64,000 nt of DNA from Pseudomonas sp. BGI-2 (GTDB taxonomy: Bacteria > Pseudomonadota > Gammaproteobacteria > Pseudomonadales > Pseudomonadaceae), in contig NZ_SISB01000032.1 of the NCBI RefSeq assembly GCF_004310295.1, forward strand, positions 1 to 64,000. Reading direction: 5' to 3'. The position numbers were made by a program, and so were the translations under genes. Every line of letters begins with the position of its first letter. Positions within the stretch are counted from its first letter, which is position 1. Of this stretch, positions 1 to 64,000 are shown piece by piece. Below the pieces are notes generated by a model. That model was not told where the DNA came from, made no database searches, and saw only the letters and a list, made by a program, of their open reading frames with translations.

Positions 1-1
1 G

Positions 2-106
2 TGCTGGAAGACCAGTACCGTGTACGACGAAAAGGTTTATTTACAGGCCTTGCTCCGGCACGGCTCACCGTTGACCAGCGAGCTGGACACAGCAAAACCG
101 CGTTGA
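2..106 (+). CDS. 3' end of an unidentified gene, possibly an IS110-type transposase (partial)
   Basis: An open frame enters from the left edge and stops with TGA at 104-106. It encodes about 34 residues, including VYDEKVYLQALLRHGSPL. The pattern of a VYDE...YL.AL...GSPL tail resembles, from memory, the C-terminus of IS110/IS116-type transposases, but too little is present to be sure. It points the same way as nothing else nearby (the next gene is on the other strand), which fits an isolated insertion. The alternative is a chance frame. Confidence 0.3.
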   Translation, partial: CWKTSTVYDEKVYLQALLRHGSPLTSELDTAKPR

Positions 107-151
107 CGGAAAGGCTCAGGGCGTGATGGCGGACTGTCTGTTACCAAGATG

Positions 152-195
152 CTGACTGACACACCGTCATCGCGAGCAAGCTAGCTCCCACAGTG
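152..195. repeat. Single REP-like arm (tgtgggagc family)
   Basis: The stretch carries cgcgagcaagctagctccca, a slightly degenerate copy of the REP arm seen paired at 22814-22903, 29686-29776 and 33067-33155. No second arm is visible. Nothing else is recognisable in 107-221. Confidence 0.6.
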
Positions 196-221
196 GAGTC
201 ATTGCCAGTAGAAAATCAGTG

Positions 222-959
222 TCAGTTCGGGTCAAACGGATAGGGTTGTTTCCAGCGTTCGAAGATCGGTTTCAACCGGCCGCTTTTCACCAGCAGCTCC
301 ATGCGCTGGTCGAACAGCGCCATCAACGTTCGGGCCTTGGGCGTATCGGCAAAGCACAGGTACAGCGGCAATTCCGCGATATGGGTACGACGAAACTGCG
401 AAGGATCCTTGGCCCACTTGAGGACATAGTCGACTTCGGTCAGCGCGTCGATGTAATAGTCGGCGCGGTTGCGGGTCAGCATCGACAAAATGCCGGTGCG
501 CCGAATGACTTCGTTATAGCGGCGGATGTTGGGCAGGTAATCCTGAAAGTCGTAGCCCCGGACCCAGGCCAGTCGATAGTTGCCCAGCGTCTCCGGGGTC
601 GGCGCCGGATTGCTCGCCAGACCCAGGGCATAGATGTGATCAGTGTCGAAGTTCCAGCGCGGATAAAGCAGATCGCTGTTCTCGCCATGGTAGGAACCGA
701 CACAGGCATCCACTTCGCGGCGCTGGGCCAGCCCGACGGAGCGCGTGTAAGGCTCGGTGCGAATGTCCAGCTTGACGCCAGCCGGCTCGAACACTTCCCG
801 CAGCACGTCCCAGCCCAGGCCATGGCCATCAGCGGCGGTGTAGTCTTCCCAGTCTTCGCTGGCCAGATGAATAACCGATGGCGTCGTCGTCCCGTCACCC
901 GCCTGGGCGAGCGAGCAAAACATCGTGAACACCATCACCGCCAACCAGCGTCGAGCCAT
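222..959 (-). CDS. Periplasmic solute-binding protein (amino-acid ABC type, SBP_bac_3-like)
   Basis: A 245-residue protein with a clear N-terminal signal peptide (MARRWLAVMVFTMFCSLAQA, cleavage after AQA). The body has the features of family-3 extracellular solute-binding proteins, including EPYTRSVGLAQRREVDAC and a C-terminal tail of the form KSGRLKPIFERWKQ. The start at 959 is chosen because the signal peptide begins there and a GGGGATTAAGG stretch sits just upstream; longer frames lack both. It lies 22 bases after pgpA on the same strand, so it may be the last gene of the rib-nusB-thiL-pgpA transcript. No permease or ATPase is next to it, so it may be an orphan or a sensor-type binding protein. 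The ligand is unknown. Confidence 0.8.
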   Translation of the reverse strand: MARRWLAVMVFTMFCSLAQAGDGTTTPSVIHLASEDWEDYTAADGHGLGWDVLREVFEPAGVKLDIRTEPYTRSVGLAQRREVDACVGSYHGENSDLLYPRWNFDTDHIYALGLASNPAPTPETLGNYRLAWVRGYDFQDYLPNIRRYNEVIRRTGILSMLTRNRADYYIDALTEVDYVLKWAKDPSQFRRTHIAELPLYLCFADTPKARTLMALFDQRMELLVKSGRLKPIFERWKQPYPFDPN

Positions 960-981
960 CCTTAATCCCCTGTTTCGCCCT

Positions 982-1485
982 TCAGGCGAAAATCCATACC
1001 AGCCCCTGCATCGCCAGCCACGCAAACACCCCGGCCAATACGTCATCGAGCATGATCCCGACGCCACCGTGCACGTGCCGGTCGATCCAGTGAATCGGCC
1101 AAGGCTTGAGAATGTCGAAGAAGCGGAACACCACGAACCCCGCCAGCAACCAGTACCAACCTTCCGGCACCAGCCACAAGGTGATCCACATCCCGACCAT
1201 TTCGTCCCAGACGATGCCTTCGTGGTCGTGTACCCGCAAATCGTCGGCGACTTTGCCGCACAGCCAGAAGCCGAACAGCATGGTGATGCCGAGCATCAGC
1301 CAGTAACCCCAGTCGGGCAGCATCTGCCACAACGGGATGAAGGGTAGCGCAACTAACGAACCCCAGGTGCCCGGTGCTTTTGGCAAGGTGCCCGAGCCGA
1401 AGCCGAACGCCAGGAAATGCCATGGATTGCGCCAGACTGAAGGCGGTACGAATTCCGCCGGGACCTGTTTGGGATGATCTGTCAC
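982..1485 (-). CDS. pgpA: Phosphatidylglycerophosphatase A
   Basis: A 167-residue integral membrane phosphatase that dephosphorylates phosphatidylglycerophosphate to phosphatidylglycerol in the inner membrane. Family hallmarks are visible: the N-terminal GTWGSLVALP segment, then DEMVGMWITLWLVP, and a C-terminal HGGVGIMLDDVLAG segment carrying acidic active-site residues between hydrophobic helices. Its start overlaps the end of thiL by four bases, which indicates translational coupling. The thiL-pgpA pairing is conserved in gammaproteobacteria. Confidence 0.95.
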   Translation of the reverse strand: MTDHPKQVPAEFVPPSVWRNPWHFLAFGFGSGTLPKAPGTWGSLVALPFIPLWQMLPDWGYWLMLGITMLFGFWLCGKVADDLRVHDHEGIVWDEMVGMWITLWLVPEGWYWLLAGFVVFRFFDILKPWPIHWIDRHVHGGVGIMLDDVLAGVFAWLAMQGLVWIFA

Positions 1486-2447
1486 GGTGTCTCCCGAAAA
1501 TGTTGATAGCCCCGGGTTTGCGGGGTGATGTCCTGCCCAGTGGCATCCAGTAGCGTCACGCCCTGCCCCGTCACAACGCGCCCGACCACATGGATCGGCC
1601 AGCCGTCGCTCAACAATTGCGCTAACTCCACGGACGGCAAGGTAAAGGCCAGTACGTAATCATCACCGCCGCTCAGGGCCGCTATTTCTGCACTCGATTG
1701 ACCGAGGAAGGCGACTAAAGCTTTCGACAATGGCAGCGTGTCCCGTTCAATCTGAATGCCGACCTTCGACGCGAGGGCAATATGCCCGCAGTCCGCGAGT
1801 AGGCCGTCGGAGATGTCCAGCGCCGAGGTGGCTTTGCCACGCAGTGCCTGACCCAACGCCAGTTGCGGCTGCGGCGACCAGTAATGGGCCAGCAATGGAT
1901 CGGCGATCGCGGATTCAGCCGTCCGCTGACCCAGCACCAGCGGCAAGGCACCCGCCGCATTGCCCAACTCACCGCCAACGCAGAGCAAATCGCCGGGTTG
2001 TGCACCGCTGCGGGTCAACGCCTTGCCAGCCGGCACCCGACCGAACACGGTCATGGTCAGGCTCAACGGCCCCCGCGTGGTATCACCGCCCACCAGCGCC
2101 ACACCGCAGCCCTGTGCCATGAGGTTCAAACCACGGGCGTAGGCGTCCAGCCAATCGGCGGTCACCGTCGGCAAAGTCAGGGCAAGGGTAAAGGCAATGG
2201 GGGTGGCGCCCATGGCAGCCAGATCGCTGACGGCCACAGCAAGCGAGCGCTGACCGAGCAGAAACGGGTCGCAAGGATCTGCGAAATGCACACCGGCCAC
2301 GAGTGTGTCGGTGGAAATCGCCAACTGCTCCCCGGGAGGAACAGCCAGCAAGGCGCAGTCATCGCCGATTCCGAGGGCAACGCCTTCGCCGCCCTGCGCA
2401 CAAGGCGCGGCGGCGAAGAAGTTGCGGATCAGCTCAAACTCGCCCAT
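1482..2447 (-). CDS. thiL: Thiamine-monophosphate kinase
   Basis: A 321-residue AIR-synthase-fold kinase that phosphorylates thiamine monophosphate to the active cofactor thiamine pyrophosphate. It starts MGEFELIRNFF and carries the metal/nucleotide motif GIGDDCALL near residue 26, then STDTLVAGVHF, the glycine-rich GGDTTRGPLSLT segment, and ALDISDGLLADCGHI towards the C-terminus. Length is normal for the family. It follows nusB by 18 bases and overlaps pgpA by four, in the order conserved across Pseudomonas. Confidence 0.96.
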   Translation of the reverse strand: MGEFELIRNFFAAAPCAQGGEGVALGIGDDCALLAVPPGEQLAISTDTLVAGVHFADPCDPFLLGQRSLAVAVSDLAAMGATPIAFTLALTLPTVTADWLDAYARGLNLMAQGCGVALVGGDTTRGPLSLTMTVFGRVPAGKALTRSGAQPGDLLCVGGELGNAAGALPLVLGQRTAESAIADPLLAHYWSPQPQLALGQALRGKATSALDISDGLLADCGHIALASKVGIQIERDTLPLSKALVAFLGQSSAEIAALSGGDDYVLAFTLPSVELAQLLSDGWPIHVVGRVVTGQGVTLLDATGQDITPQTRGYQHFRETP

Positions 2448-2465
2448 AGCGGTTGCAAGCGCCGA

Positions 2466-2966
2466 TCAGCGCTTGAACGCCTTGACTTCAGCTTCACGCA
2501 GACGCGGGGCCAGCTTGTCGAGCACACCGTTGACGAACTTGTGGCCGTCGGTGGAACCGTAGACCTTGGCCAGTTCAATACCTTCGTTGATCACCACGCG
2601 GTATGGAACGTCGACGCGCTTGAGCAGTTCCCAGGTGGACAGGCGCAAAACCGCCAGTTCAACCGGATCGAGCTCGTCGATGGTGATGTCCAGGCACGGG
2701 CCGAGGGCAGAATCGATCTCGGTCTTGTGCGCCGGCACGCCGTGCAGGATGTCGTGGAAGTAGGCGGCATCGACATCGCTGAAATCGTTATCGACCCGGA
2801 ACTGCGCTTCGATTTCGTTCAGCGAAGTTTTGGCCATGTGCCATTGATACAGCGCCTGAGTCGCGAGCTGACGGGCTTCGCGACGCTTGACGCTCTTGGA
2901 TGGCTTGCCAGCGTCCGCAGGTTTCGGATCGCGCGGGTTGAAACGATCACTTTCGTCGCTAATCAC
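2466..2966 (-). CDS. nusB: Transcription antitermination factor NusB
   Basis: A 166-residue all-helical protein that binds boxA RNA together with NusE (S10) in rRNA antitermination complexes. The core is typical: [18 protein letters not shown], then [20 protein letters not shown] and [12 protein letters not shown] at the C-terminus. An N-terminal extension of about 25 charged residues ([20 protein letters not shown]) precedes the core. The start overlaps the end of ribH by four bases. Its partner S10 is encoded at 61019-61330 of this window. Confidence 0.96.
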
Positions 2967-3439
2967 TTGGCCTCCAACTGCGCCAGCAGGCTGACCATTT
3001 CCAGAGCGGACAGGGCAGCTTCGGCACCTTTGTTGCCGGCCTTGGTGCCGGAACGTTCGATGGCTTGCTCGATGGAGTCAACGGTCAGCACGCCGAAAGC
3101 AACCGGTACGCCGAACTCCATGGACACCTGGGCCAGGCCCTTGGTGCATTCGCCCGCCACGTATTCGAAGTGCGGAGTACCGCCACGAATGACCGCGCCC
3201 AGGGCGATGATTGCTGCGTATTCGCCCTTTTGAGCGACTTTTTGCGCAACCAGCGGGATTTCGAAGGCGCCAGGCGCGCGGATGATGGTGATGTCGCTTT
3301 CGCTCACGCCGTGGCGAACCAGGGCATCAACTGCACCGCTGACCAGACTTTCAACGACGAAGCTGTTGAAACGGCCCACTACCAAAGCGTAGCGGCCTTT
3401 AGGCGCGATGAAGGTACCTTCGATGGTCTTCAGGGTCAT
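2963..3439 (-). CDS. ribH: 6,7-dimethyl-8-ribityllumazine synthase
   Basis: A 158-residue lumazine synthase that condenses 5-amino-6-ribitylamino-uracil with 3,4-dihydroxy-2-butanone 4-phosphate, the penultimate step to riboflavin. Diagnostic segments are visible: [15 protein letters not shown] (substrate binding), the [13 protein letters not shown] motif, [15 protein letters not shown] with the catalytic-region histidine, and [17 protein letters not shown]. It is 91 bases downstream of ribB, with nusB overlapping its end. Confidence 0.97.
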
Positions 3440-3530
3440 TCGTTAGATCTCTTAAAGAGCCGGGACACGTTTTCTACGCGTCCCTCGGTGATGTGTTAGC
3501 CGCGAATCAAGGACTGGAAACAACCGGTCA

Positions 3531-4622
3531 TTATTCGGAGGGCACGTATTCTACAACTTCCAGATCGAAACCGGATATCGCATTAAATTTCATTGGCGCA
3601 GACATCAGGCGCATTTTGCGCACGCCCAGGTCCCGGAGGATCTGCGAACCGGCACCGACGATGCTGTAGGTGGTCGGTTTTTTCGCCGGTACGTGCTCCG
3701 CGGTTTCGCGGATGTGCGCCAGCAACACGTCGCCATCGAGCGGGTGACCGAGCAACAGCACGACGCCGCTGCCGGCCTCGGCCACCGCGGCCATGGCGGC
3801 GCGCAGGCTCCAGCGCCCCGGTTGTTTGACCATCAACAGGTCGCGCAGCGGGTCCATGTTGTGTACGCGAACCAGGGTCGGTTCTTCGGCGCACACGGTG
3901 CCCAGGGTCAGGGCCATGTGCACGTCGCCTTCCACGGAATCACGATAGGTCACCAGGTTGAACTGGCCCAGTTCGCTGTCCAGCGGCTGCTCGGCAATCC
4001 GCTGAACGGTACGTTCGTGGATCATCCGGTAGTGAATCAGGTCGGCGATGGTGCCGATCTTGATGTTGTGTTCGGCCGCGAAGGCTTCGAGTTCGGTGCG
4101 ACGGGACATGGTGCCGTCGTCGTTCATCACTTCGCAGATCACCCCGCTCGGCTCGAAACCGGCCATGCGCGCCAGGTCGCACGCCGCTTCGGTGTGGCCG
4201 GCGCGTGCCAGGGTGCCGCCAGCCTGGGCCATCAGCGGGAAGATGTGGCCAGGGCTGACGATGTCTTCAGCCTTGGCGTCTTTCGCGGCGGCCGCTTGCA
4301 CGGTGCGCGCGCGGTCGGCAGCGGAGATGCCGGTGGTCACGCCTTCGGCCGCTTCGATGGACACGGTGAACTTGGTGCCGAAGCCGGAACCGTTGCGCGG
4401 CGCCATCAAGGGCAACTTGAGTAGTTCGCAGCGCTCGCGACTCATCGGCATGCAGATCAGGCCACGGGCGTGCTTGGCCATGAAGTTGATGTGTTCAGCC
4501 TTGCAGCACTCGGCGGCCATGATCAGGTCGCCTTCGTTCTCGCGGTCTTCGTCATCCATGAGGATGACCATCTTGCCTTGGCGGATGTCTTCAACCAGTT
4601 CTTCGATGCTATTGAGCGCCAC
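3531..4622 (-). CDS. ribB: 3,4-dihydroxy-2-butanone-4-phosphate synthase with a degenerate GTP cyclohydrolase II domain
   Basis: A 363-residue RibBA-type protein with a GTG start at 4622 (MALNSIEELVEDIRQGK), chosen because it fits the family N-terminus and follows the ribE stop closely. The N-terminal RibB half is intact: MDDEDRENEGDLIMAAE holds the metal-binding acidic loop, with RAGHTEAACDLARMAG further on. The C-terminal half aligns with GTP cyclohydrolase II, but at the place where active enzymes carry the zinc-binding SECLTGD...RCDCG stretch it reads VRVHNMDPLRDLLMV, with no cysteines. It is therefore expected to supply only the RibB activity; a separate RibA must exist elsewhere. The P. 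aeruginosa counterpart is a similar long RibB. Confidence 0.93.
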   Translation of the reverse strand: MALNSIEELVEDIRQGKMVILMDDEDRENEGDLIMAAECCKAEHINFMAKHARGLICMPMSRERCELLKLPLMAPRNGSGFGTKFTVSIEAAEGVTTGISAADRARTVQAAAAKDAKAEDIVSPGHIFPLMAQAGGTLARAGHTEAACDLARMAGFEPSGVICEVMNDDGTMSRRTELEAFAAEHNIKIGTIADLIHYRMIHERTVQRIAEQPLDSELGQFNLVTYRDSVEGDVHMALTLGTVCAEEPTLVRVHNMDPLRDLLMVKQPGRWSLRAAMAAVAEAGSGVVLLLGHPLDGDVLLAHIRETAEHVPAKKPTTYSIVGAGSQILRDLGVRKMRLMSAPMKFNAISGFDLEVVEYVPSE

Positions 4623-4638
4623 TAGGCACCCCCTTGGG

Positions 4639-5304
4639 TCAGGATTTGAGGTAGCCGTTGGCGGCCAGAAAGCTTTCGGTAATGGTGCTGCCGGCCGTTG
4701 GCTCTGCGGCCTTGTCGCCCAGCAACAGGCGCTCCAGATAACGGGCCAGCAAGTCAACTTCGAGGTTCACCCGGCGACCTGGCTGGTACGACGCCATGAT
4801 GGTTTCGCTCAGGGTGTGCGGAATGATCGTCAGCAGGAACTCGGCGCCATCGACCGCGTTCACGGTCAGGCTGGTGCCGTCGACGGTGATCGAGCCTTTA
4901 TGAGCGATGTACTTGGCCAGCTCTTTCGGTGCGCGGATGCGGAATTCCACAGCGCGAGCATTCTCGGTACGGGCAACCACTTCGCCCACGCCATCAACGT
5001 GCCCGCTGACCAGGTGCCCGCCGAGGCGAGTGGTCGGGGTCAGGGCTTTTTCCAGGTTCACCGGGCTGCCGCTTTTCAGGTCATTCATCGCGGTGCAGTC
5101 GAGGGTTTCGCGACTGACGTCCGCCGCGAAGCCATTGCCTGGCAATTCAACCGCAGTCAGGCACACGCCGTTGACCGCGATGCTGTCGCCCAGTTTGACG
5201 TCGCTCAAATCGAGCTTGCCGGTTTCTACGTGTACCCGCACATCTCCGCCTTTTGGGGTCAATGCACGAATACTGCCGATGGATTCGATGATGCCGGTAA
5301 ACAT
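4639..5304 (-). CDS. ribE: Riboflavin synthase, alpha chain
   Basis: A 221-residue riboflavin synthase that dismutates two lumazine molecules to riboflavin. The start at 5304 gives the invariant MFTGIIESIGSI N-terminus and has a strong GAGGAGGA Shine-Dalgarno. Two tandem beta-barrel (Lum_binding) repeats are visible: the first around DSIAVNGVCLTAVEL, the second around LGGHLVSGHVDGVGEV to ITVDGTSLTVNAVDG. The gene is often called ribC in Pseudomonas. It lies between ribD and ribB in the rib operon. Confidence 0.96.
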   Translation of the reverse strand: MFTGIIESIGSIRALTPKGGDVRVHVETGKLDLSDVKLGDSIAVNGVCLTAVELPGNGFAADVSRETLDCTAMNDLKSGSPVNLEKALTPTTRLGGHLVSGHVDGVGEVVARTENARAVEFRIRAPKELAKYIAHKGSITVDGTSLTVNAVDGAEFLLTIIPHTLSETIMASYQPGRRVNLEVDLLARYLERLLLGDKAAEPTAGSTITESFLAANGYLKS

Positions 5305-5350
5305 GGAGTCCTCCTCGAGAACAAAGCCGTCGCTAGGCTGCGGCCAGGAA

Positions 5351-6484
5351 TTATACGCTCGCCGCCGACGCAGGAATGGCGATGACTCGCCAGTCATCGC
5401 CAACCGCGCGAATTTCGGTGATTTTGAGCTCGGGCGCGTCCTTCATTTGCGCCAGCGGCCAGTCCAGCAGCGGGCGTGCCGAGGAGCCAAGAAACTTGCC
5501 GGCGATGAAAATCTGGAATTCGTCCACCAGACCTTGCTGGGCAAAAGCCCCAGCCAGACGCGGACCCGCTTCGACCAACACTTCGTTGACCCCACGATTG
5601 GCCAGTTCGACCAGCAGTTTGCGCAGGTCAACCAAGCCATCGTCACCGGCCACGATCAGGCATTCCGGACCGTTGGCGTATTGCTCTTCGACCGCCATGC
5701 ACGTGGCGACCAACGCAGGCCCGGCCTTGAAAAACGGCGCATCGAGCGGTACTCGCAAACGGCCGTCGATCAGCACGCGCAGCGGCGGACGGCTCATGGC
5801 CAGGGCCGTTTGCTCGGCGTCCAGGCCCAGTTCATCGGCACGCACGGTCAGTCGGGCGTTGTCCGTCAGCACCGTGTCGGCGCCGGTCAGCACTACGCTG
5901 GCCTGCGCGCGCAGGCGTTGTACCGCCGAACGCGCGGCCGGGCCGGTGATCCATTGGCTTTCGCCGCTTTCCATCGCCGTGCGACCGTCCAGGCTCATGG
6001 CCAACTTGACCCGCACGAATGGCAAGCCATGTTCCATGCGTTTGAGGAAGCCTTGATTGAGCTTGCGCGCCTCGCCTTCCAGCACGCCGCTTTCGATGGC
6101 AATACCGGCCTGAGCCAAACGCTGCATGCCGCGACCGGCCACCGATGGGTTCGGGTCCTGCATCGCCGCGACGACGCGAGCGAGGCCGGCGTTCACCAGC
6201 GCATCGGCGCAGGGCGGCGTGCGACCGTGGTGGCTGCAAGGTTCGAGGGTCACGTAAGCCGTGGCGCCACGGGCCTTGTCGCCAGCGGCGCGCAGGGCGT
6301 GGACTTCAGCGTGGGGTTCGCCGGTGCGCTCGTGCCAGCCTTCGCCGACAATCTGCCCGTCACGCACGATCACGCAGCCAACCCGGGGGTTGGGGTGCGT
6401 CGTGTAATGACCTTTACGCGCCAGTTCCAGGGCGCGGGCCATGTAATGGGCGTCGAGGACAGCTTGTTCTGCGGAGGTGGTCAT
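5351..6484 (-). CDS. ribD: Bifunctional riboflavin deaminase/reductase RibD
   Basis: A 377-residue bifunctional enzyme for the second and third steps of riboflavin synthesis. The N-terminal cytidine-deaminase-like domain shows the zinc motif HAEVHAL followed by [17 protein letters not shown]. The C-terminal RibD_C reductase domain begins near residue 150 with [17 protein letters not shown] and continues to [13 protein letters not shown]. Its start overlaps the end of nrdR by four bases, so the two are translationally coupled. Confidence 0.96.
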
Positions 6485-6945
6485 TCTTTCACCGGCTCAC
6501 GGGCCAGGCGATCGATCTCTTCGCGGAACTCGTTGAGGTCCTGGAAGCGCCGATACACGGAGGCGAAACGAATGTAGGCGACTTCGTCGAGCTTTTGCAG
6601 CTCGGCCATCACCAGTTCACCAACCACGAGGGATTTGACCTCGCGCTCACCGGTGGCGCGCAGTTTGTGTTTGATGTGCACCAGCGACGATTCGAGGCGC
6701 TCGACACTCACCGGGCGCTTCTCCAGCGCACGCTGCATGCCCGCGCGCAGTTTTTCTTCGTCGAAGGGCTGACGGCTACCGTCGGTTTTGATCAGGCGCG
6801 GCAACACCAGTTCGGCAGTCTCGAACGTCGTGAAACGCTCGCCGCAGGCCAGGCATTCACGCCGGCGGCGTACCTGTTCGCCCTCGGCGACCAGACGCGA
6901 GTCGATGACCTTGGTGTCGTTGGCACCGCAGAAGGGACAGTGCAT
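6481..6945 (-). CDS. nrdR: Transcriptional repressor NrdR
   Basis: A 154-residue NrdR, the nucleotide-sensing repressor of ribonucleotide reductase genes. The start at 6945 gives [17 protein letters not shown], the first half of the zinc ribbon (C3, C6), completed by [12 protein letters not shown] (C31, C34). The ATP-cone follows ([18 protein letters not shown] to [13 protein letters not shown]). Longer upstream frames do not fit the family. It is the first gene of the operon running towards pgpA, as in other pseudomonads. Confidence 0.97.
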
Positions 6946-7072
6946 GGTGGCAGGCAACAAAAAAAGGGAGGGCCATGGTAGCGCATCCCCGTGGCAAGAC
7001 AAGCCATAGGGTTTACGGTATACAGACGGGCTATATGCCTGATTCATGGATTTCACCTTGCTGGAGCCGCAA

Positions 7073-7537
7073 ATGTCCCTAAGACCGCTCGTCTTGCTCA
7101 GTCTTTTCAGCCTGCTGGTGGCCTGCAGCAGCGATGCGCCCAAGCCCCAACCGCCGACGCCGGGCCCCGCGCCACAACAGGCGCAGAAGAAAGCCAAGGA
7201 ATCGGCCAACCTCGGCCCGCTGCCCGCCTATCAGCGTGAACTGAGCGGCACCCTGCAAGGCGTGCCGGCCGGTGCCGAAGTCGAACTGGCGCTGCTGGTG
7301 ATCGACGACAAGGACCGCCCGCAACAATTGCTCGCCAGTTCGAGCCTGATCGGCACCAATCAAGTGTTGCCGTTTCACCTGCGCTTTAACCCGGAGTCGT
7401 TCCCGGCCGGTGTTCGCGTTGAATTGCGGGGCCGTGCCAGCCAGTCTGGCCAGTTGATTTTGCATTTGCCGTCGCAGGTCATTACCCAGCCGACGACCCA
7501 GGCCCTGGGTCAGCTGCAATTCGTCAAAGCGCCATGA
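7073..7537 (+). CDS. YbaY/YscW-type outer-membrane lipoprotein
   Basis: A 154-residue lipoprotein. The start at 7073 gives [20 protein letters not shown], a lipoprotein signal with lipobox LVAC, so C18 would be acylated. A Pro/Gln-rich linker follows, then a beta-rich domain ([20 protein letters not shown] to [12 protein letters not shown]) like that of YbaY/YscW-domain proteins. Members are thought to aid membrane protein assembly, but the role of this one is unknown. It is divergent from nrdR and overlaps the methyltransferase gene by four bases. Confidence 0.8.
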
Positions 7538-8190
7538 TTGCACCGCTCGACCTGCAACAGGCGTTGGGTGAACTGCTCGGTGACGCGCAGCTTGTGCCTG
7601 TCGCGTTGCCCGATACCGAGCTGAAACTCTGGCTGATCGACGGCGACAACATGGACCGCGCGTTCAGCCCGGAGGAAACCCGCCGGATTCTGCATGAACC
7701 GCCGTACTGGAGTTTCTGCTGGGCCAGCGGTCTGGCAGTCGCCCGCTACCTCGCTGAATTTCCTGAGTGGGTCAAAGGCAAACGCGTGCTGGATTTTGGC
7801 GCCGGTTCGGGGGTGGCGGGGATCGCAGCGGTTAAGGCCGGGGCGCTGGAAGTGGTGGCCTGTGACCTGGACCCGCTGGCGATTGCCGCATGCCGGGCGA
7901 ATGCTGAACTCAATGACGTACAGCTTGATTACTCGACGGACTTTTTCGCCGAGGCGGATCGGTTTGATCTGATTCTGGTGGCCGACGTGCTTTACGACCG
8001 AGCGAATCTGCCGTTGCTTGATGAGTTTTTGAGTCGTGGCCGGGAAGCGTTGGTGGCGGATTCGCGGGTGAGGGATTTTCGTCACCCGTTGTATCAACGT
8101 ATCGAGATGCTGGAAGCGATGACGTTGCCGGATCTGGCTGAGCCTGAAGAGTTTCGGCATGTAAGCCTGTACCACGCTCGGCGTAGCTAA
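7534..8190 (+). CDS. Class I SAM-dependent methyltransferase (ETFB-KMT/PrmA-like)
   Basis: A 218-residue protein with the Rossmann methyltransferase core. Motif I is VLDFGAGSGVAGIAA; the acidic end of the next strand is in EVVACDLDPLAIAACRANAEL; and DLILVADVLYDRANLPLL corresponds to motif IV. The upstream PPYWSFCWASGLAVARYL segment is typical of the nicotinamide N-methylase-like/ETFB lysine methyltransferase branch (COG3897), so a protein lysine substrate is plausible but not shown. A REP pair follows the stop immediately. Confidence 0.85.
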   Translation: MIAPLDLQQALGELLGDAQLVPVALPDTELKLWLIDGDNMDRAFSPEETRRILHEPPYWSFCWASGLAVARYLAEFPEWVKGKRVLDFGAGSGVAGIAAVKAGALEVVACDLDPLAIAACRANAELNDVQLDYSTDFFAEADRFDLILVADVLYDRANLPLLDEFLSRGREALVADSRVRDFRHPLYQRIEMLEAMTLPDLAEPEEFRHVSLYHARRS

Positions 8191-8193
8191 AAG

Positions 8194-8279
8194 CTTCGCG
8201 GGCAAGCCTCGCTCCTACAAGTCCGCGTCGTTATTGAGAGGGGCACTAAATCTGTAGGAGCGAGGCTTGCCCGCGAAGG
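8194..8279. repeat. REPIN (two inverted REP arms, tgtaggagc family)
   Basis: Arm one, cttcgcgggcaagcctcgct, starts at 8194. Arm two is its inverted copy, beginning tgtaggagcgaggcttgccc at 8253. They are separated by about 32 bases. It lies in the gap between the methyltransferase and cnoX. Confidence 0.95.
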
Positions 8280-8378
8280 CGTCCGGTCAGGCAACACACA
8301 TCTCAAAGGCCATCCCGCTTCCGGCCGCCCCCCACCAAGCCGTATAGTTGCCCCATTCACGCTTCCAAGAGATCCCCC

Positions 8379-9251
8379 ATGAGTCAGGAAACGCCGTACA
8401 TCTTCGACGCCACGACTGCCGATTTCGAGCAGTCGGTGATCGAGAACTCATTCCACAAACCCGTGCTGGTGGATTTCTGGGCCGAATGGTGTGCGCCGTG
8501 CAAGGCGTTGATGCCGATGCTGCAAACCATCGCCGAGAGCTATCAGGGCGAGTTGCTGCTGGCCAAGGTCAACTGCGACGCCGAGCCGGACATCGTTTCG
8601 CGCTTCGGCATTCGCAGCCTGCCGACCGTGGTGCTGTTCAAGGACGGTCAGCCGGTGGACGGTTTTGCCGGTGCGCAACCGGAATCTGCCGTGCGCGCGA
8701 TGCTTGAGCCTCACGTTCAAATGCCGCCGCCGGCCGCTGCCGACCCGTTTGAGCAAGCTCAGGCGCTGTTTGATGACAATCGCTTTGCCGACGCCGAAGC
8801 CGCGCTCAAAGTGCTGCTGGGCGAAGACAACACCAACGCCGGCGCATTGATTCTCTACGCCCGCTGCCTCACCGAGCGTGGCGAGCTGGGCGAAGCGCAA
8901 ACCGTGCTCGACGCGGTCAAGAGCGATGAACACAAGGCCGCCCTGGCCGGCGCCAAGGCGCAGATCCAGTTTCTCGGCCAGGCCAAGGATTTGCCGGATG
9001 CGGCAGACCTGAAAGCGCGCCTGGCGAAAAATCCGCAGGACGATGAGGCGGTTTATCAATTGGCGATCCAGCAATTGGCGCGTCAGCAGTACGATGCGGC
9101 GCTGGATGCGTTGCTCAAGCTGTTCGTGCGCAATCGCAGCTACAGCGAAGGTTTGCCGCACAAGACCTTGCTGCAGGTGTTCGAACTGCTGGGCAACGAT
9201 CACCCGCTGGTGACCACGTACCGCCGCAAGTTGTTTGCTGCGTTGTATTAA
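8379..9251 (+). CDS. cnoX: Thioredoxin-TPR chaperedoxin CnoX (YbbN)
   Basis: A 290-residue protein with an N-terminal thioredoxin fold (residues about 10-115) followed by TPR-like helices (about 125-290). The active site reads WAEWCAPCKAL, a full CxxC. E. coli YbbN has only the second cysteine, so this protein could be redox-active as well as a holdase that hands substrates to GroEL. The cis-proline segment GIRSLPTVVLF is present. It corresponds to PA4061 in position. Confidence 0.92.
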   Translation: MSQETPYIFDATTADFEQSVIENSFHKPVLVDFWAEWCAPCKALMPMLQTIAESYQGELLLAKVNCDAEPDIVSRFGIRSLPTVVLFKDGQPVDGFAGAQPESAVRAMLEPHVQMPPPAAADPFEQAQALFDDNRFADAEAALKVLLGEDNTNAGALILYARCLTERGELGEAQTVLDAVKSDEHKAALAGAKAQIQFLGQAKDLPDAADLKARLAKNPQDDEAVYQLAIQQLARQQYDAALDALLKLFVRNRSYSEGLPHKTLLQVFELLGNDHPLVTTYRRKLFAALY

Positions 9252-9260
9252 CCCGCCCCG

Positions 9261-9325
9261 TAGGAGCACGGCTTGCCGGCGATGGCGTCCTGGAGATCGC
9301 CATCGCGAGCAAGCTCAGCTCCTAC
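9261..9325. repeat. Degenerate REP pair
   Basis: taggagcacggcttgccggc at 9261 and the inverted cgagcaagctcagctcctac ending near 9325 form an imperfect REP pair. Its right arm overlaps the last codons and the stop of the minus-strand gene at 9315-9668. Confidence 0.75.
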
Positions 9326-9668
9326 CTGGCTCTTGCCAGCTATAAAGCGGCGTATCCCCGCCGCTCGTCACTTTCACATCAGAGCAATGGCGCAAACGCA
9401 CCAGCAAGCGTTTGCCTGACGCCGCGCTGCCGGTCAATCCTTCCAACTGATCCAGCAAATCCGGGCCGCTCAATTGTCCGGCCTTGCGCAGCAAATCCTT
9501 GGCGATCTGCCACAGCGCATCATCCTGATTGACAGGTTTCGCCGGCGCTGCACTGGCTTCGGGCTTGACCACCTGTAACTGCGAACCAAGCCGCGCCCAA
9601 TCACCGTCATCCATCTCCAGCGTCAAATCCACCGGCCAGTCGCCGATGCTTCCGCGAATTCGCAACAT
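9315..9668 (-). CDS. Conserved hypothetical protein
   Basis: A 117-residue protein of unknown function, with no signal peptide or membrane helix. The start at 9668 is preceded by GCAGGAGC. The N-terminal half (MLRIRGSIGDWPVDLTLEMD) looks like a small beta sheet, followed by a Pro/Ala-rich linker and a helical C-terminal half (WQIAKDLLRKAGQLSG). It occupies the place where pseudomonads carry a small hypothetical gene between ybbN and the zinc-uptake genes. Its stop codon TGA lies inside a REP arm. Confidence 0.65.
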   Translation of the reverse strand: MLRIRGSIGDWPVDLTLEMDDGDWARLGSQLQVVKPEASAAPAKPVNQDDALWQIAKDLLRKAGQLSGPDLLDQLEGLTGSAASGKRLLVRLRHCSDVKVTSGGDTPLYSWQEPGRS

Positions 9669-9753
9669 AAGTCTGCTCCTGCACATTTCTGACGTGCATG
9701 CTCCCATGGGACTTGTGCAACGCCAAGCAGACGGTCAAACTCTCGACACTTTC

Positions 9754-9771
9754 GTTATAAGATCACATAAC
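9754..9771. promoter_or_regulatory. Putative Zur operator
   Basis: GTTATAAGATCACATAAC is an 18-base inverted repeat with 14 of 18 positions symmetric, 31 bases upstream of the zrgA-like start. The GTTAT...ATAAC half sites resemble Zur boxes. In P. aeruginosa the orthologous PA4063-PA4066 genes are known to be induced by zinc starvation, which supports this reading. Confidence 0.6.
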
Positions 9772-9802
9772 AAATTATTCATTTTATTTCCGGAGACCCG
9801 CC

Positions 9803-10372
9803 ATGCGCCGTCTGCTTCTCGCTCTGCCGTTTGCCCTGTTGCCGCTGGCCGTCGCCCACGCCGCTGATGAACATGATCATGATCATGAGCACGGCAGCCT
9901 CGGCGCCCACGAACATGGCGTCGGTCGCCTGAACGCAGCGCTGGACGGTCAGACCCTGGAGCTGGAACTGGAAAGCCCGGCGATGAACCTGGTGGGCTTC
10001 GAACACGCCGCCACCACCGACGCCGACAAAGCCAAGGTTGCCGCCGTCCGCGCACAGCTTGAAAAACCATTGGTGCTGTTCAACCTGCTGAAAGCCGCCG
10101 GTTGCGTGGTCGCGACACAGGAACTGGAAAGCCCGTTGTTCGGCGACAAGCCGGATGCCGATGATGACAAAGACGAACATCATCACGACCACAGCGAAAT
10201 CCATGCCCATTATCAATTCAGCTGCTCGGCACCCGGCGCGCTGAAGACGCTGGACCTGGCGAACATCTTCAACACCTTCCCGGCCACCCAGAAGATTCAG
10301 GTACAACTGATCAGCCCGAGCGGGCAGCAAGGGGTTGAAGTGACGGCCAAGGCTGCCGCCCTGAAATTCTGA
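9803..10372 (+). CDS. ZrgA-like periplasmic zinc-binding protein (DUF2796)
   Basis: A 189-residue exported protein: signal peptide MRRLLLALPFALLPLAVAHA, then a His/Asp-rich mature N-terminus (DEHDHDHEHGSLGAHEHG) and a second acidic/His cluster (DADDDKDEHHHDHSEIHAHY). These are obvious metal-binding tracts. The family (DUF2796) includes Vibrio ZrgA and P. aeruginosa PA4063, linked to zinc acquisition. The neighbouring ABC ATPase, permease and DUF3299 protein would form one uptake or zinc-handling system, presumably controlled by the upstream palindrome. Confidence 0.88.
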   Translation: MRRLLLALPFALLPLAVAHAADEHDHDHEHGSLGAHEHGVGRLNAALDGQTLELELESPAMNLVGFEHAATTDADKAKVAAVRAQLEKPLVLFNLLKAAGCVVATQELESPLFGDKPDADDDKDEHHHDHSEIHAHYQFSCSAPGALKTLDLANIFNTFPATQKIQVQLISPSGQQGVEVTAKAAALKF

Positions 10373-10387
10373 AACCACCACCGCCCC

Positions 10388-10494
10388 TGTAGGAGCGAGC
10401 GGTGCGGCGATCCGACTTGCCCGCGAAGAGGCCATCACATTCAACATTGATGTCGGCTGGTAAATCGCCTTCGCGGGCAAGCCTCGCTCCTACA
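10388..10494. repeat. Asymmetric REPIN inside the zinc operon
   Basis: The left arm is the expanded variant (gagcggtgcggcgatccgac inserted between tgtaggagc and ttgcccgcgaag). The right arm is canonical. It lies between the zrgA-like gene and the ABC ATPase gene. Confidence 0.92.
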
Positions 10495-10524
10495 GGGTTC
10501 ACCTATCAACCTGACCGGTTTCAC

Positions 10525-11235
10525 ATGACCCAAGCACTCATCGAACTGTCCGACCTGGGCTTCAGCTGGCCCGGTCACCCGCCGCTGCTGGACATCCCGG
10601 CGTTTCGCCTGGAACCCGGCGAAACCCTGTTCCTCAAAGGCCCCAGCGGCAGTGGCAAGACCACCCTGCTCGGCCTGCTCGGCGGGGTGCAGAAGCCCGA
10701 TCGCGGCAGCATTCACCTGCTGGGCCAGGAACTCACCGAACTCGGCGCCGGTGCGCGCGACCGCTTTCGCGTCGATCACACCGGCTACATTTTCCAGCAA
10801 TTCAACTTGCTGCCGTTTCTCTCGGTCCGCGAAAACGTCGAATTGCCCTGCCACTTCTCCAAACTTCGCGCCCAGCGTGCGAAACAGCGTCACGGCAGTG
10901 TCGACCAGGCCGCCGCCACCCTGCTCGCCCACCTGGGCCTGAAGGATGAAAGCATCCTCGGCCGCCGCGCCGATTCGCTGTCCATCGGCCAACAGCAACG
11001 GGTCGCCGCCGCGCGGGCGTTGATCGGTCAACCGGAACTGGTGATCGCAGACGAACCGACCTCGGCGCTGGATTACGACGCTCGCGAAAACTTCATCCGC
11101 CTGCTGTTTGCCGAATGCCGTGAAGCCGGATCGAGCCTGTTATTCGTCAGCCACGACCAAAGCCTCGCGCCGCTGTTCGATCGCCACCTGTCGCTGGCCG
11201 AACTTAATCGCGCCGCCACCCCGTTCGAGGTCTGA
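10525..11235 (+). CDS. MacB/LolD-type ABC transporter ATP-binding protein
   Basis: A 236-residue ATPase. The start at 10525 (MTQALIELSDLGFSWPG) is used because the longer frame begins inside the REP repeat. Walker A is GPSGSGKTTLL, the Q-loop is YIFQQFNLLPF, the signature is LSIGQQQRVAAARAL (an I for the usual G), Walker B is LVIADEPTS, and the H-loop is in LLFVSHDQS. It ends one base before the permease start. Orthologue by position: PA4064. The likely role is to power the FtsX-type permease in zinc-related transport. Confidence 0.93.
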   Translation: MTQALIELSDLGFSWPGHPPLLDIPAFRLEPGETLFLKGPSGSGKTTLLGLLGGVQKPDRGSIHLLGQELTELGAGARDRFRVDHTGYIFQQFNLLPFLSVRENVELPCHFSKLRAQRAKQRHGSVDQAAATLLAHLGLKDESILGRRADSLSIGQQQRVAAARALIGQPELVIADEPTSALDYDARENFIRLLFAECREAGSSLLFVSHDQSLAPLFDRHLSLAELNRAATPFEV

Positions 11236-11236
11236 G

Positions 11237-12502
11237 ATGTATTTGTTTCGTCTAGCCATGGCCAGCCTGGCTAATCGCCGCTTCACCGCGATCCTCACCG
11301 CATTCGCCATTGCCCTGTCGGTCTGCCTGCTGTTGGCCGTGGAACGGGTGCGCACCGAAGCCAAGGCCAGCTTCGCCAGCACCATCAGCGGCACCGACCT
11401 GATCGTCGGCGCCCGTTCCGGTTCGGTGAACCTGCTGCTGTACTCGGTGTTCCGCATCGGCAACGCCACCAACAACATTCGTTGGGACAGCTTCGAGCAT
11501 TTCGCCAACAACCCGAAAGTGAAGTGGGCGATCCCGATGTCCCTTGGCGACTCCCATCGTGGTTACCGCGTGATGGGCACCACCGAGGCGTACTTCGAGC
11601 ATTACCAGTACGGCCATCAACAACACCTGAAAATCGCCGACGGCCGCGCCTTCGCCAGCGATCCGTTCGAAGTGGTGCTCGGTGCCGAAGTAGCGGAGGC
11701 GCTGCACTACAAACTCGGAGACAAACTGGTGCTGGCTCACGGCGTGGCGGTGATCAGCCTGGTCAAGCATGATGACAAGCCGTTCACCGTGGTCGGCATT
11801 CTCAAGCGCACCGGCACCCCGGTGGACCGCACGTTGCACATCAGCCTCGGCGGCATGGAAGCGATTCACATCGACTGGCACAACGGTGTGCCGGCCCAGG
11901 GCAAAGGCCGGATCAGTGCCGATCAGGCGCGCAACATGGACCTGACGCCGCCAGCGATCACCGCGTTCATGCTCGGCCTCAACAGCAAGATTTCGACCTT
12001 CGCCGTGCAGCGTGAAATCAACGAATTCCGTGGCGAGCCGATGCTGGCGATCCTGCCCGGCGTGGCGCTGCAAGAGTTGTGGAGTTTGATGAGCACGGCG
12101 GAAAAGGCCTTGTTCGTGGTCTCGCTGTTTGTGGTGCTGACCGGTTTGATCGGCATGCTCACGGCGATCCTCACCAGCCTCAACGAGCGACGTCGCGAGA
12201 TGGCGATTCTGCGCTCGGTCGGTGCCCGACCGTGGCACATCGCAACGTTGCTGGTGCTGGAGGCGTTCGCCTTGGCGCTGTCCGGCGTGATTGCCGGGTT
12301 GGGCCTTTTGTATGTGGGTATCGCCTTGGCCCAGGGTTATGTGCAAGCCAATTACGGCTTGTATTTGCCACTCGCCTGGCCCAGTGAATATGAATGGACG
12401 CTGCTCGGTGGCATCCTGATCGCCGCGTTGCTGATGGGCAGCGTGCCGGCGTGGCGCGCGTATCGCCAATCCCTGGCCGATGGCCTGTCGATCCGACTAT
12501 GA
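11237..12502 (+). CDS. MacB/FtsX-type ABC transporter permease
   Basis: A 421-residue permease with the four-helix MacB layout: one membrane segment near the N-terminus (RFTAILTAFAIALSVCLLLA), a large periplasmic domain (about residues 45-285), then three helices including ALFVVSLFVVLTGLIGMLTA and the FtsX motif NERRREMAILRSVGA. Such permeases usually drive mechanotransmission rather than import proper. Paired with the ATPase at 10525 and the zinc-binding protein upstream; PA4065 by position. Confidence 0.92.
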   Translation: MYLFRLAMASLANRRFTAILTAFAIALSVCLLLAVERVRTEAKASFASTISGTDLIVGARSGSVNLLLYSVFRIGNATNNIRWDSFEHFANNPKVKWAIPMSLGDSHRGYRVMGTTEAYFEHYQYGHQQHLKIADGRAFASDPFEVVLGAEVAEALHYKLGDKLVLAHGVAVISLVKHDDKPFTVVGILKRTGTPVDRTLHISLGGMEAIHIDWHNGVPAQGKGRISADQARNMDLTPPAITAFMLGLNSKISTFAVQREINEFRGEPMLAILPGVALQELWSLMSTAEKALFVVSLFVVLTGLIGMLTAILTSLNERRREMAILRSVGARPWHIATLLVLEAFALALSGVIAGLGLLYVGIALAQGYVQANYGLYLPLAWPSEYEWTLLGGILIAALLMGSVPAWRAYRQSLADGLSIRL

Positions 12503-12510
12503 GGACGTTA

Positions 12511-13032
12511 ATGATGCCCCGCGCTCTGCTTGCGCTTTTGATGCTGGTTGCCCTGCCGCTGTGGGCGGCCGAGCCGAAAGAACTGACCTGGTCGGAAATG
12601 ATTCCGCCGGACGCCGCACCGGAAGTGCCAAACATGACACCGCTGCACGACCTGTCGCAGATGAGCGACGCGTTGGCCGCCGAGTCGGCGCCGGCGGCCA
12701 AGCAAGACATGCCCAATGCACCGGTGGTGAAAAGCCTCGACGGGCAGAACATCCGCTTGCCGGGTTACATCGTGCCGCTGGAAGTGAGTGAGGAAGGCCG
12801 CTCCACGGAGTTTTTGCTGGTGCCGTATTTCGGCGCCTGCATCCATGTGCCGCCACCGCCGTCGAACCAGATCGTGCATGTGAAAAGCGAAGTGGGCGTG
12901 AAGCTCGATGAGCTGTATCAGCCGTACTGGATCGAGGGGGCGTTGCAGGTGAAAGCGTCGAGCAGCGAGTTGGCGGATGCGGGGTATCAGATGGAGGCGG
13001 ACAAGATTTATGTGTATGAACTGCCGGAGTGA
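12511..13032 (+). CDS. Exported DUF3299 protein of the zinc cluster
   Basis: A 173-residue protein beginning MMPRALLALLMLVALPLWAA, a signal peptide. The family core GYIVPLEVSEEGRSTEFLLV is followed by YFGACIHVPPPPSNQIVHV, with the conserved cysteine. The start at 12511 has GAGG six bases upstream; an alternative ATG at 12499 would overlap the permease stop. Function unknown. The orthologous PA4066 is co-regulated with zinc-uptake genes, and the location after the permease supports the same here. Confidence 0.85.
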   Translation: MMPRALLALLMLVALPLWAAEPKELTWSEMIPPDAAPEVPNMTPLHDLSQMSDALAAESAPAAKQDMPNAPVVKSLDGQNIRLPGYIVPLEVSEEGRSTEFLLVPYFGACIHVPPPPSNQIVHVKSEVGVKLDELYQPYWIEGALQVKASSSELADAGYQMEADKIYVYELPE

Positions 13033-13063
13033 ATCCGGCTGTTCTGTGTTGATTGTGAGGACG

Positions 13064-13133
13064 CCTTCGCGGGCAAGCCTCGCTCCTACAGGAGATACGC
13101 AATACCTGTAGGAGCGAGGCTTGCCCGCGAAGG
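13064..13133. repeat. REPIN (tgtaggagc family)
   Basis: cttcgcgggcaagcctcgct (from 13064) and its inverted copy tgtaggagcgaggcttgccc form a canonical pair between the DUF3299 gene and oprG. Confidence 0.95.
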
Positions 13134-13176
13134 GGCCATTAGAATCACCAACAAAATCAGGCCCATTACTGTTTCA

Positions 13177-13190
13177 TTGAGCTGCATCAA
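13177..13190. promoter_or_regulatory. Putative ANR/FNR box upstream of oprG
   Basis: TTGAGCTGCATCAA matches the TTGAT-N4-ATCAA consensus at nine of ten defined positions and lies 66 bases before the oprG start. P. aeruginosa oprG is known to be ANR-activated under low oxygen, which supports this site. Confidence 0.65.
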
Positions 13191-13255
13191 AAGACCGTAT
13201 CAGACGCCTCCGTACCATTGGACATCGAACATTTTTAACGTCCTTTGGAGCCCCC

Positions 13256-13954
13256 ATGCACAAGTCCGCGCTCTGCGCTTCGCTGCTCGCCCTCGCGTTT
13301 GCAGCCCCGCTCGCCTACGCCCACGATGCCGGCGACATCATCGTTCGTGCCGGTGCAATCACCGTCAACCCGAAAGCCGACAGCTCCAGCGTCAAGGTCG
13401 ATCAAGGCCCGTTGGCCGGCGCCGATCTGGGTGGCAAGGCCACCATGAGCAGCGACACGCAACTGGGCCTGAACTTCGCCTACATGATCGACAGCCACTG
13501 GGGGATCGAGCTGCTCGCCGCCTCGCCCTTCGAACATGACGTGAAAATCAAAGGCACCGCGCTGGGCGCAGCCAACGGCAAACTCGGCACCCTCAAACAC
13601 CTGCCGCCGACCTTGAGCGTTGTGTACTACCCACTGGACGGGAAGTCCGCGTTCCAGCCGTATGTCGGCGCCGGCATCAACTACACCTGGATCTACGACG
13701 AGCACGTCGGCAGCGAAGCGCAGGCCAACGGTTTCAGCAACTTCAAGGCCAAAAACTCCTGGGGCATGGCGTTCCAGGTCGGCGCCGACTACATGCTGAC
13801 CGACAACGTGATGATCAACGCCCAGGTGCGCTACATCGACATCGATACCCGCGCGACTGTTGAGAACAACGCGGTTGCGCCGGGTACTCGGGCTAAAGTG
13901 AATGTGGATGTGGATCCGTTTATCTACATGGTTGGGCTTGGTTACAAATTCTGA
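13256..13954 (+). CDS. oprG: Outer-membrane protein OprG (OmpW family)
   Basis: A 232-residue outer-membrane beta-barrel of the OmpW family. It has a signal peptide (MHKSALCASLLALAFAAPLAYA) and the OmpW opening HDAGDIIVRAGAITVNPK, followed by alternating amphipathic strands, QPYVGAGINYTWIY and a terminal aromatic residue in MVGLGYKF, as needed for BAM insertion. OprG forms a channel for small amino acids and hydrophobic molecules. A GGAG Shine-Dalgarno precedes the ATG. It sits after the zinc cluster, as in P. aeruginosa (PA4067). Confidence 0.95.
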   Translation: MHKSALCASLLALAFAAPLAYAHDAGDIIVRAGAITVNPKADSSSVKVDQGPLAGADLGGKATMSSDTQLGLNFAYMIDSHWGIELLAASPFEHDVKIKGTALGAANGKLGTLKHLPPTLSVVYYPLDGKSAFQPYVGAGINYTWIYDEHVGSEAQANGFSNFKAKNSWGMAFQVGADYMLTDNVMINAQVRYIDIDTRATVENNAVAPGTRAKVNVDVDPFIYMVGLGYKF

Positions 13955-14002
13955 GAAGAACTTGAATGGCTTTTGTGGCGACCAAAGAAACATTACGGCC
14001 AC

Positions 14003-14032
14003 AAAAAAGGCGCCTCAAAAGGCGCCTTTTTC
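14003..14032. terminator. Bidirectional rho-independent terminator
   Basis: aaaggcgcc - tcaaaa - ggcgccttttt gives a perfect GC-rich stem with A and T tracts on both sides, between the convergent oprG and epimerase genes. Confidence 0.92.
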
Positions 14033-14047
14033 ATGACTGCATAAACC

Positions 14048-14969
<922 letters not shown>

Positions 14970-14977
<8 letters not shown>

Positions 14978-15854
14978 GGCGATAGAACCTATCCAGTAAG
15001 CCCGGGAGTGCCGCGCGCCAGGCGCGGGGCTTGATCCCGAAAGTGTGCAGAATTTTCTTGCAGGCCAGCACCGCGTGTTGCGGCTCTTCGGCGGCGTCCG
15101 GTCGCGCGGCGTGAGCCTGGGCGGTTGGCGCCTCGATGGCCAGCGGATGCAAGGCGCGTGCTTCGGTGAGGATCGCCTGACCCAAGGCCAGCGGCGTGGT
15201 CGCCTCATGCCCGGCGTAATGGTAGGTGCCCCACAGCGGCGCCGAGCAATCGAGTTGCTTGAGCACCGAGATGATCACCCGGGCGGCGTCATCAACCGGT
15301 GTCGGGTTGCCCCGGCGGTCGTCGGCCATCAGCAGCTCTTCAGGTTGTTCGGCACGACCGAGGAAACGCCCGAGGGTGCCGTCGGGGCTGTCATCCAGCA
15401 GCCAGCCGAATCGCAGCAGCACGTGTTGCGGGCAAGTGGCGCGCACGCTTTGTTCGATCCGCCACAAGGCCTGACCGCGCAGGCCCAGCGGCACCGGTTC
15501 GTCTTTTTCGCTGTAAGCGGTCGCCCGGGAGCCGTCGAACACGCGATAGCTCGACGGTTGCAGCAAAACGATGTTGTGATGCTGGCACAGTTCGGCCAGA
15601 CGCTCGACTGCCCGCTCCTGCCCGGCCAGACGCTGCTCGCTGACCGTCTCCGCCTGAAACCAGTCGAAGTAGTAGGCGAGGTTAATCAGCGCGTCCGGGC
15701 GGGTGTCGTCGAGCAGTTGCGTCAGGCTCGCGGCATCCCAGCCGTCTTGCGGTGGGCGGGGGGCGAGGAAACCGATGTCTTCCTCCGCACCGAGGCGAAT
15801 CAGCGCCTGCCCAAGGGCATTTCCGCCGCCCAGTAACATAAGGCGCATTCGCAT
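14970..15854 (-). CDS. SDR sugar-nucleotide reductase-like protein (RmlD-type fold)
   Basis: A 294-residue protein beginning MRMRLMLLGGGNALGQALIRLG, a variant nucleotide-binding motif. RmlD_sub_bind features include PDALINLAYYFDWFQAE, VLLQPSSYRVFDG and GNPTPVDDAARVI. The usual YxxxK pair is not clear, so catalysis is uncertain. It overlaps the downstream epimerase gene, so the two are probably co-translated and may act on the same sugar. PA4069 by position. Confidence 0.75.
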
Positions 15855-16168
15855 AGAGTCAGCAGGCCCAGTCTGATTGGAACGATGGCTTTATCGACAG
15901 CGCCCACGGGCGATGTCGTTGTGAGTTGCCGGAATCGTTGCATTTTGCGGGTTTAGTGCGCAACCGTCATCCGTAAAGTGTAGATCGCCGGATTTTGCGG
16001 TGCGGCTAATGGCCTCTTCGCGGGCAAGCCTCGCTCCTACAGGTGATCGCATTCCCTTGTAGGAGCGAGCGGGCGGCGATCCGACTTGCCCGCGAAGAGG
16101 CCCTCAAAATCGGCGAAGGTCTTGAGCGGTACTTGCATCTTCATCCCCCCGCCCGCATAAATTACCCC
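15855..16168. other. Intergenic region between divergent genes
   Basis: About 314 bases between the RmlD-like gene and lhr. Apart from the REPIN at 16016-16098 I see no gene or clear regulatory palindrome; promoters for both flanking genes should lie here. Confidence 0.6.
16016..16098. repeat. Asymmetric REPIN (canonical plus expanded arm)
   Basis: Canonical arm cttcgcgggcaagcctcgct from 16016. The other arm is tgtaggagcgagc followed by gggcggcgatccgac and then ttgcccgcgaag, the expanded REP variant. Confidence 0.92.
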
Positions 16169-19100
16169 ATGAATCTGCCCATCCCCACGGACGCGGCCTT
16201 GGCAGGCTTCCACCCCGCCGTCAGCGCCTGGTTCAGCAATACGTTCCCGACGGTCACCGCCGCCCAGGCCCGGGCGTGGCCGTTGATCCGCCAGCATCGC
16301 TCGACCCTGATTGCCGCGCCCACCGGGTCCGGCAAAACCCTCACGGCATTCCTCGCGGTCATCGACGACCTGGTCCACCGGGGTCTGGACAACGGCGGCC
16401 ATCTGCCCGACGAAACCCTGGTGGTCTACGTCTCACCGCTCAAAGCCCTGTCCAACGACATCCAGATCAACCTGCAAACCCCGCTGGCCGGCATTACCGA
16501 GCAATTGCGCGTCATGGGCCTGCCCGAATTGCAGATCAACACCGCCGTGCGCACCGGCGATACGCTGCAGAAAGACCGCTCGGCCATGCGCCGAAATGCG
16601 CCGCACATTCTGGTGACCACCCCGGAATCCCTCTACGTGCTGCTCGGCTCCGACTCCGGCCGGCAGATGCTCGGCACCACGCGCACGGTGATCGTCGACG
16701 AAATCCACGCCATCGCCGCCAGCAAACGCGGCAGTCACCTGGCCCTGAGCCTCGAACGTTTGCAGGCGTTGTGCGTGCAACCGCTGATGCGCATCGGCCT
16801 GTCCGCCACGCAAAAACCCATCGAAGCGGTTTCGCGCTTTCTGGTCGGTCGCGATCGCCCCTGCGAAATCATCGACATCGGCCACGCACGCCCCCGGGAT
16901 CTGGACATCGAAGTGCCGCCAGTGCCTTTATCGGCAGTGATGCCCAACGATGTCTGGGAACGGGTCTACGACCGCCTTGCCGCCCTCGCCCGCGAACACC
17001 GCACCACCCTGGTTTTCGTCAACACCCGGCGCCTGGCCGAACGCCTGAGCCGGCATTTGAGCGAACGCCTCGGCAAAGAAGCCGTCGCCGCGCACCACGG
17101 CAGCCTGGCCAAGGAGTTTCGCCTCGACGCCGAACAGCGGCTCAAGCGTGGCGACCTGCAAGTGCTGATCGCCACGGCCTCGCTGGAGCTGGGGATCGAC
17201 ATTGGCGATGTCGACCTGGTTTGCCAGATCGCCTCGCCGCGCTCGATTGCCGGATTTTTGCAGCGGGTCGGCCGCTCCGGGCACCAGGTTGGCGGCACGC
17301 CCAAGGGCCGTTTATTCGCCACTACCCGCGATGACCTGATCGAATGCACCGCCCTGCTCGACTGCGTGCGCCGTGGCGAACTCGACACCTTGCAGATTCC
17401 CAAGGCGCCGCTGGATGTCCTGGCTCAGCAGATCATCGCCGAAGTCAGCTGCCAGGAATGGCAGGAGCAGGCGCTGCTGGAGATGTTCCGCAAAGCCTCG
17501 CCCTACGCCGAACTCGACGAAAAACATTACCAGGCGCTGCTGCACATGCTCGCCGAGGGCTACAACGGTCGGCAGGGTTTCCACAGCGCTTACCTGCACC
17601 GCGATGCCGTGACCCGCACATTGCGCGGTCGCCGGGGCAGCAAACTGACGGCTGTGACCAGCGGCGGAACGATTCCGGACAACGCCGATCACAGCGTACT
17701 GCTCGAACCTCAAGGGCTGAACATCGGCAGCGTCAACGAAGACTTTGCGGTGGAAAGCATCGCCGGGGATATCTTCCAGTTGGGCAATACGTCGTATCGA
17801 ATCCTGCGCGTCGAAACCGGCAAGGTCCGGGTCGAAGACGCTCAGGGCCAGCCGCCGACCATTCCATTCTGGCTCGGTGAAGCGCCTGGGCGCAGCGCAG
17901 AATTGTCATTCGCCGTAGCGCGCCTGCAAGCGCAGCTGGACGAATTGCTCGGCCTCACACCGGGCAACTTGCAGCCGGCCACCGACTGGCTGACCGACAC
18001 CCTCGATCTGAACCTGGCCAGTGCCGAGCAACTGGTGGATTACCTGGCCCGGGCGCGCCTGACGCTTGGCGCCCTGCCGTCCCAAGACACGCTGCTGATG
18101 GAGCGCTTTTTCGACGAGTCCGGCGGCACGCAACTGATTATCCACACGCCGTTCGGCAGTCGCATCAACCGGGCCTGGGGCCTGGCCTTGCGCAAGCGTT
18201 TCTGCCGCACCTTCAACTTCGAACTGCAGGCCGCCGCCAGCGAAGACGCAATCGTGCTGTCGCTGTCCACCAGCCACAGCTTCGAACTCGAAGACGTTTG
18301 GCGCTACGTGCACAGCAACTCCGCCGAACACTTGCTGATCCAGGCGATACTCGATGCGCCGCTGTTTGGCGTGCGCTGGCGCTGGAATGCCGGAGTCGCG
18401 CTGGCGTTGCCGCGTTATACCGGTGGACGCAAAGTCGCGCCGCAGATCCAGCGCATGAAAAGCGAAGACCTGATCGCCAGCGTATTCCCCGACCAGATCG
18501 CCTGCGTGGAAAACCTCGCCGGCGAACGTGAAGTGCCCGAGCATCCGCTGGTGGAACAAACCCTCGACGATTGCCTGCACGAGGCCATGGACTGCGAAGG
18601 CTGGCTGGCGTTGTTGCGGCGCATGGAAAGCGGCGATGTCCGGCTGATCAGCCGCGATTTGCCAGCGCCCTCGCCACTGGCAGCAGAAATCCTCAGCGCC
18701 CGCCCCTATACCTTTCTCGACGATGCGCCGCTGGAAGAGCGCCGTACGCAAGCGGTGCTCAACCGGCGCTGGAGCGACCCGCAGTCCACCGACGACCTCG
18801 GCGCGCTGGATGCCGAGGCGATTCAAGCGGTACGCGACGAAGCCTGGCCAGCCCCCACGGGCGTCGATGAAATGCACGAGGCACTGATGAGCCTGACGTG
18901 CATCACCGATGCCGAGGCGCAGGCCAATGCGCATTGGCTGGACTGGCTGAACGCCCTTGCTGAAAGTGGCCGCGCCAGCCGTTTGCAGATCAATGCCGAG
19001 CAATCGCTGTGGCTGGCGCTGGAGCGGTTGACCTGCCTGCGCGCGTTTTATCCACAGGCGACTTTGCAGCCACCGATGGAGGCGCTGCCGGGGTTCGATG

Positions 19101-20494
19101 AAGTCTGGGAGCCGGACGAAGCGCTGCTGGAAGTGATTCGCGCGCGGCTCAGCGCGTTTGGCCCACTGCCGTTGCAAGCGATTGCCGAACGGTTGGGATT
19201 GCCGGCCATTGAAGTCACCCAGGCGCTGGCACAACTGGAGCGCGAAGGTTATGTGCTGCGCGGCCAATTCACCCCTGGCGCCAGTGAGGATGAATGGTGC
19301 GAACGGCATCTGCTGGCGCGAATTCATCGCTACACGGTCAAGCGTCTGCGGCGGGAAATCGAGCCGGTGGCGTTGCAGGATTTCATGCGATTTCTGTTCG
19401 ACTGGCAGCATCTGTCCGCAGCGACGCAAGGCCAGGGCAATGCGGTGTTGCCCGCCATCGTCGCTCAGTTCGAAGGCTACCCCGCCGCTGCGTCAGCCTG
19501 GGACAGCGACATTCTGCCGATGCGGATCAAAGGCTATTCGGCGAGTTGGCTGGATGACCTGTGCCGCAGCGGGAAACTGGTCTGGACGCGTCTGACGGCG
19601 CGCAATAAGAGTGCCGGCACGGCGCTGCGCAGCACGCCGATTCTGTTGCTGCCGCGCAGTCAGGTCGGGTTGTGGAGCAGCTTGACCGAACAGACCCCGG
19701 TCAGCGAGCTGTCACCCAAAACGCAGAAGGTTTACGAAGCACTCAGCGAACACGGCGCGCTGTTTTTCGATGAGCTGACTCACGAGGCACATCTGCTGCG
19801 CGCCGAGCTGGAAATTGCCCTGCAGGAACTGGTCGGCGCCGGGCTGGTAAACGCCGACAGTTTCGCGGGCCTGCGAGCGCTGATTACGCCGGCCAGTAAA
19901 CGGCAGAATCGCAGCAGCCGACGTGGCCGTGGGGCGTTTGTCGGCGGGATGGACGATGCCGGGCGCTGGGCCTTGCTGCGACGGGGTCCTGCCGCGCCGG
20001 TTGTGGATAACAAACGACCGGCCCCGACGCCAAGCGACACTCTGGAACACATCGCCATGACGCTACTGAGGCGCTACGGCGTGGTGTTCTGGCGCTTGCT
20101 GGAGCGGGAAGCGGATTGGTTGCCGAGCTGGCGGGAATTGCTGCGCACGTTTCATCGGCTGGAGGCTCGGGGGGAGATTCGCGGTGGCCGGTTTGTCAGT
20201 GGTTTGGCCGGGGAGCAGTTTGCGTTGCCGGAGGCGATACCGTTGTTGCGCGAAGTCCGGCGCCGGCCGCATGACGGGAGTTTGATTGCAGTGTGCGGGG
20301 TTGATCCGTTGAACCTAGCCGGGACGTTATTGCCCGGCGCGAAAGTGCCGGCGTTGGCGAGTAATCGGTTGGTGTATCGGGATGGGTTGCCGGTGGCTGC
20401 CGAGATTGCCGGCAAGCAGGTTTTCTGGGTGGAACTGGATCAGCCAGCGACTGCTGAATTACACAAAAAACTGATTCGCCACAATCCCCTGTAG
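16169..20494 (+). CDS. lhr: Giant ATP-dependent helicase Lhr
   Basis: A 1441-residue superfamily-2 helicase, full-length Lhr. The start at 16169 gives MNLPIPTDAALAGFHP; the longer frame would begin in a REP arm. Motifs: Q-motif region TAAQARAWPLI, Walker A APTGSGKT (about residues 50-57), motif Ia VYVSPLKALSNDI, DEIH box VIVDEIHAIA, motif III LSATQ, motif V ATASLELGIDIGDVDLV and motif VI QRVGRSGHQ. The C-terminal half is the Lhr-specific winged-helix/lhr-CTD region, in which E. coli Lhr was reported to carry uracil-DNA glycosylase activity. Likely DNA repair. The TAG stop is part of the following REP. Confidence 0.95.
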   Translation: MNLPIPTDAALAGFHPAVSAWFSNTFPTVTAAQARAWPLIRQHRSTLIAAPTGSGKTLTAFLAVIDDLVHRGLDNGGHLPDETLVVYVSPLKALSNDIQINLQTPLAGITEQLRVMGLPELQINTAVRTGDTLQKDRSAMRRNAPHILVTTPESLYVLLGSDSGRQMLGTTRTVIVDEIHAIAASKRGSHLALSLERLQALCVQPLMRIGLSATQKPIEAVSRFLVGRDRPCEIIDIGHARPRDLDIEVPPVPLSAVMPNDVWERVYDRLAALAREHRTTLVFVNTRRLAERLSRHLSERLGKEAVAAHHGSLAKEFRLDAEQRLKRGDLQVLIATASLELGIDIGDVDLVCQIASPRSIAGFLQRVGRSGHQVGGTPKGRLFATTRDDLIECTALLDCVRRGELDTLQIPKAPLDVLAQQIIAEVSCQEWQEQALLEMFRKASPYAELDEKHYQALLHMLAEGYNGRQGFHSAYLHRDAVTRTLRGRRGSKLTAVTSGGTIPDNADHSVLLEPQGLNIGSVNEDFAVESIAGDIFQLGNTSYRILRVETGKVRVEDAQGQPPTIPFWLGEAPGRSAELSFAVARLQAQLDELLGLTPGNLQPATDWLTDTLDLNLASAEQLVDYLARARLTLGALPSQDTLLMERFFDESGGTQLIIHTPFGSRINRAWGLALRKRFCRTFNFELQAAASEDAIVLSLSTSHSFELEDVWRYVHSNSAEHLLIQAILDAPLFGVRWRWNAGVALALPRYTGGRKVAPQIQRMKSEDLIASVFPDQIACVENLAGEREVPEHPLVEQTLDDCLHEAMDCEGWLALLRRMESGDVRLISRDLPAPSPLAAEILSARPYTFLDDAPLEERRTQAVLNRRWSDPQSTDDLGALDAEAIQAVRDEAWPAPTGVDEMHEALMSLTCITDAEAQANAHWLDWLNALAESGRASRLQINAEQSLWLALERLTCLRAFYPQATLQPPMEALPGFDEVWEPDEALLEVIRARLSAFGPLPLQAIAERLGLPAIEVTQALAQLEREGYVLRGQFTPGASEDEWCERHLLARIHRYTVKRLRREIEPVALQDFMRFLFDWQHLSAATQGQGNAVLPAIVAQFEGYPAAASAWDSDILPMRIKGYSASWLDDLCRSGKLVWTRLTARNKSAGTALRSTPILLLPRSQVGLWSSLTEQTPVSELSPKTQKVYEALSEHGALFFDELTHEAHLLRAELEIALQELVGAGLVNADSFAGLRALITPASKRQNRSSRRGRGAFVGGMDDAGRWALLRRGPAAPVVDNKRPAPTPSDTLEHIAMTLLRRYGVVFWRLLEREADWLPSWRELLRTFHRLEARGEIRGGRFVSGLAGEQFALPEAIPLLREVRRRPHDGSLIAVCGVDPLNLAGTLLPGAKVPALASNRLVYRDGLPVAAEIAGKQVFWVELDQPATAELHKKLIRHNPL

Positions 20495-20595
20495 GAGCGA
20501 GCGGTGCGGCGATCCGACTTGCCCGCGAAGAACGAAGACACGGTCCTGTTGATACACCGCGGTGCGCCCTTCGCGGGCAAGCCTCGCTCCTACAG
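20490..20595. repeat. Asymmetric REPIN overlapping the lhr stop codon
   Basis: The left arm begins ctgtaggagcgagcggtgcg (expanded variant) and supplies the TAG stop of lhr at 20492-20494. The right arm is canonical and ends at the end of the MscS-type gene. Confidence 0.93.
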
Positions 20596-20606
20596 GGTTT
20601 ACGGTT

Positions 20607-22715
20607 TTATTGAGTGCGAGGCTGATCCGGCAGCATCACCGGCGAATTTTCGGCCACCGGCCCATCATCTGCCATCGCCTGCCTCGGCATCAAAACCTGC
20701 TGTGGATAAGTCTGCGCGAAATGCACCCACGGGCTGTTATCCACAAGCTTCTTCAACCGCTGGTTAAACGCCCTGCTCACCGCATATTGCCCACCCGACA
20801 CCGTGCGAAACTGCGCCGTCAGCACCACGCCGTTGAGGTCCATTTTGTCGACGCCAAACACGTCCAGCGGCCCTTGCAGGTTGTACTTGAGAAACGCGTC
20901 CTCGCGGATCGAATCCCCCGCTTCACGGATCAACTCAATCGCCTTGTCGACATCGGTGTCGTAGGTGAACTGCACCGAGAAAAACGCATACGCGAACTGC
21001 CGCGATTGATTGGTCACTGCCTTGATCTGACCGAACGGCACCGAGTGCACAAAGCCCTTGCCGTCACGCAGGCGCAAGGTGCGGATGGTCAAGCCCTCGA
21101 CCGTGCCGGCGTGGCCGGAGTCGAGCACCACCCAGTCGCCGATTGAAAGGGTGTCTTCGATGATGATGAACAACCCGGTGATCACGTCCTGCACCAGTTG
21201 TTGCGAGCCGAAACCGATGGCCAGGCCGACCACCCCGGCACCGGCCAGCAACGGCGCGACGTTGATTCCAAGGTTGGCCATGGTGGTAATCGCGCAGATC
21301 ACCACCAGGATGATTTTGATCGCGTTGCGCAGCAGCGGCAGGATAGTTTTGACCCGCGTGCTGGGCTGCGTCGTGCGTTTGTTGAGCGGCGGTTTCAGCG
21401 CTTCCTGGATCGCCGTATCAAGCACCACCCACAGCAACCAGGTCACCAGAAAGATCAGGCCCATGCTGCTCAACGACTCACTGATCGCCCGGCCCACCGA
21501 GTTGCGCTCGGCGAATTCGAACAGCGACACGCCCCAGATCCGCCCGAGGATTTCGATGAAGGCAACGGCCATGACGATCCGCAGCAACGCATGCAACAGA
21601 CTGAGAAAACGCTCTTTGTAGGCGCTGCTGTGCTGGATCGCTGTGACCTGACGCGACTTGAACATGTGTTGGAAAATCGTGCTGAGAAACACCGTGGCGA
21701 TCAGCAGGATGGTGGTGAACAACGCGCAGCGCAGGGCCTTCTGATTGTCATCGCCTACGCCAAGCAGGTTGATCGCCGAGACCATCACCATCAGCAGGAT
21801 CGGCCAGTACCAGAGCCCGGAAAAAATCCGCAAGGACTCTTGCAGCGATGGCTGCTTGAGGCGTTGGGCCAGTGGCCGGTTACGGATCAGATGCGCCACC
21901 GGGCGGCGTAAACGAATCACCAATAATCCGAAGATGATCGAGACGAAAAAACCGGTGAGCACTGCGGCGCTGCTGGTGATGTTGCCGCCCAGTTGCCGGG
22001 CGATTTGCGGGCTGGTCAACGCATCGCTGAGCGCGGCGAGAAAGCCGATCAGGAACAGCGGCCGAGGGCAGTAATCGCGAATGATCTGCACCGCCGTGCG
22101 CTTGTGGCCGGTGTTGAACATGACGATCACGCAGAGCAGCATCGAGGTCGAGAAAATACCGCTGCTGGTGGCGTAGGCGAAACACAACGCCAGCGCGCGG
22201 CCCACCGAGGCGGGCAGGAAATGGCTGACGTAGAGGGTCAACGGCAGACAGATCAAGGCCGGCAGCGTGTAAGGCAACACATAATTGAGCAGATCCTGAC
22301 TGCGCTGGCGGGTGCGCAGCCAGCGGCCCTGGTTCAAGCGTTTGGCGAGGATCCCGCCGAGCACGGTGAGCAAGGCGAAGGTGCCGAGCCAGACGCCGGA
22401 CAACATCAGGAAGTCGCCGATCACGCTCCAACCTGAACGGCTCGAGGGTCGATTGACCAGCTTATCCACTTCATCTGCCGCCCGATCGGCCCGCAGGCGC
22501 CAGGCGTCGACCAGGTCTTCGTTGAGGTCGAGCTTGTCCTGAACGTCGTCGATGCTGGAACTGATGGCCCCGAGCAGACCGCCCTGGACCAGCGGTTCAG
22601 GCTTTGCCGGTTCCTCGGCAGCAGCGGGAACACCCGGCAGCGTGACGGCTTCCAACTCGTTGCTGCCCAGAAACAGCAACGCCCCCAGCAGTATCGCGGT
22701 CTTGAACTTGAGCAA
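20607..22715 (-). CDS. MscS-family mechanosensitive channel, large type (YbiO-like)
   Basis: A 702-residue protein using a TTG start at 22715 with AAGGAG nine bases upstream; no ATG fits the signal sequence. The N-terminus (LKFKTAILLGALLFLGSNELEA) is a signal peptide, followed by a periplasmic helical segment, many membrane helices (about residues 150-460), and the MscS core: pore helix APLLAGAGVVGLAIGFGSQQLVQDVITG and beta domain GDWVVLDSGHAGTVEGLTIR. It would release solutes on hypo-osmotic shock. The multi-helix N-terminal region resembles E. coli YbiO more than MscS. Confidence 0.88.
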   Translation of the reverse strand: MLKFKTAILLGALLFLGSNELEAVTLPGVPAAAEEPAKPEPLVQGGLLGAISSSIDDVQDKLDLNEDLVDAWRLRADRAADEVDKLVNRPSSRSGWSVIGDFLMLSGVWLGTFALLTVLGGILAKRLNQGRWLRTRQRSQDLLNYVLPYTLPALICLPLTLYVSHFLPASVGRALALCFAYATSSGIFSTSMLLCVIVMFNTGHKRTAVQIIRDYCPRPLFLIGFLAALSDALTSPQIARQLGGNITSSAAVLTGFFVSIIFGLLVIRLRRPVAHLIRNRPLAQRLKQPSLQESLRIFSGLWYWPILLMVMVSAINLLGVGDDNQKALRCALFTTILLIATVFLSTIFQHMFKSRQVTAIQHSSAYKERFLSLLHALLRIVMAVAFIEILGRIWGVSLFEFAERNSVGRAISESLSSMGLIFLVTWLLWVVLDTAIQEALKPPLNKRTTQPSTRVKTILPLLRNAIKIILVVICAITTMANLGINVAPLLAGAGVVGLAIGFGSQQLVQDVITGLFIIIEDTLSIGDWVVLDSGHAGTVEGLTIRTLRLRDGKGFVHSVPFGQIKAVTNQSRQFAYAFFSVQFTYDTDVDKAIELIREAGDSIREDAFLKYNLQGPLDVFGVDKMDLNGVVLTAQFRTVSGGQYAVSRAFNQRLKKLVDNSPWVHFAQTYPQQVLMPRQAMADDGPVAENSPVMLPDQPRTQ

Positions 22716-23028
22716 AACGGGAAGCTCCTTGGGAAGGGTCTGTAAGGAACTGATCGGCAAATGACGGGCAAGTTCGGTTTTGCCCGCGAGATAACAGACG
22801 CGACCATTCCCCCTGTGGGAGCGAGCTTGCTCACGATAGCGGTGGTTCAGACACTTCAATGTTGAATGTACCGTCGCTTTCGCGAGCAAGCTCGCTCCCA
22901 CAGGGTTTTGTGGTGCTCTGTCGATTTTTGACCAGCACGCAAATATCAAATGCCCACTCCTCTATTTTTCCGCACAACCCAAACCCCGACACTGCGCTCC
23001 ATCAATCAAATCCACCGCAGTTGCAGTC
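22716..23028. other. Intergenic region before the MFS remnant
   Basis: About 313 bases holding the REPIN at 22814-22903 and the putative promoter side of the MscS-type gene. I see no further coding or regulatory structure. Confidence 0.55.
22814..22903. repeat. REPIN (tgtgggagc family)
   Basis: tgtgggagcgagcttgctca at 22814 and the inverted cgcgagcaagctcgctccca ending near 22903, separated by about 35 bases. Confidence 0.93.
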
Positions 23029-23353
23029 ATGCCCATTGCCTTGCTCGCGCTGACCCTCAGCGCCTTCGCCATCGGGACGACCGAGTTCGTCATCGTTGGC
23101 CTGTTACCCACCATCGGCGCCGACCTCGGCGTCAGCCTGCCGTCCGCCGGTCTATTGGTCAGCCTCTACGCAACCAGGCCTGCTGCTGGTGTACGCCATG
23201 GCCGCGGTCGGTTACGGCGGCTCGTTCATCGCCTTCACCTTCCTGGCGCCGATTCTTCAGGACATTTCCGGCTTCAGCGCCGGCACCGTCAGCCTGGTGT
23301 TGCTGGTCTACGCCTCGCGATGGCGGCGGTACATCTTGCATCAATGTGGCTGA
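23029..23353 (+). pseudogene. Decayed MFS transporter (DHA1/AraJ-like)
   Basis: The first 50 or so codons read as an intact MFS N-terminus (MPIALLALTLSAFAIGTTEF, then VIVGLLPTIGADLGVSLPSAG). Homology then jumps, in the +1 frame, to VYAMAAVGYGGSFIAFTFLA and QDISGFSAGTVSLVLLVYA, which belong to the middle helices of such proteins, and ends at a stop. A large internal deletion with frameshift and loss of the C-terminal half is the simplest reading. A REP arm follows at once. Confidence 0.8.
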
Positions 23354-23359
23354 CAGACC

Positions 23360-23387
23360 GCTATCGCGAGCAGGCTCGCTCCTACAG
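23360..23387. repeat. Single REP arm
   Basis: ctatcgcgagcaggctcgct followed by cctacag is one REP arm without a visible partner, at the end of the MFS remnant. Confidence 0.8.
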
Positions 23388-23501
23388 TAGGTCGGTGTGG
23401 TTTCCGGAACGCACACCATCCGTACCCCCGTCGAAACTTTCTCGCTTGCCCCACGGTCATCAAAAGACAGGGCAACCGGGGACCATTAGACGGGAGGCGA
23501 C

Positions 23502-24428
23502 ATGGCGGCGATTCACATCGGTATTTCAGGCTGGCGCTACACGCCTTGGCGGGGAGGTTTCTACCCGAAGGGGTTGACCCAGAAGCGCGAATTGCAATTC
23601 GCGTCACGGGCGGTCAACAGCATCGAAATCAATGGATCGTTTTACGCCCTGCAACGGCCTGAACGTTATGCCCAGTGGTACGCCGAAACCCCGGCGGACT
23701 TCGTTTTCAGCGTCAAAGCCCCACGCTTCATCACCCACATCAGACGTCTGCGGGACATTCATAAGCCGCTGGCGAATTTCTTTGCCTCCGGGATCCTGGA
23801 GCTCAAAGAGAAACTCGGCCCGATCCTCTGGCAGTTTCCGCCCAATTTCAAATTCGACGTCGAGCTGTTCGAAAGCTTCCTCGAGCAACTGCCCCACGAC
23901 ACCCAGCAGGCGGCCACCCTCGCCCGCCAGCATGATTCGCACCTGCACGGCCCCGCCAGCCTGAAGGCTTACAAGAAAAAGCCGCTGCGACATGCCGTTG
24001 AAATCAGAAACGAGACCTTTATTGATCCGTCGTTCGTGCGCCTGCTCAAACGCTACAACATTGCCTTGGTCATCGCCGACACCGCCGGCAAATGGCCGTA
24101 TCGCGAAGACGTCACCAGTGATTTCGTTTACCTGCGCATGCATGGTGCCGAAGAACTCTATGCCAGCGGTTACACGCCTGAGGCGCTGGAGCGCTGGGGC
24201 GAGCGGATCGAAGCCTGGAACCACGGCCAGCAACCGGCGGATCCGCAACTGATCGCACCTCGGCAGAAGCCGAAAACGCGCAAGTCCCGCGAAGTGTTCT
24301 GCTATTTCGACAACGACATCAAAGTGCGCGCGCCCTTCGATGCGCGGCGCTTGCTTGAGCACTTCCATCTCGACAAAGACCTCGCCACCCGTCCCGGTGA
24401 ACCGGTTGCCGAAGGAGTGCTGTCATGA
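23502..24428 (+). CDS. DUF72 family protein (YecE-like)
   Basis: A 308-residue TIM-barrel protein of the DUF72 family, recognisable from the N-terminus [20 protein letters not shown], then [46 protein letters not shown] and the C-terminal [16 protein letters not shown]. No biochemical role is established; members have been guessed to be nucleic-acid or sugar-phosphate enzymes. It overlaps the next gene by four bases and so belongs to the 23.5-27.5 kb operon. Confidence 0.88.
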
Positions 24429-25222
24429 GTATTTCCGAGCCGGTCGGCATCACCGATGAACAGCAAACCGTCATCACCTCCGTGCGCAGTTTCACCGTGC
24501 TGACGGTCAATACCCACAAGGGTTTCACCGCCCTCAACCGGCGCTTCATCCTTCCGGAATTGCGCGACGCGGTGCGCAGCGTATCCGCCGACGTGGTGTT
24601 TTTGCAGGAAGTCCACGGCACCCACGAACATCATCCGCAGCGCTACACCAATTGGCCGGCAATGCCGCAGTACGAATTCCTCGCCGACACCCTGTGGCCG
24701 CAATTTGCCTACGGCCGCAATGCCGTGTACCCGGCGGGTGATCACGGGAATGCGCTGCTGTCGAAATTCCAGATCATTCGCCATGACAACCTCGACGTCT
24801 CGATCAGCGGCCATGAGAACCGCGGCATCCTGCATTGCGTGCTGCGCCTGCCTGGCGACGGCCGGGAAGTGCATGCGATTTGCGTGCATCTGGGGCTGCG
24901 TGAAACCCACCGGACGGAACAACTCAAGTTGCTGGCGCGACGCCTTGAAGACCTTCCGGCCGATGCGCCGGTGATCGTCGCCGGCGACTTCAACGATTGG
25001 CGCCAGCGTGCCGATGCGTTGCTCAAACCCTGCGGTCTGCGGGAGGTGTTCGCCGAGCACCACGGCAAACCGGCGCGCAGTTTTCCGGCGCGGTTACCGG
25101 CGTTACGCCTGGACCGCATCTACGTGCGCAACCTCAAGGCCAGCCGTCCGAAAGTGCTGGCGGCGCGCCCCTGGTCACACCTTTCCGACCACGCACCGCT
25201 GTCGGTGGAGATCGAACTATGA
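24425..25222 (+). CDS. Endonuclease/exonuclease/phosphatase family protein (YbhP-like)
   Basis: A 265-residue EEP-fold hydrolase. Motifs: LTVNTHKGF at the N-terminus, [14 protein letters not shown] with the metal-binding glutamate, [29 protein letters not shown] and [10 protein letters not shown] at the C-terminus. The order EEP - cardiolipin synthase - YbhN matches the E. coli ybhP-clsB-ybhN operon, so a role in phospholipid metabolism is likely. It overlaps both neighbours by four bases. Confidence 0.88.
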
Positions 25223-26511
25223 GCAGCGCACCGATGGAAAAAACCGTTGATCACATACCCACCACCCCGCCGGTGCGTGAACCCGGCGTGGTCGACGTTG
25301 AATACGGCTGGCAGGGCAACAACCTGGTGGAAATGCTGGAAAACGGCGAAGCCTATTTCCCGCGGGTATTCGAGGCCATGCGCCAGGCCAAGACTGAAAT
25401 CCTCCTGGAAACCTTCATTGTGTTCGAGGACAAGGTTGGCAATGAGCTGCAGCAAGTACTGATCGAAGCCGCTCAACGCGGCGTACGGGTCACCGCCAGC
25501 CTCGACGGGTTTGGCTGTGGCGAGTTGACTACCGGGTATCTTGCGGCGCTCAGCCAGGCCGGCGTGCGCCTGCAAATATTCGATCCGGCGCCCAAGCACC
25601 TGGGCATCCGCACCAACTGGTTCCGCCGCCTGCACCGCAAGATCGTGGTGGTGGACGGCACGATTGCGTTCATCGGCGGGATCAACTTTTCCGCCGACCA
25701 TCTGGCCGACTTCGGTCCCGAGGCCAAGCAGGATTACTCGGTTGAAGTGCAAGGCCCGGCGGTGGCCGACATCCATCACTTCGCGCTGCTGCAAAGTGGC
25801 CGCCCGGCTCGCGCCAAATATTGGTGGCAGCGCCGCCGGCAGCGGCGTTCGGAGCTGGCGCTCAGCGACCACGACGGCCAGGTTAGGCTGGTGTACCGCG
25901 ACAACGGTGATCACCGGACGGATATTGAAGAGGTTTACCAGCAGGTGCTGCTCAGTGCCCAGCGTCGCGTCGTGATCGCCAATGCCTATTTCTTTCCGGG
26001 CTACCGCTTGCTGCGCGAAATCCGCAACGCTGCTCGCCGTGGTGTGGACGTGCGTCTGATCCTGCAGGGGCAACCGGACATGCTGGTGGCCAAACTGGCC
26101 GCGCGCATGACCTACGACTATTTGCTCAAGTCGGGTGTGCAGATCTACGAGTATTGCGAACGCCCTTTGCACGGCAAAGTCGCGCTGGTGGATGAGGACT
26201 GGAGCACCGTCGGTTCGAGCAATCTCGACCCGTTGAGCCTGTCCATGAACCTGGAAGCCAATGTGTTGATCCGCGACCGAGCCTTCAACCACGATCTGTT
26301 CGAACGGCTTGAGGTGCTGAGCAATAACCACTGCAAAGCCATGTCAGCGGACAAGTCACCGCGCGGACGGATCTGGCACATGACTGTTGGCTTTGTGGTG
26401 TTTCACTTTCTGCGTCACTTCCCGGCATGGGCCGGTTGGCTGCCGGCGCATAAACCGCGCCTGAAACCCTTCACTCATTCCGCCGGGAGCGACCACCATG
26501 AGCCGCGTTGA
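25219..26511 (+). CDS. clsB: Cardiolipin synthase B
   Basis: A 430-residue phospholipase-D superfamily enzyme that makes cardiolipin in the inner membrane. Both HKD motifs are intact: [10 protein letters not shown] (H139) followed by [11 protein letters not shown], and [10 protein letters not shown] (H318) followed by [13 protein letters not shown]. The start at 25219 ([12 protein letters not shown]) overlaps the EEP gene by four bases; a longer frame is discounted. There is no N-terminal membrane pair, as in ClsB and unlike ClsA. The end overlaps the YbhN-like gene by 14 bases. Confidence 0.93.
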
Positions 26512-27493
26512 GGCGCACTCGGCGCCTCACGCCGACAGCCCGAGCAAATCCCGTTGGAGCCGCTGGAAAAAGCCGCTGACGATGCTGTTTTTCCTGGCGC
26601 TGATCGTGCTGTTCACCCTGCTCGCCCAGCGCATCGAATGGAACGAAGTCTTCGACACCCTGGCCGATTTCAAGGTGCGTACGCTGATCATCGCGTCGGG
26701 CCTGACGCTGGTGAGTTTTCTGGTTTACGCCTGTTTCGACCTGATCGGTCGCACCTACATTCGCCAGGACCTGACCTGGAAGCAGATCTTGCCGGTGGGG
26801 ATCATCAGCTACGCGTTCAACCTGAATCTGAGTGCCTGGGTCGGCGGCATAGCCATGCGTTATCGCCTCTATTCACGACTCGGGGTGAGCAAAAGCAACA
26901 TCGCGAAAATCCTCGGGCTGAGCCTGGCGACGAACTGGTTCGGCTACATGGTGATTGCGGGCGCGGTGTTCAGCAGCGGCCTGGTCAGAATGCCCCCGGG
27001 CTGGAAGTTGAGCAGCGGTGCATTGCAAGGTGTGGGCGTGTTGCTGTTGCTGGTGAGCGCGGGATATCTGGCGGCGTGCCAATTCTCCAAGCGTCGGGAG
27101 TGGTCGATACGCGGGGTGGAAATCAACCTGCCTACCTTGCGCATGGCGGTGCTGCAACTGGCCCTCGGGGCACTTAACTGGTCGCTGATGGCGGCGGTGA
27201 TTTTCACGCTGCTGCCAAACAAGCTGGATTATCCGTTGGTGTTGGGCGTGTTGCTGATCAGTGCGATTGCCGGGGTGATTACCCATATTCCTGCCGGGCT
27301 TGGGGTCTTGGAGGCGGTGTTCGTGGCGTTGTTGCAGCATGAGGCTTCGCGGGGGAGTCTGGTGGCGGGGTTGCTGGCGTATCGGGCGATTTATTTTATT
27401 TTGCCGTTGTTGATTACGTTGGTGATGTATTTGATCGTTGAGGCCAAAGCGAAGTCGCTGCGGATTTCCAAGAAACACAAGGAGGCAGGTTGA
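26498..27493 (+). CDS. YbhN-type membrane protein (LPG synthase transmembrane-like, UPF0104)
   Basis: A 331-residue polytopic membrane protein with about eight helices, first PLTMLFFLALIVLFTLLA. The conserved block YAFNLNLSAWVGGIAMRYRLY and the IAGVITHIPAGLGVLEAVFV segment are hallmarks of the lysylphosphatidylglycerol-synthetase/YbhN flippase-like family. It lacks the soluble aminoacyl-transfer domain of MprF, so lipid translocation rather than synthesis is plausible. It is translationally coupled to clsB. Confidence 0.88.
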   Translation: MSRVEAHSAPHADSPSKSRWSRWKKPLTMLFFLALIVLFTLLAQRIEWNEVFDTLADFKVRTLIIASGLTLVSFLVYACFDLIGRTYIRQDLTWKQILPVGIISYAFNLNLSAWVGGIAMRYRLYSRLGVSKSNIAKILGLSLATNWFGYMVIAGAVFSSGLVRMPPGWKLSSGALQGVGVLLLLVSAGYLAACQFSKRREWSIRGVEINLPTLRMAVLQLALGALNWSLMAAVIFTLLPNKLDYPLVLGVLLISAIAGVITHIPAGLGVLEAVFVALLQHEASRGSLVAGLLAYRAIYFILPLLITLVMYLIVEAKAKSLRISKKHKEAG

Positions 27494-27503
27494 TTTTGAG
27501 GAC

Positions 27504-27614
27504 GCCTTCGCGGGCAAGCCTCGCTCCTACAGGTTGGGCGTCGACCACGATATTGCGCCCCCCATAAATCCGTAGGAGCGAGCGATGCGGCGACCCGACT
27601 TGCCCGATAAGGCG
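27504..27614. repeat. Asymmetric REPIN
   Basis: Canonical arm cttcgcgggcaagcctcgct near 27507, then tgtaggagc-type arm gtaggagcgagcgatgcggc carrying the expansion and running into gacccgacttgcccgataag. Confidence 0.9.
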
Positions 27615-27630
27615 TCCGTAAGACCACGAC

Positions 27631-28389
27631 TCATTTCGACTGGATAATGCTCAACCGCTCACCCACGACCATCTCGGTAATCCAGTCCACCAGAATCGAG
27701 GTGTATGCCTGTTGCGAAACCGGCTCGCTCAATGCGTGATCGGCGCCGTCAATGACCCGGTGCGTCAGCGAATGCGTCTGCTGGCATGCAGCGCGGTAGC
27801 TCATGATCGTCGAGTGAGGCACATAGTCGTCGGTCTCGGACTCGACCAGCAGCACATCCCCGGTGAATTGCGAGCAGGCATGCAGCGCGCGATTGCTGTC
27901 GGCGCGCACCAGCGTGTTGCGGTAATCGCGCAAATCAGCCTTGTCCAGTTCACGTTTGGGCGTGTGCCATTCATCGTCGCGATACAGCGCCGGCACCCGT
28001 AGCGCCAGCCAACGCACCGGGCGCAACGAGGTCAGGATCGAGGCCAGGTAACCGCCGTAACTGGTGCCCACCACCGCAATGGCGGAAGTATCGAGCGCCG
28101 GATGGGCGAGCAAGCGGTCGTACGCCGCCAGCAGGTCACGCAGGTTGTCTTCACGCGTAACGCGAGTGAGCGGGATGCCGGTGCCACCGGTGTGCCCGCG
28201 CAAGTCGAACGTCAGGCACACGCAGCCCAAACCGGCGATGCCTTTGGCCCGTTCCAGGTCCCGCTCCTGGCTGCCACCCCAACCGTGCACAAACAACACG
28301 CCGGGGACTTTCGATTTGGGGCTCAGAAAAGTGCCGCTCATCTGTTCATCGTCGATGTCGATCTGAATGGTTTCGCTTCTAGCCGTCAT
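27631..28389 (-). CDS. Alpha/beta hydrolase (dienelactone-hydrolase/peptidase S9-like)
   Basis: A 252-residue serine hydrolase. The oxyanion segment is FVHGWGGSQERDLERAKG, the nucleophile elbow GTSYGGY, the acid appears in LLVESETDDYVPHS and the histidine in VIDGADHALSEP. No signal peptide. The substrate is unknown. It overlaps the upstream DUF3182 gene by 11 bases, so the two are co-transcribed and presumably functionally linked. Confidence 0.85.
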   Translation of the reverse strand: MTARSETIQIDIDDEQMSGTFLSPKSKVPGVLFVHGWGGSQERDLERAKGIAGLGCVCLTFDLRGHTGGTGIPLTRVTREDNLRDLLAAYDRLLAHPALDTSAIAVVGTSYGGYLASILTSLRPVRWLALRVPALYRDDEWHTPKRELDKADLRDYRNTLVRADSNRALHACSQFTGDVLLVESETDDYVPHSTIMSYRAACQQTHSLTHRVIDGADHALSEPVSQQAYTSILVDWITEMVVGERLSIIQSK

Positions 28390-29494
28390 AGGATTTGACC
28401 GTTACGTACTTGAGAAGAAAGACACTGTTTTCCGCCGGCCCGCGGTACACCTCGATGGCGTCCGCCGGCAGCGGTTGATCGATGTAGGTTTCTACCGAGG
28501 ACACGCGAATCGCGCGCATCTGCGGGTCGTTGACGAAACTCTGCAACGCGGCCACTTCGGCACTGCTGGCCCCGCCCATGCGCCAGGACTGTTCAAGCAC
28601 GCCGCTGCGCTGTTTGCCGTGGCTGTCCAGGCCTTGGGCAATGTCGTAGTTGCGGCGCGAGGCGTAGAAACCGGGATAGGCCTCGTCCGCCGCACTGTCG
28701 AACACTTGCGCCTGCCGGATCGCCAGTCGCACATCGTCAGGAAGGTCCAGTTCCAGTTCCAGCAGGTCTTCGTAATCACCCTGCACCACCAGCAGATTGG
28801 AACCTCCATAAACCTGCTCGCCCTGACCGTCTTCGGTCAAGTATTGATCACCGCAATAACTCAGCACCTTGCCGCCGATAAAGCTCTGGCCGACGCTGTG
28901 GGTGATCACTTTGTCGAGATCCTGCTCAAGCACCACGCCTTCGCTGAACAGTGCCTTGGCATCGGGGCGCGCCAGTACGGCATCGAATTGGTCGAGGCTT
29001 TTGATCACTTCCTGCCCACGTCCGGCGCAGGCATGAATCGGTTTGATGCGAATAGGGCCTGCGTAGAGCAAATGCTCCGCCGCCGGCCGTGCATCGTCGA
29101 ACGAGAACACGCTGAGACCATCGAGCACGACGTTGCATACCCGTTCGGAAAACAGCGCAGACCAGCCTTCCGGGGCATGCGCATTTTTGCTACGCAACCC
29201 GTGGCTGATGGCTTTGGTGCAGATGAAGTCGTGATCGACGTAACCGCCCCACAAATCGTCAGGCCCCTTGACGCCTAAAGCGCGGGCGGCAGCGACACCG
29301 ACCAGGGTTTGAGTCGGCAACAGATAAAGGTCCCGGCCGTTGTGAAGTTCGGGGGCGTAACTGCCGCCGAACTTGAGCCCGAGGATTTGCGCCAGCCAAC
29401 GGGCCAGCGCGCGATTGGTTTCGACTTCGTGCAGGGGCGCCTCGGAGCGGACAGAATGGGCGACCACCAGCTTCTTGCGATTTGTTGGGGTCAT
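28379..29494 (-). CDS. DUF3182 family protein, ATP-grasp-like
   Basis: A 371-residue cytosolic protein. Residues 150-250 (IRIKPIHACAGRGQEVIKSL and ALFSEGVVLEQDLDKV) look like an ATP-grasp nucleotide-binding region, which is how the DUF3182 family is usually understood. No substrate is known. Translation of the hydrolase at 27631 is coupled to it by an 11-base overlap. Confidence 0.75.
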   Translation of the reverse strand: MTPTNRKKLVVAHSVRSEAPLHEVETNRALARWLAQILGLKFGGSYAPELHNGRDLYLLPTQTLVGVAAARALGVKGPDDLWGGYVDHDFICTKAISHGLRSKNAHAPEGWSALFSERVCNVVLDGLSVFSFDDARPAAEHLLYAGPIRIKPIHACAGRGQEVIKSLDQFDAVLARPDAKALFSEGVVLEQDLDKVITHSVGQSFIGGKVLSYCGDQYLTEDGQGEQVYGGSNLLVVQGDYEDLLELELDLPDDVRLAIRQAQVFDSAADEAYPGFYASRRNYDIAQGLDSHGKQRSGVLEQSWRMGGASSAEVAALQSFVNDPQMRAIRVSSVETYIDQPLPADAIEVYRGPAENSVFLLKYVTVKSYDG

Positions 29495-29798
29495 GCGTCC
29501 CCCTTCAATCTGCGTTTGATGAATGTAGTTGAAGGGGTGCAGAGATCAAGCCATTGAGGGCTGGATAGAAACGACTTTCGAATCAGGCAGTTGCTGAGAG
29601 GGTAATGGCACGAAGCCTGTTTTATTCTGCACGATGCCCCGCCCAGCTCCTGCATTTTGCACGATCCAAGCCTTGCACAGAGCCAATGTGGGAGCGGGCT
29701 TGCTCGCGAAAGCGGTGAGTCAGTCTGCATCAATGTCGACTGACACACCGCTTTCGCGAGCAAGCCCGCTCCCACATTTAACAGTGCGGTGATATGGA
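29495..29798. other. Intergenic region with REPIN
   Basis: About 304 bases that contain the REPIN at 29686-29776 and the upstream region of the DUF3182 gene. I see no small gene in it. Confidence 0.55.
29686..29776. repeat. REPIN (tgtgggagc family)
   Basis: tgtgggagcgggcttgctcg at 29688 and its inverted copy cgcgagcaagcccgctccca ending near 29776; the sequence between them includes a further short inverted repeat (gtcagtc...gactgac). Confidence 0.94.
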
Positions 29799-30794
29799 CT
29801 ACCGCGTTAGGGCTGCTGTCGGCGTCACCCCAAATCGGGTGCGGTAATCACTCGGCGCCAGCCCGGTGATTTTCTTGAACGTCGCCCGAAACGCCCCGGG
29901 GTCTTGATAGCCCACGGTCCACGCGATGTGATCGATGGTGCCGTTGGTGAACTCGAGCATTTCCCGAGCCTTGCCGACCCGCAGGTGCTGGCAGTACTCG
30001 GTGGGTTTCAACCCGGTCGTCGCGCGGAATCGGCGCAGGAACGTGCGCTCTTCCAGCCCCGCCCGCTCGGCCATTGCCGTCAACGACACATCAGTAGCCC
30101 CGGTGCTTTGCAGCCAATGCTGAACCTTGAGAATCGACGCATCGCCATGGCTGAGAATCGGTGAAAAATTGCTGCCGCATTCACTCGCGCTGTCGCTGTG
30201 CTCCACCACCAGGAAACGCGCGGTGCCGGTGGCGATACTCGGGCCGAGTAGACGGTCTACCAGGCGCAAGCCCAGCTCGGACCAGGCCATCAGCCCGGCG
30301 GTGGTGATCAGGTCGCCGTCGTCGACGATGGGCGTATCCGCCTTGAGCTTGATGGCCGGGTAACGCTCGGCGAAGGTTTTGGCCGAGGTCCAGTGCGTGG
30401 TGGCGCTGCGGCCATCGAGCAAGCCACTTTCCGCCAGCAGAATCGAGCCAACGCAGACGCCACCGAGGGTCGCGCCCTGCGCATGTTGCTGACGCATCCA
30501 GTGGATCAGCGCCTGCGGTGCCTGGCCTTCGGAAAACCCGGCAATCGACGGCGGAATCAACACCGCCACCAATGGGCGGTCGGGCCCCGGATGACTGTCG
30601 TAAACCCGCTCGGGCGCCTGATCGCCATCAACTTGCCAATGGCTGACCCGCAGCAACGGCAACTGCGCAGACTGATGCTCGGCGGCAATTCGGTTGGCCA
30701 CGCCGAACAGGTCGGTCAACCCATGCACCGCCGCCATCTGCGCGCCGGGATAAATCAGCACGCCGAGTTCAGCGATTGCCCTTTCTGCGTCCAT
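29799..30794 (-). CDS. GlxA-family AraC-type transcriptional regulator
   Basis: A 331-residue regulator. The N-terminal half is a DJ-1/PfpI-like (glutamine amidotransferase-like) sensing domain (ELGVLIYPGAQMAAVHGLTD to GGVCVGSILLAESGLLDGR). The C-terminal half is an AraC DNA-binding domain with two helix-turn-helix units (VSLTAMAERAGLEERTFLRR and IAWTVGYQDPGAFRATFKK). The start at 30794 has GGGG upstream. It is divergent from the cysteine hydrolase gene with 104 bases between, and is a good candidate to control it. Confidence 0.9.
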   Translation of the reverse strand: MDAERAIAELGVLIYPGAQMAAVHGLTDLFGVANRIAAEHQSAQLPLLRVSHWQVDGDQAPERVYDSHPGPDRPLVAVLIPPSIAGFSEGQAPQALIHWMRQQHAQGATLGGVCVGSILLAESGLLDGRSATTHWTSAKTFAERYPAIKLKADTPIVDDGDLITTAGLMAWSELGLRLVDRLLGPSIATGTARFLVVEHSDSASECGSNFSPILSHGDASILKVQHWLQSTGATDVSLTAMAERAGLEERTFLRRFRATTGLKPTEYCQHLRVGKAREMLEFTNGTIDHIAWTVGYQDPGAFRATFKKITGLAPSDYRTRFGVTPTAALTR

Positions 30795-30898
30795 TGTCAG
30801 TTTTCCCCTTTCTATTGTCGGTGCGGCCAATCCCCGGTCGGCCTTCCAGAGCCAATACTTCATTCCACACCCAACGCACACACTTCGAGGAAACAGCC

Positions 30899-31453
30899 AT
30901 GGCCAAGCAAGCACTCATCGTAGTCGATATCCAAAACGACTACTTCCCCCACGGCAAGTGGCCGCTGGTCGGCGCCGACGCTGCAGCCGACAACGCCGTC
31001 CGTCTGCTCAAAGCCTTTCGCGATGCCGGTGATTCGGTGGTGCACATCCGTCACGAATTCACCTCCGAAGAAGCTCCATTTTTCACCCCGGGTTCGGAAG
31101 GCGCGAAGTTGCACCCCAAAGTCCTGAATCGCGCCGATGAGCCGGTGGTGCTCAAGCACTTCGTCAACTCGTTCCGTGAAACCGAACTCAAGTCGATCCT
31201 CGACGAGCAAGGCGTCAAGGAACTGGTGGTCGTCGGCAGCATGAGCCACATGTGCGTCGATGGCATCACCCGCGCCGCTGCCGATTTCGGCTACACCGTC
31301 ACCGTGATCCACGACGCCTGTGCCTCACGCGACCTGGAATTCAACGGCGTCACGGTGCCCGCCGCACACGTTCACGCTGCCTTTATGTCGGCCCTGGGTT
31401 TCGCCTATGCGAGCGTGATCTCCACTGATGAATTCCTGGCAGCCAGCCACTAA
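30899..31453 (+). CDS. Cysteine hydrolase, isochorismatase family
   Basis: A 184-residue amidohydrolase-fold enzyme. The catalytic triad is visible as D10 (LIVVDIQNDYF), a lysine in EPVVLKHFVNSF and a cysteine in GSMSHMCVDGITR. A short family member resembling nicotinamidase-like or other cysteine hydrolases; the substrate is not identifiable. The start at 30899 follows a GAGGAAA stretch. A strong terminator follows the stop. Confidence 0.88.
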   Translation: MAKQALIVVDIQNDYFPHGKWPLVGADAAADNAVRLLKAFRDAGDSVVHIRHEFTSEEAPFFTPGSEGAKLHPKVLNRADEPVVLKHFVNSFRETELKSILDEQGVKELVVVGSMSHMCVDGITRAAADFGYTVTVIHDACASRDLEFNGVTVPAAHVHAAFMSALGFAYASVISTDEFLAASH

Positions 31454-31479
31454 CGTCATAACGTATTGATCAAATTCCG

Positions 31480-31517
31480 AAAAAGGCCCGCCGCGTTGAC
31501 GCGCTGCGGGCCTTTTT
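31480..31517 (+). terminator. Rho-independent terminator
   Basis: aaaaaggcccgccgcg - ttga - cgcgctgcgggccttttt, a long GC-rich hairpin followed by a T run, 27 bases past the cysteine hydrolase stop. It insulates the yjf-like operon that starts next. Confidence 0.93.
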
Positions 31518-31546
31518 CGTGGGTCGGGAAAAGTAATACAAAAAAT

Positions 31547-31604
31547 CTCACGCGTGAGCTATTGAGAGTGGCAAAAATAGCCTGTAGTGTTTCCCACGCG
31601 TGAG
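31547..31604 (+). promoter_or_regulatory. Twin-palindrome operator around a putative promoter
   Basis: CTCACGCGTGAG, a perfect 12-base palindrome, lies at 31547-31558, and CCCACGCGTGAG (one mismatch) at 31593-31604, 46 bases apart. Between them TTGAGA (31562) and TAGTGT (31585) are spaced by 17 bases and could be a weak sigma-70 promoter. The layout suggests a repressor binding on both sides of the promoter of the downstream yjf-like operon. Confidence 0.65.
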
Positions 31605-31627
31605 TTTTTCACAACGAGGTCAGCCCC

Positions 31628-32317
31628 ATGAAAAGCAGCTCTCCATCGAGCCCTCCAACCGGGCCCGATACCGATTCAGCAAACCGCAAGGGAGAGCGCG
31701 CGAAACCGTCCGCGAAAAAGCCATCGAGCTTTTACATGAAGCAGATGCGCGCGGGCCTGGGTGCCGCCGGTTATGTGAAACACGAGACTTGGGTGCTTCC
31801 CGAAAACCGAAGCCTGCTCAAGCAGATGGAGAAACAGCTTCGCCAACCGATTCTGGCTGGCTCATTCATGTCGGAGAATTACATGAGCGCAGGTACTAAC
31901 TGGAACATCGATCGACTCTTCACCGCCCTTCAGGCACTGGACGAAGTGGTTTCGAACGACATCACGCTTTCTCTCGTTCAAGGCTCCGAGTCCAGCATCA
32001 AGCTGGAAATGAACGATTTCGGTGGCTTGCCGATTTACATCGCGGTGGTGGGTGAACAGATCATCGTCGATACCGTTCTGGTCGACGTCGAGTCCATCAA
32101 CGACGTACCGGCATTCAATGACGCCGTGCTGCGCAGCCGGGAAATGTTCCCGCTGTCCTCGATCGGTATCGAGTCCATGCCGAACGGGCAGATTGTTTAC
32201 AACATGTTCGGCGCCCTGAGCTCCGACTCCAGCCTGACGAACATCGTGACCGAGGCCAAAACCCTCGTCGACAACGTCCAGCGCGCCAGCGAAGCCTTCG
32301 AACGTTTCTTCAATTAA
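31628..32317 (+). CDS. YjfI-like DUF2170 protein with basic N-terminal extension
   Basis: A 229-residue protein. The C-terminal part (from about residue 88, NWNIDRLFTALQALDEVVSN, to the end) is the DUF2170 domain of E. coli YjfI, which is only about 130 residues. The first 30 residues are Ser/Pro/Lys rich and disordered-looking. Residues 35-75 (FYMKQMRAGLGAAGYVKHET, then WVLPENRSLLKQMEKQL) have the strand-helix look of ribbon-helix-helix DNA-binding domains. It is first in the operon, directly behind the twin palindromes, so an autoregulator role is a reasonable guess. Confidence 0.78.
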   Translation: MKSSSPSSPPTGPDTDSANRKGERAKPSAKKPSSFYMKQMRAGLGAAGYVKHETWVLPENRSLLKQMEKQLRQPILAGSFMSENYMSAGTNWNIDRLFTALQALDEVVSNDITLSLVQGSESSIKLEMNDFGGLPIYIAVVGEQIIVDTVLVDVESINDVPAFNDAVLRSREMFPLSSIGIESMPNGQIVYNMFGALSSDSSLTNIVTEAKTLVDNVQRASEAFERFFN

Positions 32318-32341
32318 TTATTCGGGAATAGGGAATATCCA

Positions 32342-33040
32342 ATGACTCAGTCCATCTGGAGCAAATTGTTCACCGCGCTGCGCGGCGGTGCCAATGAAGT
32401 CGGCGAATCGATCGTCGACCAACAGGCCCTGCGTATCCTCGACCAGGAAATTCGCGATGCTGACAGCGCCCTGGCCAACGCCAAGCGTGAGCTGGTCACC
32501 ATCATGGCCAAGCACAAACTGTCGGCCGACCGCGTCAGCGAGTACAACGCCAAGATCAAGGACCTGGAATCCAAGGCCCTGGCTGCGATCCAGGCCAACC
32601 GTGAAGACCTGGCCCTGGAAGTGGCCGAAGCCATATCGACCCTGACCAACGAACTGGACGTCGAGCAAAAGCAGGCCAACGAATTCGGCGGTTACGCTGA
32701 AAACATGCGCAAGGACATCACCAAGGCCGAAAACCGCATCAAAAGCCTGCGCCAGCAAGTGGACATGGCCAAGGCCCGCGAAAGCGTTCAGAAAGCCCAG
32801 GTCAGCGCTTCGATTGCCAGTGGCGGCGCCAACGGCAAGCTGGAAACCGCCGTCGGCACGCTGAACCGCTTGCAGGCCAAGCAGCAGCAACGCGCGGCTG
32901 AACTGGAAGCGCAGGACCAACTGGCCGATGCGTCGACCGGCACTGACCTGGAACGCAAACTGCGCGAAGCCGGCATCACGCCGAACGAAGGCAGCGCCAA
33001 TGCGATTCTGGAACGCCTGAAGAAAAAATCGGCTGAGTAA
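32342..33040 (+). CDS. PspA/IM30 family protein (YjfJ-like)
   Basis: A 232-residue PspA/Vipp1 homologue, an ESCRT-III-like membrane-remodelling protein. It is almost entirely helical: LRILDQEIRDADSALANAKR opens the PspA coiled coil, which continues through ISTLTNELDVEQKQANEFGG to about residue 205. The first 20 residues (TQSIWSKLFTALRGGANEVG) could form the amphipathic membrane helix. It lies 24 bases after the DUF2170 gene, the same pair as E. coli yjfI-yjfJ. There is no pspF, pspB or pspC nearby, so control differs from the classic Psp response. Confidence 0.9.
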   Translation: MTQSIWSKLFTALRGGANEVGESIVDQQALRILDQEIRDADSALANAKRELVTIMAKHKLSADRVSEYNAKIKDLESKALAAIQANREDLALEVAEAISTLTNELDVEQKQANEFGGYAENMRKDITKAENRIKSLRQQVDMAKARESVQKAQVSASIASGGANGKLETAVGTLNRLQAKQQQRAAELEAQDQLADASTGTDLERKLREAGITPNEGSANAILERLKKKSAE

Positions 33041-33066
33041 TCGACTCAGCCGCCGGACGCGTAACC

Positions 33067-33155
33067 TGTGGGAGCGGGCTTGCTCGCGAAGAGGGAGTAT
33101 CAGTCGACATCGATGTTGCCTGACACACCGCCTTCGCGAGCAAGCCCGCTCCCAC
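33067..33155. repeat. REPIN inside the yjf-like operon
   Basis: tgtgggagcgggcttgctcg at 33067 and its inverted copy cgcgagcaagcccgctccca near 33136-33155. It separates the yjfI-yjfJ pair from the rhomboid gene and may stabilise or attenuate the transcript there. Confidence 0.94.
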
Positions 33156-33200
33156 ATGGAATGTGCTCAACTGACGGACATTCAACTGTCGAGGTCAAGG

Positions 33201-33764
33201 ATGGATGCCCTGAAGGGTTTCAAGACAATCGCAGGCCTGGCCCTCTTCATGGTCGCGCTGCAACTGCTCAACGTTGCGACCGGCTACAGCCTTATGGCAT
33301 TCGGCCTGATCCCGAGAACCGTGCACGGTCTGCTCGGCATCATCACCTCGCCTTTTCTGCACGCTTCCTTTGCGCACCTGAGCGCGAACCTGGTGGCCTT
33401 TTTGATACTGGGCACCCTGGTCATTATCGAAGGGCTCAACCGCTTCCTTGCCGTCAGCGCGATCATTATTCTGCTGGGCGGCGCGCTGGTCTGGCTGTTC
33501 GGCTTTGCAGGCGTACACATCGGCGCCAGCGGCTGGGTATTCGGGCTCTGGGCGTACCTCTTGTCCCGTGCCTGGTTTCAAAGGAGCTGGGGCAACCTGA
33601 TAACGGCCGGCGTCGTGGCCCTGCTCTATGGCGGCCTGATATTTGGCTTTCTTCCTCGTCAGGGCGTTTCCTTCGAAGGTCATCTGTTTGGTGCGCTCGC
33701 CGGATTTATTGCAGCCAAGGTACTTTTCTCCGCGTCGCGCAGCAGGTTTAATGCCGCCCGGTAA
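33201..33764 (+). CDS. Rhomboid-family intramembrane serine protease
   Basis: A 187-residue six-helix membrane protein. The start at 33201 has GAGG six bases upstream. Catalytic features are intact: HASFAHLSAN (H54, H59, N63) in helix 2, GASGWVFGLWAY with the nucleophile S110 in helix 4, and EGHLFGALAG with H161 in helix 6. It should cleave single-pass membrane proteins within the bilayer. It is compact, with no extra domain. E. coli yjfIJKLMC has no such gene. A target within the operon, such as a membrane or lipoprotein partner, is possible but not shown. Confidence 0.88.
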   Translation: MDALKGFKTIAGLALFMVALQLLNVATGYSLMAFGLIPRTVHGLLGIITSPFLHASFAHLSANLVAFLILGTLVIIEGLNRFLAVSAIIILLGGALVWLFGFAGVHIGASGWVFGLWAYLLSRAWFQRSWGNLITAGVVALLYGGLIFGFLPRQGVSFEGHLFGALAGFIAAKVLFSASRSRFNAAR

Positions 33765-33834
33765 CCGCACTTAAGCGTTCAGAAGTCGGGGCGATTACTT
33801 CGTCGGAACGAGTACCCACGGAGTCAGGGACGAA

Positions 33835-34869
33835 ATGTCGATTTTCCTTTTATTGCGCATGTACGCCTCGTCCCTCTTCCACCGCTTCGGCTGGGCAGGC
33901 CTGGTCATTGCCTTGGGCGTACACCTGATCACGGCTTATCTGGGCCTGGTGTTTCTGGGCGAACAACACCTCACCGCCCCCGCCACGTTTACTTACTTCT
34001 ATCTCACCACCACACTCACCGTCGGCTATGGCGATCTCGCGCCGCAGACACCGGCGGGGCGAATTTTCGTGGCCACCTGGGTCATGCTCGGGGGCATTGC
34101 GCTGCTGACGGCAGCCATCGGCAAAACCACCAGCAGTGTCATCGATGCATGGAGAAAAGGCATGAAGGGCAAAGGCGATTTCACCGGCAAGGTCGGCCAT
34201 ACGGTTCTCATCGGCTGGGAAGGCGCGTCCAGCGAGCGGGTCATTGAATTGTTGCTTCAGGACGAAACCTCGAACGACAACCTGATCGTCATTTGCGATT
34301 GCACCCTTGAAGAAAACCCGATGCCGGGCAAAGCGACCTTTATCAAAGGTGAAAGCCTGTCCTCCGTGGCGTTGTTGCTGCGCGCCGGCGTTCCTGGTGC
34401 CGAACGCGTCCTGGTGCGAACCCATTCAGACGACCTGACCCTGGCCACCGTGCTGGCGGTCAATCAACTGAAACCTGTCGGGCATGTGGTCGCCCATTTC
34501 AATGACAGTGAAGTCGCTGCGCTCGCCAGCGCCTACGCGCCCAGCCTGGAATGCACCTCAAGCATGGCCATCGAGATGCTGGTGCGCGCCTCTCAGGATC
34601 CGGGCTCGTCAGTGGTCATCAATGAACTGCTGTGCGTGGGCCAAGGCGCCACTCAATACCTGATGAAACTGCCCGAGGCCTTCGAAGCCACGTTCGGCGA
34701 TCTGTACACTCGGATGAAAGAACACCACAACGCCACGCTCATCGGCTATCGCGCCAAAGGTGCCCAACAACCGTCGATCAACCCGCCCAGCGCTACGCGC
34801 GTTGAGGGCGGCGAACTCTTCTACATCGCCTCCACTCGCCTCAAGGAAATCTCCAATGGGATGGTTTAA
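33835..34869 (+). CDS. Two-helix K+ channel with RCK-like (TrkA-N) domain
   Basis: A 344-residue protein: an outer helix (LVIALGVHLITAYLGLVFLG), a pore helix and selectivity filter TLTVGYGDLAP (TVGYGD at residues 62-67), an inner helix (VMLGGIALLTAAIG), then a Rossmann-like RCK domain starting GHTVLIGWEGASSERVIELL. The usual GxGxxG is changed to GWEGAS, so the nucleotide preference is unclear. The C-terminal 100 residues may be a second regulatory lobe. It overlaps the DUF2491 gene by 14 bases, which ties the channel tightly to the operon. Absent from the E. coli yjf operon. Confidence 0.9.
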   Translation: MSIFLLLRMYASSLFHRFGWAGLVIALGVHLITAYLGLVFLGEQHLTAPATFTYFYLTTTLTVGYGDLAPQTPAGRIFVATWVMLGGIALLTAAIGKTTSSVIDAWRKGMKGKGDFTGKVGHTVLIGWEGASSERVIELLLQDETSNDNLIVICDCTLEENPMPGKATFIKGESLSSVALLLRAGVPGAERVLVRTHSDDLTLATVLAVNQLKPVGHVVAHFNDSEVAALASAYAPSLECTSSMAIEMLVRASQDPGSSVVINELLCVGQGATQYLMKLPEAFEATFGDLYTRMKEHHNATLIGYRAKGAQQPSINPPSATRVEGGELFYIASTRLKEISNGMV

Positions 34870-35533
34870 ACAGTTGATGGGGCTTGAGGCCCCGAACGCG
34901 ACGACAGAGTCGAAATGGACCGCCAACGAAACTCCGCCACCGGCCACTGGCCCATTGGGCCTGGGATTGGGCAAGGGCGTGATGTTCGACACCTCCCTGA
35001 GATTGTTGCTCGACGGCAACACCACGGTAACCATCCCGGGGTCCCAGCAGATCTGGAGCAACGGCACCGTCGATCTCGGGCAATCGACCTGGCTGTCGCG
35101 CTATTACATGAACGACGAAGATTACTGGTTGCAGGTGCACACCACCGGCGACATCGCCGGGCAGGTCGAGTCGGTGATCCTGTTCAACTACCTCAGTTAC
35201 ATCACCATCAGCAGTGAAGCGGAGCTGCGTCGGCTGGCCGGCCCGCAAAGCCTGATCGGGCTGCCGACCTACACCCATAACGGCGTCGAATACACCCGCG
35301 AATGGGGCACCGAAAATGGCCAGACAGAATTGGTGGCACTGAGCGAACAGCTGAAAAATCCGGAGGAGTCCTACAACATCGAGCACCGTTCGATGCTGTA
35401 CGCCCGTGAAACCGGCCTGACCGATCGCCGGGAGTTCCTGCTGTTTTCCGTCGAAGAAGACGCCGAAGGCACCATCAGCTTGAGCACGTCGCTGGGCATC
35501 TCGCTCTACACAACCGACCTGAATACGTTCTGA
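34856..35533 (+). CDS. DUF2491 family protein (YjfK-like)
   Basis: A 225-residue soluble protein. The start at 34856 gives MGWFKQLMGLEAP, the conserved YjfK-type opening. The core LGLGKGVMFDTSLRLLLDGN, DDEDYWLQVHTTGDIAGQVE and EYTREWGTENGQTELVALSE match the DUF2491 family. No signal peptide or membrane helix. Function unknown. Its start is inside the channel gene's last codons (translational coupling), and the DUF350 gene follows 16 bases on. Confidence 0.82.
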   Translation: MGWFKQLMGLEAPNATTESKWTANETPPPATGPLGLGLGKGVMFDTSLRLLLDGNTTVTIPGSQQIWSNGTVDLGQSTWLSRYYMNDEDYWLQVHTTGDIAGQVESVILFNYLSYITISSEAELRRLAGPQSLIGLPTYTHNGVEYTREWGTENGQTELVALSEQLKNPEESYNIEHRSMLYARETGLTDRREFLLFSVEEDAEGTISLSTSLGISLYTTDLNTF

Positions 35534-35549
35534 AAAAAGGAAGCAGTCC

Positions 35550-35978
35550 ATGCTAGAAGCACTCTCCATCTCTCTGAACAAAGCCGCCGTGTTCGGGTTT
35601 GTCGCGTACATCCTCGGCGCCGCGGTGCTGTTCGCGCTGTTCCAGTTCATCTACACCCGTATCACACCGCACAAGGAATTCGAACTGATCCGCTCGGGCA
35701 ACGTCGCCGCCGCAATCGCTCTGGGCGGCGCCCTCATCGGTTTCGCGATTCCGGCCAGCAATGTGATTGCCTACTCGATCAGCCTGCTCGACTTCGTCGT
35801 CTGGTCGCTGATCGCGGCAGTCGTGCAACTGCTGGCGTTCCTGGTGACCAGCCTGGTGTTGAAAGGCACTTCTGAACGGATCAAGAAAGGCGAAATCGCG
35901 GCGGGTGTCTATGTCGCGGCCGTGGCCATCAGCGTTGGCATGTTGAACGCCGCCTGCATGACCCCTACCCCGAACTGA
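35550..35978 (+). CDS. DUF350 membrane protein (YjfL-like)
   Basis: A 142-residue polytopic membrane protein with four predicted helices (AAVFGFVAYILGAAVLFALF, AAIALGGALIGFAIPASNVI, LIAAVVQLLAFLVTSLVL, and a C-terminal helix AGVYVAAVAISVGMLNAACM). The family's two-by-two helix repeat is visible, with the ALGGALIGFAI glycine-rich motif. DUF350 proteins often sit beside glutathionylspermidine-synthase-like genes, as here. Function unknown. Confidence 0.85.
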   Translation: MLEALSISLNKAAVFGFVAYILGAAVLFALFQFIYTRITPHKEFELIRSGNVAAAIALGGALIGFAIPASNVIAYSISLLDFVVWSLIAAVVQLLAFLVTSLVLKGTSERIKKGEIAAGVYVAAVAISVGMLNAACMTPTPN

Positions 35979-35996
35979 TTGCGCACGGAGCTCCCG

Positions 35997-36716
35997 ATGA
36001 AACGAAGCAAGTACGTTCAACTGTCGCTGGCAGCCTCGGTCGCCATGGCGATATCAGGCTGCGGGCCGACAGAAAAAACTTACCCGGTGCAGAAGAAATA
36101 CAACTTCCAGTCCGTTCAGCAATGCTCCGATGAAAAACTCCCGGTGGACGTCTGCTCGGACGCCTACATGACCGCCATGGCCGAGCATCGCCGCATTGCG
36201 CCGGTGTACGACAGCCAGGCCGATTGCGATGCCGACTTTGTCGCCGACTGGTGCCAGCAGGATTCCGCCGGCAGGTTCATCCCCAAGCTCGGTGGTTTCG
36301 AATTGACCGCCGATGGCCAGGTGACGCAATCCCAAGTGGACGCGGCCAAGGCGCAATTGCCGGCCTCGGAAGCGGCGAACAGTGGTGGCTCGGGCTTCTC
36401 CACCAGCAGCCTTTTGACCGGCCTGCTGATCGGCAACATGCTGAGCAGCAACCGCAACAGCTACTACTCCGAGCCGGTGTACCGCTATCGCGATGATCGC
36501 GGCAGCTATTCGAACTCGACACTCAGCCAGCGGATTTCCAAGGGCTCGACGTTTAACAAGTCCAATCAGGCGAGGTACGGCAGCAGCAACTACGCCGACT
36601 CGGTCCGTTCTTCTACCAGCAAGCCGGTTTCCGTTGCCTCGTCCACCTCCCGTGGCGGCTTTGGCAGCAAGGCCAGCGCACGCAGCGGCTGGGGCGGCGG
36701 CGGATCGAGCAGTTAA
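35997..36716 (+). CDS. DUF1190 lipoprotein (YjfM-like)
   Basis: A 239-residue lipoprotein. The start at 35997 with GGAG upstream gives MKRSKYVQLSLAASVAMAIS, then lipobox ISGC. The mature part has the DUF1190 cysteine-containing segment (QQCSDEKLPVDVCSDAYMTA, DCDADFVADWCQQDSAGRF), a short hydrophobic stretch (SSLLTGLLIGNMLS) and a long Ser/Gly/Arg-rich low-complexity tail ending GWGGGGSSS. The tail looks like YjfM/YgiB-type proteins. It is 18 bases after the DUF350 stop and 12 before the synthase gene. Confidence 0.85.
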   Translation: MKRSKYVQLSLAASVAMAISGCGPTEKTYPVQKKYNFQSVQQCSDEKLPVDVCSDAYMTAMAEHRRIAPVYDSQADCDADFVADWCQQDSAGRFIPKLGGFELTADGQVTQSQVDAAKAQLPASEAANSGGSGFSTSSLLTGLLIGNMLSSNRNSYYSEPVYRYRDDRGSYSNSTLSQRISKGSTFNKSNQARYGSSNYADSVRSSTSKPVSVASSTSRGGFGSKASARSGWGGGGSSS

Positions 36717-36728
36717 GGGGACCGGGGC

Positions 36729-37886
36729 ATGAAGAAAATCCAATGCGCAGAGCGTCCTGACTGGAAACAGACGGCCGAGGGTCTCGGCTTTCTGTTCCAT
36801 ACCATCGACAACGAACCCTACTGGGACGAGAGCGCGTATTACCAATTCACGCTCAAGCAAATCGAGAACGATCTCGAAGATCCGACCACCGAGATCCATG
36901 AGATGTGCATGGACCTGGTGGCCCGTGTGGTTCAGAGCGAGGAGCTGCTGGAGCGCCTGAGCATCCCCGCGCCATTCTTCGACATGGTTCGCACCTCATG
37001 GCTCGAAGGTCACCCGCACCTGTACGGGCGCATGGACTTCTCCTACAACGGCACCGGCCCCGCCAAGTTGCTGGAACTCAACTACGACACGCCGACCAGC
37101 CTGTATGAGGCCGCGGCATTTCAGTGGGGCTGGCTGGAGCAATGCATCGAACTCGGCTTGCTGCCCAAGCATGCCGACCAGTTCAACAGCATCGACACCA
37201 AACTGCATCAGGCCTTCGCTCAATTGCAGCTCAAGCAGCCCTTCTACTTCGCCTCGATGAAAGACTCTGTCGAAGACAAAGGCACCACTGATTACCTGCG
37301 GCTGGTGGCGGAAAAGGTCGGCATCGAATCACGCCACATCGATATCGAAGACATCGGCCTGACCAGTGACGGGCGTTTCGTGGACCTAGAGGATCGCTGG
37401 ATTCCTCACCTGTTCAAGCTGCACGCCTGGGAATTCATCTTCCACGAGCCCTTTGGTGCAGCGATTGCCCAGAGTGATACGCAGTTTTTCGAGCCAGCCT
37501 GGAAATCCATCATCTCCAACAAAGGCATCCTGCCGCTGTTGTGGGAGTTCAACAAAGGTCATCCAAACCTGCTCGCGGCCCACCTGGATACCGATCCGAA
37601 CAAAGCGGTGCCCAAGGGCTGGGTGCGCAAGCCATTCTTCTCGCGGGAAGGCGCCAACATCGAGCTGCAAACCGCCGAAGGTCTGATCGTGAAAGAGGAC
37701 GGCCCCTATACCGATGCGCCGTTTATCCTTCAGGAATTCGCGCCACTGCCGAAGTTTGGCGACAGCTATACGCTGATCGGTTCCTGGGTGATCGGCGATC
37801 AGGCGGCCGGTATCGGCGTGCGTGAGGACAACAGCTTGATCACCAAGGATTCGAGTCGGTTCTTGCCGCATCTGATACTCGACTGA
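36729..37886 (+). CDS. Glutathionylspermidine-synthase-like ATP-grasp ligase (YjfC-like)
   Basis: A 385-residue protein matching the C-terminal synthetase domain of glutathionylspermidine synthase: GRMDFSYNGTGPAKLLELNY, TPTSLYEAAAFQWGW, a central KPFFSREGANIEL ATP-grasp segment and ALPKFGDSYTLIGSWVIGDQ near the end. It lacks the amidase half of E. coli Gss, as do YjfC/YgiC. It may ligate a peptide to a polyamine or similar amine, or modify a partner in the operon; the substrate is unknown. Last gene of the yjf-like set. Confidence 0.88.
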   Translation: MKKIQCAERPDWKQTAEGLGFLFHTIDNEPYWDESAYYQFTLKQIENDLEDPTTEIHEMCMDLVARVVQSEELLERLSIPAPFFDMVRTSWLEGHPHLYGRMDFSYNGTGPAKLLELNYDTPTSLYEAAAFQWGWLEQCIELGLLPKHADQFNSIDTKLHQAFAQLQLKQPFYFASMKDSVEDKGTTDYLRLVAEKVGIESRHIDIEDIGLTSDGRFVDLEDRWIPHLFKLHAWEFIFHEPFGAAIAQSDTQFFEPAWKSIISNKGILPLLWEFNKGHPNLLAAHLDTDPNKAVPKGWVRKPFFSREGANIELQTAEGLIVKEDGPYTDAPFILQEFAPLPKFGDSYTLIGSWVIGDQAAGIGVREDNSLITKDSSRFLPHLILD

Positions 37887-37909
37887 TCCTCCGTCACCCC
37901 ACTAAAAAA

Positions 37910-37930
37910 GCCCGGTGCCGTGCATCGGGC
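37910..37930. terminator. Hairpin after the yjf-like operon
   Basis: gcccggtgc-cgt-gcatcgggc forms a nine-pair stem with one G-T pair. The T run expected downstream on the plus strand is absent, though an A run precedes it, so it would work better for minus-strand RNA. Weak evidence. Confidence 0.4.
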
Positions 37931-38043
37931 ATTGGGGCGAAACAGGTGTAAACCTGATCGAGAACCAGACAACCACAAGACTTACCGCTGAAAAGCCGGA
38001 TAATGGCGGCCAAATCGTCTAGCCGTTATTCTGGTAATCCCCC

Positions 38044-40248
38044 ATGGAAATCAAGGTCAACTTTCTCGACAACCTTCGACTTGAAGCCAAGTTCGATGAC
38101 TTCACGGTGGTGGCCGATCAACCTATCCGCTACAAGGGCGATGGCTCGGCACCGGGCCCGTTCGACTACTTCCTGGCTTCGTCGGCGTTGTGCGCGGCGT
38201 ATTTTGTGAAGTTGTACTGCAGCACGCGCAACATCCCCACGGATAACATCCGTCTGTCGCAGAACAATATTGTTGACCCGGAAAACCGCTACAACCAGAT
38301 TTTCAAGATCCAGGTCGAGTTGCCGGCGGACATCTCCGACAAGGACCGCCAGGGCATCCTGCGTTCCATCGACCGTTGCACCGTGAAAAAAGTGGTGCAA
38401 GCCGGGCCTGAGTTTGTGATCGAAGAAGTGGAAAACCTCGACGCCGACGCCCAGGCATTGCTGATGCCGGCTTCCAGTTCAGAGGCAAGCACTTATATTG
38501 CGGGCAAGGATCTACCGCTGGAGCAAACCATCGCCAATATGTCGGCCATTCTGGCGGACCTGGGCATGAAGATTGAAATCGCCTCGTGGCGCAACATCGT
38601 GCCCAATGTCTGGTCGCTGCATATCCGCGATGCGCACTCGCCGATGTGCTTTACCAACGGCAAGGGCGCCACCAAGGAAGGCGCGTTGGCGTCGGCGTTG
38701 GGCGAGTTTATCGAGCGACTCAACTGCAACTTCTTCTACAACGACCAGTTCTGGGGCGAAGACATCGCCAACGCGGCGTTTGTGCACTACCCGGACGAAC
38801 GCTGGTTCAAGCCTGGCCGCAAAGATGCACTGCCGACCGAAATTCTCGACGAATACTGCCTGAAGATTTACAACCGCGACGGCGAGCTGCGCGGCTCCCA
38901 TCTGATCGATACCAACTCGGGCAATGAAGAGCGCGGCATCTGCTCGTTGCCGTACGTGCGCCAGTCGGACGGCGAGGTGGTGTATTTCCCGTCCAACCTG
39001 ATTGAAAACCTGTTCCTGAGCAACGGCATGAGTGCCGGTAACACGCTGGCCGAAGCCCAGGTGCAGTGCCTGTCGGAAATCTTCGAGCGCGCGGTAAAAC
39101 GCGAAATCATCGAAGGTGAATTTGCCCTGCCGGATGTGCCGGCCAACGTGCTGGCGAAGTACCCGGGGATACTGGCCGGTATTCAGGCGCTGGAAGAGCA
39201 AGGGTTCCCCGTGCTGGTGAAAGATGCCTCCCTGGGCGGTGAATTCCCGGTGATGTGCGTCACGTTGATGAACCCGCGTACGGGTGGTGTGTTCGCCTCG
39301 TTCGGCGCGCACCCGAGCCTGGAAGTGGCGCTGGAACGCAGCCTCACCGAATTGCTCCAGGGCCGCAGCTTCGAAGGCCTCAACGACTTGCCTCAGCCGA
39401 CGTTCGAAGGTCATGCGGTGACCGAGCCGAATAACTTCGTCGAGCACTTTATCGACTCCAGCGGCGTGGTGTCGTGGCGCTTCTTCAGCTCCAAGTCGGA
39501 TTACGAATTCGTGGAGTGGGACTTCTCGGGCCAGGGTGAAAACTCGAATACCGACGAAGCCGCGACCTTGTTCGGCATTCTCGAAGGCATGGGCAAGCAA
39601 GTGTACATGGCGGTCTACGAGCATATCGGCGCGACGGCGTGCCGCATCCTGGTGCCGGACTATTCGGAAATCTATCCCGCGGACGATCTGATCTGGGACA
39701 ACACCAACAAAGCGCTGTTCTTCCGCGCCGATATCCTGAACCTGCATCGCCTGGACGAAGAAGAACTGCAAGCACTGGTTGAGCGTCTGGTGGAAAGCGA
39801 GCTGGACGACTACACCGACATTACGTCCTTGATCGGCATCGAATTTGACGACAATACCGCCTGGGGTCAGCTGACAATCCTGGAGTTGAAGCTGCTGATT
39901 TATCTCGCCTTGCAGCAATATGAAGAGGCGAAAGAGGCAGTGGAAATGTTCCTGCAGTACAACGACAACACGGTTGAGCGCGGCTTGTTCTACCAGGCCG
40001 TCAATGTGGTGCTGGAGATGAAGCTGGACGAAGACCTGGAACTGGAAGACTACAAGGCCAATTTCCGCCGGATGTTTGGCAACGAGCGGACGGATGCAGC
40101 GATTGGATCGGTGGACGGCAGCGTGCGCTTCTTTGGCTTGACGCCTACGAGCATGAAACTGGAGGGGCTCGATAGGCACCTGCGGCTGATCGATAGCTAC
40201 AAAAAACTGCATACGGCGCGGGCCAACGTGACCGCTTTATCCCGTTAA
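38044..40248 (+). CDS. OsmC-YcaO fusion protein
   Basis: A 734-residue two-part protein. Residues 1-145 are an OsmC/Ohr-like domain with the cysteine pair C50 (SSALCAA) and C112 (DRCTVKK) and the opening IKVNFLDNLRLEAKF. From about residue 165 it is a YcaO ATP-dependent cyclodehydratase-type domain (TNGKGATKEGALASALGEFI, QCLSEIFERAVKREIIEGEF), with the E. coli-YcaO-like C-terminal TPR-like tail. E. coli YcaO helps RimO methylthiolate ribosomal protein S12. The OsmC part might protect or sense thiols/peroxides during that reaction. It is separated from the yjf-like operon by 157 bases. Confidence 0.9.
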   Translation: MEIKVNFLDNLRLEAKFDDFTVVADQPIRYKGDGSAPGPFDYFLASSALCAAYFVKLYCSTRNIPTDNIRLSQNNIVDPENRYNQIFKIQVELPADISDKDRQGILRSIDRCTVKKVVQAGPEFVIEEVENLDADAQALLMPASSSEASTYIAGKDLPLEQTIANMSAILADLGMKIEIASWRNIVPNVWSLHIRDAHSPMCFTNGKGATKEGALASALGEFIERLNCNFFYNDQFWGEDIANAAFVHYPDERWFKPGRKDALPTEILDEYCLKIYNRDGELRGSHLIDTNSGNEERGICSLPYVRQSDGEVVYFPSNLIENLFLSNGMSAGNTLAEAQVQCLSEIFERAVKREIIEGEFALPDVPANVLAKYPGILAGIQALEEQGFPVLVKDASLGGEFPVMCVTLMNPRTGGVFASFGAHPSLEVALERSLTELLQGRSFEGLNDLPQPTFEGHAVTEPNNFVEHFIDSSGVVSWRFFSSKSDYEFVEWDFSGQGENSNTDEAATLFGILEGMGKQVYMAVYEHIGATACRILVPDYSEIYPADDLIWDNTNKALFFRADILNLHRLDEEELQALVERLVESELDDYTDITSLIGIEFDDNTAWGQLTILELKLLIYLALQQYEEAKEAVEMFLQYNDNTVERGLFYQAVNVVLEMKLDEDLELEDYKANFRRMFGNERTDAAIGSVDGSVRFFGLTPTSMKLEGLDRHLRLIDSYKKLHTARANVTALSR

Positions 40249-40261
40249 ACAGCGCCAACAA

Positions 40262-40292
40262 AAAAGCGAAGCCATATGGCTTCGCTTTTTTT
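40262..40292. terminator. Bidirectional rho-independent terminator
   Basis: aaaagcgaagcc-atat-ggcttcgctttttttg, a perfect eight-pair stem with A and T tracts, between the convergent OsmC-YcaO gene and ssb. Confidence 0.95.
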
Positions 40293-40318
40293 GTTTACGG
40301 TTCTGAAAAAGCTGCGGA

Positions 40319-40852
40319 TCAGAACGGGATATCGTCATCGAAGCTGTCGAAATCCGGAGCCGGTTGCGGAGCCTGCTGTGGTGCTGGACGCGACTGTTGC
40401 GGAGCCGATTGCTGGGGTGCCGACTGCTGTGGACGCGGAGCCTGCTGACGTGGGGCCGGAGCGGACTGCTGATAGTTGTTGCCCCCGCCTTGTTGGTCGC
40501 CCTGCTGTGGACGGCCGCCGAGCAGTTGCATGGTGCCTTGCATGTCGACCACGATTTCGGTGGTGTAACGCTTGATACCGTCTTTTTCCCACTCGCGGGT
40601 CTGCAGCTTGCCTTCGATGTAGACCTGCGAACCTTTACGCAGGTATTCGCCGGCGATCTCGGCAACCTTGCCGAACATCGAAACACGGTGCCATTCGGTC
40701 TTCTCGACCTTCTGACCGGTTTGCTTGTCGGTCCACTGTTCGCTGGTCGCCAGACTCAGGTTGGTCACGGCGTTACCGTTAGGCAAGTAGCGAACTTCGG
40801 GATCCTGGCCGCAAGTGCCGACCAATATGACTTTGTTAACCCCACGGGCCAT
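40319..40852 (-). CDS. ssb: Single-stranded DNA-binding protein
   Basis: A 177-residue SSB. The N-terminal OB fold covers residues 1-110 ([20 protein letters not shown] to [20 protein letters not shown]). A Gln/Pro/Ala-rich flexible linker follows, and the invariant acidic tip [11 protein letters not shown] ends the protein and recruits repair and replication partners. The repetitive linker ([14 protein letters not shown]) is close to 60 residues. It is ten bases after the YajR-type gene, as in other pseudomonads. Confidence 0.97.
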
Positions 40853-40861
40853 AACGTTCTC

Positions 40862-42259
40862 CTAGGCTACGCACGCTGCCCCGGCCGGGTTGTTCACCAG
40901 GCGCTCAAGGGTGGTGCGATCCAATAGTTCGGTGTCCAATTTTATGTAAATCGCCGCTTCATCTTCGACGATCACTGCATCTGTTACCCCTACGACGGCC
41001 TTCAGGCGCTCGACCAGACCCGCTTCGCGGATCGCCTCGGGCGACAACGGCAAGCGCAGGCTCGTCACGTAAGGTGGTTCGCGCATGGTAACAGCAAAGG
41101 CCAGCCAGAGGGCAGCCAGGCCGGCGCATCCGAGGAATACAACCGACAAACCGCCGTGCTGGAACATCCAGCCGCCGAGGATCCCGCCCAGCGCCGAACC
41201 GAGGAACTGGCTGGTGGAATAAACCCCCATCGCCGTGCCCTTGCCGCCGGCCGGTGAAACCTTGCTGATCAGCGATGGCAACGAAGCTTCCAGCAAGTTG
41301 AACGCGGTAAAGAACACCACTGTTCCGATCACCAGAGCCCGCAGGCTATCGCCGAACTGCCAGAAGAATAGCTCAGTGAGCATCAGCGTCAGCACCGCGC
41401 CCAATAAAACTCGTTTCATTTTGCGTTTCTTCTCGCCGTAGATAATGAACGGGATCATGGCGAAGAAGGAAATCAGCAGCGCGGTCAGGTACACCCACCA
41501 GTGCTGCTCTTTAGGCAGCCCAGCTTTTTCGACCAGGGCCAGGGGCAATGCAACGAAGCTCGACATCAACATCGCGTGCAACACAAAAATGCCCAGGTCC
41601 AGGCGCAACAGGTCCGGATGCTTGAGCGTCGGGATCAGCGCCGAACGCGCGACGCCGGATTCACGGTGCTGCAACGGGCCGTTGGCTCGCGGCACCATGA
41701 ACATCACGATCACGATGCCGAAGAGCGCCATGCCGCCCGTGGCGAGGAACAGCCCGGACAGACCGAAAGCACGGGTCAACAACGGTCCCACAACCATAGC
41801 GACGGCGAACGACAGACCTATCGTCATGCCGATCATGGCCATGGCTTTGGTCCGATGCTGCTCGCGGGTCAGGTCCGACAGCAACGCCATGACCGCTGCT
41901 GAAATCGCCCCGGCGCCTTGCAGGATGCGTCCAGCGATGACGCCCCAGATCGAATCGGCATTGGCTGCCAGCACGCTACCGAGGGCGAAGATGATCAGCC
42001 CCAGGTAAATCACCGGACGACGGCCGATGCGGTCGGAGATGAAGCCGAATGGAATCTGAAAGATCGCCTGGGTCAGGCCGTAAGCGCCGATCGCCAGCCC
42101 GATGAGGGCCGGGGTCGCTCCTGCCAGATCCATCCCATAGGTCGCCAGAACCGGCAACACCATGAACATGCCAAGCATACGGAAGGCGAACACAAGGGCC
42201 AGACCGCTTGCTGCGCGGGTCTCACTGCCACTCATGCGTTCGCTGTGGGGATCGTGCAT
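40862..42259 (-). CDS. MFS transporter, YajR type
   Basis: A 465-residue 12-helix major facilitator protein. Motif A (GFISDRIGRRPVIYLGL) between helices 2 and 3 and the helix-4 segment GRILQGAGAISAAVMALLSD are intact. After helix 12 a soluble domain of about 70 residues (LPLSPEAIREAGLVERLKAV through LDTELLDRTTLERLV) matches the ferredoxin-like YAM domain known from E. coli YajR, which may sense cytosolic ligands. The substrate is unknown. Divergent from uvrA. Confidence 0.87.
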   Translation of the reverse strand: MHDPHSERMSGSETRAASGLALVFAFRMLGMFMVLPVLATYGMDLAGATPALIGLAIGAYGLTQAIFQIPFGFISDRIGRRPVIYLGLIIFALGSVLAANADSIWGVIAGRILQGAGAISAAVMALLSDLTREQHRTKAMAMIGMTIGLSFAVAMVVGPLLTRAFGLSGLFLATGGMALFGIVIVMFMVPRANGPLQHRESGVARSALIPTLKHPDLLRLDLGIFVLHAMLMSSFVALPLALVEKAGLPKEQHWWVYLTALLISFFAMIPFIIYGEKKRKMKRVLLGAVLTLMLTELFFWQFGDSLRALVIGTVVFFTAFNLLEASLPSLISKVSPAGGKGTAMGVYSTSQFLGSALGGILGGWMFQHGGLSVVFLGCAGLAALWLAFAVTMREPPYVTSLRLPLSPEAIREAGLVERLKAVVGVTDAVIVEDEAAIYIKLDTELLDRTTLERLVNNPAGAACVA

Positions 42260-42450
42260 GGAAAAACCTCATGTGAACCGGCGGCGATTCTACCAGTCCC
42301 ATCGATTGACGGGGTATATCGCGACGCTTTGACGCGCTCCGCTGACAGACTCTTCATGTAAGACATCATCCCGCTCGTTTGATAGTGTGCATCCATCCAG
42401 TATTTGGCCGTATACTCCTACGTTTTCGACGCCCGCCAAGCGAGGCCACT

Positions 42451-45285
42451 TTGGACAAGATCCTGATTCGTGGGGCCCGAACCCACAACCTGAAGAACAT
42501 CGACCTGACCCTGCCACGGGACAAACTGATCGTCATCACCGGCCTGTCCGGATCCGGCAAATCGTCCCTGGCGTTCGACACGCTGTATGCCGAGGGCCAG
42601 CGCCGCTACGTCGAATCACTGTCGGCTTATGCCCGGCAGTTTTTGTCGATGATGGAAAAACCTGACGTCGACACCATCGAAGGTTTGTCACCCGCCATTT
42701 CCATCGAACAGAAGTCGACCTCGCACAACCCGCGCTCGACGGTCGGCACCATCACCGAAATCTACGACTACCTGCGTCTGCTTTATGCACGCGTGGGTAT
42801 TCCTCGCTGCCCGGATCACGACATTCCGCTGGAAGCGCAAACCGTCAGCCAGATGGTTGATCTGGTCCTCGCGCAACCGGAGGGCAGCAAGCTTATGCTG
42901 CTGGCACCGGTAATCCGCGAGCGCAAAGGCGAACACCTTTCGGTCTTCGAAGAGTTGCGCGCCCAAGGCTTTGTACGGGCCCGGGTCAACGGCAGGATCT
43001 GCGAACTGGATGAGCTGCCGAAGCTGGATAAGCAAAAGAAGCATTCGATTGATGTAATAGTCGACCGCTTCAAGGTCCGTGCCGATCTGCAGCAGCGCCT
43101 GGCCGAGTCGTTCGAGACCGCGCTGAAACTGGCCGACGGCATTGCCCTGGTTGCGCCGATGGACGACGAACCGGGCGAAGAAATCATCTTCTCCGCGCGC
43201 TTCGCCTGCCCGATTTGCGGCCACGCCATCAGCGAACTGGAACCCAAGCTGTTCTCCTTCAACAACCCGGCCGGTGCCTGCCCGACCTGCGATGGTCTGG
43301 GCGTGAAGCAGTTCTTCGACATCAAGCGCTTGGTGAACGGCGAGCTGACGTTGGCCGAGGGCGCGATTCGCGGGTGGGACAGGCGCAACGTCTATTACTT
43401 CCAGATGCTTGGCTCGCTGGCTTCGCACTACAAGTTCAGCCTCGAAGTGCCGTTCAACGACCTGCCGGCCGAACAACAGAAATACATCCTGCACGGTAGC
43501 GGCTCGCAGAACGTCGACTTCAAATACCTGAACGACCGTGGCGATATCGTCAAACGCTCGCACCCGTTCGAAGGCATCGTACCGAACCTGGAACGCCGCT
43601 ACCGCGAAACCGAGTCGGCTTCGGTGCGTGAAGAGCTGGCCAAGTTCCTTAGCACCCAGCCTTGCCCGGATTGCCGTGGCACGCGCTTGCGTCGTGAGGC
43701 GCGGCACGTTTGGGTGGGTGAGAAGACGCTGCCGGCGGTAACCAATCTGCCGATTGGCGATGCTTGTGAGTATTTCGGTGTGCTGAAGCTCACTGGGCGC
43801 CGCGGCGAAATTGCCGACAAGATTCTCAAGGAAATTCGCGAGCGCCTGCAGTTCCTGGTCAACGTGGGGCTCGACTATCTTTCGCTGGATCGCAGTGCCG
43901 ACACATTGTCCGGTGGTGAAGCTCAGCGGATTCGCTTGGCCAGTCAGATTGGCGCCGGCCTGGTGGGGGTTCTGTACATCCTCGATGAACCGTCGATTGG
44001 TCTGCATCAACGTGATAACGATCGGTTGCTCGGCACCCTCAAGCACCTGCGCGACATCGGCAACACGGTAATTGTGGTCGAGCACGACGAAGATGCGATT
44101 CGCCTGGCAGATTATGTGGTGGATATCGGACCGGGCGCGGGTGTCCACGGTGGGCATATTGTTGCCGAAGGTACGCCGGCCGAGGTCATGGCTCACCCTG
44201 ATTCGTTGACAGGCAAGTACTTGTCGGGCCGGGTGAAGATTGCCGTTCCAGCCAAGCGCACACCGCGTAACAAGAAGTTGTCGCTGTCCCTCAAGGGTGC
44301 TCGCGGCAACAACTTGCGCAATGTCGACCTGGACATTCCGATTGGTCTGTTGACGTGTGTGACCGGTGTATCAGGCTCGGGCAAGTCGACGCTGATCAAC
44401 AACACGCTGTTTCCTTTGAGCGCTACGGCACTCAACGGTGCCACGACGCTTGAGGCGGCCGCTCACGACAGCATCAAGGGCCTTGAGCATCTGGATAAGG
44501 TCGTCGACATCGACCAGAGCCCGATCGGCCGTACGCCGCGCTCCAACCCGGCGACCTACACCGGGCTGTTCACGCCGATTCGTGAATTGTTCGCCGGTGT
44601 ACCGGAGTCCCGCTCACGCGGTTATGGCCCGGGACGCTTCTCCTTCAACGTGAAGGGTGGACGCTGCGAAGCGTGCCAGGGCGATGGCCTGATCAAGGTG
44701 GAAATGCACTTCCTGCCGGACATCTATGTCCCGTGCGACGTCTGCAAGAGCAAGCGTTACAACCGCGAGACTCTGGAGATCAAGTACAAGGGCAAGAACA
44801 TCCACGAAACCCTCGAGATGACCATCGAGGAAGCGCGGGTGTTCTTCGATGCGGTTCCGGCCCTGGCGCGCAAGCTTCAGACGTTGATGGATGTGGGGCT
44901 GTCCTACATCAAGCTGGGGCAATCGGCGACCACGCTGTCCGGCGGTGAAGCGCAGCGGGTCAAGCTGTCCCGCGAACTGTCCAAGCGCGATACCGGCAAG
45001 ACGCTGTACATCCTCGACGAGCCGACCACTGGCCTGCACTTCGCGGATATTCAGCAACTGCTCGACGTCCTGCATCGACTGCGCGATCACGGCAACACCG
45101 TGGTGGTGATCGAGCACAACCTGGATGTGATCAAGACGGCTGACTGGCTGGTGGACCTGGGGCCGGAAGGCGGTTCCAAGGGCGGGCAGATTATTGCTGT
45201 CGGTACGCCAGAAGAAGTGTCCGAGATGAAGCAGTCTCACACCGGCTTCTACCTCAAGCCGCTACTGGCTCGCGACAGGGACTGA
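42451..45285 (+). CDS. uvrA: Excinuclease ABC subunit A
   Basis: A 944-residue UvrA, the damage-recognition ATPase of nucleotide excision repair. A TTG start at 42451 is inferred because it gives the family opening [19 protein letters not shown] and has CGAGG upstream; upstream ATG frames add a non-homologous tail. Two ABC units are present: [11 protein letters not shown] and [13 protein letters not shown] Walker A motifs, two LSGGEAQR signatures, and two zinc modules ([13 protein letters not shown] to [18 protein letters not shown] to CDVCKSKRY). Confidence 0.96.
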
Positions 45286-45297
45286 TTCGACCCCATG

Positions 45298-45337
45298 AAA
45301 AAGCCCCTGTCACTTTATCGGTGACAGGGGCTTTTTT
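45298..45337. terminator. Rho-independent terminator between uvrA and ftnA
   Basis: aaaaagcccctgtcac - tttatcg - gtgacaggggctttttt is a long perfect hairpin with A and T tracts, serving the convergent uvrA and ferritin genes. Confidence 0.95.
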
Positions 45338-45350
45338 GTATCTGGAGCAA

Positions 45351-45815
45351 TCAGGCGTGGGATTGCAGGTAGTTCTCAAGACCGATCAACTTGATCAGAC
45401 CCATCTGCTTTTCAAGCCAGTAGGTGTGGTCTTCTTCGGTGTCATGCAATTGAACCCGCAGCATCTCGCGGCTGACATAGTCCTTGTGCTGCTCGCAGAG
45501 CTGGATACCCTTGCAGAGTGCGGCGCGGACTTTGTATTCCAGGCGCAGGTCAGCGGCGAGCATGTCAGGCACCGTGGTGCCGACATCGAGATCGTCCGGA
45601 CGCATGCGCGGCGTGCCTTCCAGCATCAGGATACGACGCATCAGCGCATCGGCGTGCCCTGCTTCTTCTTCCATCTCGTGGTTGATTCGTTCGTAGAGCT
45701 TGGTGAATCCCCAGTCCTCATACATCCGCGAATGAACGAAATATTGATCACGCGCGGCCAATTCGCCGGTCAGCAACGTGTTGAGGTAATCGATTACGTC
45801 TGGGTGGCCTTGCAT
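45351..45815 (-). CDS. ftnA: Bacterial ferritin FtnA (bacterioferritin-like, no haem ligand)
   Basis: A 154-residue four-helix ferritin. The start at 45815 gives [20 protein letters not shown]. Di-iron ligands are in place: E18, E51 and H54 ([11 protein letters not shown]), a glutamate near 93, E127 and H130 (TEEDH). At position 52, where bacterioferritins have the haem-binding methionine, this protein has alanine. The P. aeruginosa neighbour of katA, long called bfrA, was shown to be a haem-free ferritin (FtnA), and this is its orthologue by position. It stores iron, presumably cooperating with KatA against peroxide stress. Confidence 0.9.
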
Positions 45816-45933
45816 CGCCCTACATCTCCCTGCTTGAAAGTCTGTAGTTTGAACCAAGGCGACTGTTTGGTCACTTCGTTTGCGGGATAAAAGCGAAGAT
45901 ATTCTGAGAAAAGTGGTTTAAATAACGCAAAAA

Positions 45934-45952
45934 CCGCCCAAATGAGGGCGGT
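45934..45952 (-). terminator. katA terminator
   Basis: On the minus strand accgccc-tcatt-tgggcggttttttgcg: a six- to seven-pair GC stem followed by a T run, 13 bases after the katA stop. Confidence 0.88.
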
Positions 45953-45964
45953 TCTGCTTCTCGT

Positions 45965-47419
45965 TTAGACTTCGTTAAGCTGTACGTTGAGTGCCTTTGC
46001 GATTGCTTCTCCGTACGCTGGGTCAGCCTTGAAGAAATGCTGCAATTGACGATCGACCACATCACTGGAAACACCGCCCATCGCCCCGGCAATGTTGTTG
46101 ACCAACAGTGCTTTCTGCTCGTCGCTCATCAGTCGAAACAGCGCCCCGGCGTGGCTGTAGTAGTCGGTGTCTTCGCGATGATCGTAACGATCAGCGGCGC
46201 CGCTCAATGCCAAAGGTGGCTCAGCAAAGCGAGGCGCTTGTTTTGGCGACTCGACGTAACTGTTCGGCTCATAGTTAGGTGCCGCACCGCCATTGCTGCC
46301 GAACGCCATCGAACCATCGCGCTGATAGCTATTGACCGGACTGCGCGGTGCGTTCACTGGCAGTTGTTGATGGTTGGTGCCAATGCGGTAGCGGTGAGCG
46401 TCCGCGTAAGCGAACACGCGGCCCTGGAGCATGCGATCCGGCGAGAGGCCAACACCCGGGACCATGTTGCTCGGACCGAACGCCGCTTGCTCGACTTCAG
46501 CGAAGTAGTTCTGCGGATTGCGGTTGAGCTCCAGTTCACCCACCTCGATCAGCGGAAACTCTTTCTGCGACCAGGTTTTGGTCACGTCGAACGGGTTTTC
46601 GTAATGTGCGGCGGCTTGGGCCTCGGTCATGATCTGGATGCACACACGCCATTTCGGGAAGTCACCGCGGTCAATCGCCCCGAACAGGTCACGCTGCGCG
46701 TAATCCGGATCGGTACCGGCCAATCGCGCGGCATCTGCAGGCGCCAGGTTCTTGATCCCTTGTTTGGTCTTGTAGTGCCACTTCACCCAGTGCCGCTCGC
46801 CATTGGCGTTTATCAGGCTGTAGGTATGGCTGCCGAAGCCGTGCATATGACGATAGCCGTCAGGAATGCCGCGATCAGAGAACAGAATAGTGACTTGGTG
46901 CAGGGACTCAGGCGAGTGCGACCAGAAGTCCCACATCATCTGCGCGCTTTTCAGATTGCTTTGCGGCAGACGCTTTTGGGTGTGGATAAAGTCCGGGAAT
47001 TTCAGCGGATCACGAATGAAAAACACTGGCGTGTTGTTACCGACGATGTCCCAGTTACCTTCTTCGGTGTAGAACTTCAGGGCAAAACCACGTGGATCGC
47101 GCTCGGTGTCGGCCGAACCGCGCTCGCCGCCGACAGTGGAAAACCGCAGGAACGTCGGGGTTTGCTTGCCGACCGATTCAAACAGTTTGGCACTGGTGTA
47201 TTCGGTGATGTCGCGAGTAACGGTAAACGTGCCGTAAGCACCCGAGCCTTTGGCATGTACACGACGCTCAGGGATGTTCTCACGGTTGAAGTGGGCAAGC
47301 TTCTCGATCAGTTGGAAGTCGTCGAGCAGCAGCGGGCCACGAGGGCCGGCGGAACGGGAATTCTGGTTGTCGGCGACAGGAGCGCCACTGGCGGTGGTAA
47401 GCGTTTTATTTTGGCTCAT
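45965..47419 (-). CDS. katA: Catalase KatA (clade 3 monofunctional haem catalase)
   Basis: A 484-residue small-subunit catalase that disproportionates hydrogen peroxide. The start at 47419 ([14 protein letters not shown]) has GAGGAAG upstream. Active-site histidine is H55 ([13 protein letters not shown]) and the asparagine N128 ([11 protein letters not shown]); [20 protein letters not shown] and the proximal tyrosine segment [15 protein letters not shown] complete the haem pocket. It has no signal peptide. It lies between ftnA and rplQ as in P. aeruginosa. I could not place a convincing OxyR site upstream. Confidence 0.96.
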
Positions 47420-47581
47420 GCGATCTCTTCCTCTGTCAGTCTTTAACTGCCGGCTAATCGGCTGAGAGGGAGTATTGATCACGAACGTTACAGCTACAAA
47501 TTCATTAACTTGCGGTTATCGATAGAAAATTACTAATTACGTTTCTGATTATGCATCGAAGGGATACTTTCGAGCGCGCAC

Positions 47582-47609
47582 AAAAAACCGGGCACTAGGC
47601 CCGGTTTTT
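47582..47609 (-). terminator. Terminator of the alpha ribosomal operon
   Basis: aaaaaccgggc-acta-gcccggtttttc, a perfect seven-pair stem with A and T tracts, 18 bases after the rplQ stop; it separates the ribosomal operon from katA. Confidence 0.94.
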
Positions 47610-47626
47610 CGTTTCAGACTGACGTC

Positions 47627-48013
47627 TTACTCAGCGGATACAGCTTCACCACCGGCAGGACGATCAACCAACTCGACGTACGCCATTGGCGCGTTGTCGC
47701 CAGTGCGGAAACCGCACTTGAGGATGCGCAGGTAGCCACCCTCACGGGTAGCGTAACGCTTGCCCAGGTCGTTGAAGAGCTTACCAACGATAGCTTTCGA
47801 ACGAGTACGGTCGAAAACCAGACGGCGGTTTGCAAGGCTGTCTGTCTTGGCCAAAGTGATCAGCGGCTCAGCAACGCGACGCAGTTCTTTAGCTTTCGGC
47901 AGTGTAGTTTTGATCAGCTCGTGCTCGAACAGCGACACTGCCATGTTTTGAAACATGGCCTTGCGGTGCGAGCTAGTGCGGCTCAGGTGACGACCACTTT
48001 TACGATGACGCAT
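47627..48013 (-). CDS. rplQ: 50S ribosomal protein L17
   Basis: 128 residues, beginning [20 protein letters not shown], the invariant L17 opening, and containing [21 protein letters not shown]17 packs near the peptide exit tunnel of the 50S subunit. Last gene of the alpha operon, 42 bases after rpoA and followed by a terminator. Confidence 0.98.
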
Positions 48014-48055
48014 GGTTCATTCCTTACCAAACACAACGTTCGGTGATTACGACGA

Positions 48056-49057
48056 TCAGGCAGTCGCCTTGTCGTCCTTCTTAAGACTTGCAGGCGGCCA
48101 GTTGTCGAGGCGCATGCCGAGGGACAGACCGCGGGAGGCCAGAACGTCCTTGATTTCAGTCAAGGATTTCTTGCCAAGGTTCGGAGTCTTCAACAGCTCT
48201 ACTTCGGTACGCTGAATCAGGTCACCGATGTAGTAGATGTTTTCCGCCTTAAGGCAGTTAGCCGAACGTACAGTCAGTTCCAGATCGTCAACCGGGCGAA
48301 GCAGGATCGGATCGATCTCGTCTTCCTGCTCGATAACCACTGGCTCACTGTCACCTTTGAGGTCGACGAACGCAGCCAACTGCTGTTGCAGAATGGTTGC
48401 AGCGCGGCGGATAGCCTCTTCAGGATCCAGAGTACCGTTGGTTTCCAGATCAATAACCAGCTTGTCCAGGTTAGTACGCTGCTCGACACGGGCGTTTTCC
48501 ACCACGTATGCGATACGGCGAACCGGGCTGAACGAAGAGTCAAGCTGCAAGCGACCGATGCTGCGGCTTTCGTCTTCATCGCTCTGACGCGAGTCTGCCG
48601 GTTCATAACCACGACCACGAGCTACGGTGAGCTTCATGTTCAGGGCGCCGTTAGACGCCAGGTTAGCGATTACGTGATCGGGGTTAACGATCTCGACATC
48701 ATGATCCAGCTGAATATCGGCAGCGGTAACCACCCCCGAACCCTTCTTCGACAAGGTCAGCGTAACTTCGTCACGACCGTGCAGCTTGATAGCCAGACCT
48801 TTAAGGTTCAACAGGATTTCAATTACGTCTTCCTGTACGCCTTCGATGGCGCTGTACTCATGGAGCACACCGTCAATCTCGGCCTCGACTACTGCACAGC
48901 CGGGCATTGAGGACAACAGGATGCGTCGCAGCGCGTTGCCCAGGGTGTGGCCGAAACCACGCTCGAGAGGCTCGAGAGTGATCTTGGCGCGGGTTGGACT
49001 GACAACCTGCACATCAATATGGCGGGGTGTCAGGAACTCATTTACCGAAATCTGCAT
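48056..49057 (-). CDS. rpoA: DNA-directed RNA polymerase subunit alpha
   Basis: 333 residues. The N-terminal dimerisation domain ([20 protein letters not shown] onwards) nucleates polymerase assembly. After a short acidic linker ([19 protein letters not shown]), the C-terminal domain ([40 protein letters not shown]) contacts UP elements and activators. Length and order in the alpha operon are as expected. Confidence 0.98.
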
Positions 49058-49079
49058 GGATGCACCTATTTTCTAGCCC

Positions 49080-49700
49080 TTACTTGGAGTAGAGCTCGAC
49101 AATCAGGCTTTCGTTGATGTCGGCGGACAGATCACTGCGAGCAGGAACGTTCTTGAAAACGCCCGACTTCTTCTCAGTGTCTACTTCTACCCATTCTACG
49201 CGGCCACGTTGGGCACACAGATCGAGAGCTTGGACAATGCGAAGTTGGTTCTTTGCTTTCTCGCGAATCGCGACCACGTCACCAGCACGAACCTGGTAGG
49301 ACGGTACGTTTACGGTCTGGCCGTTAACGCTGACGGATTTGTGCGATACCAGCTGACGGGATTCGGCACGAGTAGAGCCGAAACCCATACGGTATACAAC
49401 GTTGTCCAGACGGCATTCGAGCAGTTGCAGCAGGTTTTCACCGGTTGCACCTTTCTTGCCAGCAGCTTCTTTGTAGTAGCCGCTGAATTGACGCTCGAGA
49501 ACGCCGTAGATACGACGGACCTTCTGCTTTTCACGCAGTTGGGTGCCGTAATCGGACTGGCGACCGCGGCGTTGGCCGTGGATACCAGGTGCTGCTTCGA
49601 TGTTGCACTTCGATTCGATCGCGCGCACGCCGCTCTTCAGAAAGAGATCGGTGCCTTCACGACGAGCGAGTTTGCATTTTGGACCAATGTAACGAGCCAT
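49080..49700 (-). CDS. rpsD: 30S ribosomal protein S4
   Basis: 206 residues, a primary 16S rRNA binder. It begins [20 protein letters not shown] and holds the S4 RNA-binding domain ([20 protein letters not shown]). Only one cysteine pair remnant is present, so it is the zinc-free form. In E. coli S4 represses the alpha operon by binding its leader; see the hairpin before rpsM. Confidence 0.98.
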
Positions 49701-49718
49701 TCTTTACAATCTCCTGGA

Positions 49719-50108
49719 TTACACGCGGCGCTTCTTCGGCGGACGGCACCCGTTGTGCGGGATTGGCGTCACGTCGGTGATGCTGGCGATCTTGTAGCCA
49801 CAGCCGTTCAAAGCGCGGACTGCAGATTCACGACCTGGGCCTGGACCTTTGACGTTAACGTCGAGGTTTTTCAGACCGTATTCCAGCGCAGCTTGACCAG
49901 CACGTTCAGCAGCTACTTGAGCAGCAAACGGGGTGGACTTGCGGGAACCGCGGAAACCCGAACCACCGGAGGTAGCCCAGGAAAGAGCGTTGCCTTGACG
50001 GTCGGTGATGGTCACGATTGTGTTGTTAAAAGAAGCATGGATGTGGGCAATGCCATCAACCACTGTCTTTTTAACTTTTTTACGAGGACGAGCAGCAGGT
50101 TTAGCCAT
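49719..50108 (-). CDS. rpsK: 30S ribosomal protein S11
   Basis: 129 residues with the S11 core [20 protein letters not shown] and the C-terminal [19 protein letters not shown]11 lines the platform near the mRNA exit site. It sits between rpsM and rpsD with short gaps (30 and 18 bases). Confidence 0.98.
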
Positions 50109-50138
50109 GATTAATTTCCTGTCGATTCGCTGGGGCGA

Positions 50139-50495
50139 TTACTTGCGGATCGGCTTACGCGGACCTTTACGGGTACGCGCGTTAGTCTTGGTACGCTGAC
50201 CGCGCACTGGAAGACCACGACGATGACGCAGACCGCGATAGCAACCGAGGTCCATCAAACGCTTGATTTTCATGTTGATTTCGCGACGCAGGTCACCTTC
50301 AGTGGTGAACTTCGCCACTTCGCCACGCAGCTGTTCAATCTGCTCGTCGCTCAGATCCTTGATCTTTGCGGCTGGGTTTACCCCAGTCACTGCACAGATC
50401 TTCTGCGCAGTAGTGCGACCAACACCATAGATGTAGGTCAGCGAGATAACAGTATGCTTGTTATCTGGAATGTTAACGCCTGCAATACGGGCCAT
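50139..50495 (-). CDS. rpsM: 30S ribosomal protein S13
   Basis: 118 residues, beginning [20 protein letters not shown] with the helix-turn segment [12 protein letters not shown] and a basic C-terminal tail ([18 protein letters not shown]) that contacts tRNA at the subunit interface. First gene of the alpha operon; a perfect hairpin lies in its upstream gap. Confidence 0.98.
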
Positions 50496-50584
50496 TCAGT
50501 GGGACTCCAATTGACAGCTACCTACGCCCCGGAAGCCAAGAAATAGGGCGCGAGATAATATCGCTGTAATAACAAATAATCAAC

Positions 50585-50608
50585 CCGGTAGCGCACTAGC
50601 TACCGGGC
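50585..50608 (-). promoter_or_regulatory. Hairpin between rpmJ and rpsM
   Basis: cccggtagc-gcacta-gctaccggg is a perfect nine-pair stem within the 130-base gap between the spc and alpha operons. In the direction of transcription it is followed by TTGATTATTTGTT, only a broken U run. It may be an attenuator, or part of the S4-controlled leader. Confidence 0.65.
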
Positions 50609-50625
50609 TTGAAGCACAATCACAC

Positions 50626-50742
50626 TCAGCCTTGGCGCTGTTTGTGACGCGGTTCCGCGCTGCAAATTACTCGAACAACACCTTCGCGGCGAATAATTTT
50701 GCAGTTACGGCACAGCTTTTTCACCGATGCACGAACTTTCAT
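50626..50742 (-). CDS. rpmJ: 50S ribosomal protein L36
   Basis: A 38-residue protein too short for a standard ORF cutoff, reading [20 protein letters not shown] and ending [10 protein letters not shown]. The zinc ligands C11, C14, C27 and H33 are all present, so this is the zinc-containing form of L36. It lies 27 bases after secY, the usual position at the end of the spc operon. Pseudomonads often carry a second, zinc-free L36 elsewhere. Confidence 0.97.
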
Positions 50743-50769
50743 CACCAACTCCTCGAACCTTATGGGTAC

Positions 50770-52098
50770 TCAGCGCAACATGCCGCTGCCGTAACCCTTC
50801 AGGTTGGCTTTCTTCATCAGGGATTCGTACTGGTGCGAAACGAGGTGCGATTGTACTTGGGACATGAAGTCCATCACAACCACGACGACGATCAGCAACG
50901 AGGTCCCGCCAAGGTAGAACGGAACGTTTGCTGCAACCACCAGGAACTGGGGCAACAGGCACACGGCCGTCATATATAGAGCACCGAACAAGGTCAAACG
51001 AGTCAGCACGCCATCAATATAGCGCGCAGACTGCTCACCTGGACGGATACCCGGAATAAAGGCACCGGACTTCTTCAGGTTTTCCGCTACGTCTTTCGGA
51101 TTGAACATCAACGCCGTATAGAAGAAGCAGAAGAAAATAATCCCTGCACTAAACAGCAGAATATTCAACGGCTGACCAGGAGCGATCGACTGCGAGATGT
51201 CCTGCAGCCAGCCCATACCTTCAGACTGACCAAACCAGGTACCCAACGAAGCCGGGAACAGCAAAATGCTGCTCGCGAAAATAGCCGGAATAACACCAGC
51301 CATGTTCACTTTCAACGGCAAGTGGCTGGTCTGCGCAGCGAAGACCTTGCGGCCCTGCTGACGCTTGGCGTAATGAACAGCAATACGCCGCTGACCACGC
51401 TCAATGAACACCACGAAACCGATAATCGCTACTGCCAACAAACCGATGGCAACCAAGGCGAAAATATTGATATCACCCTGACGCGCAGACTCGAAAGACT
51501 GCCCGATCGCCCTCGGAAGACCGGCGACGATACCTGCGAAAATCAACATCGAGATACCGTTGCCAACACCACGTTCAGTAATCTGCTCACCCAGCCACAT
51601 CATGAACATCGCACCAGCCACAAACGTGGATACCGCGACGAAATGGAAGCCAAAGTCACCAGTGAACGATACGCCCTGCCCTGCCAGACCAATGGACATG
51701 CCAATTGCCTGAACGAGAGCGAGAACGACAGTGCCGTAGCGGGTGTACTGGGCAATCTTGCGACGCCCAGCTTCACCTTCCTTCTTCAACTGCTCCAGCT
51801 GCGGGCTCACGGCGGTCATCAGCTGCATGATGATCGATGCCGAAATGTACGGCATGATCCCTAGTGCAAAGATGCTCATCCGCTCCAGCGCGCCGCCGGA
51901 AAACATGTTGAACAAGCTAAGAATGGTCCCCTCATTCTGTCGAAACAGGTCCGCGAGTCGGTCCGGGTTGATACCTGGAACCGGGATGTGTGCGCCTATT
52001 CGGTAGACGATAATCGCCAGGAACAGAAAACGCAGACGAGCCCAGAGTTCAGACATACCGCCTTTGCCGAGCGCAGAGAGAGCACCTTGCTTAGCCAT
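50770..52098 (-). CDS. secY: Preprotein translocase subunit SecY
   Basis: 442 residues with ten membrane helices forming the protein-conducting channel. The plug/helix-2 region is visible ([20 protein letters not shown]), and cytoplasmic loops bearing the SecA/ribosome contacts ([40 protein letters not shown]). It follows directly on rplO with no spacer. Confidence 0.98.
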
Positions 52099-52536
52099 TT
52101 ATTCCTCGAACTTGCCGCCAGCTGCTTCGATAGCCGCACGCGCACCTTTGGTGGCGCCGATTCCCTTTCCGATGGTCACAGCGCGAGTAACTTCGCCGGA
52201 CAGCATGATTTTCACACGCTGTACGTTGACGTTGATCACGTTGGCATCTTTCAGGGACTGCACGGTGACGATGTCGCCTTCCACTTTAGCCAGCTCGGAC
52301 AAACGCACTTCTGCGCGATCCATGGCTTTCAGGGAAACGAAACCGAACTTCGGCAGGCGACGATGCAGCGGCTGTTGACCGCCTTCAAAGCCTGGAGCAA
52401 TGGTGCCACCGGAGCGGGAGGACTGACCTTTGTGGCCACGGCCACCGGTCTTGCCCAAACCACTACCGATACCACGGCCCGGACGATGCTTTTCGCGACG
52501 GGAACCCGGCGCTGGACTCAGATCATTGAGTTTCAT
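52099..52536 (-). CDS. rplO: 50S ribosomal protein L15
   Basis: 145 residues, starting [20 protein letters not shown] with the glycine/arginine-rich extension [20 protein letters not shown] that penetrates 23S rRNA. Its stop codon abuts the secY start. Confidence 0.98.
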
Positions 52537-52539
52537 CGA

Positions 52540-52716
52540 TTAACCCTCGACACGCAGCATGTAGTAAGCCTTGTTGATCATCCCGCGATTCTCGGGAGTA
52601 TCAAGTACTTCTACAGTGTGACCGATGCGACGCAGACCCAGACCCTTAACGCACAGTTTGTGGTTAGGGATGCGGCCGGTCATGCTTTTGATCAGCGTAA
52701 CTTTAACGGTAGCCAT
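52540..52716 (-). CDS. rpmD: 50S ribosomal protein L30
   Basis: A 58-residue protein read directly from the sequence: [20 protein letters not shown] at the N-terminus, [20 protein letters not shown] in the middle and the end MLRVEG. It is shorter than usual ORF cutoffs. It lies between rpsE (2-base gap) and rplO (3-base gap). Confidence 0.97.
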
Positions 52717-52718
52717 GA

Positions 52719-53219
52719 TCAGAAGATCTCCTTGACACTTTTGCCACGCTTGGCGGCAATGGATTCAGGAGACTGCATAGCTTTCAAACCTTTGAAAGTG
52801 GCGTGAACCACGTTTACCGGGTTAGTCGAGCCGTAGCACTTGGCCAGAACGTTCTGAACACCAGCAACTTCGAGGACAGCACGCATAGCGCCGCCAGCGA
52901 TGATACCGGTACCTTCAGAAGCAGGCTGCATGTACACCTTCGAAGCGCCGTGACCGGACTTCATAGCGTACTGCAGAGTGGTGCCGTTCAGATCAACTTG
53001 GATCATGTTGCGACGAGCAGCTTCCATTGCCTTCTGGATCGCAGCAGGCACTTCACGTGACTTGCCACGGCCGAAGCCAACACGCCCTTTACCATCACCA
53101 ACCACGGTCAACGCGGTAAAAGTGAAGATACGGCCGCCCTTAACGGTTTTGGCTACGCGGTTAACTTGAACCAGCTTCTCAATGTAGCCTTCGTCGCGCT
53201 TTTGGTCGTTATTTGACAT
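52719..53219 (-). CDS. rpsE: 30S ribosomal protein S5
   Basis: 166 residues with the double-stranded-RNA-binding-like N-terminal half ([40 protein letters not shown]) and the C-terminal [20 protein letters not shown] segment. S5 takes part in translational fidelity with S4. Confidence 0.98.
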
Positions 53220-53222
53220 AAC

Positions 53223-53573
53223 TTAGAACTCCAGCCCAGCTTCACGAGCAGCATCAGCCAGCGCCTTGACGCGGCCATGGTACTTGAAGCCAGAGCGGTC
53301 GAAAGCCACCTGCGAGACGCCAGCGGCTTTAGCACGCGTAGCGACCAGCTGGCCAACCTTAGTGGCCGCGTCGATGTTGCCAGTGGCGCCATCACGCAGT
53401 TCTTTATCCAAAGTCGAGGCAGATGCCAGGACTTTGTTGCCGTCGGCCGAAATGACCTGGGCGTAGATGTGCTGCGACGAGCGGAACACGCAGAGACGCA
53501 CGACTTCGAGTTCGTGCATTTTCAGGCGTGCTTTGCGAGCGCGACGCAGTCGAGTAACTTTTTTGTCGGTCAT
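53223..53573 (-). CDS. rplR: 50S ribosomal protein L18
   Basis: 116 residues, a 5S rRNA binder. The C-terminal signature [20 protein letters not shown] is intact; the basic N-terminus is [20 protein letters not shown]. It starts 10 bases after the rplF stop. Confidence 0.98.
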
Positions 53574-53583
53574 TTGCTATGCC

Positions 53584-54117
53584 CTACTTCTTCTTGGCTT
53601 CTTTACGACGGACGACTTCGTCCGCGTAGCGCACACCTTTGCCTTTGTACGGCTCTGGTGGACGGAAGTCGCGGATCTCGGCGGCCACTTGACCTACCAG
53701 CTGCTTATCGATGCCCTTGATCAGGATATCGGTCTGGCTAGGAGTCTCAGCGGTGATGCCTTCCGGCAGTTCATAATCCACTGGGTGCGAGAAGCCAAGA
53801 GCCAGGTTCAGCACTGTGCCTTTTGCTTGCGCTTTGTAACCAACACCGACCAGCTGGAGCTTGCGCTCGAAGCCTTGGCTTACGCCTTGGACCATGTTGT
53901 TTACCAACGCACGAGTGGTACCAGCCATTGCGCGAGTTTGTTGATCGCCATTGCGAGCAGCGAAACGCAGCTCACCAGCTTCTTCAACGATCTCAACGGA
54001 CGAATGGATGTTCAGTTCGAGAGTGCCCTTGGCACCCTTCACCGAAAGCTGTTGACCTGCGAATTTTACTTCGACACCGGCTGGCAGCTTAACGGGGTTC
54101 TTAGCGACGCGTGACAT
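53584..54117 (-). CDS. rplF: 50S ribosomal protein L6
   Basis: 177 residues formed by two repeats; the C-terminal signature [20 protein letters not shown] is present and the N-terminus reads [21 protein letters not shown]6 sits near the GTPase-associated centre. Confidence 0.98.
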
Positions 54118-54129
54118 GCTTATCCCCCC

Positions 54130-54522
54130 TTAGAACACAGTGCAAAGAACTTCGCCGCCGACACCGGCAGCGCGCGCAGCACGATCCGTCATCACACCTT
54201 TGTTGGTGGAGACGATAGACACACCGAGACCGCCACGAACTTTTGGCAGATCATCGACGGACTTGTACTGACGCAGGCCTGGACGGCTAACGCGCTTCAC
54301 TTCCTCGATGACCGGACGGCCTTCGAAGTACTTCAGCTCGATGGACAGCAGTGGTTTGATTTCGCTGCTGATCTGATAACCCGCAATGTAACCTTCGTCC
54401 TTCAGGACTTTGGCAACAGCTACCTTCAAAGTAGAAGATGGCATGCTTACGACGGACTTTTCAGCCATCTGGGCATTACGGATTCGAGTTAGCATGTCCG
54501 CTAACGGGTCCTGCATACTCAT
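54130..54522 (-). CDS. rpsH: 30S ribosomal protein S8
   Basis: 130 residues, beginning [20 protein letters not shown] and with the C-terminal [21 protein letters not shown]8 binds helix 21 of 16S rRNA and, in E. coli, represses the spc operon. The gap to rpsN upstream is unusually long and holds a perfect hairpin. Confidence 0.98.
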
Positions 54523-54642
54523 GGGCTAGACGCTCCTAATACAAAAAAATTAGCCTTGCGGCTACTACTTGTCGCCGAGGACATCCGCGCGGAAAAAGCA
54601 CGGGCTCAGGCGAGCCGGGTATTCTAGACACACCCCACAAAT

Positions 54643-54670
54643 GAATCAAGCCCCAAAAGGGGCTTGATTC
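54643..54670 (-). promoter_or_regulatory. Perfect 12-bp hairpin between rpsN and rpsH
   Basis: gaatcaagcccc-aaaa-ggggcttgattc lies within a 209-base gap in an otherwise tightly packed operon. There is no U run on either side, so full termination is doubtful; partial termination, processing, or a protein-binding site is possible. Confidence 0.7.
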
Positions 54671-54731
54671 AAGTTCAAGGTCACCGATGGTCAGTATCTT
54701 TCGATCCCGAGCACCGAGACATTGATAGTGC

Positions 54732-55037
54732 TTACCAGCTGGCTTTAACCAGACCAGGTACGTCACCACGCATTGCAGCTTCACGCAGTTTGTTACGGCC
54801 GAGGCCGAACTTGCGGTAAACGCCGTGTGGACGACCGGTCAGGCGGCAGCGGTTACGCATGCGCGAAGCGCTTGCGTCACGTGGCTGCTTCTGCAGAGCT
54901 ACTGTAGCTTCCCAACGCGCTTCTGGACTTGCGTTCAGATCAACGATGATAGCTTTCAGTGCTGCACGCTTTTTGGCGTACTTGGCAACCGTGAGCTGAC
55001 GCTTCAGCTCGCGGTTTTTCATGCTCATCTTGGCCAT
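54732..55037 (-). CDS. rpsN: 30S ribosomal protein S14 (zinc-free type)
   Basis: 101 residues. The start at 55037 gives [20 protein letters not shown]. The C-terminal core [20 protein letters not shown], then [17 protein letters not shown], is the long (C-minus) form: only one cysteine, so it needs no zinc. The gene lies 13 bases after rplE. Confidence 0.97.
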
Positions 55038-55050
55038 TTTCCTACTCCAA

Positions 55051-55590
55051 TCAGTTGCGGAACGGGAATTTGAAAGCACGCAGCAGCGCGCGACCTTCAT
55101 CATCGTTCTTGGCAGTGGTGGTCAGGGTAATGTCCAGACCGCGGAGAGCATCGATCTTGTCGTAGTCGATTTCCGGGAAGATGATCTGCTCTTTAACACC
55201 CATGCTGTAGTTACCACGACCATCGAAGGACTTGGCATTCAGGCCGCGGAAGTCGCGAACCCGAGGCAGGGAGATCGACAGCAGACGATCCAGGAATTCG
55301 TACATACGCTCACGGCGCAGAGTCACTTTGACGCCGATCGGCCAACCTTCACGGACTTTAAAGCCAGCGATGGATTTCCGAGCGTAAGTCACAACGACTT
55401 TCTGACCGGTGATCTTTTCCAGGTCGGCAACAGCGTGCTCGATGACTTTCTTGTCACCGACCGCTTCGCCCAGACCCATGTTTAGGGTGATTTTTGTAAC
55501 GCGTGGAACTTCCATCACGTTCGAAAGCTTAAGTTCTTCCTTAAGCTTCGGTGCGATTTCCTTCCAGTAAATCTCTTTTAGTCGTGCCAT
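55051..55590 (-). CDS. rplE: 50S ribosomal protein L5
   Basis: 179 residues; it binds 5S rRNA and contacts P-site tRNA. The signature [20 protein letters not shown] is present, then [20 protein letters not shown]. In E. coli the S8 target that represses the spc operon overlaps the rplE start; I did not model this structure here. Confidence 0.98.
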
Positions 55591-55610
55591 GGTCTTCTAC
55601 CTAGCAGTGT

Positions 55611-55925
55611 TCAAGCATCAACCGCTTTTTGGGTCGACTTGAAGACACGAATTTTCTTGCCGTCTTCTACTTTGAAACCAACGCGATCAGCCTTGTTGGT
55701 TTCGCCGTTGAAAATGGCGACGTTAGAAGCGTCCAGTGGAGCTTCTTTTTCGACGATACCGCCTTGTACGCCCGACATCGGGTTAGGCTTGGTATGACGC
55801 TTAACCAGGTTCAGACCACCAATAACCAGACGGTTATTAGCGAGAACCTTAAGCACCTTACCGCGCTTACCTTTGTCTTTGCCGGCGATCACGATGATCT
55901 CGTCGTCACGACGAATCTTTTGCAT
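55611..55925 (-). CDS. rplX: 50S ribosomal protein L24
   Basis: 104 residues, beginning [20 protein letters not shown] with the KOW motif ([20 protein letters not shown]). An assembly-initiator protein of the 50S subunit. Confidence 0.98.
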
Positions 55926-55936
55926 GTCGGATCTCC

Positions 55937-56305
55937 TTACAGCACTTCTGGGGCGAGCGAGACGATCTTCATGAACTTCTCAGTACGAAGTTCACGGGTC
56001 ACTGGCCCAAAGATACGGGTGCCGATCGGCTCTTGCTTGTTGTTCAGAAGAACAGCAGCGTTGCCATCAAAGCGGATAATGGAGCCATCAGCACGACGTA
56101 CGCCGTGACGAGTGCGGACTACAACAGCAGTCATCACTTGGCCTTTTTTCACTTTACCGCGAGGAATTGCTTCCTTCACGGTAACTTTGATGATGTCACC
56201 GATACCAGCGTAACGACGATGGGAGCCACCCAGCACCTTGATGCACATAACGCGGCGAGCGCCGCTGTTATCGGCCACATCGAGCATGGATTGAGTCTGA
56301 ATCAT
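55937..56305 (-). CDS. rplN: 50S ribosomal protein L14
   Basis: 122 residues beginning [20 protein letters not shown]; the L14 signature [20 protein letters not shown] is present. First gene of the spc operon order (rplN-rplX-rplE-rpsN-rpsH). Confidence 0.98.
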
Positions 56306-56328
56306 ATAATTTCTCCGACCCCTAGTCC

Positions 56329-56595
56329 TTAGACTTCCACAGCGCGTTCGAGAACATCAACCAGCGCCCAAGACTTGGTCTTGGCCAAAGGACGAGTTTC
56401 ACGAATAGTGACTTTGTCGCCGATGTGGCACTGATTGGTTTCGTCGTGCGCGTGCAGCTTAGTCGAACGCTTAACGTATTTACCGTAGATCGGGTGCTTA
56501 ACGCGACGCTCGATCAGAACGGTGATGGTTTTGTCCATCTTGTCGCTGACAACACGGCCAGTCAGCGTACGGACAGTTTTTTCGGCTTCAGCCAT
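56329..56595 (-). CDS. rpsQ: 30S ribosomal protein S17
   Basis: 88 residues; OB-fold protein with [20 protein letters not shown] and the signature [20 protein letters not shown]. Last gene of the S10 operon order. Confidence 0.98.
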
Positions 56596-56597
56596 GA

Positions 56598-56789
56598 TTA
56601 CTTACCTGCCTGCTGGTTGAGCACAGTCTTCACGCGAGCGATGTCACGCTTAACTTGCGAGAGCAGATGAGACTGCCCCAACTGGCCAGTTGCTTTCTGC
56701 ATACGCAGATTGAACTGGTCGCGCAGCAAGCCGAGCAGTTGCTCGTTCAGCTGCTGTGCGGATTTTTCACGAAGTTCATTCGCTTTCAT
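56598..56789 (-). CDS. rpmC: 50S ribosomal protein L29
   Basis: 63 residues, [20 protein letters not shown], a small helical protein near the exit tunnel. The ATG at 56789 overlaps the rplP stop by one base (TGATG), so translation is coupled. Confidence 0.97.
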
Positions 56790-57202
56790 CACATCACCGT
56801 CCGTTTAACAAAGGCGGTGGCGAGCGGCAGCTTTGCAGCAGCCAGGGCAAAAGCCTCACGCGCCAGCTCTTCAGTAACACCCTCGATTTCATACAGGACT
56901 TTGCCTGGCTGAATCTGGGCAACCCAGTACTCCACACTACCCTTACCTTTACCCATCCGAACTTCGAGTGGCTTTTTGGAAATAGGCTTGTCCGGGAATA
57001 CACGGATCCAGATCTTGCCGCCACGTTTAACGTGACGGGTCAGAGCACGACGTGCTGACTCGATCTGACGAGCGGTGAGACGACCACGAGCTACAGACTT
57101 CAGCGCATATTCGCCGAAGCTGACTTTGCTACCGCGCTGAGCCAGACCACGGTTGTGGCCTGTCATCTGCTTGCGGAACTTCGTACGCTTTGGTTGCAAC
57201 AT
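56789..57202 (-). CDS. rplP: 50S ribosomal protein L16
   Basis: 137 residues beginning [20 protein letters not shown] with the L16 signatures [20 protein letters not shown] and [15 protein letters not shown]. It helps place tRNA at the A site. Confidence 0.98.
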
Positions 57203-57214
57203 TTGGCGTACCCC

Positions 57215-57901
57215 TTACTTAGCAGCTTTTTTACGAGGCGCTGGTGCTTGTGGTTTCAGTTCTTCTTGGCGACCACCAATTACTTCGCCTTTGAAGATCC
57301 AAACCTTTACACCGATCACACCGTAAGTGGTGTGAGCTTCGTAGTTGGCATAGTCGATGTCGGCACGCAGGGTGTGCAGTGGCACACGACCTTCGCGATA
57401 CCATTCAGTACGTGCGATTTCAGCACCGCCGAGACGACCGCTCACTTGGATTTTGATGCCTTTGGCACCAATGCGCATGGCGTTCTGAACAGCGCGCTTC
57501 ATAGCGCGACGGAACATTACGCGACGCTCCAGCTGCTGAGCTACGCTCTGCGCAACCAGCATACCGTCGAGCTCCGGCTTGCGGATCTCTTCGATATTGA
57601 TGTGCACAGGCACACCCATTTGCTTGGTCAGGTCCTGACGCAGTTTCTCAACATCTTCACCTTTCTTCCCGATAACGATACCTGGACGAGCGGTGTGGAT
57701 GGTGATACGTGCAGTTTGAGCCGGACGATGGATATCGATACGGCTTACGGACGCGCTTTTTAGTTTGTCTTGGAGATACTCGCGCACCTTCAGATCAGCG
57801 AACAAATAGTCCGCATAAGTCCGACCGTCTGCGTACCAGACGGAGGTGTGCTCCTTGACGATTCCCAGGCGAATGCCAATGGGATGTACTTTCTGACCCA
57901 T
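57215..57901 (-). CDS. rpsC: 30S ribosomal protein S3
   Basis: 228 residues. The start at 57901 gives [23 protein letters not shown] domain ([18 protein letters not shown]) and the signature [20 protein letters not shown] are present. S3 lines the mRNA entry channel with S4 and S5. Confidence 0.98.
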
Positions 57902-57914
57902 CTCTTCGACTCCG

Positions 57915-58247
57915 TTACTTGTCAGCAACCTTGACAGTGATATGGCAAGACCGCTTGACGATGCGATCAGCACGGCCTTTGGCACGTGGCATGATTCGCT
58001 TCAGCGAACGCCCTTCGTTGACGAAAACGGTGCTGACTTTAAGGTCATCAACGTCTGCGCCTTCGTTGTGCTCGGCGTTGGCTACGGCCGACTCCAGCAC
58101 TTTCTTCATGATCTCGGCGGCTTTCTTACTGCTGAAAGCCAACAGGTTGAGCGCTTCGCCCACCTTCTTCCCGCGGATCTGGTCGGCGACCAAGCGGGCT
58201 TTCTGGGCGGAGATTCGAGCGCCCGACAACTTAGCGGCTACTTCCAT
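57915..58247 (-). CDS. rplV: 50S ribosomal protein L22
   Basis: 110 residues; the extended beta-hairpin signature ([20 protein letters not shown]) that reaches into the exit tunnel is intact, and a macrolide-contact loop lies in it. Confidence 0.98.
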
Positions 58248-58260
58248 CGTTCCTTACCCC

Positions 58261-58536
58261 TTAACGCTTGGCTTTCTTGTCTGCCACGTGCCCACGATAT
58301 GTGCGGGTACCGGCAAACTCGCCTAGTTTGTGGCCGACCATGTCTTCGTTCACGAGAACTGGAACATGTTGACGACCGTTATGCACAGCAATGGTCAAAC
58401 CGACCATTTGTGGCAGGATCATGGAACGGCGCGACCAGGTCTTAACTGGTTTGCGATCGTTCTTTTCCGCCGCCACTTCGATCTTCTTCAGTAGGTGAAG
58501 ATCAATAAAAGGACCTTTTTTCAGAGAACGTGGCAC
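58261..58536 (-). CDS. rpsS: 30S ribosomal protein S19
   Basis: 91 residues beginning [20 protein letters not shown]; the signature [20 protein letters not shown] is present. It partners S13 in the 30S head. Confidence 0.98.
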
Positions 58537-58552
58537 TGTCGTATCCCTCTAT

Positions 58553-59377
58553 TTACTTGCGACGACGGACGATCATTTTGTCGGTACGCTTATTACCACG
58601 AGTCTTCGCGCCCTTAGTCGGGAAGCCCCATGGCGATACCGGATGACGACCACCAGAGGTACGACCTTCACCACCACCATGTGGGTGGTCAACCGGGTTC
58701 ATGGCAACACCACGAACGGTTGGGCGAACGCCACGCCAGCGTTTGGCACCAGCTTTACCCAGCGAACGCAGGCTGTGCTCGGAGTTCGAGACTTCACCCA
58801 GGGTCGCGCGGCATTCAGCCAGCACTTTACGCATCTCACCAGAACGCAGACGCAGGGTCACGTAGACACCTTCACGAGCGATCAGCTGAGCCGAAGCACC
58901 AGCGGAACGAGCGATTTGCGCGCCTTTACCTGGCTTCAATTCGATGCCGTGTACGGTGCTACCAACTGGAATGTTACGCAGTTGCAGAGCGTTGCCCGGC
59001 TTGATCGGTGCCAAAGCACCTGCGATCAGCTGGTCACCAGCACTCACGCCTTTAGGGGCGATGATGTAGCGACGCTCGCCATCTGCGTACAGCAGCAGAG
59101 CGATGTGAGCAGTACGGTTTGGATCGTATTCAATACGCTCGACAGTGGCAGAGATGCCATCTTTGTCGTTGCGACGGAAATCGACCAGACGATAATGCTG
59201 CTTATGGCCACCACCGATGTGACGAGTGGTAATGCGACCATTGTTGTTACGACCACCAGTCTTCGATTTTTTCTCGAGCAGCGGTGCGTGAGGAGCGCCT
59301 TTATGCAGCTCCTGGTTGACCACCTTGACCACAAAACGGCGGCCAGGGGAAGTCGGTTTGCATTTAACGATTGCCAT
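58553..59377 (-). CDS. rplB: 50S ribosomal protein L2
   Basis: 274 residues, needed for the peptidyl-transferase centre. The start [20 protein letters not shown] and the signature [20 protein letters not shown] near the C-terminus are present. Confidence 0.98.
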
Positions 59378-59391
59378 GATGCACCCCTTCC

Positions 59392-59691
59392 TTACTCAGC
59401 ACTGCTGCTGAAATCGAGATCTTGGCCTGGCTGAAGGGAGATAACTGCCTTCTTCCAGTCATTACGCTTGCCCAGACCGCGAGCAGTGCGCTTGCTCTTA
59501 CCCAGAACATTCAGGGTAGTAACACGCTCTACTTTCACGCTGAACAGGCTTTCGACGGCCTTCTTGATTTCCAGCTTGGTTGCGTCAGTTGCAACCTTGA
59601 AAACGAACTGGCCTTTTTTGTCAGCCAGAACCGTAGCCTTCTCGGAAACGTGCGGGCCAAGCAGAACTTTAAATACGCGTTCCTGGTTCAT
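59392..59691 (-). CDS. rplW: 50S ribosomal protein L23
   Basis: 99 residues; contacts signal-recognition particle and trigger factor at the exit site. [20 protein letters not shown] and [20 protein letters not shown] are typical. The start overlaps rplD by four bases. Confidence 0.98.
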
Positions 59692-60290
59692 CCCAGCAGC
59701 TCCTCGAATTTCTTCACGGCCGACACGGTGATCAACACCTTGTCGTATGCGATCAGACTAACTGGATCGGAACCTTGCACGTCACGCACATCGACGTGTG
59801 GCAGGTTGCGAGCAGCCAGGTACAGGTTCTGATCAACTACTTCAGACACGATCAAGACGTCAGTCAGGCCCATGCCGGTCAGTTTGTTCAGCAGATCTTT
59901 GGTCTTCGGTGCATCAACAGCGAAGTCCTGAACCACAACCAGACGATCAGTACGCACCAGCTCAGCAAGGATGGAACGCATTGCTGCGCGATACATCTTC
60001 TTGTTCAGCTTCTGAGTGTGATCCTGAGGACGAGCTGCGAAAGTGGTACCGCCGCCACGCCAGATTGGGCTACGGATAGTACCGGCACGAGCTCGGCCAG
60101 TACCTTTCTGACGCCATGGGCGCTTACCGCCACCACGAACGTCGGAACGGGTCTTTTGCTGCTTGCTACCTTGACGGCCGCCGGCCATGTAGGCCACGAC
60201 TGCCTGGTGAACCAGCGTCTCGTTGAATTCGCCGCCAAATGTCAGTTCGGAAACTTCGATCGCTTGAGCGTCATTTACATTTAATTGCAT
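59688..60290 (-). CDS. rplD: 50S ribosomal protein L4
   Basis: 200 residues beginning [20 protein letters not shown]; the long loop [20 protein letters not shown] reaches the exit tunnel. In E. coli L4 represses the S10 operon through the leader; I see no corresponding long leader here (about 55 bases after the predicted start site). Confidence 0.97.
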
Positions 60291-60302
60291 GTCAGCTTCC
60301 CC

Positions 60303-60938
60303 TTAACCGCGAGCCTTGGCTGCTGGACGTACAACCAAGTTGCCGCCAGTAGCGCCAGGAACAGCACCCTTGACCAACAACAGATTGCGTTCAGCGTCCA
60401 CGCGCACTACTTCGAGGGACTGCACGGTCACGCGCTCAGCGCCCATATGACCGGACATTTTTTTGCCCTTGAATACACGACCAGGAGTCTGGCACTGGCC
60501 GATAGAGCCTGGAACGCGGTGGGACACGGAGTTACCGTGGGTATTATCTTGCCCGCGGAAGTTCCAACGCTTGATCGTACCCTGGAAGCCTTTACCCTTG
60601 GACTGACCGGTTACATCAACCAGTTGACCAGCGGCGAAGATTTCAGCGTTGATCAGATCGCCGGCCTGGTACTCGCCTTCTTCAAGGCGGAATTCCATTA
60701 CGGTACGACCAGCGGCAACGCTCGCCTTAGCGAAGTGGCCAGCTTGAGCAGCTGTAACACGCGAAGCACGACGCTCGCCTACAGTGACTTGCACTGCACG
60801 ATAGCCATCGGTTTCTTCAGTTTTGAACTGGGTGACGCGATTCGGCTCGATCTCAATGACCGTGACCGGAATGGAGACACCTTCTTCGGTGAAAATACGG
60901 GTCATACCGCATTTACGACCGACTACACCAATAGTCAT
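60303..60938 (-). CDS. rplC: 50S ribosomal protein L3
   Basis: 211 residues. The start at 60938 gives [20 protein letters not shown]. The signature [20 protein letters not shown], containing the glutamine methylated by PrmB in E. coli, and the [20 protein letters not shown] loop are present. Confidence 0.98.
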
Positions 60939-61018
60939 GTTGTAAACCTCATGAGTGTACGGGGCTTTCACCCGCTATGGCCGCCCATTTCAGAGCGTTA
61001 CACGACTAAGACCGAGTC

Positions 61019-61330
61019 TTAGCCGAGGCTGATCTGCACTTCCACACCGGCCGCAAGATCAAGCTTCATAAGCGCATCAACGGTTTTATCCGTTGGCTGG
61101 ACGATGTCCAGAACGCGCTTATGAGTACGGATCTCGTACTGGTCACGCGCGTCTTTGTTGACGTGCGGGGAGACCAGAACGGTGAACCGCTCTTTACGGG
61201 TAGGCAGTGGAATTGGACCACGCACTTGAGCACCAGTACGTTTCGCGGTTTCCACGATTTCCTGGGTGGATTGGTCGATCAGGCGATGGTCAAAAGCCTT
61301 CAACCTGATACGGATTTGCTGATTTTGCAT
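61019..61330 (-). CDS. rpsJ: 30S ribosomal protein S10 (NusE)
   Basis: 103 residues, beginning [20 protein letters not shown] and with the signature [20 protein letters not shown]. It is a head protein of 30S and, as NusE, partners NusB (2466-2966) in antitermination. First gene of the S10 operon, behind its own consensus promoter. Confidence 0.98.
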
Positions 61331-61392
61331 TGGATTTCAGACTCCGGCTGCTATTCCCACCGAGCGCAATACGCCCGTTAAAAGGAGGCGCA

Positions 61393-61421
61393 ATTCTATA
61401 GACGCCCCATATAGGTGTCAA
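61393..61421 (-). promoter_or_regulatory. Sigma-70 promoter of the S10 operon
   Basis: On the minus strand TTGACA (61421-61416) and TAGAAT (61398-61393) are separated by exactly 17 bases, a near-perfect consensus promoter about 62 bases upstream of the rpsJ ATG. It lies between the tuf terminator and rpsJ, so the ribosomal operon can start independently of fusA-tuf. Confidence 0.85.
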
Positions 61422-61426
61422 CCCAA

Positions 61427-61457
61427 TAAAAAAGCCCCCGCTAAGCGGGGGCTTTTT
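61427..61457 (-). terminator. tuf terminator
   Basis: aaaaaagcccccgc-taa-gcgggggctttttc: nine GC pairs and T tract, 30 bases after the tuf stop on the minus strand. Confidence 0.95.
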
Positions 61458-61486
61458 CAATTCATCAAAGCTTACTCAAAAAGAGC

Positions 61487-62680
61487 TTACTCGATGATTT
61501 TGGCTACGACGCCAGCGCCGACGGTACGACCGCCTTCACGGATAGCGAAACGCAGACCGTCTTCCATTGCGATGGTCTTGATCAGGGTGACAACCATTTT
61601 GATGTTGTCGCCTGGCATTACCATTTCAACGCCTTCCGGCAGTTCGCAGTTACCAGTCACGTCAGTGGTACGGAAGTAGAACTGTGGACGGTAGCCTTTG
61701 AAGAACGGAGTGTGACGACCGCCTTCTTCTTTGCTCAGCACGTAGACTTCAGCTTCGAACTTGGTGTGCGGCTTAACCGAACCTGGCTTGACCAGAACCT
61801 GGCCACGCTCAACGTCGTCACGCTTGGTACCACGCAGCAGAACGCCGCAGTTCTCGCCAGCACGACCTTCGTCGAGCAGCTTACGGAACATTTCAACACC
61901 GGTGCAGGTGGTGACGGTAGTGTCACGCAGACCAACGATTTCCAGCGAATCCTGAACCTTGACGATACCGCGCTCGATACGGCCAGTTACAACAGTACCG
62001 CGACCGGAGATCGAGAATACGTCTTCGATTGGCATCAGGAACGGCTTGTCGATAACACGGACTGGATCTGGAATGTAGCTGTCCAGAGTCTCAACCAGTT
62101 TACGAACGGCAGTGGTGCCCATTTCGTTGTCGTCTTGGCCGTTCAGAGCCATCAGAGCCGAACCGATGATGATCGGAGTGTCATCGCCCGGGAAGTCGTA
62201 AGTGCTCAGCAGATCGCGCACTTCCATCTCAACCAGTTCCAACAGCTCAGCGTCGTCTACCATGTCAGCCTTGTTCAGGAAGACAACGATGTACGGAACG
62301 CCAACCTGACGGGACAGCAGGATGTGCTCACGGGTTTGCGGCATCGGACCATCAGCGGCCGAGCAAACCAGGATAGCGCCGTCCATCTGAGCAGCACCGG
62401 TAATCATGTTCTTCACGTAGTCAGCGTGACCTGGGCAGTCAACGTGAGCGTAGTGACGGATCAGCGAGTTGTATTCAACGTGCGCGGTGTTGATGGTGAT
62501 ACCACGAGCCTTTTCTTCCGGAGCGCTGTCGATCTTGTCGAAAGCAACAACGGCCGAACCGAAAACTTCGGAGCAGACGCGAGTCAGAGCAGCGGTCAGC
62601 GTGGTTTTACCATGGTCAACGTGACCGATGGTGCCAACGTTGACGTGCGGGAGGTCACGTACAAATTTTTCTTTAGCCAC
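61487..62680 (-). CDS. tuf: Elongation factor Tu
   Basis: 397 residues. G motifs: [10 protein letters not shown] (G1), the switch [14 protein letters not shown] (G3), [10 protein letters not shown] (G4) and GSALMALNG (G5 region). The C-terminal [20 protein letters not shown] segment lies in domain III. It delivers aminoacyl-tRNA to the ribosome. It follows fusA by 31 bases, the str-operon order. Pseudomonads usually have a second copy near tRNA genes and secE. Confidence 0.98.
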
Positions 62681-62711
62681 GACAATTAACTCCTAGCCTA
62701 AAGGGGCTGAA

Positions 62712-64000
62712 TCAGCCTTGTTTTTTGGTAACGGTTTCGACGATGTGCGACGGAGCCGTATTGTATTTTTTGAATTCCATAGAGTAGCTTGCGCGACCTT
62801 GGGACATGGAACGGACGTCGGTCGCATAACCGAACATCTCGCCCAGCGGAACTTCGGCACGAATTACTTTGCCGGAGACCGTGTCTTCCATACCCAGGAT
62901 CATGCCGCGACGACGGTTAAGGTCGCCCATCACGTCACCCATATAGTCTTCAGGTGTAACAACCTCTACCGCCATGATCGGCTCGAGCAACTCACCACCA
63001 CCCTTCTGGGCCAGTTGCTTGGTCGCCATGGAAGCAGCCACCTTGAACGCCATCTCGTTGGAGTCGACGTCATGGTAGGAACCATCAAACACGGTAGCCT
63101 TCAGGCCGATCAGCGGATAGCCGGCAACAACGCCGTTCTTCATCTGCTCTTCGATACCCTTCTGGATAGCCGGGATGTATTCCTTAGGAACCACACCACC
63201 CACTACTTCGTTCAGGAATTGCAGACCTTCCTGACCTTCGTCAGCAGGAGCAAAACGAATCCAGCAATGACCGAACTGGCCACGACCGCCGGACTGACGA
63301 ACGAACTTGCCTTCGATTTCGCAACTCTTCGTGATGCGCTCACGGTACGAAACTTGAGGCTTACCGATGTTGGCTTCGACGTTGAACTCGCGGCGCATCC
63401 GGTCAACCAGGATGTCCAAGTGCAACTCGCCCATGCCGGAGATGATCGTTTGACCAGTCTCTTCATCAGTCTTGACGCGGAAAGATGGGTCTTCCTGAGC
63501 AAGCTTGCCCAGAGCGATACCCATTTTTTCCTGGTCATCCTTGGTCTTAGGCTCTACGGCAACCGAGATAACCGGCTCCGGGAAGTCCATGCGAACCAGG
63601 ATGATTGGCTTGTCAGCGTTGCACAAAGTCTCACCGGTGGTGACGTCCTTCATGCCGATCAAGGCCGCGATGTCACCAGCGCGTACTTCCTTGATTTCTT
63701 CACGGGCGTTTGCGTGCATTTGCACCATACGACCCACGCGCTCTTTCTTGCCTTTAACCGAGTTGATCACGCCGTCGCCGGAGGCCAACACGCCCGAGTA
63801 AACTCGAACAAAGGTCAAGGTACCCACGAATGGGTCGGTGGCAATTTTGAATGCCAGAGCGGAGAACGGTTCGTTGTCGTCTGCATGACGCTCCAGATCG
63901 ATAGTCTCGTCATCCGGGTCAGTACCCTTGATGGCAGGAATATCAACAGGCGCAGGCAGGTAGTCGATAACGGCGTCGAGAACCAGGGGAACGCCCTTGT
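62712..64000 (-). CDS. fusA: Elongation factor G, C-terminal part (5' end beyond the window)
   Basis: About 428 residues of the usual 700 are inside the window; the frame is open up to 64000. Domain II ([20 protein letters not shown]), domain III, domain IV ([20 protein letters not shown], with the conserved [15 protein letters not shown]) and domain V ([20 protein letters not shown]) can be recognised. EF-G drives translocation. The true start and the GTPase domain lie further upstream on the minus strand. Confidence 0.97.

Follow-up and report, generated by a model that had tools for sequence, protein, structure and literature searches.

In the window, a 64,000-nt stretch of Pseudomonas sp. 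BGI-2 DNA (contig NZ_SISB01000032.1), an operon for a YjfJ-type PspA is probably controlled by an autorepressing two-part switch made from a single DUF2170 gene and read through PspA contact, a reading that we favor with reasonable rather than high confidence from comparative sequence analysis.

Eight plus-strand families were placed by profile search of 31628-37886, all above their Pfam cut-offs and in the order given in the earlier note. They are a DUF2170 protein (YjfI/BacA type, 229-aa long form and proposed autorepressor; 31628..32317; PF09938, 147.3 bits, cut-off 27), a PspA/IM30 family protein (YjfJ/BacB type; 32342..33040; PspA_IM30), a rhomboid protease (187 aa; 33201..33764; PF01694, 78.8 bits), a two-TM K+ channel with a TVGYGD motif and an RCK-like, MthK-like C-terminal part (33835..34869; PF07885 (Ion_trans_2), 42.5 bits), DUF2491 (YjfK; 34856..35533), a DUF350 membrane protein (YjfL; 35550..35978), a DUF1190 putative lipoprotein (YjfM; 35997..36716), and an ATP-grasp acid-amine ligase (YjfC type, GSP_synth; 36729..37886; PF03738, 472.5 bits). 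The successive intergenic gaps are 24, 160, 70, −14, 16, 18, and 12 nt. The rhomboid ORF opens at 33156, and the start at 33201, preceded by a GAGG box, is likelier; with this start, the 160-base gap described earlier after pspA stands. The REPIN described in the same place is real, with two 45-nt arms of 87% complementarity at 33067..33156 by arm comparison. The PspA, K+ channel, ligase, and yjf assignments were upheld by Pfam and solved-structure matches, and profile matching in E. coli K-12 bore out the correspondence of six genes to yjfIJKLMC in order. The DUF2170 domain is CesT/Tir-like by its match to the solved relative 8q8o (E=4.9e-30, aa 91-227). The NCBIfam BacA model NF050185 matched the protein from aa 30 with 209.6 bits, under the cut-off of 300, and the model therefore does not call the protein a BacA equivalog. 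Since the six yjf genes were together in all 60 Pseudomonas loci that reach DUF2491 (the window's own left out), the gene arrangement is not due to chance. By family content, the eight genes represent one conserved module of a known class of PspA membrane-repair operon.

The earlier note's account did not include the palindrome pair with its promoter, the N-terminal domain of the DUF2170 protein, or the internal start. Upstream alignment and palindrome scans revealed palindrome 1, CTCACGCGTGAG (31547..31558, plus strand), just 5′ of the −35 block, and palindrome 2, CCCACGCGTGAG (31593..31604, plus strand), which has one mismatch and lies over the likely start site. Both are proposed operators of the general form TYACRYGTRA; they are spaced 46 bp, with the proposed promoter between them (31562..31590, plus strand; TTGAGA at 31562-31567, a 17-nt spacer, and TAGTGT at 31585-31590). 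Since a consensus promoter scan did not list this promoter, it is proposed from conservation. In 43 Pseudomonas loci with an H-type head (see below), the conserved upstream blocks were an A-run preceding palindrome 1, the two palindromes, ATTGA, and TGTAG, and the last two have sigma-70-like spacing. Where both sites are exact, in 34 loci, the palindrome spacing was 44-46 bp.

These blocks bear on the possibility that the operon belongs to a sigma-54 (RpoN) Psp regulon like that of E. coli pspA, in which case protein contact would be the sole mode of action of DUF2170. Putative RpoN sites have been placed 5′ of bacA, a figure legend describes regulation by RpoN (Mace 2008, PMC2587700; Wallart 2024, PMC10948618), and the BacA crystal shows a chaperone-like fold only. 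However, in the accessible text of these papers the published site is a sequence prediction, and the blocks conserved upstream are those listed above. Moreover, the window's own genome has a single PspA_IM30 match, at 32342..33040, and PspB and PspC were not found in it, although both were found in the E. coli control; this counts in favor of a local repressor. We therefore consider regulation by RpoN very improbable.

To describe the distribution of the palindrome pair, the pattern TCACRYGTGA-N10-45-CACRYGTGA, which covers the TCAC form and leaves TTAC variants outside, was searched in 149 Pseudomonas genomes. It occurred at 51 places in 50 genomes, always with a DUF2170 domain no more than 800 bp away, and the backwards control gave none; in its TCAC form, the pair is restricted to the DUF2170 promoter in these 149 genomes. 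The single sequence TCACGCGTGA occurred seven times in the own genome (three times for the backwards control), and a regulon beyond the operon was rejected, as the six other sites all lie inside ORFs of at least 633 nt. At two mismatches, palindromes in the window alone were no more frequent than expected by chance.

The DUF2170 protein carries an N-terminal domain (aa 31-74; 31718..31849, plus strand), a head of about 45 residues that is missing from the BacA crystal chain. Profile-profile comparison relates it to the MazE-like antitoxins PF11455, and it is proposed to be a DNA-binding head. The head family aligned with four PF11455 proteins over 39 columns with an hhalign probability of 95.7% and a score of 43.1; the best score among 100 column shuffles was 17.7. 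A diverged head member, L095, matched PF11455 directly (25.7 bits, cut-off 22). Pfam families, PF11455 included, gave no match to aa 1-91 of the window protein. The PF11455 search of the own genome gave 0 matches, as did its control; the head profile gave only chance matches to solved structures, and the viral contigs searched gave no relative. The AlphaFold model of the DUF2170 protein, for which 36 close sequences were aligned, had a mean pLDDT of 53.8 and was weaker again in the head (block means 30-54), where it does not suffice to indicate a fold.

Of the 100 loci that have the head, 94 carry a site upstream; among the 47 headless loci there is one with a site, and among the six whose head has diverged, also one (L094). 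The frequency of the site in shuffled upstream regions was 0.66%. This co-occurrence is confounded by descent. The tree-based test, with three independent pairs on supported branches (seven on all branches), never opposite and not significant, was underpowered, and therefore the simple Fisher test is given as description only (p=2e-30). Six loci with the head had no exact site in the counted region; in L017 it was found further upstream, and in L090, L231, L232, L234, and L238 none was found further upstream. L020 has sites and a broken head. The identity of the site also followed the head. Where the head motif G-x-V-K-[x]-E has K or R, the site centre was AT in 86 of 86 sites; where it has H, the centre was not AT in 77 of 81 sites and was mostly GC. 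No locus breaks this rule, and the H/K split may go back to a single change or a few. Genome G071 has both head types (L015 and L048), each with its own site type, and two plasmid-borne copies carry the head together with the matching site.

An unlinked transcription factor might instead bind the palindromes, the head of DUF2170 serving a different role, for example in holding PspA or RNA. The five loci with a head and no site nearby would fit such a factor, and many regulator families bind palindromes. However, confinement of the scanned pair to the DUF2170 promoter in the 149 genomes, tracking of the site centre by a head residue, the separate head and site types in G071, the plasmid copies, and the lack of sites where the head is absent (L020 excepted) argue against it, and we consider this explanation quite unlikely. 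Binding of the palindromes by the head of DUF2170 itself would be the preferred interpretation.

Within the DUF2170 gene, a putative internal ribosome site, GGAG (31873-31876), precedes an in-frame ATG (31883-31885, Met86; together 31873..31885, plus strand), proposed from conservation as a second start. Initiation at Met86 would probably give a 144-aa headless product consisting of DUF2170 only. All 75 Pseudomonas loci, which are related and not independent, have the 4-nt ribosome core ahead of the linker Met, and 33 have the 5-nt core; for comparison, the 4-nt core preceded 7.7% of the remaining internal ATGs (n = 1218) and 77.6% of gene starts (n = 228). Conservation of a GAG codon before Met86 was set aside as proof of the internal start because other Glu columns were equally biased.

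If the ATG were unused, only the long protein would be made, and Met86 would be kept for protein reasons; the Glu-x-x-Met stretch could serve folding, and other columns are as codon-biased as that Glu. On the other hand, the linker differs by lineage (EKEGG-M or KLEEF-M) and yet both forms place a purine box 5-17 nt before the ATG. An ATG before DUF2170 is also found in the more distant loci L087, L090, L091-L095, and L123, where the purine boxes vary in quality, and headless members, E. coli YjfI included, start near the Met86 position. In addition, the start of the crystallized BacA chain and the internal Met of L227 are no more than one residue apart, and PA3732 is given as 16 kDa in the accessible literature. 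NF050185 has 206 positions and the long ORF of L227 has 206 residues, and an internal start would explain the difference between these lengths and the printed 16 kDa. An unused ATG thus appears somewhat unlikely, and we infer two translation products from the gene.

According to the preferred reading, the long product would be a repressor composed of a MazE-like DNA-binding head and a CesT-like DUF2170 domain, and its dimer would bind the two palindromes flanking the promoter and keep the operon off. Through its contact with PspA, the DUF2170 domain would tie repression to the state of the membrane, with PspA presumably acting on the repressor so that envelope stress lifts repression. The headless form, unable to bind DNA, could be a partner of PspA, an antagonist of the repressor, or both. 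The operon, once on, would supply PspA for membrane repair together with accessory membrane proteins, the channel, the protease, and the acid-amine ligase. Published data are compatible with this scheme: Bac partners accumulate in a bacA mutant according to the accessible text of PMC10948618, BacA-BacB(PspA) contact is predicted at 0.981 (PMC13092808), and BacB is reported to be raised by osmotic shock. More tentatively, and with somewhat less than even confidence, one gene may provide both arms of the switch, a palindrome-specific, PspA-reading repressor and a headless form that sets the threshold by pairing with both the long product and PspA; the gene would move together with its operator, also on megaplasmids, and a change of DNA specificity would come about through one head residue.

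The rhomboid and channel are optional parts, as judged from the counts in 60 Pseudomonas and 28 other loci. Among the 60 Pseudomonas loci, 18 had both, 12 only the rhomboid (30 with a rhomboid in all), 4 only the channel, and 26 neither; by the earlier note's own criterion, a lack of co-conservation of the two genes with the yjf genes, its grouping is not refuted. In the 28 non-Pseudomonas DUF2491 loci, where short stretches make absences less sure, the channel was found in 21 and the rhomboid in 5, in which it sits after the ligase; the channel is widespread in this operon class. The rhomboid has the Ser-His dyad of rhomboid proteases, Ser125 (GASG) and His176 (numbered on the 202-aa ORF), and across 30 sequences at least 95% keep these residues. 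Its identification as a rhombosortase (TIGR03902, 25.8 bits, cut-off 84) or as GlpG (score under the cut-off) was rejected. The channel matched MthK (E=2.5e-14), and its TrkA_N match was under the Pfam cut-off. The ligase matched the solved YjfC structure 7uk6 over aa 9-383 (E=1.3e-126), a full-length similarity that makes it a candidate peptide-spermidine ligase of the YjfC type; such activity is reported for the E. coli relative (Pederick 2023). The RCK-like part of the channel and this closeness of the ligase to YjfC would suit the model of the earlier note, which gives the operon three tasks: sensing of membrane or ion stress, K+ gating, and synthesis of a polyamine conjugate. However, 38 of the 60 Pseudomonas operons and the E. 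coli operon have no channel, and K+ gating is therefore unlikely to be the core function; we regard that model as unlikely overall.

Many PspA systems lack PspF, and to our knowledge the control of such systems is largely open. If the proposed switch is true, control in the YjfJ/BacB branch would lie with a local repressor that acts at a defined operator and carries its own domain facing PspA. A local repressor could explain the rise of other Bac proteins on BacA loss, and the solved BacA structure would lack the most probable DNA-contacting part. The varied contexts of PspA are stressed in the accessible text of Ravi 2024.

The operon class itself is already published, and the new part is its regulation. 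In the accessible text of Ravi 2024 (PMC11237479), a third group built on a CesT/Tir-PspA dyad comprises DUF2170-PspA, a K+ channel, DUF2491, DUF350, DUF1190, and a GspS-like ligase. The window operon has this gene content in one run and shares seven of its eight families with the group, so the earlier statement that no published role ties all eight genes together overstated the gap. The word rhomboid is absent from the main text of that paper, whereas the window operon has one. Its accessible text describes no operator, DNA-binding head, or internal start for DUF2170, and only for the second group does it mention a gene for an RHH transcription factor.

The P. aeruginosa bac operon (BacA-F; Wallart 2024, Mace 2008) likewise has DUF2170 followed by PspA, and BacA is described, in the accessible text, as negative on its own operon, as proposed here for the window protein. 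L227, 99.3% identical to the crystallized BacA chain, has the head and two sites, whereas the chain itself (8q8o, 146 aa) lacks the head that the window protein has. Unlike the window, the bac-type loci examined are without downstream yjf genes, and their palindromes are 22-23 bp apart, in contrast to 44-46 bp in H-type Pseudomonas loci. Gene joins by RT-PCR are, in the accessible literature, those of bacA-F of PA14. E. coli yjfIJKLMC has the six genes in the same order as the window, but YjfI has neither head nor site, and the run has no rhomboid or channel; yjfIJKL has been proposed as a heat-tolerance operon, according to the accessible text of PMC12492005.

The head family is related to the MazE-like antitoxins PF11455 by profile comparison, with the window's own head below Pfam detection, and differs from them in being fused to a chaperone-like domain in the first gene of a PspA operon. 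Canonical Psp (PspF-PspABC) is, like the window operon, a PspA-centred envelope response, and differs in its PspB and PspC, which were not found in the window's genome. In canonical Psp, PspA holds an activator, according to the accessible text of PMC2587700, whereas the regulator proposed for the window operon is a repressor with a fused domain that is predicted to contact PspA.

The eight plus-strand genes listed in the earlier note (DUF2170, PspA, rhomboid, K+ channel, DUF2491, DUF350, DUF1190, and ATP-grasp ligase; 31628–37886) were confirmed at their places, and profile matches bore out its statement that six of the families correspond to yjfI-J-K-L-M-C of E. coli K-12 in identical order. 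The REPIN it placed after pspA is real (33067–33156), and the 160-base gap it described there was restored with a rhomboid start at 33201, which is probably correct because the other candidate, 33156, sits at the REPIN edge. A second REPIN (29688–29775) has 23-nt ends identical to those of this one, and a third, related pair lies at 22815–22901. A 9-pair inverted repeat (33030–33052) overlaps the stop codon of pspA and was scored as a terminator-like site on the minus strand; this repeat and the REPIN behind it could reduce expression of the downstream genes. An OsmC/YcaO fusion gene (TIGR03549; 38044–40248) begins approximately 157 nt after the operon and was found downstream in only some loci within the fetched stretches, whose length limits that comparison. 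A close solved relative of the ligase is YjfC (7uk6), reported to be a peptide-spermidine ligase in a title cited in PMC12568646. Searching this genome yielded a single PspA copy and neither PspB nor PspC.

DUF2170 was present in 76 of 149 genomes in a genus-wide search, and all 77 Pseudomonas loci found besides that of the window were compared. Sixteen were bac-type, with only the DUF2170-PspA pair of this gene set, and 61 were yjf-type, of which 60 extended to DUF2491; the other (L053) stops at a contig end. Among the 60 loci, rhomboid and channel genes occurred together in 18, rhomboid alone in 12, channel alone in 4, and neither in 26. A phylum-wide search detected DUF2170 in 50 of 398 genomes. 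Once E. coli and four loci obtained by searching the class for DUF2491 were added, 28 loci outside the genus contained DUF2491; 21 had the channel and 5 the rhomboid, located after the ligase in all five. Gene absences in these counts are less certain than presences, because most stretches were approximately 11–20 kb and some stopped at contig ends. The counts inside and outside the genus therefore indicate that the channel is widespread, often placed between PspA and DUF2491, and that the rhomboid entered the operon in two different places. Of the 28 loci, 11 had divergent DUF2170 and DUF2491 arms. The distant relatives with the operon split into two divergent arms were L089–L095, L097, L098, L115, and L123. 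Two Pseudomonas megaplasmids, pQBR103 (L225) and pPma4326F (L226), carried a yjf operon; that of pQBR103 included the rhomboid and, in the incomplete plasmid gene table, was followed by SPFH and ATPase genes.

An extra N-terminal domain, the head, preceded DUF2170 in 75 of 78 Pseudomonas proteins, with a consensus of approximately Y-x-R-x-x-R-x-R-L-x-x-x-G-x-V-K-x-E-x-W-x-L-P-E. E. coli YjfI and most relatives outside the genus lacked it. The crystallised BacA chain (146 aa) starts directly with DUF2170; the DUF2170 part of locus L227 is 99.3% identical to this chain, and its ORF spans 206 residues including the head, with an internal Met at residue 60. The window's own head had no Pfam match, and modelling gave no usable fold. 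The diverged head of L095 exceeded the PF11455 Pfam cut-off, and a head profile matched four PF11455 proteins with P = 95.7% and a score of 43.1 (maximum of 17.7 in 100 column shuffles). By these matches, the head is a distant relative of PF11455.

At the DUF2170 promoter, the paired palindromes CTCACGCGTGAG and CCCACGCGTGAG, 46 bp apart, flank TTGAGA-17-TAGTGT, and the paired sites look like a switch for one promoter. Three such 12-mers at ≤2 mismatches occurred in the window versus 4.5 expected, no more than chance; the case for the palindromes relies on cross-locus comparison. An A-run, the palindromes, ATTGA, and TGTAG were conserved in 43 Pseudomonas loci with H-type heads, and the spacing was 44–46 in the 34 with two exact sites. 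It was 22–23 in 12 such loci among the bac loci with a head (n = 14), and 45, 46, or 52 in 8 among the remaining yjf loci (n = 18). The general form was TYACRYGTRA. The pattern TCACRYGTGA-N10-45-CACRYGTGA, which excludes TTAC variants, occurred at 51 places in 50 of 149 Pseudomonas genomes, all beside a DUF2170 gene, and its backwards control at 0 places in the 149 genomes. In the window's genome, TCACGCGTGA occurred seven times (backwards control, three), and the six other occurrences lay inside mechanical ORFs of at least 633 nt. In the bac-type promoters (L002–L015, L227–L230, and L233), approximately 6–8 nt separate the end of the proposed −10 element from the ATG that starts the long DUF2170 protein, and the bac-type transcript may therefore be leaderless.

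In a comparison of 153 loci (the window's own, the genus, outside the genus, other Pseudomonadaceae genera, and two plasmids), the site was present in 94 of 100 loci with the head, 1 of 47 headless loci, and 1 of 6 diverged-head loci; 80 named close relatives, all with head and site, were excluded from this count. The loci with a head and no counted site were L017, which has an exact site farther upstream beyond a repeat-rich stretch, and L090, L231, L232, L234, and L238, which had no exact site within 350 bases. The sole reverse case was the bac-type locus L020 of genome G073, with a broken head and two sites kept. G073 also encodes an intact H-type yjf paralogue, L077, and the L020 sites are GC-centred as in L077, while those of bac-type relatives are AT-centred; the L020 promoter was possibly taken over by this paralogue. 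In the underpowered DUF2170-domain tree, three independent supported pairs (seven on all branches) agreed or were silent and never opposed the association. All 86 sites of K or R heads were AT-centred, and 77 of 81 sites of H heads were not; no locus violated the rule linking head residue to site centre (104 loci; 100 with head, 95 of these with a site at ≤350 bases), a match that counts as correlation because the H heads could trace back to a single change.

Met86 (ATG at 31883–31885) was nearly invariant, although the surrounding linker was variable. A 4-nt purine ribosome core preceded the linker Met in all 75 Pseudomonas loci, and in 33 of these the core reached 5 nt; the loci are related and thus not independent events. 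The 4-nt core was present at 77.6% of gene starts (n = 228) and at 7.7% of the other internal ATGs (n = 1218). Linker residues differed between bac and yjf types, and the nucleotide signal was retained. The invariant GAG codon before Met86 is a weak point because other Glu codons of the gene were equally biased. In distant loci (L087, L090, L091–L095, and L123), an ATG also preceded DUF2170, with a box of varying quality. These sequence features suggest that the DUF2170 gene likely gives two products.

Most likely, the long DUF2170 protein represses its own operon via the paired sites. Its DUF2170 part would touch PspA and so report the amount of PspA free or at the membrane, and the short form would have the identical contact surface without the head. 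In PMC10948618, BacA of the P. aeruginosa bac operon is a DUF2170 protein with a CesT-like crystal fold, an RpoN site is proposed for the operon, and other Bac proteins rise upon BacA loss, which fits repression; the terms "dna-binding", "palindrom", and "ribbon" have 0 occurrences in its text. Other reports predict a BacA-BacB contact (PMC13092808), describe BacB as raised by osmotic shock and PA3732 as a 16-kDa protein (PMC2587700), and link heat tolerance to E. coli yjfIJKL (PMC12492005).

The examined passages of accessible DUF2170/yjfI papers, mostly non-subscription, do not mention control by head, operator, and internal start, and an earlier description elsewhere is possible. The operon class itself is already known: PMC11237479 describes it, the rhomboid excepted, a word absent from its main text. 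To this known class, the present comparison would add a control layer consisting of the head, the operator, and the internal start.
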